Positions 1 to 64,000 of a stretch of DNA of 64,000 nucleotides are shown piece by piece. Source of the stretch: Mugil cephalus (taxonomy: Eukaryota > Chordata > Actinopteri > Mugiliformes > Mugilidae); the NCBI RefSeq assembly GCF_022458985.1, contig NC_061786.1, forward strand, positions 22,073,974 to 22,137,973, read 5' to 3'. The first letter of the stretch is position 1. Each line of letters begins with the position of its first letter. Made by a program: the position numbers and the translations under genes. The notes beneath the pieces are model-generated. The model worked only from the letters and a program-made list of their open reading frames with translations, was not told the origin of the DNA and did no database searches.

Positions 1-275
1 TCCATCCTTCCTTCCTTCCTTCCTTCCTTCATCCATGACCCAGTTGCCTTCCTTCCTCTATGACCCAGTTTCCTTCCTTCCTTCCTTCCTTCCTCTATGA
101 CCCAGTTTCCTTCCTTCCTTCCTTCCTTCCTCCATGACCCAGTTTCCTTCCTCCTTTCCATCCATCCTTCCTTCCTTTATTATTTCCTTCCTTCCTTCCT
201 TCCTTCCTTCCTTCCTTCCTTCCTTCCTTCCCTTCCTTCCTTCCTTCCTTCCTTCCTTCCTTCCTTCCTTCCTCA
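1..275. repeat. TTCC tetranucleotide satellite with a 37-bp higher-order unit
   Basis: Nearly pure TTCC/TCCA repeat. A short spacer reading roughly ATGACCCAGTTTCC recurs near 36, 60, 97 and 134; the last three are 37 bp apart, so part of the tract is a minisatellite built on the tetranucleotide. Long open frames here are low-complexity artefacts. Confidence 0.95.
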
Positions 276-1260
276 TGGACTCATGTCCTGACATTTTCTT
301 GCAGAGTTCACTGGTAGAATTCACAGTTCATTGGTCCATCAATGATGAGCAGATGCAGCGGAACAGGCCCAAACCAGGACATTAGCGCCCCCATGTGTCC
401 TGGAGGGATGAGGTTCTGATGCTGGAATGCAGTGTTGGTTCATCTCCAAACATGACGATGCCCAAACATTTAAACCAAAATATTCTGCTCTGGTCTCATC
501 TGTCCACTGTCAGGACTTTAGAGATTAGTGCTGCACTGTGTTTAATCTCCAGATCTGAACCCTTCTGCTGACGTTTAATGCTTCAAGTTCCACTGAAATT
601 TATTCTTATGTTTTCAAAATTCAAAACTGATTCCCTGCAAGGTGGGAGATGCACAGGGGGGATCTGTGATTATTCCAGTTCCGGTGCTTGTTGCTTAATG
701 AGGAAGAGGATTATTTGTCAAACTGAAAACAGTTCATACATAAATTGTCGTTAATTACGACCCCCCTCATGCTAATGGCTCATACATTTTAATACCACAG
801 AAACACAGCTGTTATCTTGTTATGGTTATGAATAATATGCGTAAGAAAGAAATGACAGTAAACTGAGGTGACGTGAAACTAAAATCTAATTTTTGGTTCC
901 AATCTATTTGTTTATTTATGAAAATACAATGCAGTAAGTATTTATAGAGGAGTTTGATGAAGCAGCCTCCAATCTGACCATGTTATCCTTCCCAGAATCC
1001 TCCCGTCATGTTTTTAACACACAGCTTGTTTTCAGAAATCTACATAATTGCTCATTTAGCTGAAGGAAGGTTAAAGGAAATCTGCTCTGTCAGTGAGTTG
1101 GTCAACGGCGCCACCGTCTGGCTGCAAATGATCATTTTGGTCCAAGTCTGAACTCAAAATATTTAAGGTAAAACTAGCTCCACAAATCCTACGGACCTAC
1201 CTAGTGCCTTCACTTGTGTTATTTTACCCTGTTACGCTTTGTTTTCTCAACCTGTGACCA
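276..1260. other. Intergenic, no gene recognised
   Basis: AT-rich unique-looking sequence with stops in all frames. I see no exon, RNA gene or clear transposon ends here. Confidence 0.5.
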
Positions 1261-1263
1261 TTA

Positions 1264-1810
1264 AAAGTAAGAGTGTAAGACAGTTAAATAAATAAATAAA
1301 TAAATAAATGAATAAATAAAAAATAAATAAAGACAGAAAGAAAAAATAAAGAAAGAATATAAAATAAGAAATAAAAATTAGAAATGAAATACTAAATAAA
1401 TACTAAATAAAATAAAATACAAAAAACTACTAGTAAAAAGAAGAATCGGCGTAAGACAGTTAAAAAATAAAAATTTGAAAAATGAGAAATAAAAAAAATT
1501 AAAATTAAAAACTAAATAAAATAAAATACAAACAATACTAGTTAAAAGAAGAATAGGTGTAAGACAGTTAAAAAATAAAAATGTGAAAAATGTGAAATAA
1601 AAAATTTAAAATTAAAAACTAAATGAAATAAAATACAAAAAACTACTAGTAAAAAGAAGAATAGGTGTAAGAGAAAAAAAAATAATAAATAAAATTTTTA
1701 ATATTTAAAACTAAATAAAGAAAAATAAAAGAATAAAAGAAAAAATGGAGAATAATATCTTTAACAAAAATAAAAAAATAAAATTAAACAAAATAAAATA
1801 AAAAAGATTT
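1264..1810. repeat. A-rich minisatellite, about 107-bp period
   Basis: The landmark GTAAGACAGTTAAA recurs near 1275, 1451 and 1558, with a related GTGTAAGAG near 1666. The last intervals are about 107-108 bp. Between landmarks the sequence is AAATAAAA-type runs with a shared ACTACTAGTAAAAAGAAGAAT segment. The tract ends about 350 bp upstream of the mavs copy A first exon. Confidence 0.8.
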
Positions 1811-2009
1811 GCATACATACTTATCGATAAGCAATAGAAATAGAATTAAATATAGACTATAAACACAGGAAGGATAAATGATAATGTGGCTGGAAAAGCG
1901 TTAACACGGATAAGATGAAGTTACCAACTACAGCTTTAAAGTTCAGTAATAATATATCGTATGACTTTATTGTGGCTATAATATTCACATTTTAGAGCTG
2001 AAAGGAGTT

Positions 2010-2150
2010 TCCTGCTTCCGTGACGTCATAACAGAACAGGAAACGTCAGTAGCTGAAGCCCCGCCTTCCCTACGGTCTATTTCAATTACTATTGGCTCTT
2101 ACGTTGATTGACGGACATTTTATCCAATAGGAGGAGAGAACCGTGTAGGT
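2010..2150 (+). promoter_or_regulatory. mavs copy A promoter block
   Basis: A perfect CRE palindrome TGACGTCA lies at 2021-2028. After it come CCCCGCCTTCC, ATTGGCTCTTACGTTGATTGACGG and CCAATAGGAGGAGAGAAC. The last three recur with few changes before mavs copy B (11890-11975), so the proximal promoter was duplicated with the gene. The ATTGG and CCAAT motifs suggest NF-Y-type sites. The CRE is not repeated at copy B. Confidence 0.6.
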
Positions 2151-2154
2151 GTGT

Positions 2155-2240
2155 GTGTGTGTGTGTGAAGAGGAGACGTGTTTCAGACCAGGAATAACTG
2201 AGACGAAGCTACGAACCTCTGGGACCATAAAACAGGACAG
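2155..2240 (+). other. mavs copy A non-coding exon 1
   Basis: The exon ends with ACAG followed by GTGAGC. The segment ACGAACCTCTGGGAC and the donor recur in the copy B first exon (to 12076). The 5' end is approximate. No coding frame joins it: exon 2 begins directly at the ATG after its acceptor AG. Confidence 0.6.
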
Positions 2241-2889
2241 GTGAGCCTTAAATTATACTTAATTACAATTTATCCACTTAAATCAAGTGTTTAAAGACAG
2301 AAGTGATGTTTAATTGTGTAGTTTAGTGTCTGCTTCTTGGTTAGCTAGTCGTACCAATGTGATTGCGTGTAACTTAACTTCTGTTATTTAGCTCTGTTGG
2401 TGTTTATCAGGTTTTTATTATTCACAGACACATATCTGCCTCCACGCTGTTGCTCTGTTTGTGCTGCGCCTTTTAAATTACTAGAACATCATTAGTTTGT
2501 ATTGTAGAGCCTTAAAAAGTAGTTTTAGAGACACATTTAAGTAGCTGTGTGTGTGTGCAAAATTCACCCACAAGCCTTAACTTTAAAAACAGGATTGATT
2601 TATTATTTCCTCGTATAAGACCAACCCTGGTGGCATTTACTTCCTGTTAGCCCATTTCTTAAGAGCTTTGTGAGCAAATATAAGAGTAAAAGCTTGTGAA
2701 ATTCTACTGAATCTGTTTTTTATTTGTTTGTTTTATGCATGATCCAGAGTCAGGACTGTCCAGAGGTAACAGGTTAATTTACCTGTATCTTTATCCTTTT
2801 CCCTGAGAAAAAATCATAAAAAAAGGTTGTGACTGTGCACAAGGGTTTTATGTTATTAAATAATTAAGGCTGCAGCCGCTGATCTCCTC

Positions 2890-2905
2890 TTTCACTTTCA
2901 CTTTC
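2890..2905 (-). promoter_or_regulatory. ISRE/IRF-binding-like element in mavs A intron 1
   Basis: Read on the minus strand this is GAAAGTGAAAGTGAAA, three GAAA cores with 2-nt spacers, the textbook IRF/ISRE arrangement. It lies about 95 bp before the copy A coding exon. The matching place in copy B (13400-13549) has no such triplet. Function as an interferon-response element is an inference. Confidence 0.55.
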
Positions 2906-3001
2906 ATCACGTTTTGTTTTAGGTGATTTCACATTTCACACGTAGCGAAACATGTTTGTCGACGTTTGAAACTTTTTTTTGTCCACTCTCTGTGTTTCCA
3001 G

Positions 3002-6000
3002 ATGTCGTTCGTCAGAGACAAACTCTACAATGGATACGTGCGACGGAATATGGCGACCATTGCTAAAAACGTGGATGTTTCAGAAATAATGATGCATCTG
3101 CCCTGCCTCACTATCCACGACCGGGTACATTGCTCTCATTTCAATCACCTTTACTGATGAACACATTAATTCTTAATCCAGTCAGTGCGTTTACATGCAG
3201 AGCTTAATGGAGCCACGCTCGAAGTTCCACTTTCTGAATGTGGTCCCAGTTTACATGCAATGTAAAAACTCAAATAGCTGACGGGAACATATTCTCCTCC
3301 TCCACACTAGGTGGCGATATGTGTCTTTCCGGCAGGTTAATACGACCTAATATGTCATATAGTAAACAACTGGAGTCGTTCATGTGTCAGACCGGCAATT
3401 CAGACACCAACCAGATGGACAATAGTTCAGCCTTTTTAATCTCATACGTAATGTGTTCGCTACGTCTGGTGCAGATAGATGGCGCTATCCCTCAGGTGGT
3501 TCTTCTACCGGCTCTGTTTACCTTCTTCTTCTGCGACTGGTTCTCTTGGATGTTTTTGTTCTGGGGTCATACGGCAGCGCTGTGGTTTGTAGCGCATGCA
3601 CACATGCGTTGTCCAGTTAAAGTCAGATTAAGTCGTATACATGATGGAGAAAATCAACTTCCGGTCACATTATCTGGGCGTCTTAATCAGATAAGGACAA
3701 CTCAAATTTTAGTCGGAGTAATGTATTTACGTGCACTTATGTTGTCCAGTTAAAGTCGGATTAAGGCAATATTTAGTTTTTTCCACGTGCATGTAAACTT
3801 ACATGCAAATATTGGCTTATGTCCCTCTTTCCTCTCCCTGTCATTTGTGATACAGCTGACGATAGAGGAGTTATCTGCATTTTATAGAGGGTATGCATTG
3901 ACGTCACGCCCCCCTGAGCTGCAAAAACATGGTGAAATGTATCAATAAATACACAGAGACGGGGAAAAATTCTGATTATCAGATCAAATTAAGGACAATT
4001 GGACTCGACAATGAAACGTACAAACTAGTATGGATTTGGAAAAGTGGATTAGCCTCAGTTTCAGTTAGTTTGAGGTTGTTTCAGTCCTGATAAATGTAGC
4101 TAAATAAAAGATGCTAACGCTAAGAGCTTTACCGAGAAGTAACATTACTCATACAAAACTGTAGCATTAAAAGGATGACGAGGAGTGATCACAAATATTC
4201 CGTTTATTGAACTGAAATAGAAAACTGGTCCTGCTCTTTATGTTGCACTAAAAAGAGACAGACGACTGCTCTGATAATTGATTGTTTGTGTGTGTTTTTT
4301 TTCCGCAATCTAATTTTAGGAAAATATAGAGGCAAGAACAAATAACCATGGGAAATCAGAGGGCATGGTGCGTCTTCTGGAATGTCTAAGGAAAAGAGAA
4401 AACTGGCCGGAGCAGCTGATCGAAGCTCTCGAAGCTTGTGAGCATCCGACGATCGCAGATGAAATCAGAGAAAACTACAACTCTCTGAGAGGCATCAGCA
4501 GTAAGTCACCAAAGGCTTTACAGTTTATTAAAGCATGAATGTTTCCCTCAAATAAAAAATATATTCAGCTTTTGTAGAATAATCGTTGTTTATTGCAAGA
4601 AAAATACCCTCCTCCTTCCTTGTTGTTTGACTTTGAGAGATGACTCTGTGCAGACTCGTAGGCAGGATGATAAATGTATTTCTCTACAGTTTCAGATTTA
4701 AATATCAGTTTTGTTTGCTTTACCCCAGAATCAGACCGAAGCCCTCCTCCAGTTTCAGTCTCCAGCGTCCATCCAACACCTGCCAGTCGTGAATCCATTC
4801 CCGTGACCGTGGCTGCAGAGCCAGCTACCAAGAGCCCCCCAAACCAAATCCTCAAACCTGCTCCTCCAACCGAGCCCCTCCCTGAACCTCCACAACCAGC
4901 TCAGGTAGAAGCTCCACCTCGTCCATCAACACCTCCTCCCTCCCCCGAGACCCAATACTCCGAGGCGACCGCAGCCCCTCTGCCGTACCTAGAGGTTAAC
5001 TCTCACCTGGAGCCGGAGGAAAGCTCTGAGTCGGACATCCAGGATGATACGGGTGCGACCACCGATCGACCACAGCTCAGTCCTGAACACTGTGAACCAG
5101 GCGCTCGGGCCTGGTCAGAAGACAGGCCACCGCAAAGTCCTTCTTTGCTGAACTCGAACAGGACCGGTGAATCCTCGTTCCTCACCCCAGAGAAGCCTCC
5201 GGTCCAGGACACAGCGCCTCCTGTCTGCAGAATTCCTACTCCCATCCTGCAGCCTGAAGAGACGTCTGAACCTCCTGCTACACAGGTAAATACCAAAACA
5301 GCTTTAAGACCGACTGGACGGCAGCAATACGATACTGAGCACAATTCAGGCTGATATCGGCGATACCGGTATGATACTTTGTGGAAATACACCCTAATGC
5401 ATCTGGTAAATCTAAAAAAAAAAGGATTTATGTATTTATTTTTATCTCTGAAGTATATTGTATATTGTAGTGGCCTCTTCTGTGCAGCACCATATGCATA
5501 CGGAGCTGCCAGTTTAAAGGTTGACTTTATGATAATATTTTGACTTTTTTATCGAAATTTCTACTTCTTTTCTTAAAGTGCATGATGAAAAAATAATCTA
5601 CTTCCTCTAGTTTTTTTAAAAATGTTCTACTCTTCAATAGTAAAGGCTTTTTCAAACACTAAAAACTAAAAATAAAGCAATAAAACCATTAAAATAAGGT
5701 ATTGTTTACCTATTAAAAACTACTATAAAATGAAAACTTGCATCTTAATTCTGACTCTGTGCTGTGCATTATGACTGAAGTATCGATTTTAGAGCATAAA
5801 GACCTGGTATCAGTCGATCTGCACATCGCTACTAGACGGACTGGTTTTACCCGGGGAATTCCAGTAATTTGTAATAACAGCGGAGGTCGTCTCTGATCTT
5901 TTTGTAAAGTGAAGTTGGTGATAATCTGGCATCTAGGGGGGAAAAAAAAATGAATAATTGATAAAACTCTGTCCTCAATTTCACCTGCAGACTGTTGAAA

Positions 6001-6605
6001 GACGCCCAGAGACAGAAACCGGAGCGACAGTCTTCCCAGCGCCTGGTGATCATGATGACGATGATGACGATGATGAAGATGATGTGTGTCTGAGCAAACC
6101 TGGGCATCTCGTCAGTATACAACCACAGAGTGAAGCCACTGCCGCCACCTTCACTGCATCCACTTTACCTCAGGCGCCGTACTCGGGTGACAGCGGGCGT
6201 CTGGAAATGAGCGAAGGCGTCTCTGCATCGTCGGCGGCGAAGTCGGTCTCAGCTCTGCAGCCGTGCCAGGAGAACGGCTGCAGAGCTCCCGAGTACAACG
6301 AACCCGAGGAGAACCACTACGAGTCCCCGCGCGAGAGCCTCGACTCCCAGGAGGTGCTGGTGAACGTCGGGCGAGTAACCGAAGAGCCGTCCATCCTCAA
6401 CCAGGACGGGCAAAGCTCCGCACCTCCGCAACCTTCACCCAATAAAGCTGCTGTATCCAGTTTGAACCCCTCCTGCAGTGAGACCTGCCCCCCCTCTGGG
6501 ACTAAAGGTTCCTCATCGGCCCTGTCGGCCAACGGGAAATACATCCTGACTGCTTTAGGAGTGGGTGCCTGTGCTATGTTGGTGGTGTGGAGGTTTAATA
6601 AGTGA
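3002..6605 (+). CDS. mavs: Mitochondrial antiviral-signalling protein, copy A
   Basis: This is the RIG-I/MDA5 adaptor of the mitochondrial outer membrane. Coding exons are 3002-3124, 4320-4500, 4729-5285 and 5991-6605, with phases 0,1,0, giving 491 residues. Residues 1-95 form a CARD (KLYNGYVRR, LLECLRKRENWPEQLIEALE, then ADEIRENY). The middle is Pro/Ser-rich and has an Asp tract near residue 310. The end is a membrane anchor, YILTALGVGACAMLVVW plus RFNK (about 471-491). PVQDT at 259-263 is identical to the human TRAF2 site, and PEENHY at 392-397 matches human PEENEY. Further PxE sites are PEESSE (197) and PEETSE (277). The ATG follows the exon 2 acceptor directly. AATAAA lies about 12 nt after the stop. 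The assignment rests on CARD plus anchor plus motifs and on neighbouring pank2. Confidence 0.93.
3189..3798. mobile_element. MITE with GTTTACATGCA inverted ends in mavs A intron 2
   Basis: The left end reads GTTTACATGCA (3189-3199) and the right end TGCATGTAAAC (3788-3798). Internal segments such as GTTGTCCAGTTAAAGTC(A/G)GATTAAG occur twice. This is the common teleost non-autonomous DNA transposon type with such ends. A 171-codon open frame inside has no recognisable domain. Confidence 0.7.
5330..5830. repeat. Degenerate CGATA-rich transposon remnant in mavs A intron 4
   Basis: Repeated ATACGATACTGA, GATATCGGCGATACCGG and, at the far side, GTATCAGTCGATCTGC resemble the subterminal sequence of teleost hAT-like MITEs (compare 61627-62170). 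Precise ends and target duplications are not visible. Confidence 0.35.
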
Positions 6606-7355
6606 TGGAGGATCCAAATAAAAGGCGCGGTGCCTTATCGCAGTCACTGCACAGGCGAAGGTGTTAATTAATCATTAATTAGCTGACTCTCCAGACCTTT
6701 GATCTCGTCATTAAGTATCGGTTTGACTGTGTTTTTATCCTTTTATCTTTTAAGACTTAATTCTTCAAGTTTTTTAAGTGTAAATAATTCAAACAGATCA
6801 ACACGAAACAAAACAGCACATAAAAGCATAAAGGTGTAAAATTTACTGCTTGTTTACCGCATGTCAGTTCATGCAGTGATTCACAAGGTGCAGACATAGA
6901 TTTTAAAGTCCGAGTCCAATGAACCAAGTAAGGATCAAGGAGAATAGATTCTTGGCAATGCACAATGAAACAAGACCAAGAACAGAGTAATAATATCAAG
7001 TATAGTCCAGAGAGTTATGTCTCCCACTTCGAATATACTCATTAAAGTGTCCCCAGACTGCAAGAAACTTTTCATGAATATCTGACAAGATGAATTTCTT
7101 CCAGGTAAATACAGGAGACCATATAATTCAACCATTTTTTATTTTTTTGAAAAAAAGAGAAACTGATTTCCAGTCTCTAAGAATGAGACAAAAAATTGAA
7201 GTATTATCAGGAATCAGCTGTTTCCTGTATATAACACTGTGCAAGTGGAGAATGTCCCAAAAAAAAAAAATCTTAGGACAAGACAAGAAAAAGTGACATA
7301 GAGTCCTGTCCTCTAATTTTTATTTATCACAGGTAGCAGATCTTTTTACTTTTAA

Positions 7356-8171
7356 CCTCCTGAGACCTGGTGTCCTCATATGGGGACATTATATATATAT
7401 ATATTTTTTTTTTTTGCAGCTTCATTTAGACCTGTTGTCTTCATAAGGAGACACTTTTATCTGCCATGTACTGGTAGCGTAGGATCTATTTATTCTTATT
7501 AACTTTTCCAGGTTGATATCCTCCTGAGACCCTGCGTCCTCATATGGGGACGTTAAGTTTTATGTTTGTGGCAGCTTCTTATTCTGCTTCATTTGAACTA
7601 GACACTAGTTGGTGTAGCGGTCTCATAACAAAAGTGGACAAAACCTCAGTTTTACAGTTTATGATTATTAACACAAGTTCAATCAATAGTAACGAGATAT
7701 AACTTTGCTAATTAGCATGTACTCGATTGAGGACGTTGGGACTTTATTATTTTTAATTCCGCTTTTGCACAGCATGACATGAGAATGAACAATTTTATAT
7801 TTCATTACATATTGGTGATAATATTGATATAATATTTATATTAATAATACTATATAAAATAATCCTGGGACATAATTTTTTCCGAAAGCTACTTCCTGTT
7901 TAAAGACGACGCTTAGTTTTCATAGTTTTTAGGTCCTACTGATCCCAAATGAAGAGAAATGCAAACTAAAGCTCAGGTCTCAGGAGGATATGAAATACAC
8001 CCCAAATTCTGCTTTTGCCTTAAAAATACACAGTTTCATATTTTGGTGACTTAAATTGTGAAAAGTTTATGCTTATTTTTGTATACTTGTTAGGTCCTAA
8101 TAATCACAAATACCTAAAGGTCTCGTATCTTAAAAAGAATCATTCCAAACAAATGTTTAGCTCTCAGGAGG
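7356..8171. mobile_element. piggyBac-like MITE flanked by TTAA, with a nested copy
   Basis: The outer copy begins CCTCCTGAGACCTGG and ends CTCTCAGGAGG, with TTAA directly outside both ends (7352-7355 and 8172-8175), the target duplication of piggyBac elements. Inside it a second copy runs 7520-7987 (CCTCCTGAGACC to GGTCTCAGGAGG), flanked by ATAT. Both left parts carry GTCCTCATATGGGGAC and both right parts TTAGGTCCTA, so one member inserted into another. Confidence 0.75.
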
Positions 8172-8179
8172 TTAAATTA

Positions 8180-9430
8180 ACATAGATAGTCAAAAATCAA
8201 GTCTCCCCTTAGTGTTGAGACACTTCCTGGAAGTGGGTTATGATCTCAGGTTGTTATTTTTGCACTTACTTTTAAAAAGGTCAATGAGGCTTAAATACTA
8301 CGTGGTCTGTATTTATTGATGTACAGATATTTCCACAATATGTAGATTTTTATCTTCCCATGAAATCAAATTTGATGCTTAAGGTTAAAAGTCAGGTTAG
8401 GTTTAGAAAAGTTACTTAAAAATGTTGATGCCTCATTCTGCACTAGGGGGCGTGTAATAACGTGGCAGCCAATGAAATGCTTGCTTGAATTTCCATGCCC
8501 CTCCCCCCCATTCGTCTCCCCTTCACGGCCTTCTACATTTAAAAGGCAGCTTTTAAAGGACACACTGATAATAAACTGTTCTTTTTTTAAATGCTGCACC
8601 CAAGTTTGTACTTTTTTCAAAAACATATTATTTTCTTAAAGAGACCAGATTCACAGTATAGACATGCAACACATGCCAGTTTGTGATCTGTGTATATCTA
8701 ACCTTATCGCCCATGAAATTAATTTAAATGTTGAGTTGTTTTATTATAATATTTCTTGCACTTTATGTGGCCCCACAACGGCACAAAGGTCATTTTATAA
8801 GTATTCTTAGTGGTATTTTAGAGTTTGTAGTTTCCTGGAAACTGCACCTGCACCTACGTGATAAATTAGCATCCAATTAAATTCTTTCTTGAGTTTTCAT
8901 GTCGAGGTAAATATAGAATATGACATAAAACACTTTCCTAGACGTCAGAGACGGAGATGGCCAGCTACTAAGTATTAAATTACAACAACGTCCCTACTTC
9001 GTGGAAACTTCATGCACCAACATGTTTTTTGCATTTTTGAACTTGCGTTTAATTAAATATGGATTTCTAGCTCAGTATAAACGCCACTGATGTTTGCTGT
9101 AACACACGGTTACACAAGGACTTTTTTTTGCACAACAATGACACAAGTGAAATGTTGGGATGTAAACTGAGTTAATTTATGAATTAAAGCTTTGACCATG
9201 ACTGCAAAGATGTACCAAGTTCCCCTTTGTGCCTCGGATCTATTAGATTTAGTTTTATTCAAAGAAACATATAAAAGCAGGAAAATAGGATTTCACCTGA
9301 TGATGTCATCCTTCCCATCATCCTCTAGTTATTCTGATGATGAGGTCAAATCTGCTTGTGCCAAGATTTTATACTTATACTGTTTCAATCAAATTAGTTT
9401 CATGCCTATAAAGTCATAAAACTATTATGT
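8180..9430. other. Intergenic, no gene recognised
   Basis: AT-rich with short frames only. I see no exon with paired splice signals and no complete repeat. Confidence 0.4.
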
Positions 9431-9499
9431 TTCTTCTTATTATCATACAGCAGATCTCACAGGGGATGTGACTGATCTGCCGCCGTCGCTTTTATTTTA

Positions 9500-9840
9500 T
9501 CCTTTTACACTTTTAATTTTCTCTGCACGGGAACAAGAGCAGGAAGCAGGAGCTAACAAGAGAGATCATATTACTCCAGTTTCGGTTTCTCTTAGAATTA
9601 AAATTTAAAATCCTCCTCTTTCCTTCCAAGGCCCTTAAAGGCCAAACTCCGTCGTATCTTAGAGATGTCATTGTAACAGATCAACAAATGCCAACAAATC
9701 ACTTGGATATCTATCTAAAGTTTAAAGAAGTGGAATGAGCTGGCAGTTCTGCAACTTTTAAGGTCAGGCTTTTTATAGTTAAGGCTTAATTGTCAGAATG
9801 CATCAGTAATCTTTCCAGGAACTTGTTTAAAGTTAACAAC
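9500..9840 (+). mobile_element. LINE 3' fragment (CR1/L2/Rex-like)
   Basis: GATCATATTACTCCAGTTTC, followed by AAATTTAAAATCCTCCTC and GCCCTTAAAGGCCAA, matches the C-terminal part of teleost LINE ORF2 (the HITPVLxSLHW...FKIL...YKALxG...PSYLRD stretch as usually translated). The tail AGGTCAGGCTTTTTATAGTTAAGGC fits the LINE 3' end. It is decayed and much truncated. AGTTTCGGTTTCTC at 9578-9591 inside it is an exact ISRE consensus. Confidence 0.55.
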
Positions 9841-9894
9841 GCCCATTCCTAGTGTCTGGTTTGGTCAGGTGGGGGGGTCAGGGGTCATATTATC

Positions 9895-9967
9895 TGCCAA
9901 AACCCGGGATCGAACCAGGGCCCTTTAGATCTTCAGTCTAACGCTCTCCCAACTGAGCTATTTCGGC
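9895..9967 (-). tRNA. tRNA-Phe (GAA), variant copy
   Basis: A 73-nt cloverleaf without intron, anticodon GAA. The acceptor stem carries one G:U pair (GCCGAAA with TTTTGGC) where the other three copies have G:C, and there is a change next to the variable loop. No T4 Pol III terminator follows within about 40 nt on the minus strand. The 3' flank (CTGGTTTGGTCAGGTGGGGG on the plus strand) is shared with the copy at 10479. Confidence 0.85.
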
Positions 9968-10169
9968 CCAGATATTGATATTTCTGCACCGTCATACAGT
10001 AGCAGCAAATACTGACAAATGGACAAATGATAATGAACTAAACACAGAATAAAACAAGGCACCTATGTACGTTCCTCACTACAGTTTTACAATCAAACGT
10101 GTCAAGTTTCAGTTCAATTTACAAGTTCAATTTAATAATAAGGCGCCCAATTCAAGTCATTGGACACTA

Positions 10170-10262
10170 ATCAGGCGTAACATTATGACCACCTTCCTCA
10201 TGTTGTATAGCTCCATCAGAGAATGGACATGGAACCTCTGAGGGTGTCCTGTGGTGTCTGTT
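10170..10262 (-). mobile_element. Tc1-like transposon terminal fragment
   Basis: CAGGCGTAACATTATGACCACCTTCCTCAT, then ACCTCTGAGGGTGTCCTGTGGT, matches (split here by short gaps) the 3' end of a very common teleost Tc1/mariner element read in reverse. Only the terminus remains, without a transposase frame. Confidence 0.6.
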
Positions 10263-10269
10263 ATCAGTG

Positions 10270-10489
10270 TGTACATCTATGTCTTAGATGTATTTATATT
10301 ATTTAAATCAATATTCTGTTCAACGTGCACGTCACAAAATGCCTTGAAAATAAAAAGGCACTGTTGTTAGACACAGTTTATGTTTTCATTCTTTAAGCTC
10401 CAGCATCAGATAACACCTTAATGATGCCCCTCCTAGAGTCTGGTTTGGTCAGGTGGGGGGGTCGGGGGTCATGATGTCTGCCGAAACCC

Positions 10490-10523
<34 letters not shown>

Positions 10524-10915
10524 AACGCTCTCCCAACTGAGCTATTTCGGCCCATAGAGAGAGAGAGAGGATCAGATTTTTTTTTTTTTGCAGCAATTAT
10601 TCAGACTTCAGACTATTTAATAAAGCGCTGATACCAGATGAGAACGATCCAGGACCAAAGGAGTCGTCTCAAATCTTTGTTAGTTAGTGAATTTGACTTC
10701 ACTAACTAACAAACCACTTGTGTTCTGTACACAGTCCGGACCAGAGACTAAACACCAGCTCGCTTCTGAACCCCGGGGAGGTTTTTCTCTGTCAGCAACT
10801 TCACACGTGATCTCTACATTTTCACTCCATCTCTGCTGTCAGTGGAAGGAATTCCTTCCGCTGACGTCCAGGAATGTTTCCCGGGACTCGGTCACAGAGT
10901 AGATTTAGTGACAAG
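10270..10915 (-). repeat. tRNA-Phe-bearing repeat block, left copy
   Basis: This segment, including the tRNA at 10479-10551, is repeated in opposite orientation at about 39185-39950. Shared landmarks include CACAAAATGCCTTGAAAATA, GAGAACGATCCAGGACCAAA, ACAGTCCGGACCAGAGACT and GGAATTCCTTCCGCTGACG. By eye the copies differ at a small fraction of positions apart from indels. Confidence 0.8.
10479..10551 (-). tRNA. tRNA-Phe (GAA)
   Basis: A 73-nt intronless cloverleaf with perfect acceptor pairing (GCCGAAA/TTTCGGC), anticodon GAA in loop CTGAAGA, and intact A and B boxes (TAGCTCAGTTGG; GGTTCGATCCC). No T run follows within about 100 nt on the minus strand, so termination is unclear. Confidence 0.93.
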
Positions 10916-11880
10916 TCAGCAGGAGGACGATGCACCAAACACATGTCCTCTAATTTTTTGTCTAAGTTCTTCTCTATTACTAGTCATGCAGTTCCATGCT
11001 GCTACTGTACAGCATGTTAACTGCTGTGTGTCCCTCTAGAACTTTAAAAAACAAACGTGGACCAGACGGATTTAACGGATTTAATGCTCGAATTGTTAAG
11101 ACATCATGCATTTTTAATTAATTTACATTATAAAGTCACAAAACGACACATTTTGTGGTCGCAAAATATCATAAACAGTAGAAGACATGAACATAAATAC
11201 TACGAAAAGTCAGATCAAGTCAAGTCAATGTTTATTTCTGAAGCACTTTTAAAAAGCTTGGTTGAATCAAAGTGATGCACAGACGTGAAAACAACGATAC
11301 AGACACGAAATAAAAGAGTAATGGAATAAAATTAGCACAATTTTAAAAGCAAATATGGAAAGAATAAAAGAGGAGATAGGCAATAAAAAATAAATAAAAA
11401 GGATAAAAGCAAAGGTTACTCATCCAGCTGGGACTGAACGCCGAAGAAAAAGGATGGATTTTAGCTGCAAAACTTAAACAAAAAAACAAAAAAATGTGAA
11501 AACTCCAAACTCTCTTTCTCTAACAGACAACATGTTATTAATGTTAATGCACATTATTATTTATGGTTTCTCGTACATTTGTTCACGTGTTAACTCATTA
11601 GTACATTTTTTGCTAACACTATTTTCTATTTAGTTTTACTAGACTTATATCTTATTGTATTTCATCTGTCTCTTTACTTGTGGTTCTAAGTGTCATCAAA
11701 CATTTTCCCTTTGTGAATTATTCAAATTGTGAAGTGAGTGACGTTAGTTTCCCCTCCCGTGTCCATGTGAACGGATTAGGATCAGGGATTAGAGACAGAT
11801 GTAAACCAGAAGTCGAGGTCCAATCTAATTCCATCATCCCACCGCAACAAGAGGAAAAAAGGTCACGATCTGGGGCCAAA
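10916..11880. other. Intergenic, no gene recognised
   Basis: AT-rich with short frames only. The last 120 bp approach the mavs copy B promoter. Confidence 0.4.
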
Positions 11881-11884
11881 GATT

Positions 11885-11990
11885 AAGGAAGCCCCGCCTT
11901 CTCCGGCGGCCACGCCTCCTTCCTATTGGCTCTTACTTTGATTGACGGCCCTCTCGTCCAATAGGAGGAGAGAACGGGCTGAGACCGGTG
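11885..11990 (+). promoter_or_regulatory. mavs copy B promoter block
   Basis: AAGCCCCGCCTTC, ATTGGCTCTTACTTTGATTGACGG and CCAATAGGAGGAGAGAAC align with the copy A promoter (2057-2142). Unlike copy A there is no CRE palindrome just upstream. Confidence 0.6.
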
Positions 11991-11991
11991 C

Positions 11992-12076
11992 GCAGATGTG
12001 TGGACAGGTTTTAGTGAGAGCAGGAATAGCAGCTGAGAGGAGTCACGAACCTCTGGGACAATAAAAAAGACGAAAG
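11992..12076 (+). other. mavs copy B non-coding exon 1
   Basis: Aligned with the copy A first exon through CACGAACCTCTGGGACAATAAAA. The donor is CGAAAG followed by GTGAGC. The 5' end is approximate. Intron 1 runs about 1.47 kb to the coding exon. Confidence 0.55.
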
Positions 12077-13549
12077 GTGAGCTTTAAACGATCCCACACT
12101 TCAGTTTATCGACATAAATCAAGTGTTTTAAAGGAGCTACTGGATGTTTTATTGACGGTTTTGCTGCTAAAGTCTGTTTCCTTTCGTTTTTCCAGGTTGT
12201 GTCGTATGTATTAATTTGATTGGACGCAACTTTTGGCTCATGTTAGCTCAGTCTCAGTTTTAATTTATACATTTTTATTTAAATTTTGTCTCTGCTGTGT
12301 TTGTGTCTTGTCTTTTTAATCTCCTCTCCCAAAGAGGCTTGAAAAGTATCATAATTATTATTATATATTTGTCTATGTTCTCTCTGTGTGTAGCCTTTTA
12401 AAATGTATCTTTAACAGGCTTTAAAATGAGCTTTGATTACATATTTTATTAATTGACCAGCCTGTGTTTATGTTGTGTTTCTGTGCATGTTAATCCAGAA
12501 CCTTCTTTGGGTTTAAAAAGCACAATTTAATCATATAATTTAATAATTTACAAGCAGCTCTTTAAATTCCCAACCTTATTCCACAATTTTGTATTTATTT
12601 CCCACCGTGTATGTGCATATAAATGCACTAAAATGAGACGTGAAATCGCTGAAGTTGTTTTTTTTTTTTTTTTTTTTTTACTGAATCAGACGTGTTGTGC
12701 ATGAAACTTGATCCAGACTCTTGGGGAGTGAAGACGGGAACAGGACTCAGTTTTTAGAGGTCATTCTCGTGGCTCAGCTCTGTACTATTAACCTTTGTGT
12801 CAAGGTGTCTTCTTTGCCCTTCTCACACCGCTGACGTCACCTTGTTAATCTGCAATCGCTCGTCACGTCACACTTATATGCATGCATGAAAAATAATGCA
12901 CTTTACTCTTCACACCGAGCCTTTCCTATCTGTCAGAAGGGAACGCGCGTGACTTAAACCACGGCCTCCGTGGGCTAATAATACAATGAAGAAGACTTTG
13001 CTCTTTGGTTACTGCCTCTGACATTTATTCCAACTCGAAAGACAAGACTGTTTGACATTTACACCTTAATGTGCTGCTCCGTTGGACGTGGATCCTGTGA
13101 AAATGTTCCCGACAACAGATTGTGTTTGGATACAAACAAATGGCTTAAAGCGTGTTGAAAACAACAGAACACGTTTTTTTATTTGACCCTGAAAATGTCT
13201 GTGAGGGACAAGTTATTTGATGAATTCAGGTATTAAACCAGGGGATTAATCAGTGACTAGTGACAGCAGCAACCTTGAAAAGTAGGAGTGTTTTACCTCC
13301 CTTGTTGTAGTTTCTTTCTACCGTTTTTTTTTTTTGTTATAGTTCAGTTCTTTGGATAAAAATGGCATCTGGCATCTTTGTTGACAGTAAAGATCAGGTT
13401 TCATCATCGCACATCTTAGGTACTTTCACACCTGTGGTCAGGGAGTTTAATCCAGTTCACTGTAGTGCATGGTTTAAATGTAAAAACCCACAGGAAGCTT
13501 CTTTATCATTTTCTTAAAACATTTTTTTATCCCGTTTGACTTTTTTCAG

Positions 13550-16500
13550 ATGTCGCTGGCCGGTGACAAACTGTGCAACGGATACTTACGGCGGAAGATG
13601 CCGACTATCGTCAGCAAGGTGAAAGTGAGAGACCTGATTATTCACCTGAGCTGCCTGACTGCTGACGACAGGGTGAGTTTCATTAAAACAAGCGATCGGC
13701 CACAACATTATGACCACCGACGGGAGAAGTCAATGACGTTTAAACCTATTATTCTGTCATGTGGATGTTACTTAGACACGTAGCTCCCACCTAGACCAGA
13801 CCAGACCAGAACAGCATAAATCACAATCAAAAAGAAACTGATTTCTACTCTGATAACTGATTGTTATAAATTTTCAGGAAAGTATCGAAGCGAAAAGAGA
13901 GGTGTGTGGGAACTATGACGGCATGGTGCTTCTCCTGGACTGTCTGAAGAAAACAGAAAACTGGCCGGAGCAGTTCATCAAGGCTCTGGAAGCCTGTGGA
14001 CAGACGACAATCGCAGCGGAAGTCAGAGCGGAATACAACGCCGTGAAAGGCACCGACGGTAGGTCACCGAGTAGAAGATTCATTCGTGTTATAGCTCAGA
14101 ATTAGATTTTACTTTTCACCCTTGCAGACGAAGTGCGTTAAACATTTTTAACTGTTCAGCAGCATCAATATATACATATATGCACAAACATTTGCTCAAC
14201 CATCTGAATATTGCGCTCGTCACAGTGCACTGCAGCCACGTGGGAAGAAAAGGAAATGTTTGCATAATGCAGTTCTGTTTGGAGACAATGTTACACAGCA
14301 GTTTAATTCTAATTTTGGCTCAGACCTGAGTTCAGTGCGTTCACGGAGCATCTACGATAATCTCTGTTTACGCATGCATGGACAGAGTTCTCAGGCGATT
14401 GTGCTGTGAGCTCCGTAAGCTGATTTATCCAGGTGAAGGAAAACAGTGCCTCCTTGTTGTCTGACCTTGAGAGATCACAACTCAGTGGAGACTCTTTGTG
14501 GGTGAAGGTGTCCTGGCTTCAGATTCTCGTTTATATGTATATTTTTATTAGGGAGTAGAGGAGGGTGCGATAAGATTCGATGTAGTTTGAGAGTTGCCTC
14601 ATCCTTGAGGATTTCACAGGCTTTAGTCATGTGGCCCAAACAGATTTAAATATCAGTGTTGTTTGCTTTGCCCTAGATTCAGACCCCAGCTCCCCTCCAA
14701 CCACCGTCGTCAGGGCACATGTCCACCCTGCTCCGTCTGCCAGCCCCGTGTCCCTTCCAGAGAGCGGCGGTAACACTCAGGCGATACCTGCTCTGGAAAT
14801 CACCGCACAGCCACAACCCCCCCAGAGCACAGAGGTCCCCGAATCTGTTTCCTCATCCGAGCTTCCACATTCGACTCTGATGGAAGTGCCCCCTCTGCCA
14901 TCAACGCCTCCCCCGTCCCCCGACACCCCGCACATCGAGGTGACCCTAGCGCCGCTGTCACAGAAAGAGATTAATTCTCGCTTGGCGCCAGAGGGAAACT
15001 TGGAATCAGGGCAACAACCAGATCCCAAAGAGGACAGACCACCAGAGAGTCCAGCATCTCCAGCTCAGATCAAGTCAGACGTAACAGACGGACCTTCAGT
15101 CATCGCGCCCTCCACTAAGAAGCCTTCAGTCCAGGACGCCGCCCCTCTCGTTGGGTCTGTCCTGCAGCCTGACAACACTTCTGAACCTCCTGCTGCACCG
15201 GTAAATCATTTTAAGACTTCTAAGAAAAGAAAACAAGAAAATTCCTGCAGACGAGTGATTAAATGTGTCCATTAAGCAACAGGGCGTTGGTTTCTTTCAG
15301 TATTATGATCAGCATTTCCTTCTTATTTGAAGGTGACTTTACATTCTTTAAACCCCAATTTAGCTTAGCACGCTATCGATGAGCAAGATTAGCAGTTGTT
15401 TCAACAGAATAGTTTTATTGTCATTGCACAATACAACAAGATAACTTATCCCTCGTAATAATAAGTAATAATGTTTCCAGACCTGCATGGGATCATTAAG
15501 CAATAAAAGACAAAAGTGTCAATTTAAAAATAGTTATGTGCCTTATAATATGTTATGTCATATGGAAGCAGCCATGCATCCATACATATTATTTCCTCAG
15601 TTTTCCTGTGATAACGAGTTCATTTCCTGTTTTCTCGGGTTATCTGTCTCGTTATTTGGGTAAAACAAAGCTTTGTTTTCTCATGATATTCAGAAACGTA
15701 ATTGTTATCTAGCAAACATTAAAGTGCAAAACAAACGGCTCAGTTTACAGTCGACCTATTACATTATTATTTCACTACATTATAGTGTTGAGGGCATCCA
15801 TCAGTCAGCATGAGGGAACTCCCTCGAATTAAATATATCGTTATCTCGAAAAAAACAAAACTTTGCTTTTAACTTGAGAAAATGGAGGAAGTTAACTCAT
15901 TAACTCATTATCACGGGGAAATGGAAAAAGATAATATGTGAACTCAGGGTTTCCGTATATTCAAGAGTTTCATTCAAGTGATAATAACTGTGTTTATATG
16001 ATGAAACTCATCCATGGTAACACATTCACAGGCATCTGGTGTAACATCAGCTCCTTTAAGTTTAAAAAAACAAACCTTTTGCCATTTATTTCACCTGCAG
16101 GTTGTTGAGAGCCGACCACAGACAGGAGCCGAGCCGGGTCCTGTCAGTGTAGAACCACAGAGTCGTACCAGTCCTACCGTCCCTGCACCCAGCTCCCCGG
16201 TGGATTCATCCTCGGGACACAGCGACACAAGCCGAGCTGCTCCCGCGAGCTCTGCTGGGAAGACAGTCACTGCAGTGTCATGCCAGGAGAACGGCTTTGC
16301 CCCCAACCACAACAAACCAGAGGGAAACCATTACGAGCCACGCGAGAAGCTGGAAACCCAGGAGCCATCTGTCCCTAAACTGGACGTCCGAACCTCGACA
16401 CCACCAGCTCAAACAGTGAACGGCGAAGTAGCCAAAGAAGCCGCCTCTGCACCACCTCCACGTGGCGGCGCCGCCGCTGCAACGAGTTTAAACGCTCCAA

Positions 16501-16655
16501 ACACTGAGCCCGAGACGAAGACACTGCTGCAGGATTCAGAGGAGACGACGCTGCTTCAGAGCCCTCTCAACCTGTTGGCTAACAGGAAGTACATCATGAC
16601 GGCGGTAGGAGTGGGCGCCTGTGCCATGCTGATGGCGTGGAAGATGAAGAACTGA
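13550..16655 (+). CDS. MAVS paralogue, copy B, with altered TRAF-binding motifs
   Basis: Coding exons 13550-13672, 13878-14058, 14677-15200 and 16101-16655 repeat the phases and first two exon sizes of copy A (123 and 181 nt), giving 460 residues. The CARD is intact (MSLAGDKLCNGYLRR, LLLDCLKKTENWPEQFIKAL), as is the anchor (YIMTAVGVGACAMLMAWKMKN). All splice sites fit consensus and no frame break is seen, so this is not an obvious pseudogene. At the four TRAF-type sites of copy A it reads PSVQDA (251), PEGNLE (206), PDNTSE (266) and PEGNHY (349): the consensus Gln-spacing/Thr or Glu is lost each time. It also lacks the Asp tract. AATAAA lies at 17473. It may be a decoy, a regulator or a differently coupled adaptor; that is inference. 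Confidence 0.88.
13690..13800 (+). mobile_element. Internally deleted Tc1-like remnant in mavs B intron 2
   Basis: GCCACAACATTATGACCACC is the Tc1-type terminus. It runs almost directly into ATGTGGATGTTACTTAGACACGTA (written here only as landmark, split: ATGTGGATGTTAC and TTAGACACGTAG), which belongs to the middle of the transposase region of the full element. The piece near 39640-39795 has the same junction of distant parts, so both descend from one deletion derivative. Confidence 0.65.
15585..15945. mobile_element. Foldback MITE in mavs B intron 4
   Basis: The left arm TTTTCCTGTGATAACGAGTT is mirrored by AACTCATTATCACGGGGAAA on the right. The arms are imperfect and 30-50 bp long. A second member of the family lies in coa8 intron 2 (58815-59120). 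Confidence 0.6.
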
Positions 16656-17796
16656 GGGAGTTTAAATACCTTTAAAGGAGGAGACGAGGAAGCTCTCAGG
16701 CTTTTGAGAAAGAGGTATGGTGCCTTATTGTAGTGACTGCCCTGGGGAAGGAGAGGCAGCGGCTTAATGATTACCCATAATACTTACAATAGCTCACTTG
16801 CGGGACCTTTGATCATGTCATTAATTATGACAGTGCTTTTTACTTTTGAATTAAGTTGAACATAGAGAGTAAAAAAACTTCATGGGACTGGGTTATAATC
16901 TCAGGTTATTTATGCATTTGCTCTGGTTTCTAAAGGCAAACTGAGGCTGGATTTTAATGATCGCTATGTTCTCTCTTCACTGATGAGAGCGATAAGACTG
17001 TCGGCTGTAAATGAAGGCTGTTGCACTGCATGTATTTATTTGTACATATTTATATATAGACACACATTATATAGGTATTGAATTACATATTTTAAGAGAG
17101 ACTGATGTTTCAAACATTCCAAACCATCCAGACATTCAGCAGTCAAATAATTCTAGTTTTATTAAATATAAATGTAGTTGTTATCAGTAAAAATACTAGA
17201 GTACTGTAAAGAAAAAATTATATATATATTTAATGCACATAAGTGCTAATAACTGTTTTGATTTCCCTTTCCTTTAAATAGAGACTAGTTTGTTCTATGA
17301 GGTTAGAGATCATATGGTAAATAGCCAGTAATGCATAGAAAACTGTTGGTTTAGAAGGTTTTGCACATTTTAAAACAATATTTGAGCTGCTTACATTGTA
17401 ATGAAATGTACTTTTAACTTTTATTTGAAATTCTATGCACTGTTTTTAGCTATGCACTCCAGCATGCACATCAATAAACCTGAAAGTTTTTTTTTTTTAA
17501 TATTTACTTATTGAGTCAAATTAAAATAAATGATTAATTGCAGTGTGTTATCTGACTCAGATCTCTTTAATTAACCTCTTTTTGATTAAATGCAATTAGC
17601 AGTTTTATTTAATATTGTGAAGATAAATACATTTGTCTATATCAGAATGTGATTTGTTGCCAGTTATGTGCACAAATAAAAAGAACCTGTAATGGTGTTT
17701 GGTGCAATAAATATAAGGATACAGAATATACTGTACAAAATACACAAACAATGTGTAAAAAGTGTGGTTTGTTTATTTGCCCTTTTAGATAGAATC

Positions 17797-18091
17797 TATA
17801 TGACATGGCCAGTAAACTTAACCTCTCACCTGATGAACATCACGGAGAGGATCATCCCGGGCCACCTCTGTCATTTAATTCACAACAACATGGACCAACT
17901 GCAGTTTGCCTAATAACCAGTCATAGGTGTGGAAGACGCTGTCATCTGACTGCTGCACAAACATCTTTTATCACCGTCATAACACCAGTAGCACTGTGAG
18001 GGCCACAGTCGTCTTCACCTGCTGAGATGACTGAAGTCCTTGAGTGTGTGCAGGTCATTGCTCAGGACTTTCTATGGTTCTGTGGTGGCTA

Positions 18092-18140
<49 letters not shown>

Positions 18141-18340
18141 CAATTTCAATTCCCTTTCCACACTGTATATACATTATTTCCTTTTATTTATATTTTCCTC
18201 TCTATATTTTTCAGAGCGCTGTTATTTTTTTTGTATATTCTTTCAATTTGATATGGTTTGTTATTATTATCTATATATATTCTTTACTGATTCTGTGCTA
18301 CGGTGACAAGGAAATTTCCCCTACGTGTGGTAAATAAACA
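17797..18340 (+). mobile_element. LINE remnant with reverse-transcriptase fragment and (TA)n
   Basis: The frame from about 17805 reads PVNLTSHLMNITERIIPGHL and then NNMDQLQFA, matching the conserved teleost LINE RT stretch (P-V-A-L-T-S...ER...H-L...D-P-L-Q-F-A-Y). Only tens of codons survive. It is followed by ORF-derived DNA, a TA microsatellite (about 18097-18137) and a 3' end GTGACAAGGAAATTTCCCC. It stops about 240 bp before the pank2 start codon. Confidence 0.65.
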
Positions 18341-18578
18341 ATGTCTTTTGTCAGCTACTTCCTGGTTGCTGTACTCGCGCTCTGATTGGTGTTTGCGTCC
18401 TTCAGTCACGCCATGGCCACACCCACTCCAGTCTTGACAGCGAGCGTTAAAAACGACACAGCTAGCCACTTACCTAGCTAATTAGCTAGCCCGTTACGCT
18501 CCGGACTTCATTGTCCCGCATTAATGATTTAAATTTATCTTAAATTTCAGCATTTATGTAGTTAAATTGGTCATTTCA

Positions 18579-22726
<4,148 letters not shown>

Positions 22727-24560
22727 TCCACTATCCGCATCCAAAGAAAGTACCTGTCAATCTGCTGCAAAGGCCCCTTTAGCACTTTAGACTGTTCACA
22801 ATCAATTTCCACAGTGGCATTTTAACCACCCACCAGGTACCGGTAAATATTTCTTTTGTGGTAGGCACGCATTCGAAAGTCCTGTTGTGTTCTCAGACAA
22901 CAAGTGAAGTTTGTAAAGGAGTGAGTTAAGTTAGCAGCAAATGTGACAAAATGATCGCATGGAGGATCTTGCAGAACTGAACCCGGTTTGGTCTGAAACG
23001 TTTCTAGGACATTCATCAGGGTTGCCCGAAAAATACTTTACTTAGAAAGCACCTTTCATCAGGCAGTCTTGTACTGCTGACTGTATTAACGGCTCAGTGG
23101 GGCATCAGAATCTGGGCCAAATATCTGGAAGTACTTTCAACTGTTTATATTACCTATGACGGGTACCAGGTGGATGAGAGTCAGTTTAAAAGCATAATTC
23201 TCTGTTGTCAGTTGTTATAATGTTAGAAAATTGTTCAAATCCCCAACTTTTCAAGACTTAACAGGCTCAGACTTGTTTGTCTAAAGAACCATTTTAAACC
23301 CAAAGATGTTTAGGTTGGGTTAAACATTACTTAAATTTGCTGATTATTATGTTACAAACAGTTTATTTTCCTGTTGATTTGTCAATAAAGTGACAAATAG
23401 TTTGATCTAAATAAGATGCTGAAACAAACCACAGCAGTTACTCTTGTAAAAGTATAATATTAAATATACTTTGGTTGAGCAACTTCTCCTTTTCAGAGAA
23501 CTCTCATCGACCTGGTTAACTAAAACACTGCAAATTATTTACGACCACTTTCTATTTGTTTTTTAAAGCCTGTGAGCATTTATTTATTGTCAGTCATTTG
23601 ATTTGAACTGAAGGTGTGAACGGCACTTTAACAGTTACCGTTTTCCTCACTGTATGTTGTTTTCTCATTTAAACTTACTCTTACTCACTCTTTGTTTTTG
23701 ATACCAAAATGGATAAAATTTTATCACTTACTCCTCAATGGAAATGTCAACCAGTTATGCAAAATACTGTTTGTTTTTAGATCGTTTCTGCCTCTGTGAA
23801 CAGTAAATATTCTACTGTTAAGCTAATTTTCTGTATTAAAATCCCTAACCTTGTGAATTTAAAGAACCCAGTTACTGTATCAAGGAATCTGGTCAGTCAT
23901 CTGCCCTGCTGAAGTGCCCTTTAGCCACTGTGTTCCTCTACATGAAGGGGTTAAAATCTGAGATAAATATCTATAAATGTGCACAGATGGTACAGATTAT
24001 AACTGTTGCATTATATCCTTGGATTTACCCAGATTCAAGAAAAAGTGATGCACAAACTTGCATGTGCTCCAGTGGGTGTTTTAAATGTCTACAGAAATGC
24101 TTTATTTTTTAATGTAATTTACATCTTTGTCAATCTCTAGTTTTTAAGACGTGTCCAGGCTGATGTCTCATCCGTCCCATTTTAATTCCACCTGTTTGTC
24201 AGTCCACTCTTGATTACAGGGACCATAATCAGTAATAAACTACTTAATGAGGTTTTACTCACTACATGGACAGTGTTTCAGATATCAGTTACTTTAGATT
24301 ACAAATCTGCAAATTACACATACAGGAAGTTTATTTTAAATTGAAGTGCCTGTCATGTTTTGTATATGATATGATAACGTGATTTATTTTTCTTTTATGA
24401 GGCAAACTGGTGTGTATTTCGTTCCCTTTGGTTTGCTCATACATTGCAAAGAAAACTTTGTACTTTTTTTTTTTTGTCACATTTCTTATTGAATTTCCCT
24501 ATAAAATATGAACTTTTATCTTTGTGAGTAATTGTGGTGTTTTATTGCATGACCTGGAAA
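22727..24560 (+). other. pank2 3' UTR and downstream
   Basis: AT-rich sequence after the stop, with several possible polyadenylation signals (AATAAA near 23384 and 24233). The true cleavage site cannot be chosen from sequence. No other gene is seen. Confidence 0.45.
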
Positions 24561-24599
24561 TTAAAAAATTATATTATTGGGAATCTAGTTAAGCTGAGG

Positions 24600-25090
24600 G
24601 TGTAGCTACAATTAGCAGCGAGCTAACTTAGTCTAGCATAAAGCTAAACTCGGGCTAGCTGTTATAGACCAACAAGAAGACTGCTGTCTAATTTGTGTTA
24701 TTTAATATTGTGACTACAACTATGTTGTACTTTTGGATGCACGTGGAAAGAAAATGGTTAAATATTTAAGTTAAATTGTTAATCTAGTGTAAATACGGAG
24801 ATAAAAAGTTTACAGTTATCAGCCGGGTCATTTAGCCTAGCATAAAGCTAAACTGGTGGCAATTACTTGGCAACCAGCTGAGACCTAATAAAAGTATATA
24901 CATAACTCGCATTAAACGACGGCTAATTATCGTTTTTCTTAATATATTTGTGTGCAGTTTTTACGTTTGTACTGGGTGAAACGGGGACCTTTAATAATGT
25001 AACTGAGGTAAAGCTGAAAAGCTAGCCTAGCATAAAGCTAAACTAAGGCCAGTTACTAGGCAACCAGTCAAGGCCCGCCAAGACGTCCGC
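24600..25090 (+). repeat. Three spaced copies of a TAGCATAAAGCTAAACT motif
   Basis: CTAGCATAAAGCTAAACT occurs near 24636, 24838 and 25027, each preceded by TTAG or GCTAGC. The last two are followed by CCAGTTACT-like and GGCAACCAG. Spacing is about 190-200 bp, but the DNA between copies aligns poorly, so this is an old or partial tandem array. Confidence 0.55.
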
Positions 25091-25599
25091 ACAGGTAAAC
25101 TGGTGAATAGCTGAATAGCTGTTTGTGTGTGAATAAGAGGTCGTTTGGCGCTGGTAAGTGGACTTTATTTTGGCTAGCGACAGCTAAAATAGTCATTTTC
25201 TTGTCTTTATGTTGAGCATTTAGGCTAAGGTAAGCTGCTAGCTATCTATGCTTTAACAATACACGTTAAATTTAATTTCAGAAATCTGGTTTACCTTAAT
25301 ACAGGTGCGGTTGATAACTTTTAGCTATTTAGCTAACTGAAGGTAACAATACAGTGGGCTATTTTCTTAATTAGTGTTTAGCACATCTAAACATGGTGAT
25401 TACATTCTGTTGTCTTCAAGTTTTGATAACATTATTTTCAGGCTAATTTAGGACATTGCTAACCTACTTAACTTTGGTGGCTGCCCCATCAACTGTAATT
25501 TTACCAAGCTATTACAGCAGCTGTCTTTCTGTAGAGACACGATTTATCACAGAAAATGAATCGGGACATCTGTTGTAAATCTAAAGCTGACACGTCGTG

Positions 25600-26021
25600 T
25601 GCTTCAGTCCGCACGTATGCTCGGAAAAAACTCACGTTTTTAGCCGTTCTGTAACAGCCTGTTACGGAACCATTCATGAAAGAGTTAGTGTCTTTTCAGG
25701 GAATATATCCAGCCCCCTCCAGTCCTCCAGTCCAGCCTCCTCTTCCTCCTCCTCCTCCTCCTCCTCACTGAGTTGCTGCACAGCTGGCAATTTACGGAAA
25801 GCAACGCTGAAAGGAGTAATTGGCTACTGGGTGGATCGTTTCCCCGTAAATTGGACCCGCGTTTGATGGAGAAGATGATTTAGCACAAGTCCTGAGGCAT
25901 CTGTTTATCTTTCTGTCTCAGGCGGTTCAATTTATGAACTTCTAGAAATTTTAAACCCAGCTCTTTCACCTCCTCTCTCTCCACTGGAACCGCTACAACC
26001 TCCCCTCACTGGCATTATAAG
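25600..26021 (+). other. Putative non-coding exon 1 of loxl3
   Basis: A GC-richer stretch ending ATAAG followed by GTAAGG, a strong donor, with no long frame. The coding exon 2 of loxl3 starts with a 3' acceptor and 11 nt of UTR, so an upstream exon must exist; this is the best candidate seen. Start unknown. Confidence 0.35.
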
Positions 26022-28719
26022 GTAAGGGAGCTTTGTTAATAGTCAGAAATGAATGTGCTTGTATTTGACACAAGATGAATTTGCTGCAAAACGCCCCGAC
26101 CAGTACGAATAAGGCAACAAGCTCCACTTAATACTCAAATGCATGTTAAAAAAAAACACACACACATCATAAGCTGCATTCCTGGATTTACTTTGAAAAC
26201 TTTGTAAAAGAACCAGACTTCTTTAGAGTTGCTTCTTGCAGACTCAAGCTCCTTTTGAGGAAGTGTAGGGTCTCAGTTCTCACAGTGGCTGTTTCTCTGG
26301 CCAGTTTTTGGGGTTCAGGGGCTTAGAAAATGTGAGGAATGTTGCAGAAAAATAAAGAGTGACTTGGGTCATTAACAGGAATTATCCTGCCTGATGTCAT
26401 GTCCAGATCTGGGTCTGGATAAGAAGAATTATGATTTATTAAACTGGAAAGGAAAATAGTTATATGCACACACAAAAGACTAATTACAAATTTCATTCAT
26501 AGTACTTTAATGCTGTAAAACCTGTAGCTTTAATCTGGCTGAATAACTGAGGCTCAGTATTAATCTATAGTTCATCCATCTTTCTGTGATGTGGCTTTGA
26601 CCATACTTTTCTGAGGTCAGCAACACAAGGCAAGGGCTTCTTTTTTTAGTAGTTTGTAGCCCAGGGAGCTTTTTACTCACAGCACAGATTTCTGGTTCTG
26701 ATTAGCAGTGTGTGTGTGTTTTTGGTGGGATCGTGTGCGGGAACCAGTGTCTCTGGTTAAGAGAGCAGTTGTGTATGTGCAAACCCAGAGCTGTGCTCAT
26801 CCAGGAAAACACCGCTCGATTTGAGCCTTTCACAAGACCTGATCCATGAGCACATTGGTATGGAGAGTCTGTGCTGTGGTCTGTTTGAATTAGTCTTACA
26901 CTCACTGAAACAACCAGCGATGGGCTTTTATTAAAATCAGATGCAGGCCAGTCTACGTCCACTGATGCTCCCTACAAATCAACTGGCAAATTAAGTTATA
27001 CTTTATATTACATGCAAGATATTCCATTTATTAGTTGACATAAAGACATGAAGAATTTCCACCCACAGATACATTTATTCATGGATCTCATTTTCATGAC
27101 ATCTCCATGATTATACCAAACTAAAAGCATTGAAAGTTTGCTGCAGCTCGTCGGCCAAGAAACATACACAATCAAAATAAATATTTTCCACTAAACTGCT
27201 TTATTTGGAGGTACATTACATCTGAAATGTTTAAATGAATCCCTCTTTGCGGAGGAGCGCTGGGGTACAGTAGGTGAAGGTTGAAGCAGGAAGCTTTTTC
27301 TGTGAACTAATGGATGTTTAGAGAGTTTGGATAAAAATGTTATCGTTGGCCTTTCTCCGCACATATTTTAGCTAAGCTTGTTTACAGCTTTCCGCATTTA
27401 CCGAATTTTCATTTATTCAACCAGAGAATCGCCTTTCAGCAAAGTCCTTCCTCTGTTATCATTGAACTCTTGCTATTAAGAGATAAACACCCAGCCAGAA
27501 AGTACGGTGGCAGCTGCAAACATCTGCTTATGCAGACATATTAATTATCCGTGATGTGCTTTACATCAGTTATTTAATAGCAACTCTCATCAAGTAAACA
27601 ACCCTTATTTGTTCTTCGTTTCTCCTACTAAACGGATAAAGAATATATTTTGAAAAAAATGTTCAAGATTCAGAACATTATCACAAATATGCAGCTTCAG
27701 ACTCGGTGGCTCTGCCTTTAAAAAAGCTCCCAAAGCTTTAACGTGTGTGTTCCCTCCATACACTGTGAAATCGCACTCAAAGACCATGTAGTCAGTCTCA
27801 GACCATGTTTTGGAAAGGGCACCTTAAGTTTGTGGTTTCTGTACAAACACATCACACTACTGTATTTGTGTCCCTGGAGGAACAACCCCCCCCCCCTCGC
27901 CCACCACCTCGCGTGTAGCTCTCATGTTATCAATAGGAGGCCTATGCGGTGTACGCTGCCTACCGGACACACAGAACGGTTCAGGAGAAGATTTTATTGG
28001 CAAAGTTTGGCTCGTTGTATATCAAAATATGAATGAATATAAACTAAATACAAACGTTCATGTGTGATCAGAATGATCATGTGATCAATGAGGTCTACAC
28101 ACCACCAGCACACGTGACGAAAAATAGTCAACACTGACCAGATGGTTTGAATTAAACCACTGGACTAACTCTACACTCTTACATCAATCCTGCCTCCATG
28201 TGCTGAGCATATTTCAGCTTCTTGGGTTTAGCTTGACTGAATCTTTGTATAATGTGCTGTGGCTGATTGGAGGCAGCTCATACATGGCTGTACACTCTTG
28301 AAAACTCGCGTTTCTGGACAAAAAAAGGGCTTTTTGCTAAAATGGTCTTACGATATGATGCATTTTTCATATACATATGAGGCATGCACAGACTGTCTTA
28401 TGGGTTACCACCATTGTGCGGGTTTAGGGTCATAAAATGGGAGGAAAATTGAAATCTAATCTAAAATTATTTTATCCCTAGAGGAACAAAACACTTGTTC
28501 AGAAATTTAATCTGTAGTTTTCCACCACAGATTAGTTGTTCACTAAGTTTGTTTTGAATACACCTTGTTGCTCGTAGTCTCTAACTGATAATGAATTCTC
28601 ATAACAAATACCTGAATTGAAAAGACACGCTACTTTACTTTGTCAGAAGCTTGAATCAGTCTTTTTTATTTTAAGACCTTTCTTGACATTGTCCTTTTTT
28701 TTTTTTTCTCCATGTGCAG
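26022..28719. other. loxl3 intron 1, nothing recognised
   Basis: No exon or transposon end is evident in this stretch. It ends in a long pyrimidine tract before the exon 2 acceptor at 28718-28719. Confidence 0.35.
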
Positions 28720-28730
28720 AAGCTGAAATA

Positions 28731-31700
28731 ATGGGACGCAGACAGCAGATAGCGCTGAGCTTTCTGTTTGGGTTGTGGTTGCCGTGCTGTCTAACCCAGA
28801 CCACGCCAGCAACCACAGCCAAGCCGACGCCAACGCCGTCCCCGTCCCCGTCCCCGTCCCCGTCCCCGCAGGCCCAGAGCGAACGGCTAAAGGTCAGACT
28901 GTCCGGATACCCGCGAAAACACAACGAGGGCCGGGTCGAGCTCTTCTACAAGGGAGAGTGGGGAACCATCTGCGACGACGACTTCTCGATAAGCAACGCC
29001 AACGTGCTTTGCCGCCAGCTGGGCTTCGTCTCGGCCACAGGTTGGGCCCACAGCGCCAAATATGGAAAAGGCCAAGGTAAAAAGGTTACAGTTAAACACA
29101 CGCTGCGAGCTTTTCAAATTTAGAAAACGTACAGTAGGACGAGGGCGGTCTGTGAAACCCCAATATTAAAACCCTACATGTGGTTTTCCCCCTTTACAGA
29201 CATGTGGCCACTATAGCTAAAAAAAAACATAGGATGCTTCAGTAGAGTTATAAGATTATTTATACCAGTCTGTTGTGCTTTGCTGTGGTTTGTTGGGGGA
29301 GATTGATCCAAAAGTCTGGACATGTGATCGGAGTTGGAGTCGTTTTTCTCGTTTGAGGGACAAGAGGACACTGGATAAACTTCTCTCCATTATGGACAAT
29401 CCATCCCAACCACTGCACCAAACACCATTCATGGTTCAGCTCCAGTTCTTTTATATCAAACTATCCAGCTGAAAAATAGCTCATCTTTTTGTAACAACTG
29501 AGCTACTATGACCAAGCAGTTTCCCTTGTGGATCATTTGTCTAAGTCTAAGTCTAATACCGGACAGTCCTGCTGCATTCTGGCTTCAGTTTCGCCGCTTG
29601 CAGTCAGACACACTTTTATTTAACCAAAAATATGAATAAAGGAGGGAAAGATCCAATGAGAAATTATAAAAAAACTTGTTACAACAAAAGACCCAGTTAT
29701 TACAAGATGAAATCTGGTTCCAACAAAGATCTTAATGATATTCAGAAATTGTGCACAGAGTAAATATTTACACTGTGCAAACTCAGGCTCTTAGTAATCG
29801 TCACATCAAGCGCATGGCTAACACACACAGAGAGAGTCAGACAACCACACTCGCGCCTTTGTCCAGTTTAGAATCACCAATTAACCTTAACGAGCGTATC
29901 GTTGGACAGTGGGAGGAAGCCGCAGAGAACCCACACAGACACAGGGAGAACATGCAAACTTTACGAATGTTTCAAGTTAAATTAGTTTGACCAACTTAAA
30001 GACAACATTTCATTTAATAAATGCAAAAGTAAAATAAGAACAATGTTAAAGTGCCTGGACATCTACGTCGTTGCCACAGACTCAGACTCAGACTCCAGTC
30101 TAGGAAACGTGCAGCCACGGAGAACTCGCTGCCGTTAGTTCAAAGAGCACCAGTGTTAGAAGCAGCCAAGTGTCACTTCCATCCCTGGGAGTTTTTTTTT
30201 TTTTTTTTCTGGAGCCTCACTGACAGTCTGCTGCCTGTGCAGGAAAAATCTGGCTGGATAACGTGCTGTGTAACGGAGGTGAGAAGAGCATCGAATTCTG
30301 CAAGTCTCGGGGCTGGGGCAACAGCGACTGCACTCACGATGAAGATGCCGGCGTCGTGTGCAAAGACGAGAGGATTCCCGGCTTCGTGGACTCAAATGTC
30401 ATCGACGTAAGTCGCCAGTTTGCATTTAAGAGCGATTTGGTGGTAATTAATAAACCGTTATGAGTTCACAAACACTAATTTTCTGCACGGATTATAGACT
30501 CATACTCATTATAACCCACATGGAAGACATTTAACACCTCTGTGCAACTACCACACATGATGCTAATTAGCTAGCCTCTCCACGTCTGTTGCCCTGATGT
30601 GATGTGATATGTGGTTTGACTTACAGACCATTGTTTATGGTCACAATCAGGGTTGTGACAACTTGTTTTTTTAACTGTGTGCCAACTTTGATTCCTCCAG
30701 AACTAAACCACTTAGAGTGATTCTGTCTTTTGTGATAGAAACATCAGAGTCTTGGCTTTTTTAAAAGAGACTAAGATCATGAATGAGCTCCAAGATGTTC
30801 ATGAACAGCATTCAGTTTACTTTGCCTATGTCCTAAATAGGTGTTTCTTTGCAAAAAAAAAAATGCTGGAGTGATTAGAGGTTGGTAGAGACTTTGTGGT
30901 AATTAATAAACTGTTATGAGTCCACAAACACTCCTTCTCTGCACGGATTATAGACGCTATAAGGTTTAACCCACATGGAAGACATTTAACACCTCTGTGC
31001 AACTACCACACATGGTGCTGATTAGCCGCTGAGAGCAGGAACCTTTCCAAGCCAAGTCTGTTGCCCTGAGGTGATGCAATGTGTGGAGGGCTTCCTTTTT
31101 TTATGTTTTAAAATGTGATTAATTTTATAGCTTGATCTAAAGAAGCGCAGCTACTCAGACAGAGCTGTTTCTAGCCGCTCACTGTTTTCCATTCACGCTC
31201 TTTGTTTGCGCCACCACTGAACGGTCCAAGGTGAACAAGGTTAGCCCGGTGACTCGTCTCCCCAGACCTCTGGAAGAGGGAAAGGCTGGCGTATCTGTGA
31301 CAAAGAAGGATTATATAAAACGACAAAAAGGTTTCATAAGAAAGAAGTGGGTGGACTTTCAGATGCGTAACCAGTCTTCCCTCCGTCTGCCCATTGTTGT
31401 GAGTGATGCTCAGTCAAACGTGGCGTCCAGACTTTAATCTGCAACCACAGCCAATTTTTTTTCTTTCTCCACATAAACCACAGCGGAAGTGAGTCAGCAG
31501 CCAAGCTGGCAATCAGAGATCGTTTACTACTTATGAGCTGTTAGCGAGAGGATAAGACCTGAAATAACCCTGTGACTCACTGTAATGTCTGTTTCTCTCG
31601 TGCACGACTCTTTAAGAGACGTGAGCGCATGTCTGCATGCATGGATGTGTCAGAATGAAGATCTTTACTGCACATACCTGCAGTAAAATCATCTGTTGTG

Positions 31701-34700
31701 TTATTTAAGTTTAGTTTTCATCCACTGACAGTTCATTTTATGTATTAATGTCCTTCATAAACAAATGTCTTCTGCTCTGCTGCAGGCAAATGTCCACGAG
31801 AACACAGTGGAGGCGGTCCGACTCCGGCCCGTGGTTGCCATGGCGAAGAAGAAGCAGCCCATCACGGAGGGCGTGGTGGAGGTGAAATACAAAGATGGCT
31901 GGGCGCAGGTCTGCGACGTCGGGTGGACGATCAAAAACACCCGCGTGGTCTGCGGCATGCTGGGATTCCCTCACGAGAGGAAGGCCAACAAGAACTTCTA
32001 CAGGTTAGTGAATAACTTCATGGGTTTGACCCTCGTCTGCTCACGTTTAAAAGGCAGCTTGAATGTCACTGACACCAAAGCTACACAAGAAAGATTGTCT
32101 CGGAAATTAGTGTTTGACATTTTGGAAAAAGAAATCATCTGTACAACATACGTGAAGCTCAAGGAAGCTGTTAGCTTAGCACAAAGACTGGATAAGAAGG
32201 TTTAAAAGCAGGTGTGTCAAACATACGGCAGCACAGGGTTCAATCTGCCCCACGGGGATGAATTTACAACATTTTCAATAACAGTAACTTCTATTCTTAA
32301 TTCGTCCACTATACCAGTGTGTCTCAGCCTATCTTGAGCCAGGCCACACACCAAGCAGAACGGTTCCCCTGAAAAAGTAAATGGAGAGGACAGAGAACCT
32401 TCATTCTACTCGTACTAGGACCTTCCACTGGGTTTGAACTTTCTCCAGGACCCAGTTCAGACTGAGTGCTTTTCTCTTTCCCAGTATTTATCCATCGTTG
32501 TCTTATTCCAAGCATCACGACAGCATTTTATGTTGTTTGAACGGCAACAGGTAGATAGACGGGTTAATTATCTACCTTCTATCATGTAGTGGAAGAGGAT
32601 TTAATTGTACTGTTGCTATACGTCGCTGGCATAGACGAACCAAGACTGATTATCTGCAGTAAATATGTCATTTTCTGACCAATTAAGTGAAATTGGATAA
32701 TTTCCCATGACACAGTGGTTGGGAATCACTGCACTAGACGTTGCACTGTTTTAGTCAAAGTTACGAACGTAACACAACTGAACTAAACAGCACATGGCAG
32801 TAAAGTGCCTAAATTAGAATTATTTCTATTAAGAAATTTGAGATTGTGCATATTTTTTTGTAAAAGGATAGTTTATGTATGTATTGTACTTCTTTGTTGT
32901 TATCTGTAGGTTACTATGCTTTTACATTACTGGTGTCGCCCACTTTAGATCAAACTGGGCTCAACTACAATATGTTTGACACAACTGGTTTAACTGCACT
33001 TTTATTTCTTGTACTTATTTTCATTGTTTATGAGAAGGAAACATTTCTTCAAACTGATTAAACAGTAGGAAGCCTGTGAGCTTATATATTATATATTATA
33101 TATTATATATTATATATATATATATATATATGTATTATATTATATATAAATATATAAATTTGAGCGTGTTGGTCGTCACCAGCCGTGGGAACTAAACCAC
33201 CTCCGTGCAGGAACGTGGCTCATTCACTCAGACTGAGACGTTTGCTGCAGCCGCTTTGACTCTTTTTCCCACCGTTTTGTTCTGTAAAGCAAAGTGGCAA
33301 CACTTTCAACCAAACCACAAGCAGGATCTTAATCTTTGTCCTGTGCAGAGTGGACATTACAGCGACTGCTGTTTACCGTGGTTATGAGAGGGAATGCGTG
33401 TAGACGTTGTACTGTCTGCCAAAAAAAACGACAATGCTACAACTAAGGTGTTACATCATGTTTTTGTTTGTATTGTTGTTTGTTTTTTGTGTGTGTGTCA
33501 TCTTCTCTACATTATCTGCAAAGTTCATAGATAGATCAGGTCTCACTACTAAGTAAGCTGCGGTTAAAATAAATAAATACCAATCTAATTAAATATGGTA
33601 ACTATTAAAATGTGATAAAAGCTATAAAAAGGAAGAAAGATCATTTGCTCTGACTCGGTCAGAGGCAACAAACATAGAAAATTACACATAAGTTTATTTT
33701 TGAGTCTGGTTGTGTTTGAAAATTTAATTAATTTAGTTAATTTGTTCCTTCAGTAAACTGGAAATGACTTCTAATATAGTATTTGATAAAACTAAGCCCC
33801 CAGGAGTCTTTATTAAAAGGACTCTTCTGTGTTATACGAGAGCAGTGCAGCCTCGGACCGATCCAGCGGTCAGTGTGACTCCACACATTCCTGGCTGGAC
33901 GTTTTATTCGTCCTCAGCAGCTGGTTCACAGTAGCACGAGGGGAGAAGTGTGTTTTCTCTCGGCCTTGTGTGAATCCTGAGGCTCTGGAGGAGGAGGAGA
34001 CGGGGGCTGCTGGACGGGCACACAGCGCACCGGCCGCCGAGACCCGAGAGAAGACAACCTGCATGTTTTATTTAATAGTTGTTCATATTTAACCTTCTCT
34101 GATCCTTATTGTTTGACTTAAGTCGAGTCTTAAAGGGAAATTATACCTTGAGAGAAGGACGATACAACCACAACACAATTATACGCTGCTGCTTTTACAC
34201 ACATAATAATAATTTACACTAATAATCTGAATAAAAATGTCTTGTGTGGCCACATAAATAATCTGAACAGACTGACCCAACCAGAAGTAGAGGGATGTGG
34301 GGTGAAAGGAACGTTTTAGCAGCTAATAACCATGTAAACACTTGATCTGATGGTTTTTATTCTCTGGTCGGAATAAATCAGAAATAAACGTTTTAAGAAA
34401 GGTCAGAAAAAGATGCAGTAGTTTGAACAAAGTCAGAATTTTGGCCACGTTCTTCTTTGATTTAATTTAAAACGCTTCTTCTTCTTTGGTGTTGTGACAG
34501 ATTCAACTAGATAGATAGATAGATAGATAGATTTATTGTCATTCATCAGAAATAAATAAAAGTTTTGAGAAAGGTCAGAAAAAGATGGAAGTTGCAAACA
34601 ACAGTAGTTTGAACAAAGTATTCTTCTTTGATTTAATTTAAAACGCTTCTTCTTCTTTAGTGTTTCTGACACATTTTGACGCTTCACCACTTTAATAATA

Positions 34701-37700
34701 AACTACTGTGTCATAATTATAAATTTACTCGGGGATTAAAGATGCTTTTCATGCTCCTTTATTTCCTCCTAAAGGGCAGGAGGACAAAAAAGTTTTGTGT
34801 CCAGGGTGCGTAGTGTCCTCTAAAATGTTCCAGGCTCCACTGAGACATCTGGAGCTGGCAGTGTCCTCCAGAGAAGACAAAGGACGTGATGATATTTCTC
34901 AGCTTTTTCCCTTATTATCCTCTGAAGTGTCGTTTTTGTCTGCAGCCAGTGTATTACACAAGAAAACACATTTATTGTGTTTCCTACAGCTACTTGATAC
35001 CAGGCAGCTCATTTCTTCTGCATAGCTGGAATAGCTTTGTAATTGTGAAATCTGTAACGTGAGCTCTTGGAAAACTTGTGGCATCTGAAAAATGTTACTC
35101 ACCACTGACAGGACGTGTGTGTGTGTGTGTATGTGCGCATACATGCAGCCGGTCTAAGTTGTGCGTTTGCTTGTATTTTCTCCCCCGTGTGTGATGGAAT
35201 CTGGCCGTCTCACCGTTTTGCAGACGCCTGAAAAAGCGAGCAGCTGAGAAGGTCTCCAGGCCGAAGGTTAATGTTTCGGCCGGTGGAAGGTACACAGACA
35301 CAGGGGAAAAACCCACCGTCCACCTCCGTCTGCTCCCTGTTTACTGTAGCTCTGACAGTGGGTTTCCTGTTCTGGGTGGACAATCACCACGTAGCGCCTG
35401 TTTCTAGCTGGATGCCTCTTTACCTCTTTCTAATGTCATGTTATTATAATGTGCAGCATGGGAATGAGTGCGGAACCTCTCCTCTCACGTCTTGCAGACA
35501 TGGCACAGACTGATGCACCTAATTTAATAGCAAATAATAATAATAATAATTGGACAGATGTCGTCGGTCTGTGCCATGCCACTGATTTGGGTTTAATTGG
35601 TTTATTTTTTATCTAACTATCTATGGCATGCTTTTTGGAGGAGGTCGGAAACTCGACACCCTGGGTTCCTTAACTGAATTAGTCTCCATATGACAAAAAA
35701 TGGATCCTGCAAAATTCACAGCGTTTGTTTTTTCAGTGGTCAGGACGCCAGATAGACAGAATTCACCACAGTCTTAGACAGTCAGTCCCTGTTACGTTTG
35801 GCAGCTACACACGGGTCCTGAGGGCTCTAAACAGAGTAAAATATATTTGGATCTATTGTCAGATGATTGTGTGGTGACAAAAATGCATCTTAAACGATAT
35901 ATATACATGTATTTTTGTTATTGTCAGCACATACTATGACAAGATCAGCTTTTTTTTTACCACGGGTGACTTTAAATCCCAAGTGAAGAGCTTCCAAATA
36001 CACTTCATAGCTTATTTATTTATTTATTTTACTCTTTATCAGTGTTTTAATGTGTAGCTCCTGTTTAATCTGTAGGCTAACATGAAACTGAACTGAAAAT
36101 ACACTAAAATTAATAATATTCCTGCTATCAGTACATTTTTTTTTTTAGTATTTAGCAATATGAACACTCAGTTTTTCAAAATATTATTTAAAATTTGCAG
36201 AACTGACTCTTATTTGAGACCTGGCCACCGTCACAGAGCTTGTGGTCTAATTACATGATCATCATGCTTTAATTATCACACCACCCAGACATAAAGCAAT
36301 GCCTCAATGTAGAAAATAAAAGTACTAACAAACATCTCTGGGATAATTCTTAACGTGTAACACACTGTGTGGCCAAAGGTTCATGGAGACAAAAATATGA
36401 AAATAAAACAACAACAATATGAACGACATCCCTGGAAAAAAATAAGAGAGTAATGTGAAAACATGTCAACCACAAACTTTTGGCCACATCTTTGTGTTAT
36501 GTGCTAAATAATGAGTAATAAAAATGTGTCTTTGTCATATTTATGTTTGTTTGTATATAAGTAGGATGTGTCTGATTCAACTACATGTCAATTCATTAGG
36601 GACGCTGGTGAAGATGCATTTAATTTTCTGGTATTCAGTTTAAAAAACCTGTTGATTCAACTCTGACTGTAGTTTGTAGTAATTTAATCCAGCAACACAA
36701 ACTACATCCCCCAGAATGATCGTACAGTCAGTACCACTTTTTTTTTAGCACTTTTTCAACATAAACTGAACATTAAATTGTCAAACCAGTTTATTTTTAG
36801 CGTTTTTATACACAACTACAACAAATCACCTGCGTAGACAGATGTACTGAATGTGACACATCCTGCTGAACAGCGTTTATAACGTAATTGTGTAGCATCA
36901 CGTAACCATCGTGTCTGTGTCATCTCATTGTGTCATTGTCTACCTGTGCAGTCTAACCCGTGTTTACCTTGCAGGCAGACATCCAAAGCTAAAGCTAACA
37001 CTAAGTCTAAACAGAGCAGCCCTGGCAAAAGGTAAACTGAGGGTAATAAGCGACTTCTGTGGAGAAAAATGCCCACGCACACACATGGCTGCTTCCGCAA
37101 ACTGTCATTTCAACTGCACTTCTTGTCTAAACACTTTATTTAATCCCTGGTTTTTATAATAACAGTGATGAATGGTTAATATGAAGCTAGAGACAAACAT
37201 TTAACATATTAACATATTAAGTCTTCTGTAGGTTTTATGTGCAGAGCATAAAAGCTATAATTTACATTTTCAGCTGCGTGTTAAAGGTTGTAAATATAAC
37301 GTTGAAATGTGCTGGTGGGTTGATTTGTTAAATTCAGAAAGCGCCAGGTTCGTTTGTAGTCTTTTGGTAATGCTAAGCTAACCTGAAAGTACATATTTGC
37401 TATTCATCCTCTTGTTTAACTCTCAGGAAAATATAATATATTCCAAATTAATATGTTTTGTTCTACAGTTTATTCTTCACACATCGGCTGTAGGAGGATC
37501 TTCTTCCTCTCCTCAGACATGTTTTTATCATTTATTGTAGTTTTTGTGCCTCTGTTCATTCAGTTGTTTAAAAATATGCCCATGAAAACTGTAAATACCG
37601 TCCACTCATCGTTTCCCCCCCCGGGTCTCTGCTCCCTTCAGGCTGTATTTGGAGCGTCAGAAGAACTACTTCCACGTCCACTCTGTGGCCTGTACGGGCA

Positions 37701-40700
37701 CCGAGGTCCACCTGGCGGCCTGCCCCCTGGAGTTCAGCAAGCCCAACGCCACGTCGGTCTGCAGCGGCGGCATGCCGGCGGTCGTCAGCTGCATGCCCGG
37801 ACCTCTGTTCATGCAAAACAGCGGCTTGAAGAAGAAAATCAAAATTTCGGTAAAATTATTGAAGCAAAACGACGGAGGAAGAATCACTAGACTCTGGTGG
37901 AGTCGGTGTCACGATGTGTTTTCTCTTTGCTGTTTAGACCAACGTGAGGCTGAAGGGAGGAGCCAAGCTGGGAGAAGGTCGGGTCGAGGTCCTGAAAGAC
38001 AGCGAGTGGGGGACGGTGTGCGACGACCGCTGGAACCTGCAGTCGGCCAGCGTCGTCTGCAGGGAGCTCGGCTTCGGCAGCGCGAAGGAGGCTCTCACCG
38101 GGGCCCGCATGGGACAAGGTGAGGACAAGACGAATACAAGTCACCTGAGACAGGATGTGATTGTGTCCTCCTTCAGGGAAGACGTCAGTCACCAGCTTTC
38201 TCTCTAATCTCTCAGGTCATCTCTTCTTCTTCTACCAACGCTCTGACCTTAACATTCCCACATGGATTCCTCATTTTAATAGAAGGAAAGGAAAGCTGTG
38301 CTACATTCCTGACATGAATCCGCCCGTATAGCATTCCTCATTCATTAAAAAGCTCTTAACTGTGGGTTTATTTTTGATTCCTAAGTCGCCGTGTGTTATT
38401 CATAGCGAAAGGCTATGATGGACCGTTTCTGTCACAATGAGGTCCAGAATGTGTCTCAGCCGCCTGGCGTCCACATGAGTGACACTGACGACTGGAGCTG
38501 TAAAAACCTGAGGCCAAAGTCTTTGATAACCAGGGTTCAGAAGTGCGATGCCTTACGAAAGAGTGTAAACGCTTCAATGATTATCAATTATTATCTTTTC
38601 GCCTGGGTGGTCTCGGCCGCCGTGGGCCGAAATAGCTCAGTTGGGAGAGCGTTAGACTGAAGATCTAAAGGTCCCTGGTTCGATCCCGGGTTTCGGCAGC
38701 GAGGGTCTCACTTTTAGTTAGAAATGTCTCAAATCCCCTCATATCTGTGACTGAACCCCCCCAGAGCAAGGCATCAGACCAAGTCTTCTCCTTTACAAAC
38801 GAATGTAGATGCAGCCGACAAATTTCCTCCCCTCAGAATCAAGGACAATTTGCTTAATTTAATTTAATTTTACCTGAAAGTTATGTGATTTAAAAGAACA
38901 TTTTAAAACATGAGATTGTATAAACATGTAATAAACGCATCAAACTAAAATAAAAGCTGCTCCTCTGCAGAGAGTTCTATGTATTAAAAAAATGCATCTT
39001 TACTAACAATTTAATTCAACCACACAGAAGCCGTTTGGCTAAATTACTCTGAGATTCCACCAAATGAGAAACAGTGGCTCTTTTGAAGAGAGACGTGTTC
39101 TCGGAAACCTTGGGTTGGGAGGTGTCTGTGCCCCTGAGTCTGTACATCGGGATTTCTACCACAGAGGAAGTTTGCAGAAGGGGACTCGTCACTAAATCTA
39201 CTCTGCGACCGAGTCCCGGGAAACATTCCTGGACGTCAGCGGAAGGAATTCCTTCCTCTGACAGCGGAGATGGAGTGAAAATCTAGAGATTACGTGTGAA
39301 GTCGCTGACAGAGAAAAGCCTCCCCGGGGTTCAGAAGCGAGCTGGTGTTTAGTCTCTGGTCCGGACTGTGTACAGAACACAAGTGGTTTGTTAGTTAGTG
39401 AAGTCAAATTCAGTAACTAACAAAGATTTGAGACGACTCCTTTGGTCCTGGATCGTTCTCATCTGGTATCAGCGCTTTATGAAATAGAATAATTGCTGCA
39501 AAAAAAAAAAAAAAAAATCTGATCCTCTCTCTCTCTCTATGGGCCGAAATAGCTCAGTTGGGAGAGCGTTAGACTGAAGATCTAAAGGTCCCTGGTTCGA
39601 TCCCGGGTTTCGGCAGTGATGTGGTGTCTTTTAGAGCTTTGATCAGCCACAGCATTACGACCACTGACGGGAGAAGTGAATAACACTTCACTGCACAAGT
39701 GGGGAGAAGTGTTGTGTTGGGAAACTTTTGGATTAATTCTTGTGGATGTTCCATAGATGTGTAGCACATAGACCAGACTAGACCAGAGACCAGGGATGTG
39801 TATCGCCACATTCTTTTGTAAACAGTGCTGGTGTTTAAAGAATGGAAATCATACAAACTTTGTCTAAAAACTGTGCCTTTTTTATTTTTAAGGCATTTTG
39901 TGACGTGCAAGTTCAACAAAATATTAATTTAAATAATATAAATACAGGTCTTGCAGGCTCTCAAAGATGGTACATTTCTAAGCTTTTCAAAAAAAAATGC
40001 TATGTGTTGTCAGATATTTAATTCCAGGTGTTACCTTTCTTCCAGCGCTTGTTGCAGGTTATACATTCTGCATCTTTTGAGGTCTCCATTGCTTTTCAGT
40101 ATTTAAATTGCTTTTCAGTCTGGTTACTACCACTGGAGTCAGCACCGGTGCCATTAGGCTGCTGGTGTATTAGTGTCAGATGACTTGAATTTATTCTAAT
40201 CAGGATTGAGTGTCTTATTATTAAATGACTTCAATCTGAATTACTCTTAAAAAGTCACCAAAAACTTCAGATTCATCTTATAAATTCATCTTCGCTCCAT
40301 GTCTTACGTGTCCGTCTCTTCCGTCCAGGAATGGGTCCGATCTACATGAACGAGGTGAAGTGTCTCGGGGTGGAAAAGTCCATCTGGAACTGCCCCTTTA
40401 AGAACATCACGTCTGAGGACTGTCAACACATGGAGGACGCCGCCGTCCGCTGCAACGTCCCGTACATGGGCCTCGAGAACTTGGTCAGACCTGAACCTTC
40501 CTCACTAAAACAATTTACTTTTTACAAAGCTTTAAAAACAGGATGGTAGGAAATAAGATCATAAAATGCACTGTTTTATTCTGTGTTTGTTTCATAATCT
40601 TTTGTCCATTTGTCAGTATCTGCTGCTCTAATAATCTTCTCTGAATCAACCACTAGAGCATGATGGTGTAGAAATCTGATATAACTCTTCTCTGCTGCTG

Positions 40701-43700
40701 CCACAAAAAAGTCATTTAATTTGAATTTCTTGCAAATCCAACAGATCAAATTACATTTTTTTTCTGACAGCAGTGATTTCTCTTTAACATACAGTATTTC
40801 TGGTTGTACAGTTTGTATTTTACCAGATTATACTCCCTTAACATCTCCCGTAGAAAAACTCAAATCACTAAACTGACGATTGCTAAATTAATTTTTAACA
40901 TTTTGAGATTCAAAAACCCGGCTCTTGTGAATCTCCGCTCCGCTCTGCTCTGCTTTTCCTAACGCCCTCGGTTGCACGCACAGATCCGAATCACAGGAGG
41001 ACGAACCCGCTCCGAGGGCCGCGTGGAGGTTCTGAGTTCAGACCCCAACGGGACGGAGAGCTGGGGTCTGGTCTGCGGAGAGACCTGGAGCACCAAGGAG
41101 GCCATGGTGGCCTGCAGGCAGCTGGGCTTAGGCTACGCTAACCAGGCCCTGCAAGTAGGTCATTAACACCACAGAGGACGGCAGATGGGACGTATGCAAA
41201 TTTAATACGCTGTCATTTACACACATTTCCTCGATTCTGGTGCAGCAACGTGGCTCATGCTGTGATACTTTGAAAAGGATCTTTCCATTCTGCTTTGATG
41301 AGAGCGCTTTACGTCTCTCAGTAAACTCCAGAGGACGACGTCATTTAAAAAGTTCCATCTGGAGCTGAGATACTCGTCTGGCAGCAGCGACCGAGCAGGA
41401 ACGAGTTTACTGTCACGTAATCATGCGTCTGCCACGACTGAGTAGAGATATAAAAGCGTTCTGTGCACATATATTAAGACGCATCACACTAATGATGATA
41501 TAATGACAGTGTATTATAATTTCCATATGGAGTAGACGTCTCCTCCTCTACACGGAGGAAGAACGACATGTTGTGTTTAGGTCTGTTGATCCAAACAAGC
41601 CCACATGAAGTTTCTAATCAAACTCCAAACCACTCACCGCCAAAAGCCAAGCGGTGACCTCATCTGGAAACAATGCCGACTTATCCTCGCCCAGAAAAAA
41701 AAAACTAACCGAAACTACTGCCACCGCTGCTGCTTCAAAACTACACGTTCTCCTCAGACAGTTCAGAGACAGGACAGGAAGCGTGTCCCCTCACTGACTC
41801 CCAGCAGGACGCTCTCTGCAGATCCGGATAGTGGGCGGCCGGAGCAGTTATGAGGGCCGGGTGGAGGTTCAGGTGGGGTCCAAGTGGGGCACAGTGTGCA
41901 GCACAGGCTGGACCACAAAGGAAGCCATGGTGGTTTGCAGGCAGCTAGGGCTCGGATACTCCATGCATGCCATCACTGTAAGTAGGACCACGGTCAGACA
42001 CTCAAGAAATAACACAAGAAATTATTGCATTTAAAGAAAGTCTGGAACCAAAAATAGATTTCTACCTTTTTGTCCTGAGTCTGAGGAAACAGAGGAGCAA
42101 CTCATGAACATGTTAATGAGACGTTTAGAGTTTAGAGGCAGCAAACTAAGAGCCAACAAACTTAAAAAGAAATAAAAGAAACTTAAAAACTTAAAAGAAA
42201 TAAATCAAAAATCTGCACAGCAAACGTCTTGCAAAGAAGGATAAACACTTAAAATGAGTTAAAGCTCGAGTCTGAGGCCGCGTTTGTTATTAGAGCCACA
42301 CACACAAAAATAAAAGTATAAAAATAAATGTGAACCCAGATTTTAATCCAAGCTCATTACTGATATTTTATGATGCAGACATAAACTGAAAAACCACATT
42401 TGTATTTATAGGGTTGTGCACTAAAACCAAATGAAAGATTTTTTCCCCTTAGTGAGAAAAAAAATGCAAATAATAAACATATAAACAAAAAAAATATGAG
42501 AAAAAACAAAACGCACACAGACAAACTGAAACTCAATACAAGATGACACTAAATGACAGAACATTAAACATTAAACAGTCAGTTCAAGCTTTTAATAAAT
42601 TTACTATTTGTTTGCCACATTTTGTGAAATCTATAATGAGTCTAATGTTTTCTAAATGTAACACATTTCCTTGTTCCCTTGTGCCGTAATTTTAAATGTT
42701 GGAGGTTTCTCATATTTCCAAAATTGTAGAAGCAGTTTTCTGTCCAACATCACTGACAAGGAGATAAATCTGCCAGGTTCAAAAACCCTAAATAACACGG
42801 TCAAAGGGACAAGAGGAATTAATGTTTTTTTTTCCAGAACAGTTTCTAAACCCACAGAACAAAGAGCATAACACATTTAATTTATTACTCTGTGTTTCAC
42901 TGGGAATGTGGCAACTTTAATTAAAGCTGGAGGAAAGAACTAGTTTTAAATACACACTAATAATTAGTTATTTAAGGGTTTGATCATTTATTGGGCTTCG
43001 TCAGAACTTTTAAAGAAAATTGACAACTTTAAAAAGTGTGATTAAAAAAAAAAAGTGTGGATATATATGAATATAGTTGCCGTACAGTAAGTAGTGTTAT
43101 TACTGAATCACTTGAACAAAGTTATCGTCCTCCAGAGATAATAAACTGAGCGTTACACTGTGTGCAGCCAAGAATGAGCCCAGAACATCTGTTTTCCAGA
43201 GCAGCAGCAGCAGCATCGCTCTGAATTCTCTGTGAATGATTAAGTCCTGATAGATGCTCCGTGTTTCTTTGGGTTTTTTTTGTTTGTTGGTTGTTGTCTA
43301 ACTCCTCCTCCTGCCCTCCCTAACACCACCACCACCACCACCACGGCTCTAAGGAAACCTGGTACTGGGACAGCAGCAACGTGACGGAGATGGTGATGAG
43401 CGGCGTGAAGTGCACAGGAAGCGAGATGTCTCTGAGCCAGTGCCAGCACCACAAAACCGTCAGCTGTCAGAAAGCTGCAGCCAAGTTTGCAGCCGGCGTC
43501 ATCTGCTCCGAGAGTGAGTTTGTGTCGTCGCTACATCTACGGCTCATGATCCTCAACGGTGCAACAATCCTGCACTATTTTATAATCCAGTCCAAAGGTT
43601 TCCAAAGTGCACACGAGCAGGGAAAGAACTGGAACAAAAAAGTGCTGCAGGGTTTTCAGATAAAATCCAAAAAACAGTGAGATCCAATAATGATTATTAA

Positions 43701-46700
43701 ACAGACAACATGAGCAGAGACAAAGGGACAGACAGGACTAAATAAACACACATGAGGGGAAACACAGAAAGCAAAGAAGGACAAGAAACTAAAATAAAAA
43801 CATATTCCTGTAACCCCACCACGTCTCTGTGTCCAGCTGCCTCCGATCTGGTCCTGAACGCCTCCCTGGTCCAGCAGACCGTCTACATCGAGGACCGTCC
43901 CCTCCACATGCTGTACTGCGCCGCCGAGGAGGACTGCCTCTCCAAGTCCGCCGCCAAGGCCAACTGGCCGTACGGACACCGGCGCCTCCTCCGCTTCTCC
44001 TCCCAGATCCACAACATCGGCCGCGCCGACTTCAAGCCCAAGGCCGGGCGCCACTCCTGGGTCTGGCACGCCTGCCACGGGTAACGACGCCGTATTTATT
44101 TAACCAGGGGTCTCTGGCTCAGATGATATAGGATGTATCTAGAGTAAACTGAATCCTGGTGACGAACATGTTGGAGCTCATTCATGGTCTTTGTCTCTTT
44201 TTAAAGACAAGACTCTGAAGTTTCTATCATAAAAGTCAGAATCACTCTAAGTGGTTTAGTTCTGGAGGAATCACAGTTGGAACACAGTTAAAAAAAGTAA
44301 CAATTTGTTGATGTGTTGGTTGAATCTTATAATGACTTTTATCAAAGAAATCAGATGAAAACGACTCATTGCATCATGCAGCATTTAACTTGTGTCCCTT
44401 ATATCACCCAGAGGAATGACAAAGGGTTAAACTCATTCAGGGATACTTAAGGTTTGAAGTTTAAAAGCTGTTTCCTATGACTTTCTGGTTGTTTTTGTTT
44501 CTTCTGTGCACCAGCTGACAAAGCTCAGACTTGTAGAAGTAAAAACATTATGACAAACATGTCAACTTCTACCCAGTAGAGAACAAATAGTTTTTATTTG
44601 AGAAAGGTAACACAGATTTAAAGATTTATATTTGCAAAATATGTCATTTGAATTATTATTTTTCTGTGTTCTCTCTCATTATAAGACAAATATATAGCAC
44701 ATCAACAATTCTCTGTTTTTATAACAGAATTAAAGCCTCTTCCTGTTAAGTCATGTTTTTAAAGAAATGTGACCATATATTTCAGGAAAGCTTGATGATA
44801 TTTTCCCCTTTAGATGGAGCATTTTCTCAGTTTGTCGGTACTTTTGGTCACTCATCTTTATTTATTTATTTTTCTTACGTGTTGTGCAGCCACTACCACA
44901 GCATGGATATTTTCACCCACTATGATCTGCTCAACGCCAACGGCACCAAAGTGGCCGAGGGACACAAAGCCAGTTTCTGCCTGGAGGACACGGACTGTCA
45001 AGAGGGTGAGAAAATCCTTCAGAAATATTAATAATGATCCAGATAATAATCTAAATTTAACGTTTTCAGATGCTACAGCTTTTAGAAAGTGAACGTTTAA
45101 AGCTCTGTCACAGGTTTTATATCAGGTTTTATATCCGTGACCCTCAGGTGTTTCTAAACGCTACGAATGCGCCAACTTCGGCGATCAGGGCATCACCGTG
45201 GGCTGCTGGGATTTGTACCGACACGACATCGACTGCCAGTGGATCGACATGACCGACGTCAAACCTGGAAACTACATCTTTCAGGTGAGTGGCTCAAAGC
45301 AAAAAGAGTTAAAGTTAAAATATTTAACACTTTACCACATCACAAGCTTCACGGACAGAATAAAGAGTGATATCTACTGAAAAATTATACAATTAACAAT
45401 TAGTGGTATCAACACAAACTAAAATGTACAGGCCACAGCATTTAATTGAATTTAATTGAAGAAGAATAAAGTTTTTTAAGCTTTACCACAGACTGTAAAA
45501 AGAGTGGACGCCATGACAGTTCCTCACATAGACTGTGTATAAACACAGACAACACGTCTCCACTTCGTTGCATTGTCTGAGTCTGATGCTCTGAGGGCGG
45601 AGCCACTATATTAATGCCCCGCCCACACTTCCTCCAGACTCATTGACGTTAATACTACGCTCTGAACTAAAACTAAACTTATCCAAGAAATTGACACTTG
45701 AACATTCATCAACATTATATTAACTACCTAAAATGATAGAAACCACGCTTAAAAGTGATGTATTTGACGTGTATTTTAGTTTGCCCCGCCCACTAACGTG
45801 AAGGGGTGGAGCTTATGACCTATACTACAGCCTCCAGCCACCAGAGGGAGCTCTACTTGCTTTGCTTGCTTAGAGGAGCAGTTCCACCATCCGTCTTTAT
45901 ACGTTCTATGGCTCCTCTGAAGTGACGCCAAAGCCAGTAGAGCTCCCCCTGGTGGCTGGAGGCTGCAGTATAGGTCATAAGCTCCACCCCCTCCATGTTA
46001 GTGGGCGGGACTTGGGCCAGACTAAAACAATAAAATACATGTTAAATAAGTTTTTCAAGGATGCTTTCTGTCATTTTAGGTAGTTAATATAATACTGATT
46101 AGTATTATTGTGATTATATGTATTCTGATAAGTTTTGTTTCAGTTATGTGACGCTACAGAAACAGGAAGTGACATCACATTCATTCATCCAGGTCATGAT
46201 TTATCCAAACATGTTAAAAAAGCAGCTCCTTCAGTTTGGACTAACTAAGTACATCTTCTATTACATCTTCTCTAAAGCCACTCGTGTGTTTTCATGCACC
46301 GACTGCAGCGCTGTTTTGTAACTACTAATAGGAAAAGAACTGTGCATTTAAACGTTTCAGGTCGTGATCAATCCAAACTACGAAGTGGCCGAGAGCGACT
46401 TCACCAACAACGGCATGAAATGCAACTGCAAATACGACGGACATCGGATCTGGCTCCACAACTGCCACACTGGTAAGAAACAAATCCTACGATAACTTTA
46501 CAGCAACACAAGGGTGGGAAACAATACCGATATATGGTGATACTTTTACTTTCGATACAATATCAATTTTGATTGTCTTAGTATCGATTTTAAAAGGAAA
46601 AGTCATGTTTTTCACCTCCACATTTTCTGTGCAAGTTCAATAAACTGGAAATGGATCATTTGGATTAATATTGAAACATCTGTTTTTTGACTCAATTTGT

Positions 46701-47095
46701 CTAATGAATTATCACTGTCATCTGATTTACTACAGTATATACAACTTATGTTTTAAGCTAAAATTTCTCAGTAAACTATGTAGAATATTGCAATAGATCA
46801 AAATAACGTATCCCACGTCTATTGAAACCGTTTGTGGATTTATTTTCCTCTTTAATTTATTCATTTATTTATTCCAGACTATTTTTAAATAGTCATAAAA
46901 TAACTGCAATCGCTTTGTTCTTTGCCTTTCTTCTTTAGGTAAACACATTAATAAAAACGTTACGCTGCACTCAGGCCAGTGGTTCTTATCATTTATTCAT
47001 TTTCTGTAATCCGTCCCACAGGTGATGCGTTCAGCGAGGAGGCTGAGAAGAGATTTGACAAATACCCCGGACAACTCAACAACAAGATTTCTTAA
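28731..47095 (+). CDS. loxl3: Lysyl oxidase-like 3
   Basis: A secreted copper amine oxidase that oxidises peptidyl lysine in collagen and elastin. Coding exons: 28731-29076, 30243-30406, 31786-32003, 37642-37849, 37938-38118, 40329-40483, then 40984-41154 or 41822-41977, 43354-43513, 43837-44080, 44890-45005, 45148-45284, 46361-46472 and 47022-47095. All phases agree; 761 residues with the first alternative, 756 with the second (human about 753). Order: signal peptide, (SP)n linker, four SRCR domains, then the LOX domain with the copper site [20 protein letters not shown], the LTQ lysine in EGHKASFC and its tyrosine partner in [31 protein letters not shown] and [15 protein letters not shown] favour LOXL3 over LOXL2. 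A teleost a/b ohnologue suffix cannot be assigned. Confidence 0.93.
30436..31095 (+). repeat. Direct duplication inside loxl3 intron 3
   Basis: Segments 30436-30625 and about 30896-31095 are near copies (GGTAATTAATAAACCGTTATGAGT; ACCCACATGGAAGACATTTA; CCTCTGTGCAACTACCACAC, each written separately), offset by about 460 bp. A dispersed repeat (30655-30825) sits between them. Confidence 0.75.
30655..30825 (-). repeat. Dispersed repeat, copy in loxl3 intron 3
   Basis: This is the reverse complement of 44141-44305 in a later loxl3 intron (AACTAAACCACTTAGAGTGA against TCACTCTAAGTGGTTTAGTT). The family continues past 44305, and that continuation recurs in an mrps26 intron near 49560-49650. Family unknown. 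Confidence 0.7.
33083..33160. repeat. TATAT-rich microsatellite in loxl3 intron 4
   Basis: TATATTATATA units followed by pure TA and more TATATAAATA. Confidence 0.9.
34377..34673. repeat. Tandem duplication with a GATA microsatellite between the copies
   Basis: CAGAAATAAA...GAGAAAGGTCAGAAAAAGATG and AAAACGCTTCTTCTTCTTT occur in both 34377-34500 and 34547-34673. (ATAG)n at 34508-34532 separates them. Confidence 0.75.
35108..35142. repeat. GT microsatellite
   Basis: ACGTGTGTGTGTGTGTGT followed by an interrupted ATGTGCGCATACATGCA. Confidence 0.85.
35518..37440. other. Rest of loxl3 intron 4, nothing recognised
   Basis: AT-rich, with a short TAATAATAA run near 35535. No exon or complete repeat is evident. 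Confidence 0.4.
38626..38698 (+). tRNA. tRNA-Phe (GAA)
   Basis: A 73-nt intronless cloverleaf, identical to the copy at 39543, inside loxl3 intron 6 on the gene's strand. A TTTT run at about 38711 can serve as Pol III terminator. The 5' flank differs from the other copies. Confidence 0.95.
39543..39615 (+). tRNA. tRNA-Phe (GAA)
   Basis: A 73-nt intronless cloverleaf with anticodon GAA and a perfect acceptor stem. TTTT at about 39627 is a likely terminator. It shares about 360 bp of 5' flank with the minus-strand gene at 10479. Confidence 0.95.
39640..39795 (+). mobile_element. Internally deleted Tc1-like remnant
   Basis: GATCAGCCACAGCATTACGA and CCACTGACGGGAGAAGTGAA form the Tc1-type end, joined through a short linker to CTTGTGGATGTTCCATAGAT from the middle of the element and GACCAGACTAGACCAGA. 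Its parts match the remnant in mavs B intron 2. Confidence 0.6.
40984..41154 (+). other. loxl3 SRCR-4 exon, version A
   Basis: Phase 0 at both ends, 57 codons, acceptor CACGCACAG and donor GTAGGT. It encodes [17 protein letters not shown], then an NGT sequon, WGLVCGETW and [15 protein letters not shown]. It aligns with the vertebrate LOXL3 exon without gaps and so is the ancestral-looking version. Confidence 0.85.
41822..41977 (+). other. loxl3 SRCR-4 exon, version B
   Basis: Phase 0 at both ends, 52 codons, acceptor CTCTGCAG and donor GTAAGT. It encodes [26 protein letters not shown] and [15 protein letters not shown]. It is 5 codons shorter than version A and lacks its sequon. Both keep the two SRCR cysteines of this half-domain, so either can precede [12 protein letters not shown] of the next exon. 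Confidence 0.8.
45718..46092. repeat. Long palindrome (foldback element) in loxl3 intron 12
   Basis: Arms of about 145 bp (45718-45863 and about 45940-46092) read as reverse complements, e.g. GGAGCTTATGACCTATACTA against its mirror near 45970. The loop is about 80 bp. CTCCAGCCACCAG(A/G)GGGAGCTC is a landmark common in teleost repeats. Confidence 0.75.
46511..46815. repeat. Probable MITE remnant in loxl3 intron 13
   Basis: The left side GTGGGAAACAATACCGATA is roughly mirrored by AATAACGTATCCCAC on the right. The interior has GATACAATATCAATTTTGAT-type sequence. Ends are imperfect and no target duplication is seen. Confidence 0.4.
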
Positions 47096-48640
47096 TGACA
47101 ACAAACACACATGAACTCACCAGCTCGGAAACCTTTTCTGTTTTCAGGTGCTAAAACATGGACCCCCACCACATATCTCTGATCTGTAGTCATTAAAGAA
47201 ACCAACATTTCTTTTTTTTTGTTTTATAAATGTTTTGTACGTCTCGAGTTATTATACTTGAATGTTCAAGTGTTTGTTTTTCTTTCTAGACTGATGTGAG
47301 TGTGTGTTTGCTGCGTTTTTATCACAAGTTAACACGTTGTGATGTGCACCAGCCTCCTGTTGAATGTCTTAAAAGCAGTTTTATCTTTGTTTTTTTTTTT
47401 AGCAGGTTCATAAATAAAAGAGGAAGGAAGTGAGAAAATCTGAGAAAAACATAGAGAAAGAGATGCAGCTTCATGAAAGTCAGAGATCATCGGTGAGTTA
47501 GCTTAACGGCTAAAGGTGGAGGAGCCGCAGTTACAGTTTTTGAATGTATTTATTGCCAACATGAAGGCGCTCAAAGAATAAAAAATAATAAAAAAAAACT
47601 TTTAATTATCAGTTAATGTAAATCCAAAGTGTTTGGGAAACTGTTTATAGCTTTAGTCTGTTGCTGAATGTATTCTGATGTAATCAAACTCCGCTGCACC
47701 AAATAAAACAGAGAGGAAAGTTATTCTTCTACATCTGTGAGAATGATTCAAACAAGTTAAAATCATTTCAGATGCAGAAATGTTTGCTGCTACTGTTCCT
47801 GTAACTTCTTTTTTTTTTTTATTCGGGGATCTGAATATTCAGGTCGGAAAATACTGAAATATATGAATAACAGAACCAAAAAAAGCTCCATAAAACAACT
47901 CTGGGTTTTCTTTGAAGACGTTTCAGACGAGTCTTCAGCTCTAAATGATCATTTTAGATTTTATTAACGTGCAAATAATTAATCTGGATTAAATTAACGG
48001 AACAAACTGTGATCTGAATTCAGTAGTTGGAGGCGTTCGGGCTCAGATTAGCAGCGCTGGAAGGAAAACTTAAAGGACCCGTGTCTGGGATATGACGCCA
48101 TCTAGTGGTGAGACTGCAGACTCTCAGCTTACAGCTTCTTTCTCCTCCAGGTATGTGTCTTGAGTTCAGGTTTTCTTTTCAGGAAGCTGCCAGGAAGTAC
48201 GCTCGCCTTCCAAAGTTAAAGCCCTTGAATATGCTGGATTTTCCAAAATAAAATGTTCACCGTTACATTATTTGTAAAAATGGCGCAAATTAAGAAAACT
48301 GTAATTTAATTATACTTCCTGGTATAATATGAATTGGAGCATTAATATAAGTAAAAAAAAACTTACGTAGATGTATATACATCAGAATAATTATACATGA
48401 TTATATTTACTTCCTTTATTTGTTGTTAACTCAAGGAAAAAAAAAACATTAATTTACTTCACACATCGAACGTGGAGACTCAAACGAGGACGAACACGAA
48501 GCAGAAACATTGAAAATAAAGCGTCAGGTCCAGGTCTGAGCCGACTCCGACTCCGACGCTGTTCAGAGTTCAGGTTTGAAACATCCTCCTCCGGGTTCAT
48601 GTACCGAGTCCCGACTGTAACACACACAGACGCTGCTTTT
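47096..48640. other. loxl3 3' UTR and the tail-to-tail gap to mrps26
   Basis: loxl3 (+) and mrps26 (-) converge here. ATTAAA near 47193 and AATAAA near 47413 and 47577 are candidate loxl3 poly(A) signals. No other gene is seen. Confidence 0.5.
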
Positions 48641-51146
48641 TCACCGCAGCAGCGTCTGTTTCACGACCCTCCCCTCCTTGTCCAGGGCGAAGTTGTAATT
48701 CTTCGGATTGTCCAGAGCCTCCTCGATTCGCTGATCCAAGTTCTCCAAGGTGATGAAGTTCTTCACGTCCTCCTGTAAGAAAGCAAACGTGAACCGGAGA
48801 TCGAATTTAAAAACTGAATTACGCCGGATTTGTTTTTTTTTTTTTAAATCTGCATCACGTTCAGACCTGCAGCTGTAGAATCTCCTTCTCTTTCTCTTTG
48901 ATCAGTTCCTCCTTTTCCTGGTCGAGTTTAAGCGCAGCTTCGAGACGCTTCTGCTGAGCTTCCTCCTCCTCCTTCTGCACCCGCTGCATTCTGGAACAAA
49001 ACGGTCGAGATCTTAAAATCCATTTATGGAAAAGGAAAAGGATCTTCTTCCATGGAGTCCAGACTTTATACTCCACAGCAGATTGAAACCTTTTTCACGG
49101 TTGTCCTCGCTGATTAGTGGTTAAAATCCCTTGACTTATCTTCACATTGTACATGTGGAAATGCTCCAACGTTCACTATTAAACATAGTCCTGAGTTCTA
49201 CAGATTTTCCCCCAACGTTTAACTAATCGCTATCAATCAGGATTTATTTCCGACCTCATTTCTTCCTGGAAGACGATGGTTCCTCACTGTCCTTCAACTT
49301 TTTCATAATGCAGCGTTGAACAGTTCTTAACCCAGTTTTAGTAGTTTCTATAGACGGGATGTTCAACACTGAGGCTCTGAAGCATCTTTCACTCTATTGA
49401 ACGGGACTAGTTAGAAACTCTGTGATCACATTTGAGGCTTCATACGTCACAATGAAACAAGGGACGTGAGTGAATCTTTAGAGCCTCTTCATTAATGAAC
49501 CTCATATCACTGCAGCTTTTTGCAAAAGATCCAGACTGTACATAACTTATTATTGCACATTTCAACTAGAGTATGTGTTGGTTAAATCCTATAATGACTT
49601 TTATCAATGAAACCAGAAGAAAATGACGTTTTGCATCATGTAGCATTTACTCAAACATAACTCATGCACAGAGCTCTGACTGGTTTAAAAAGATGCTGCT
49701 GTCCCATAAAAACCCCCCAGAGCTACGAGAGAAATCATGAAGAATGTGACCAGAAGAAAACGATCCTCTGTCCCATGTGGAGGATGTTTTTAAAGGATCG
49801 TGAAACAGTCAGACAGACAAGAAGCCGGTTGAAGCCATTTTGTTGCACAACCACAAACACAACCTGAATTCCTTCAGAATCGTTCCCAAAAAAAGTAAAT
49901 CTACAGTGTTTGATTTGAATCTTTTCACATTAACTTTGTGTGGGACGTCCTTATGATCATCCCCATTATAAGTGGTTTCCAGTGAAGCTTTCATTCATAT
50001 ATATCTACACAAAACTGACGCTGAAACACTCGTCATCTCACTTCAAAGCAAAAATATGTGATATATGAATCAAGTAAGACGTCAATTTCAAAACGCTGAC
50101 ACTCGACTCTAATCCAGAAGCTTCTCAAGGCTTCATTCGCACATTTCTAGCAGTTTCTGTCTCAGTCTCCTCAGATGTTTTCTCTGCTCGATGCAGCCAA
50201 AGATTTGACCCTTTTCAAACAGACCAACATGGTTGTTGAAGAAATGAGGAGCAAAACATAACTAAAACATAATCGCTCACGCAGCAATTATCCAATAAGA
50301 GGCTCGTACCTATTAGTTAAATCACAGGTGGAGCCTTTTATTTCTTTATTTTTTTGTATTTTTTGCCTCTTCTCACCTGAGCGTGAGGAGACGCTGGTTC
50401 TCCTCATTGTTCCAGGCCATGAGGCGGCGATGCTCCTCCGCCTCCTGCCTCGCCCTCTCCTCCGCCCGGGAGCCCGTCTCCTCCTCGTACTTCTTCCGCA
50501 GCACCTCCTCCTTAAACGCCATGCTGACAAATACAAGAAAAAGAAGCTTTAAAATTATTTTCTTTTATTTCTCTACTTTGAAAACCAAACATTAATGTTT
50601 AAAGGGGCGTCTGCAGTCTGACATTATTTTAATTATTATTACTGTTTGTTCTGGTTGGGATGTAGCAGATAATTAATTTTCTTATAAATAGTTAATTTTG
50701 TTTAATAAGAAAAAAAAATTACATTATGATAAAACCACTGTTTAACTCCATCAACTTAGCAGAAAATTTAATAAAATATAAATATATAAAATATTTGCAA
50801 GAATAAAAATAAGGGAATTAAAATAAGTAAATAAAATAATAATAATAATATTTTTCCGTGAAATTAAGTGGATGTACAAACATTAAAAATTTATATTTTT
50901 AAACATCCTGGATTAATTCACGTACCGAAGCGCCGTCATCATGAGCTGGTACTCGGAGAATCTCTCCTTCATCACCACCATCTCCACCGGGTCCACGGGT
51001 GGAGGCACTTTAATCCGCCCCTCCTTGGACTTGGCCACCGGGTCCCCGCGGGACTTTCGGCCGCGCACAGCCTCGACGAGCACGGCTCTCCCGGGCGAGA
51101 GGAGCCGGGAAACCTGGGCGCTCCGCCGGGAAACTACCTGGAACAT
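48641..51146 (-). CDS. mrps26: Mitochondrial small ribosomal subunit protein mS26
   Basis: A component of the mitochondrial 28S ribosomal subunit. Exons on the minus strand: 51146-50926, 50523-50377, 48990-48867 and 48772-48641; phases agree and give 207 residues (human 205). It starts [16 protein letters not shown], a basic presequence. Matches to the human protein are [50 protein letters not shown] and, at the end, [20 protein letters not shown]. The middle is a Glu/Lys/Arg-rich coiled coil. The first intron-free ATG of exon 1 was used. CGGAAGTG (51308-51315) upstream is an ETS/GABP-type site usual for nuclear-encoded mitochondrial genes. Confidence 0.93.
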
Positions 51147-51307
51147 GTCGGCGTGGAAACGTCGCTACAGCCGCGGGTTCTTCAGTCGCTAAAATGTCGC
51201 GGGTGATGGAAACATTTAAAGTTATAAAAAATGTGTGTTTAGAGTTCACATTGAGACAGAAATGTTATCGACACAAGGCGACGGCCATGTTGTTGACCTC
51301 TGACCGG

Positions 51308-51315
51308 CGGAAGTG
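51308..51315 (+). promoter_or_regulatory. ETS/GABP-type site upstream of mrps26
   Basis: CGGAAGTG lies about 160 bp before the mrps26 start. The nearby CAACATGGCC (minus strand, about 51283-51292) resembles a YY1 core. Motif-level evidence only. Confidence 0.4.
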
Positions 51316-51419
51316 ATTATTAACATAGAAAGACTCTACCGCCACCTACTGGTGGGAGGTGATATCGGTCCGATAAAAATAATTAAGACAGATTCATTAT
51401 AAATCTGAATGTTTTTTAG

Positions 51420-52300
51420 ATTATTAATCAGTTAAGATAAGATAAGATACGATTTTTTCATGGACGTGTCTACCCAATTTATAGGAGGTAAACTTTGTCC
51501 CAGCACCCCTAAAAATAAGACAATAATAAAATAATAATAAAATTAATAAGAATAAAACAAAAAGTTTTTCTTGTTTTTTTAAAAAAGAAAAAAAAAAGAA
51601 AAAAGATTTGCCTATGATAATATGACAAACAAAATCAGTGCACATTTTCATACACTGTGAACTCTTTAATTTAATTTAATTTAATTTGTACAGATACCCT
51701 TAAGAGTAACACATCTTTTGGCTTTCTTAAAATATTACATGAATATATATTTATTTATTATTGTGAATTCTGAATTAAGTGGTTGACAATACAGACATCT
51801 GTCCAATAAATCCTGTTCTTTCTGTATTATCCTGATGATAATATTTGAGGGAAAATGTGTTTTATATTATGTTTTACTGCTGTTACAATGCTTCAATGAA
51901 TAGAATCAACTGTATATTTGTTATTTTTTAAAGAAAATTCTGCAGATAGAATATCTATATAGGCATAATAATAAAATATTAATCAATTACATGCATTGAA
52001 AGCAGCTTATAAATGCACAAGGAGACTTTGGACATATCTCAGGGTCAGTGGATTTTACTGCAGACAGTTTGTCTAAAAACCAGTCACCTAAACAATGGCT
52101 CAGCTGCAAGACACGATAATAAACGTGCTCCGTGCTGTTAAGCTACTGTTCACACCTGTGACCCATCAGGACGCTGCCTTAATTCCACCATTTCTTCAAA
52201 ACAAACAAACAAAAACTTGTTAAACCCAAACACTGACAACACTAATTCTATTATGTATTTTTAATTTATCTATCAAAAGGTTTGAGTGTTTTCTTTCTTT
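51420..52300. other. AT-rich intergenic stretch
   Basis: Contains poly(T)/poly(A) runs and AATTTAATTTAATTTAATTT near 51668. No gene seen. Confidence 0.5.
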
Positions 52301-52307
52301 TCTTCAG

Positions 52308-52419
52308 TGTGATTCCTGGAGTCAGACCAGTGACCGAGGCATCGATGAACTCGTTCCAGCTCCAGTCAGGAACAGAGGATGATGGGAAATCACAGTCCGG
52401 TGACATTGAAAGTCGTAGG
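52308..52419 (+). other. Orphan exon-like segment
   Basis: A CTTTCTTTTCTTCAG acceptor-like sequence precedes a frame open for about 37 codons (VIPGVRPVTEASMNSFQLQS, then GTEDDGKSQSGDIES) up to CGTAG followed by GTAAGA. I do not recognise the peptide and find no partner exon on this strand, so it may be chance or an exon of an unrecognised transcript. Confidence 0.2.
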
Positions 52420-53466
52420 TAAGAGGAAACCTGAGCTGTGTCATCATTATCAGCTATAAACCAGGCGACGTAATTCCCCTTTTAATGTAAAAGTCAAAAG
52501 AAAACACAAAATACGAGGTTGCAGGTCAGTTATATGTTTATTCAGCTTGTTGCCGGCTGTTACATGGACACCGAGCGTGTAATGGTGCAGACTTTGTATT
52601 AGTTTCAGAGATGTAAAGCACCATCTAGGTCTAGGTTTAGCAGACAGACAACAAGGAGCCCCTGCACTTTATCTTTCAGTTTCACAACTAAGCTTCAAAT
52701 GAAAAATCTAGCATGAGAGAGACACACTGCTCGATTAAAAACGGGGGGAACCAGTAACGTTTTTACCCTCCACCGCATTTGCACGTGCACAAGGAAGAAC
52801 TTAAAGCTTCCTGCAAGTGTAAAAGCGGAGGAAGACGAACTAAAAAACGAAACAATGGGTTTCTAACGCATTGAAAGGAAGATTTTAAGGTTACTGGTTC
52901 ACTGACTACTACTACTACTACCACAGAACCAGGATGTCGTGTCATTTATTGGTGGAGTTCCTCAAACACGAGCTTCTACTCTTAGTTTTTCGTCCTCCGT
53001 CACAAACAATTGGTCAAATGTTTGCACAGTGAGGCTTTTTTTTTATTTATTTATAAGGTCAAATGTTTAACTCTGTTGTTTAACTAATGTGCACGAAAAA
53101 AACGGGAGGAACTCGACCAAGAAACGACAACAACAACGCGTCCGTCCGTCTCGACGTAGCTTTGCGTAACTAATGCAGTGCAGCCACTCTGCGTTTTTTT
53201 CCACGTTCGCCGTCTTCTTGATGTGTGGTGTCAGAACGTGTGTAGAAGAAGGGGGACTTCTTGTTTGTTGGACCTCTTGTTTAGCACAAGGGCGCAGCTG
53301 TCTTGAGAAAGATGAGCGTTTTTTTTAGTTTTGGGAGGAGGAAGGAATGAAATGTGTGGGAGGGGGTATTTTTTTTGGGGGGGGGGGGAGGAAAGACGAT
53401 GAAGGGGAGGATGTCAAAGAAATGAGAGAGGATGAAGGTTTTACGCCGGGTTGGTGGCTTTTAATT

Positions 53467-54964
53467 CTAAATGAGCCCTGGGAGGGAAGGGTAAGCCAGT
53501 CGAATCTCCTCCCCCTCCAGAAGTTTCCTGAAACGAGAAAGGAGAAAAACTTTAGCTCTTCCTTCTTCGCGTTTTACGTGCTCCCGGTGGAAAACGTCTG
53601 TCGGCGTCTCACCTGTACGCAGCGATCTCAATATCGAGAGCCATCTTCACGTTGAGGAGGTCCTGGTACTCTCTCAGGTATCGAGCCATCTCCTGCTTGG
53701 CTTCGGCGATGTCCTGCTCCAGCTCGCTGATCCTCATCTGTGAAAGCAGAAAGACACGGACATTCGTCGTCATGCACGCTGTGACCTTGCAGATTCGAGC
53801 CGGCCCTCGTTTCCTGCACAGCACTAAAGCAGGCGGAGGATGGAGAATATATTCACAGCTCATCTTGCAGGAAAAGATGAGGACGTTTGATGTTTCTCTA
53901 CTTCCCGGTTGAGTTGAGATGCAATAATTTGCACCGTGCACCATATAAACGTCACTGACCTGGTACTTCGTCACCTCCTTGGCCTGCGTCTCCTCCAGAT
54001 CCTCCAGCTGCTTGTTCAGGGAGTTGATGACGTTCCTGAGCGCGTCGATCTCCGACGAGCGGGACTGGAGCAGCCTCCGGTACTCCTGCGTCTCCTCCCG
54101 GATGGCGTGCACCGCCTCGTTGTTCTTGCTCGCCATCTCCGCCACGCTGGCGAACTTGCTCTGGTACCACTCCTCGGCCGCCTGCATGTTCTTGTGCGCC
54201 AGCCGCTCGTACTGGGCCCGGATGTCCCGCAGGGCGCTGGACAGGTCGGGCCGGGACACCTCCACGTCCACGCTGATGCTGGCCACCTGCAGCTGCGCCT
54301 GCAGCTCCGCCTGCTCCTCCGCGAACACCTTCTTCAGGAACGCCATCTCGTCGGACAGGGACGCCACGGTGGCCTCGGCGTCGCAGTTGTAGACCACGGC
54401 CCGGCTCGCCTCCTCCCGGGCCCTCTGCAGAGCCTCCTCGGCGTCCACGCGCCGCCTCGCCTCCTCCTCGCAGCGCTCCTTCATCTGCTCGTACACGTCC
54501 CGCAGATAGTCCCTCTCCGCCTCCATGCGCATCTTCTCGCCGCTCTCCGAATCGATCATGGCCCTCAGGCTCCGCGCCTCCCCCTCGTAAAGCCCCTGCA
54601 GGCGGGACGGGTCGCTCTGCCGCCTCTTCAGCGCGTCCAGCTCGGCCAGCAGGGCCCGGTTCTGCAGCTCCAGGTGTCTCACCTTCTCGATGTACGTGGC
54701 GAAGCGGTCGTTGAGGTCCACCAGCTGAGCCCTCTCCTGGGACCTCACCCCGAGCAGCTCCGTGTTGAGGGAGCTGGCCTGAGCCAGGTCCATCCTCTGG
54801 GACCCGTCCGGCAGCGAGGACGAGGCCGTCCTCAGGATCCTCTTCCCTGGCGGTGGAGGAGCTCGGGAAGACGAGTAGAAAGAGGAAGACATGGAGGATT
54901 TGGTTCGGGAGCCTTTGTAGCTGTCCCAAGGGCGGCGGTAGGAGATGTAGGAATCGTAGCTCAT
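53467..54964 (-). CDS. Type IV-like (neuronal) intermediate filament protein with a very short tail
   Basis: Minus-strand exons 54964-53960, 53737-53613 and 53527-53467 give 396 residues. A Ser/Arg-rich head ([18 protein letters not shown]) precedes the rod: [20 protein letters not shown] at coil 1A and, at the rod end, [20 protein letters not shown] followed by KLLEGEE. The two introns lie where neurofilament and internexin genes have theirs (before the last coil-2 segment, and between AAYR and KLLEGEE), which points to type IV rather than the many-exon type III. Only 12 residues ([12 protein letters not shown]) follow the rod. NEFL-like, internexin/gefiltin-like or Xenopus XNIF-like are possible identities. 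A TATA box lies upstream. Confidence 0.85.
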
Positions 54965-55115
54965 GATGAATTTTTTGTTGTGGGGTTTTTTTTTTTTTTT
55001 TTGTGTGTTTGTTTTAAGAAAAGGATTTTTATGTCCCCCTTGTTCTGCACACCATCGGTGAGGATGAGCGAGCGCTTTTGCACTGCACCAGTTCAGTGAT
55101 GCTGCAGATCCTGAG

Positions 55116-55123
55116 CTTTTATA
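55116..55123 (-). promoter_or_regulatory. TATA box of the intermediate filament gene
   Basis: TATAAAAG on the minus strand, about 150 bp before the start codon, which allows a 5' UTR of about 120 nt. Confidence 0.6.
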
Positions 55124-55129
55124 GAGTCA

Positions 55130-57540
55130 GGCTGCAGCCCCCCCCCCTCCCTCCCCACCTCCTCCCATCTCCTCCCATCTCCTCCCTCCACCACAGAGAA
55201 GCCTGGTGCTGTCAGCATTCACCGGGCCAATCACAGCCCGCTGCAGTCAGGAGAGAGGAGGTCGGTTTATAGATTCGCTCTCCTCTAAAGCAGCCGGCGT
55301 CCTGTGTGGTAGAGTAGATTCCTATTTCATCGTCACTGACATCCATCCCTCTGGTTACTCCATACTTTTTTGCACATATATTTACGCTCCAAAATGCATC
55401 CATCAAGCATCACGCTTCACTTGCATAAAGTGAGGAACTAAACCTCCAGAAACAAAGAGTTCAGCCTGACCTAGAAAAAGAAAAGAGTCAGGGAGGAAAA
55501 CACATTTACTTTTACGCTTTAACGTCTAAGGCTCAAAATATCCACCTACTTCTTTTATTTATTTATTTATTTAGATCATAAAAAGGTCAGAAAATGGCTA
55601 TTTTATTTTTAATTTGCTGCAGGTTATAAGAGCGTAATAACCTTCAGGAAGAGGAGCAAAGGGCAGTTACCGTAACGACGGCGTATAAGGGCAACGTGTC
55701 GCCTTTGAGGAACCGTGGTATTTACGGTAATCCTAGAATGCACTGTTTGATATAAATGGGTTTCAGACGTGATGAGTCACGGATGTCGTTCTCCGGCCGT
55801 CCTGACTCTGACAGTTTGTGGGGGGAGACACCACCGAAGAAGAAAGGTGTGTAATCTGTATCTGCCGACACACGGTTCGGTCCAGAGAATGAGTCAGGGT
55901 GTAAATCAGCCTCAGTGTTTGTTGATCCAGGGGAATAAATAAAGATAAAAAAACAATAAAAACAATAGTTGATTTGTTGGTATAATTCAACACAGATCAT
56001 TTGTTTCTGGCTGTGTCATCTCTTATAGTTGTGTTAAAGTCCATTTATGCAGTTTTTAAGTAATTTTGTCGTGTATTTGTCTGTTATTGTCATGTATCTC
56101 TGTGTAGTTTCACGTCTTTGTGGATATTTTGTGCGTCTCTGCTTGAAGTTCCTCTTCACATCTTTGTAGCTGTTGCGTGTGTGTGTCAGGAGATTTTGTG
56201 TCTCTTCCTAAATAGATTTCTGTCTCTTTGCTGTTGTGTTTTGGACATTTTGTGTCTTGTTGTAGTTGCTTTGTTTCAGTCATTTTATGTCTCCTTTGTC
56301 ATTTATTTGTTATTTGTTATTTGTTATTTTGAGTTTCCTTAGTTGCACATGTTTGTGGACATTTTGTGCATTCCTGCTTTTAGCGTGTTTGTCTCTTTGT
56401 AATTGTAGTGTACACCTGTATGGTTATTTTATTTTTTATTAATGGTTACTGCTTGGTCTTTGGAGTTTTTTCTTGCTTTTTCTGTGATAAATTTCTGACT
56501 CCTTGTAGTTTTGAGTAAATACTGTGTTTATCTACAATATTTTTCTACATTTTGTGTATTTTTTATGTCATGTTATGTCTCTTTGTGGTTATTATTTATT
56601 TTTATTTTTTGCATCTTTTCATATTTGTATGGTGTTATTATTTGTACAGCCAGTTGAACTGTGGCGGTAATAAAGCAAAATGTTAGCCTAGCATTAGCTT
56701 TGACCAAGCAACCTTCTTGCTCCAAGAGCCAATGCTTGGTAGTGAATCAGAAGAGCCGAATCCCAATGATTTTTTTCCCCTTTTCTTTCTCCTTGCAGGG
56801 TTTTGTTCATTTGTTTGAACAATTTAAAGTTTTATTGAAATGTTAAAAGAAAAGTAAAAATGCTTGTGTAACAGAATAACTGCACAAAATTAGACAACTA
56901 TTAAGCTCCTCATAAAGACGTTGAATGCAAAAGAGTCTATCACACACACAAACCATCTGTATTTGATTCATTGGACTAAATAAAATATTTAAAATATCTA
57001 TAAACGATACTAAATAAAGAGCCGTTCAGGAGCTGATAGAGTCGATTCTAATTTCAGAGCCTGTGGTAAAAGAGTCGACTCTCAGAAACGAGACGAACTA
57101 AGTGGTTAACTTTCCTGTTGACGACTAAGATCTAACGCGGAGTTCATAAATTCATATAAACATTGCTTTGCTGGCTTTAATAGAGCGTTTTCAAATACAA
57201 TTTTATTTAACGTGCAATAAAACTCCTGAACGAGTGGAATAAATTTACATAAACTTGTTATCTTCAGAAGTAACGGATTTACTTTTGCTAACCCAGTGTA
57301 ATTTTTTGGTTGTCCTACATTGGGTGCGCTTCATATATCCGCGACGCTGTGCCGCTTCAGCAAAAAGCGGGGAAACCAAATGGAACTCAGGCAGCACGTA
57401 AAGCGGTAATTTGCGCCGGTGAGGTTTTCGAGCGCGCTAATACTCCCTCCCGCTGTGGTCACATGACCATAACAGCGGTTGGTTACGTACGGAAGGACGT
57501 TCTGGTAACGGTCGATGACGTCATTTGTTATATTTAAGGC
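55130..57540. other. Intergenic between the diverging filament and coa8 genes
   Basis: Mostly AT-rich, with many GTCTCTTTGT-like repeats at 56030-56600. GAGCCGAATC, GAGCCGTTC and AGTCGACTC near 56750-57080 suggest a decayed hAT-type remnant. No gene seen. Confidence 0.4.
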
Positions 57541-57573
57541 GCCGGTTAGTGACGGTTTTTCAAAATGGCCGCC
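57516..57573 (+). promoter_or_regulatory. coa8 core promoter motifs: CRE and YY1-type start
   Basis: A perfect TGACGTCA lies at 57516-57523. The start codon sits in AAAATGGCCGCC (57562-57573), a YY1-type element overlapping the ATG as in many TATA-less housekeeping genes. Confidence 0.45.
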
Positions 57574-60500
57574 GGCGCAGCAATGGGGTGTTTAACATGG
57601 AGGAGCCTCGGTAGTTTGACCCTCTGCTCCCTGCACTCAGTCCGGATATCAGCAGCGGGCAGCCGGCTCTGTAGCTCCGGACAGTCCGCCCAGCGGGAGA
57701 ATCCACCGGAGGTTCGTATTATTATTAATATTTTATAAACACGCCACTTTTTTAGTCATTTAGTCCTATGGAGACAGTTGTGTTTACATTTCGTGGTTCG
57801 ATACTGAAATATTTTTACATTTTAGGAGTAAAAATATTAAATTTCGAATTAAAGTTATGCATTTAAAAAAATCAAGAGTAAAATTATTATTAGAAAAATA
57901 TACTGTCACGCAGTAGGGAGTTTTCTAAACTAAAATATTTTTAAATATTTTCAGGGTAAAAAAAAAAATATAAAAAATGTATTGTTAAAATTAGGCTAAG
58001 CAAAATAAATGTATATATATTTATTATTGTACTATACTTACTGTAGCTCTCAAGTATGTGTGTTATTATAATTATTTTTAATATTTTATTTATTAAATAA
58101 AATAAAATATTTCCCTCTCAATATCCCCTCATTTATTCCATCATCAAAGTAAAATGATGCTGCACCAGATAAAACTGTCCTTTAACTTGGCAACTCCTTA
58201 AATCTTTGATTTATTTTGTGTTAAAATTGTTTCTGCACGTCATTTCTTTACCTCGTTCTCCTTCTGCGTGCAGAGATCCGGCTTCAGACCGCCGCCCGGC
58301 TCCACACACGACTGGATCGGGCCCCCGAACCCTCTGTCCAACCTGCGGCCGATCATTTACCACGTCCCCGAGAACGAGTCCGAGCTGGAGAAGCGGCTGC
58401 GACACCTGAGGCAGGAGACGGAGGACTGGAACCACGAGTTCTGGACCAAGCAGAACGTCAGCTTCAACCAGGTGAAGGACCAGCAGACGGACACGTCATC
58501 CTCTCTTAGACGTAGTTTTATTTACTCTGGGAAAAACAAGACTTTTGCATGAAAATAGAGCGAAGGAAATCATCTAAAAACAGTGAATATTCCACGATTA
58601 TTGTTGACACGAAAAAAGCCACAGATCTCAGAACTGAAGAGGTTCTGTCCTGAGGAATAGAACCAAATTCCTCCAAGCTGCTGTAGACACTGATGTTTTA
58701 AGTCATTTTTAGGTATATATATTATTACCAATACAAACAAAGGAAATGCAGAAAGAAAACAAATGATGGACGTTGTGAAGGAAACTACTGAAGCCCTAAA
58801 CAGTCACACATTCATAAATATTATTTCCTCCATTTTCCACGTGATAACGAGTTCATTTCCTGTGTTTTTCTCGAGTTATTTATCTCATTATTAACGATAT
58901 ATTTAATTTGAGAGAGTCCGTCATACGTGAGCTGCCACGCTGACTGATAGATGCTCTTAACACTAATAATAATAATAATGTAATAGAGCTACTGTTTGGT
59001 TTGTGCTTTAATGTTTAATAGATAATTATTCTAGAGGAATAAGATAACGAGATAAATAACGAGGTAAATTACTGGAGAAAACAGAAAAAATGTACTCGTT
59101 ATCTGTAGAAAACGACATGTACTCGTACAGAATAATCTAATTGAATAATAATCCGTCCACTAATTAACTCGCTGCAAAGAAAAATAAAACTTGAAGTAGT
59201 TAAATGATAAATAGTTAAATTATGACTGTGAAAATGAACCCGTTAACTCGGATTAATCCGTCGTCACGATCACACATGTGCAAATGTAGTGACAGGAAGC
59301 AGAACCAACCGATAAAGATGGAAGACGCTAAACAGCAGGTTGGTCGTCTACATGGGACATTAGAGGACAAAAAAAAAAAACAAGACGGGACAGTGGACCA
59401 ACATAAAGTATTATCACACTCTGCAGGAAGGAGTTTTCTTTTCACCAAAGCACATTAACACCATGTTAGTCAGGGATTCTGCTAGAACTTTGACTAATGC
59501 GTCGTCCAACTTCACAGAGACAAACCAAGACAAACCAAGACAAAGACAAATATGTGTCCACTCCTGCAAACCACTGTTCACTGGGAGAGACTGTTCTCAG
59601 CTGTCCTCTCGTTGGACAATGTCAACAAGTTAGTTCGTCTCAGTAGCAACAGGGACATTAACGTGGACACATGTTGGTTTAAAAAAGACAAAAAGCAGTT
59701 CAGTTATTTCAAGGTGTCTTTCTTGAGTCTGTTTGCTCATGCAAAATGAAACACGATTAATATAGATTAAGAATTACTGATATTTAATCGTGATTAAATC
59801 GGATTAAAGTTTTTAATGGTTTAAAGCACTAAATTAAAGCTGAATTACTTAATATTTCCTCTGGTTCATCATCATATGATCTGTACAGTGCGTCAGAGTT
59901 TCCTCTTTCACCAGCAGAGGGCGACATCGCACAATAAACAGAGACATTAATAATAATAATAATAATTTAATCTGTTTCTCTGCAGGAAAAAGAGACTTTC
60001 ATCATCTCACAGCTCAAGTCGAAAGGTCTGACTCTACGCGACGAAGACGGTGAGGATGAGACGATGATCACCCATCAGCCATAAGATTATGACCGGCTCC
60101 CTGTCAGTGAGGGCGTCAAATTAGACAAGAAATGAACATTAAGATCCTCAAAGTTTTTGGATGTTAGAAGCAGGAAAAAAAATGGAGAGATGGAAAATTT
60201 TAAGAGACTTTGACAAGGACCATAATCTGGGTCACAACTGCACCTGTTCGGGGCAAATCCTGGTCTGTACCGATCAGCGATGGGGAGGAAGAGAAGAAGA
60301 GATAAATGGAAGAAGAGGTAGAAGGGAGGAGGAAGAGGAGAAGTAAAACCAGAGACATAAACAACGTTAGGTCGTAATGTTATGGCTGATTGTTCCACCA
60401 AACAGGAGGCGGTATTTATAGTCTCTCTGTCTCTGTCCTCAGGACGACGTCGGACTCTGAGCAGCGAAGACATGGCCCAGTTTTATAAAAGCTTCCTGGA

Positions 60501-60767
60501 CAGAAACCGAGTTCGACACGCGAATTACAACAAGTGAGTTTTTCCCGAGGCTTCGAGGACACGAACGAGCGTCAAACCGTCACCAAAAGAAAACACGTGT
60601 CCTCCACCTCTGCAGCCGCTTACATGTCTTTTGTTTTTTTCACATCCAGGGAGTGGTACCGACGTAACTTCACCATCACGTTACTCATGGCTCGAGTCGC
60701 CCTGAACGACATGTGGAGGACGGTCACTAAAAACAGCAGGAAAAGCAGCAGCTCTCCTCCCACATGA
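57565..60767 (+). CDS. coa8: Cytochrome c oxidase assembly factor 8
   Basis: A mitochondrial protein needed for complex IV biogenesis (formerly APOPT1). Exons 57565-57711, 58274-58471, 59986-60049, 60443-60533 and 60650-60767, phases 0,0,1,2, give 205 residues (human about 206). A basic, Ser/Leu-rich presequence (MAAGAAMGCLTWRSLGSLTL) is followed by the conserved core: HDWIGPPNPLSNLRPI, PENESELEKRLRHLRQET, W-N-H-E-F-W, SQLKSKGLTLRDEDG, EDMAQFYKSFLDRN and EWYRRNFTITLLMARVAL. A second ATG at codon 7 is possible. AATAAA begins 2 nt after the stop (60769-60774). Introns 2 and 3 hold a foldback MITE and a Tc1 derivative. Confidence 0.93.
58815..59120. mobile_element. Foldback MITE in coa8 intron 2
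   Basis: Same family as 15585-15945: TTTTCCACGTGATAACGAGT on the left, and ATAACGAGATAAATAACGAG with TACTCGTTATC on the right. Confidence 0.55.
60070..60395 (+). mobile_element. Tc1-like deletion derivative in coa8 intron 3
   Basis: The ends ATCAGCCATAAGATTATGAC and GTCGTAATGTTATGGCTGAT are inverted repeats. The inside GATGTTAGAAGCAGGAAAA and GAGACTTTGACAAGGACCA matches the start of the common teleost Tc1-type element. About 325 bp remain of a unit usually over 1 kb, with no transposase frame. Confidence 0.75.
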
Positions 60768-60779
60768 CAATAAACCTGA

Positions 60780-61620
60780 CGTCAACAAGTGTTTGGTTCC
60801 ATCTGACTTCATTCTACTGATTATTATGAAAAGAAGAGATTTAGACATTCAAGTTTATGCTAATCTGTCTGTACCAGGACTAGAAAAACCAGGACTTCAT
60901 GACTGAGGATGTTTATTCTGAAATCAATTCAAATAATTCAAAATCTAACAGAACCACAGCACCTTTGTTTTCCTGCAGCAGGTTTTTGTTGTCATGCTGC
61001 AGGTTTGGTCCATGAATCGACTTTTTAATTAATTATTTAAATAAGTTCTGAATAGACGTCTTCAAATGTCCAAAATATTCAGTTTCCAGTCATAGAAGAG
61101 GACTCAGAAATCAAGCGTTTTTATAAAGAGGTTTAGTGCGACTGTAAAACTAAACCTTAGGGGTTATGGTTGTTTTGCATAAATCAGACTTTATTTGATC
61201 AAGATTTCTGACTTATTTCCTTCAGTTTTAATTTCAGTATTTGTTCATATTGTCAGATTTTTTATGTTTTTTCCTCAGAATTCGTAATTTATTCTAAAAC
61301 TTTAAGCGTTTATTTATGAATTTCATCAGAATTCTGATTTTTAATCCAAGAATCATAATTCTCTCAAGAATTTACTTTTTTTTTCTAGAATTCCATTTTA
61401 TTTTTGCTGAATTTGAAAATTATTCTCATTTTTTTTTTTATTGACACAGCTGCCTTTTTTTTTTTTTTGCCCAGTAATTGTGTTAAAATGCAAAGTCAAA
61501 TTTGACCCTAACTCAATATAAAGGTTAAATTATGTGATTATAGTTCAGATATTGTGACAGTTCTTCTTGTTTCTCTGAAATATTTCTAATAAATCTGGCT
61601 CCTTCACTCCGCGGGGCCAT
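60780..61620. other. Intergenic downstream of coa8
   Basis: AT-rich with poly(T) runs. No gene or clear repeat ends seen. Confidence 0.45.
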
Positions 61621-61626
61621 TTTACT

Positions 61627-62170
61627 GGTGGGCGGATCGATCAAAAACATCGATAATATCGATACCAACACCGATGTATATATTGATCGATACCAACGCA
61701 ATGAGGTCGATACTTAGGATTATGTTTTTTTTCTTATTCAAAATAGAAGTAAAAGGAAAGCAACTTACAAGATTTTGAAAAAACGTTGTAAGATTCAGCG
61801 GTAACAAAACAAACTTGTATAAGAAAAATCATAGAAAATAAAACAGAGCTACAGAAATGAAGAAGGAGAAAAATCCCCCATCATGGAGGCAGAGGCCTTT
61901 CAGTTTAGAAAATAACCAGGTAGATTTTATATATATAATATTTGTTGTAGAGTGATAATTTAAGAAAAGAAATCCAGAAAATAAGTGCAATGAAGGGGAG
62001 AAATGCCGTCTTATTTTAGTATTGTATTCTATTTCCTAAACGCACATGCTAATTAAACAAAAGAACTTAGTTAAACTTGTATTTTAACATTTATTGTAAC
62101 GTGACAAATTGATATCGACCCTGTGTTTATCTGATATCGGGTCGATACCAAATCTAGCGGCATCGCACAC
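61627..62170. mobile_element. hAT-like MITE, GGTG-ended
   Basis: The left side GGTGGGCGGATCGATC with many ATCGATA units is mirrored by GGGTCGATACC...GCATCGCACACC on the right. Ends are imperfect and no target duplication was identified. Confidence 0.5.
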
Positions 62171-62184
62171 CACCATCCCGCACT

Positions 62185-62834
62185 AGGGATGACCGATGCC
62201 CCTATTTTTCCTTTCGATCCGATACCAAGTAATACCAAGGCTAATATCACGAGCCGTATACCGATATCCGATACCGATACTTTTAGATGCTTACTCGTCT
62301 ATATGAAAATTACTTTTACAATAAGCATTTGTGAATGTAATTATGAAAAAATGTACTTTATACATTTATATAAGATCGAAACAAACTGTCAAATATCAGA
62401 TTTCTCTTTAATCAGAGCAGTTGAAAACAATCTGTGCAAAACAACAAGTCAAATCTGAGCAAATCACATTTAAAAACAATCTCTCTCTTGCAAAAATGAA
62501 AATAAGATCAGTCTGGCTCAGATATAATTATTTTTGAACCAGACAGAGTGGTCATCAGGTTAGAACTTGAAAGAACTTGAACTTTGACAACAAAGGTCAC
62601 ATTCTACAGTCTCCAGAGAGGTTTCAGGTATCTCTGCGCGCGCTCTCTCTCGCTCTCACGCTTTTTATTTATTTATTCATTTTTGAACTGATTGCAGATT
62701 CGGTTTAATGAAGTGCTAAGATTTATTTTTTTGTGAAAGTGGACTTGGTATCGACATTTTGATGTGAAGATCGATTAAAAAACACAAGCCTCGGTGGGAG
62801 GTATCGACGTTTCTGCATCGATACGGACATCCCT
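62185..62834. mobile_element. hAT-like MITE with TAGGGATG ends
   Basis: The left end TAGGGATGACCGATG and right end CATCGATACGGACATCCCTA are inverted, with GATACCGATAC-type subterminal repeats. It directly follows the previous element. No clear target duplication. Confidence 0.55.
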
Positions 62835-62879
62835 ATATCGCTCGCCACTACCATTTCGCGGAGCCAGTCGGGACCAGGA

Positions 62880-63266
62880 CCCGGGGAGCTGTCATCTTCA
62901 TGGGCAACTTTTTTTATTTATTTGCCCTCCCTTTAGCCCCATGAAGCCGGCGTCGGGGTAGTTTCACGGAGCCGCGTCCTGTCATGGAAGCAGCGGAGAA
63001 CACCTTCATTGGCTCCGTCTAATTTCAGTGTGTTTTGACAGCTTAGCTATGTAGCCATAGCTACTCAACGTTATTAACGGCTCTTGATGCGGCTGAAGCC
63101 CGAGCAGGGCGGATAACACGGAGGAGAGAGAGAAAAATCAAATTAAATAAATTAGAATATATAGATATATACATTTACGCCTGTGAGGAAACGTTGTCGC
63201 GACTTTAAAGTGGAAAGAGGAGCGTTTACAGTCGAGCTACATCGGCAACGGATGTCCCAGAGAACG
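62880..63266 (+). other. Putative 5' UTR exon of the next gene
   Basis: A GC-richer promoter-like stretch ends AGAGAACG followed by GTAAGA, a good donor. It has no long frame, and nothing coding is reached before the window ends. In human COA8 is followed by KLC1 on the same strand, so a klc1 orthologue is a guess from synteny only. Confidence 0.3.
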
Positions 63267-64000
63267 GTAAGAATGGCTCCGTCTATTCACTGGAACGCAT
63301 CATTAGCCAATTAACCACTCTTTAAAAATAATATATTTTTAAATTTCCATGTTAAGGGTATTTAATTAAACTTAATGTGTTTGCGTTTTTTTTTTTTTTT
63401 TTTTTTTTTTTGAGAGAGAGAATTGGCCTGGTGGTCTGTTAATTGCAGGAATTAGACGGTGTCAGCGCATTGAGCGACAGAGCGTTAGCTCAGGAATTAG
63501 CCGGGTGTCATGGGGGGGGAACTGGTTCTTCAGGTTAATCCGTTTTGAGAGGGAGGAAGCTCGGGCACATTTACCTTCTGTTAGCCGGGGGAAGCGGCGC
63601 ATATCCCGGCCACTCTTCAGGGGACTTCAGGGTCCTGTCATGTGATGACGGGTCCTGTCATTGATATTCACAGCGGGCTGAGGGGCTCTGAAAGCCGCCT
63701 GTGTTAGGTGCTGGACCCCCGGTGTGGGACACTGGATCTCAGTGTGGAGACAAACAGCTGGGACAGCAACTAAAAAATAAAAAAAAAAAATAATATTTTT
63801 TTATGTAACACGCATGCATACACACAATATCAGCAACTAGGACACAGGTGTGAAACATATGGCTCCTCTACAGGGTCTAATCTGGCCTCAGCATGAATTT
63901 GCAAACTGTGATCTGCAAATTTTCATGATAACAAAATAACTACGGTTCCTTATTTGTCCGATGTTTTTATTCAGAGAAGTGGACAGAACACTGAGCACTG
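63267..64000. other. Probable intron or flank, no exon seen
   Basis: Contains a T-run of about 30 nt (63386-63411), an A-run near 63777, and otherwise unremarkable sequence. Confidence 0.35.

Follow-up and report, generated by a model that had tools for sequence, protein, structure and literature searches.

A second, tandem mavs gene in Mugil cephalus has lost its aligned TRAF and IRF3 docking sites and may temper the signal of its neighbour

MAVS (also IPS-1, VISA or Cardif) is usually regarded as one single hub. The mammalian and teleost proteins combine a CARD, a proline-rich linker and a C-terminal tail anchor. Human MAVS no longer signals once all three of its TRAF sites are mutated (PMC5699845, in the text available), while IRF3 is recruited by the phospho-site pLxIS (PMC7411613, available part), which in human reads 438DLAIS442 (PMC7157566, likewise in part). 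Several MAVS-derived products with altered behaviour are described in the accessible portions of the literature: the CARD-less miniMAVS, made by internal translation, restrains the full-length protein (PMC11763982, PMC5536018), and zebrafish MAVS_tv2, a splice form without the transmembrane tail, is a second fish product with altered activity (PMC5536018). In goose cells avian MAVS activates ISGs although it has no pLxIS; its putative TRAF sites are numerous, and it serves these species as their signalling MAVS (PMC7157566, available passages).

In the window (the whole stretch of 64,000 nucleotides of Mugil cephalus DNA that was analysed) we find two mavs genes arranged head to tail on the forward strand, with four coding exons each (Table 1). 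Both spliced models have GT-AG borders and zero internal stops, and both contain Pfam CARD_2 (2e-25 for copy A, 8e-23 for copy B); with MAVS as their whole-protein homologues, the two N-terminal CARDs are of the MAVS type. A C-terminal transmembrane tail is indicated by alignment, each copy having a hydrophobic C-terminus that keeps 13 of 16 conserved columns. Overall, both copies share the domain plan of mammalian and teleost MAVS, and copy A also has PVQDT, PEENHY and the pLxIS-type RLEMS, whereas copy B is without the TRAF2/3 site, three aligned TRAF6-type sites and pLxIS. Copy B may be likened to miniMAVS and the short isoforms in that it, too, could temper full-length MAVS (PMC5536018, PMC11763982, as far as available); unlike miniMAVS, however, it is a separate gene that keeps CARD and tail and has lost the output sites. 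It also keeps the tail that is missing from MAVS_tv2, and it shares the absence of pLxIS with avian MAVS, which differs in its numerous putative TRAF sites and in being the signalling MAVS of its species.

Table 1. Positions of the two mavs genes and of the features compared between them; coordinates are those of the window.
Feature	Position	Strand	Counterpart in copy A	Remark
mavs copy A	3002..6605	+		CDS exons 3002-3124, 4320-4500, 4729-5285, 5991-6605; 491 aa
mavs copy B	13550..16655	+		CDS exons 13550-13672, 13878-14058, 14677-15200, 16101-16655; 460 aa
Copy B upstream block	11920..12131	+	2086-2295	blastn, 73% identical
TRAF6-type site 1, degenerate (PEGNLE)	14988..15005	+	PEESSE, 5013-5030	
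TRAF2/3 site, degenerate (SVQDA)	15126..15140	+	PVQDT, 5199-5213	
TRAF6-type site 2, degenerate (PDNTSE)	15168..15185	+	PEETSE, 5253-5270	
pLxIS IRF3-docking position (SGHSDTSRA)	16212..16238	+	RLEMS, 6198-6212	
Retained TRAF2-type match (SCQE)	16278..16289	+	PCQE, 6261-6272	conserved [P/S]CQENG block
TRAF6 site 3, degenerate (PEGNHY)	16317..16334	+	PEENHY, 6303-6320	invariant Glu alone lost
Retained TRAF6-consensus match (PREKLE)	16338..16355	+	PRESLD, 6327-6344	
Copy B C-terminal hydrophobic tail anchor (putative)	16584..16652	+	6534-6602	

The 73%-identical block found 5' of both copies probably corresponds to promoter and first non-coding exon. An ISRE-like triple, TTTCACTTTCACTTTC (reverse strand GAAAGTGAAAGTGAAA), is located at 2890-2905 in the 5' intron of copy A, and no GAAANNGAAA site is present at 11000-13549, upstream of the coding start of copy B; judged from these sites, copy A alone may be interferon-induced. 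As 12 GAAANNGAAA-type matches occur across the window (both strands, overlaps counted), the run near copy A is given only modest weight. Two pairs of tRNA-Phe(GAA) genes, four in all, are also present in the window, one pair between the mavs copies (9895-9967 and 10479-10551, reverse strand) and one further downstream (38626-38698 and 39543-39615, forward strand). The gene starting 3' of copy B (about 18580-20320, forward strand) is presumably pantothenate-kinase-like, going by its open reading frames.

For comparison with other fishes a protein collection was searched with copy A (183 matches, best 120) and with copy B (167 matches, best 120); the CARD of copy A used as a query gave 100 matches. 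The copy A and copy B searches together yielded 134 proteins, which after removal of 12 isoforms or near-duplicates left 122 fish MAVS rows (four second-copy grouper rows are counted in these). An earlier, sequence-only reading of this stretch had claimed that copy B lost four TRAF-type motifs that copy A kept, and its description of the four aligned replacements is accurate in every case: none of the aligned TRAF2/3 and TRAF6 linker sites fits in copy B (0/4), whereas those of copy A do. The same reading had suggested an alignment across fishes to establish the ancestral state. Among the matches listed, TRAF6-type site 1 is present in 117/122 rows, the TRAF2/3 site in 120/122 and TRAF6 site 3 (PEENHY type) in 113/122, so that all sites but one are near-universal; the exception is TRAF6-type site 2 (PEETSE), which is loosely conserved and present in just 77/122. 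Given that the sites are retained in most of the 122 rows, retention is ancestral and the copy B states are derived. When five output sites are scored, copy B alone among 124 rows has zero of them (among the matches listed).

The change in the last TRAF6 site can be placed against known ligands. According to the available text of PMC9597381, a TRAF6 ligand has Asn at -2, an invariant Pro at +0, Glu at +1, an invariant Glu at +2 and Ser or Asn at +3, with Trp preferred at +5 and other aromatic or acidic residues still within the consensus. Most fish rows read approximately NEPEENHY here, which is near that preferred ligand. Copy B reads HNKPEGNHY: the invariant Glu +2 has become Gly, and the residues at -2 (Asn), +0 (Pro), +1 (Glu), +3 (Asn) and +5 (Tyr) are still there. 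The PEGN of this site (16317-16328) and that of site 1 (14988-14999) are encoded by an identical run of 12 bases, CCAGAGGGAAAC, with the Glu to Gly change at the same place in both. The further statement that PVQDT of copy A equals the human TRAF2 site depends on the source used, since the human site is printed as PVQDT in PMC2766052 and as PVQET in PMC5699845 (available parts of both).

The loss is complete for the four aligned sites but not for TRAF-type matches in general, as copy B still contains PREKLE and SCQE. The sequence-only reading had itself named alternative TRAF sites in copy B as a finding that would speak against it, and in part these exist. Signalling by copy B might accordingly continue, with SCQE, PREKLE or some uncharacterised site as the route and perhaps another balance of partners. 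Both matches stand at aligned places in A and B. The [P/S]CQE sequence fits the TRAF2 'major' consensus, and a [PSAT]x[QE]E match within the CQE block is found in 94/122 rows among the matches listed. At the PREKLE place a PxExx[acidic/aromatic] match is seen in 8/122 rows (PCESLD-like; six of the 8 are, we assume, notothenioids), and PRE itself is confined to window copies A and B, again among the matches listed. The tetrapeptide LEIT at copy B residues 141-144 also counts against the damper proposed below. In shuffled copy B linkers, though, at least one TRAF6-type match arises in 53% and a [PSAT]x[QE]E match in 86%, and the numbers in copy B itself are at chance rate (1 against 0.74 per shuffled linker for the TRAF6 type, 1 against 1.86 for the TRAF2 type); for this reason PREKLE and SCQE were not accepted as proof of copy B function. 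PREKLE is probably a weak TRAF6 ligand, because so few rows match at its place and because TRAF6 favours Glu at +1 and a small residue at +3, where PREKLE has Arg and Lys (which would be unfavourable by the available text of PMC9597381). SCQE is harder to dismiss given how widely its match type is kept, and if copy B has any output left, the CQE block would be its likeliest source. The row counts at these two places raised the case for a copy B that still signals and slightly lowered that for our main reading, for simple decay and for a pattern recurring among percomorphs; even so, we judge continued signalling quite improbable.

A second kind of output site is missing as well. The fish pLxIS motif, RLE[I/M/F/L/V]S, is present in 117/122 rows (among the matches listed), and the RLEMS of copy A shares its Met for Ile with a number of other fish. 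Copy B lacks the motif, and as not one leucine occurs across its residues 276-345 this absence is independent of the alignment. Consequently, the view that copy B assembles but passes little on is strengthened. Since avian MAVS works without pLxIS (PMC7157566, in the passages available), its loss is by itself no proof of inactivity, and it is the combination of losses that carries the case. Outside second copies, the only such change among the matches listed is RIEMS in place of RLEMS in a Periophthalmus goby (P0141, P0142), leaving aside models without the segment (P0110, P0136).

We compared how well each part of the two proteins is preserved, using columns that are at least 80% conserved among the 122 fish rows (among the matches listed). 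Copy B keeps 58/67 columns in the CARD, 42/81 in the linker outside the motifs, 11/16 in the four motifs and 13/16 in the tail, against 52/67, 69/81, 15/16 and 13/16 for copy A. The contrast between CARD and linker in copy B is strong (P = 7e-6), as is its interaction with copy (z = 3.8), whereas for the CARD alone the copies do not differ significantly (P = 0.26). Motif columns in copy B are kept no worse than the remaining linker columns (P = 0.28), which indicates that the losses do not single out the motifs and that the whole linker is relaxed; a selective targeting of the TRAF sites is ruled out on this basis. Losses spread in this way through the entire linker, with conserved blocks such as CLSKPG missing too, are what one would see if copy B had become redundant after the duplication and were simply decaying, the linker first and with no new role. 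Against such decay stand the intact reading frame and splice sites, a dN/dS between A and B below 1 (CARD 0.40, linker 0.51, tail 0.38, each a pairwise mean over both copies) and the constraint on CARD and tail at a dS of about 0.8, a value that makes the pair old. Under neutrality a mean of 4.2 stops is expected at d = 0.1 and about 12 at d = 0.4, while copy B has none; at d = 0.1 zero stops were obtained in 1.2% of 1000 simulated runs. The intact frame, splice sites and dN/dS rule out a pseudogene, and they suggest that copy B is maintained with its CARD and tail under constraint. Decay without a new role therefore seems a poor prospect to us.

We propose, at a probability of roughly 43%, that copy B has been maintained as a tandem paralogue in which CARD and tail are constrained and output sites are lost, and which would cap the interferon signal of copy A. 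Its tail anchor would place it on mitochondria, where CARD filaments that RIG-I or MDA5 seed would incorporate it, either alongside copy A or in competition with it. Each filament would then offer fewer TRAF and IRF3 sites, and this would set a ceiling on the interferon signal from copy A; PREKLE and SCQE would be too weak to matter. The preserved upstream block of copy B and the silence of human MAVS with all three TRAF sites mutated (PMC5699845) also speak for this proposal. The idea of a filament-forming MAVS that recruits no TRAFs and serves as a brake had already been put forward from the sequence alone. It gains from the losses being specific to copy B, from ancestral retention, from the constrained CARD and tail and from the absence of pLxIS, but it is weakened by the retained PREKLE and SCQE and by the relaxation of the linker as a whole.

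Second mavs copies are also seen elsewhere: among the matches listed, two differing proteins are found in Epinephelus moara, E. lanceolatus, E. coioides, Solea senegalensis, Sander lucioperca and Dissostichus eleginoides, and going by the listed records the grouper, sole and Dissostichus pairs are each on one contig. A pair in Scomber scombrus (CARD 43/44, rest 444/455) was left out as near-duplicate. Over 64 CARD columns conserved in 102 reference rows (median 60.5, 5th percentile 53), we count 53-54 for grouper copy 1 and 63 for grouper copy 2, 53 and 58 for sole copies 1 and 2, 49 and 56 for window copies A and B, 59 and 61 for Sander, and 62 and 62 for Dissostichus. Hence the CARD of copy A falls below the 5th percentile and that of copy B below the reference median. 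In the window, the groupers and the sole it is the copy with the better CARD that is without the pLxIS core (grouper 2 reads HLEVN there and sole 2 RGEIS). In the same grouper and sole copies the last TRAF6 site has lost a core residue (LEENHY and PADNHL; sole copy 1, with PAENHL, is already off consensus at the last position). Unlike copy B, these second copies have PVQDT intact and retain most of the linker: they keep 87-90 of 106 linker columns, against 90-95 in their sisters, a reference median of 98 and 64 in copy B, and after the CARD they are 86-89% identical to the sister copy. With PVQDT kept and a linker near the sister's level, they are not output-dead, and copy B is the extreme case. 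No loss of the pLxIS core was found in the Sander or Dissostichus pairs, although the Sander copy with the better CARD has Arg to Cys just ahead of the pLxIS Leu; one Dissostichus model is frame-shifted and stops short of the tail. In the Sander pair (P0021/P0056) the CARDs are identical at 86/99 positions and the remainder at 448/458, as might be expected if the CARD is diverging and the linker is homogenised or recent.

The same CARD counts bear on the main rival to a brake, namely that copy B acts as a relay or seed: its percomorph-type CARD would meet RIG-I or MDA5 and nucleate mixed filaments, and copy A with its intact linker would give the output. Such a division of labour, with B as the sensor and A as the signaller, is likewise compatible with this anatomy. 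The retention is complementary (linker in A, CARD in B) and has the same direction in groupers and sole, and the low CARD count of copy A agrees with it. Nevertheless, the CARD of copy A fits solved MAVS CARDs better than that of copy B does (58.6 bits against at most 39.8; best E 5.2e-15 for copy A and 3.7e-9 for copy B, the latter a weaker match than copy B has to MDA5 chains, 2.3e-10), from which it follows that the copy A CARD is not obviously disabled. We regard a seeding role as unlikely, if less so than simple decay or continued signalling by copy B. As a separate observation, the copy A CARD has Asp (VDV) where 110/122 fish rows have Lys; the only other rows with Asp are copy 1 of four groupers and Plectropomus (all among the matches listed), and a solved MAVS chain also reads VDV.

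Returning to the proposed damper, the comparable second copies of groupers and sole speak for a pattern that recurs. Among the matches listed, the pLxIS core is lost in 3/5 duplicated lineages against 2/108 species with one gene (P = 4e-4), where one gene means one gene found among these matches and does not imply single-copy status; the two exceptions are the Leu-to-Ile change in a goby and a gap in a gene model. Excluding the window, which prompted the test, 2/4 duplicated lineages remain (P = 0.006, among the matches listed). How independent these lineages are depends on the history of the duplications. In whole-protein and linker trees copy A joins copy B, beside cichlids and relatives (a clade that we take to be Ovalentaria), with weak surrounding support (58 and 36 at the nodes next to A+B in the linker tree). 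In a CARD tree of 44 rows, bootstrap 73 is obtained for a grouping of copy A, grouper copy 1 and Plectropomus, and bootstrap 78 for one of Centropristis and grouper copy 2. AU tests (5000 replicates, against the 10000 advised by the program) reject neither A+B (0.34) nor A with grouper 1 (0.46); three separate sister pairs in window, grouper and sole obtain 0.07, and a single old clade uniting A with grouper 1 and sole 1 obtains 0.055, which is not below 0.05, whereas the KH test excludes it (0.04). Possible histories are partly independent duplications, or older ones followed by homogenisation of the linker in groupers. If the duplications are older and the linkers homogenised, the three lineages are only partly independent of one another, which makes the P values for core loss optimistic.

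In the matches listed for open-access full text (subscription papers being outside the scope) no title concerns mavs paralogues in fish, and phrases for MAVS duplication gave zero matches in that text. To our knowledge, MAVS-derived dampers are otherwise known only as isoforms. As a tentative and somewhat doubtful generalization, percomorphs may repeatedly have turned one tandem mavs gene into an output-damaged protein of CARD and tail, a heritable damper of RIG-I/MDA5 signalling, in the lineage of the window, in groupers and in soles. Groupers and soles are farmed fish, so their mavs pairs are directly testable. If the proposal is true, a gene of its own can be devoted to dampening, and such a pair, with assembly retained by one gene and output by the other, would set filament formation apart from signalling in a natural experiment.
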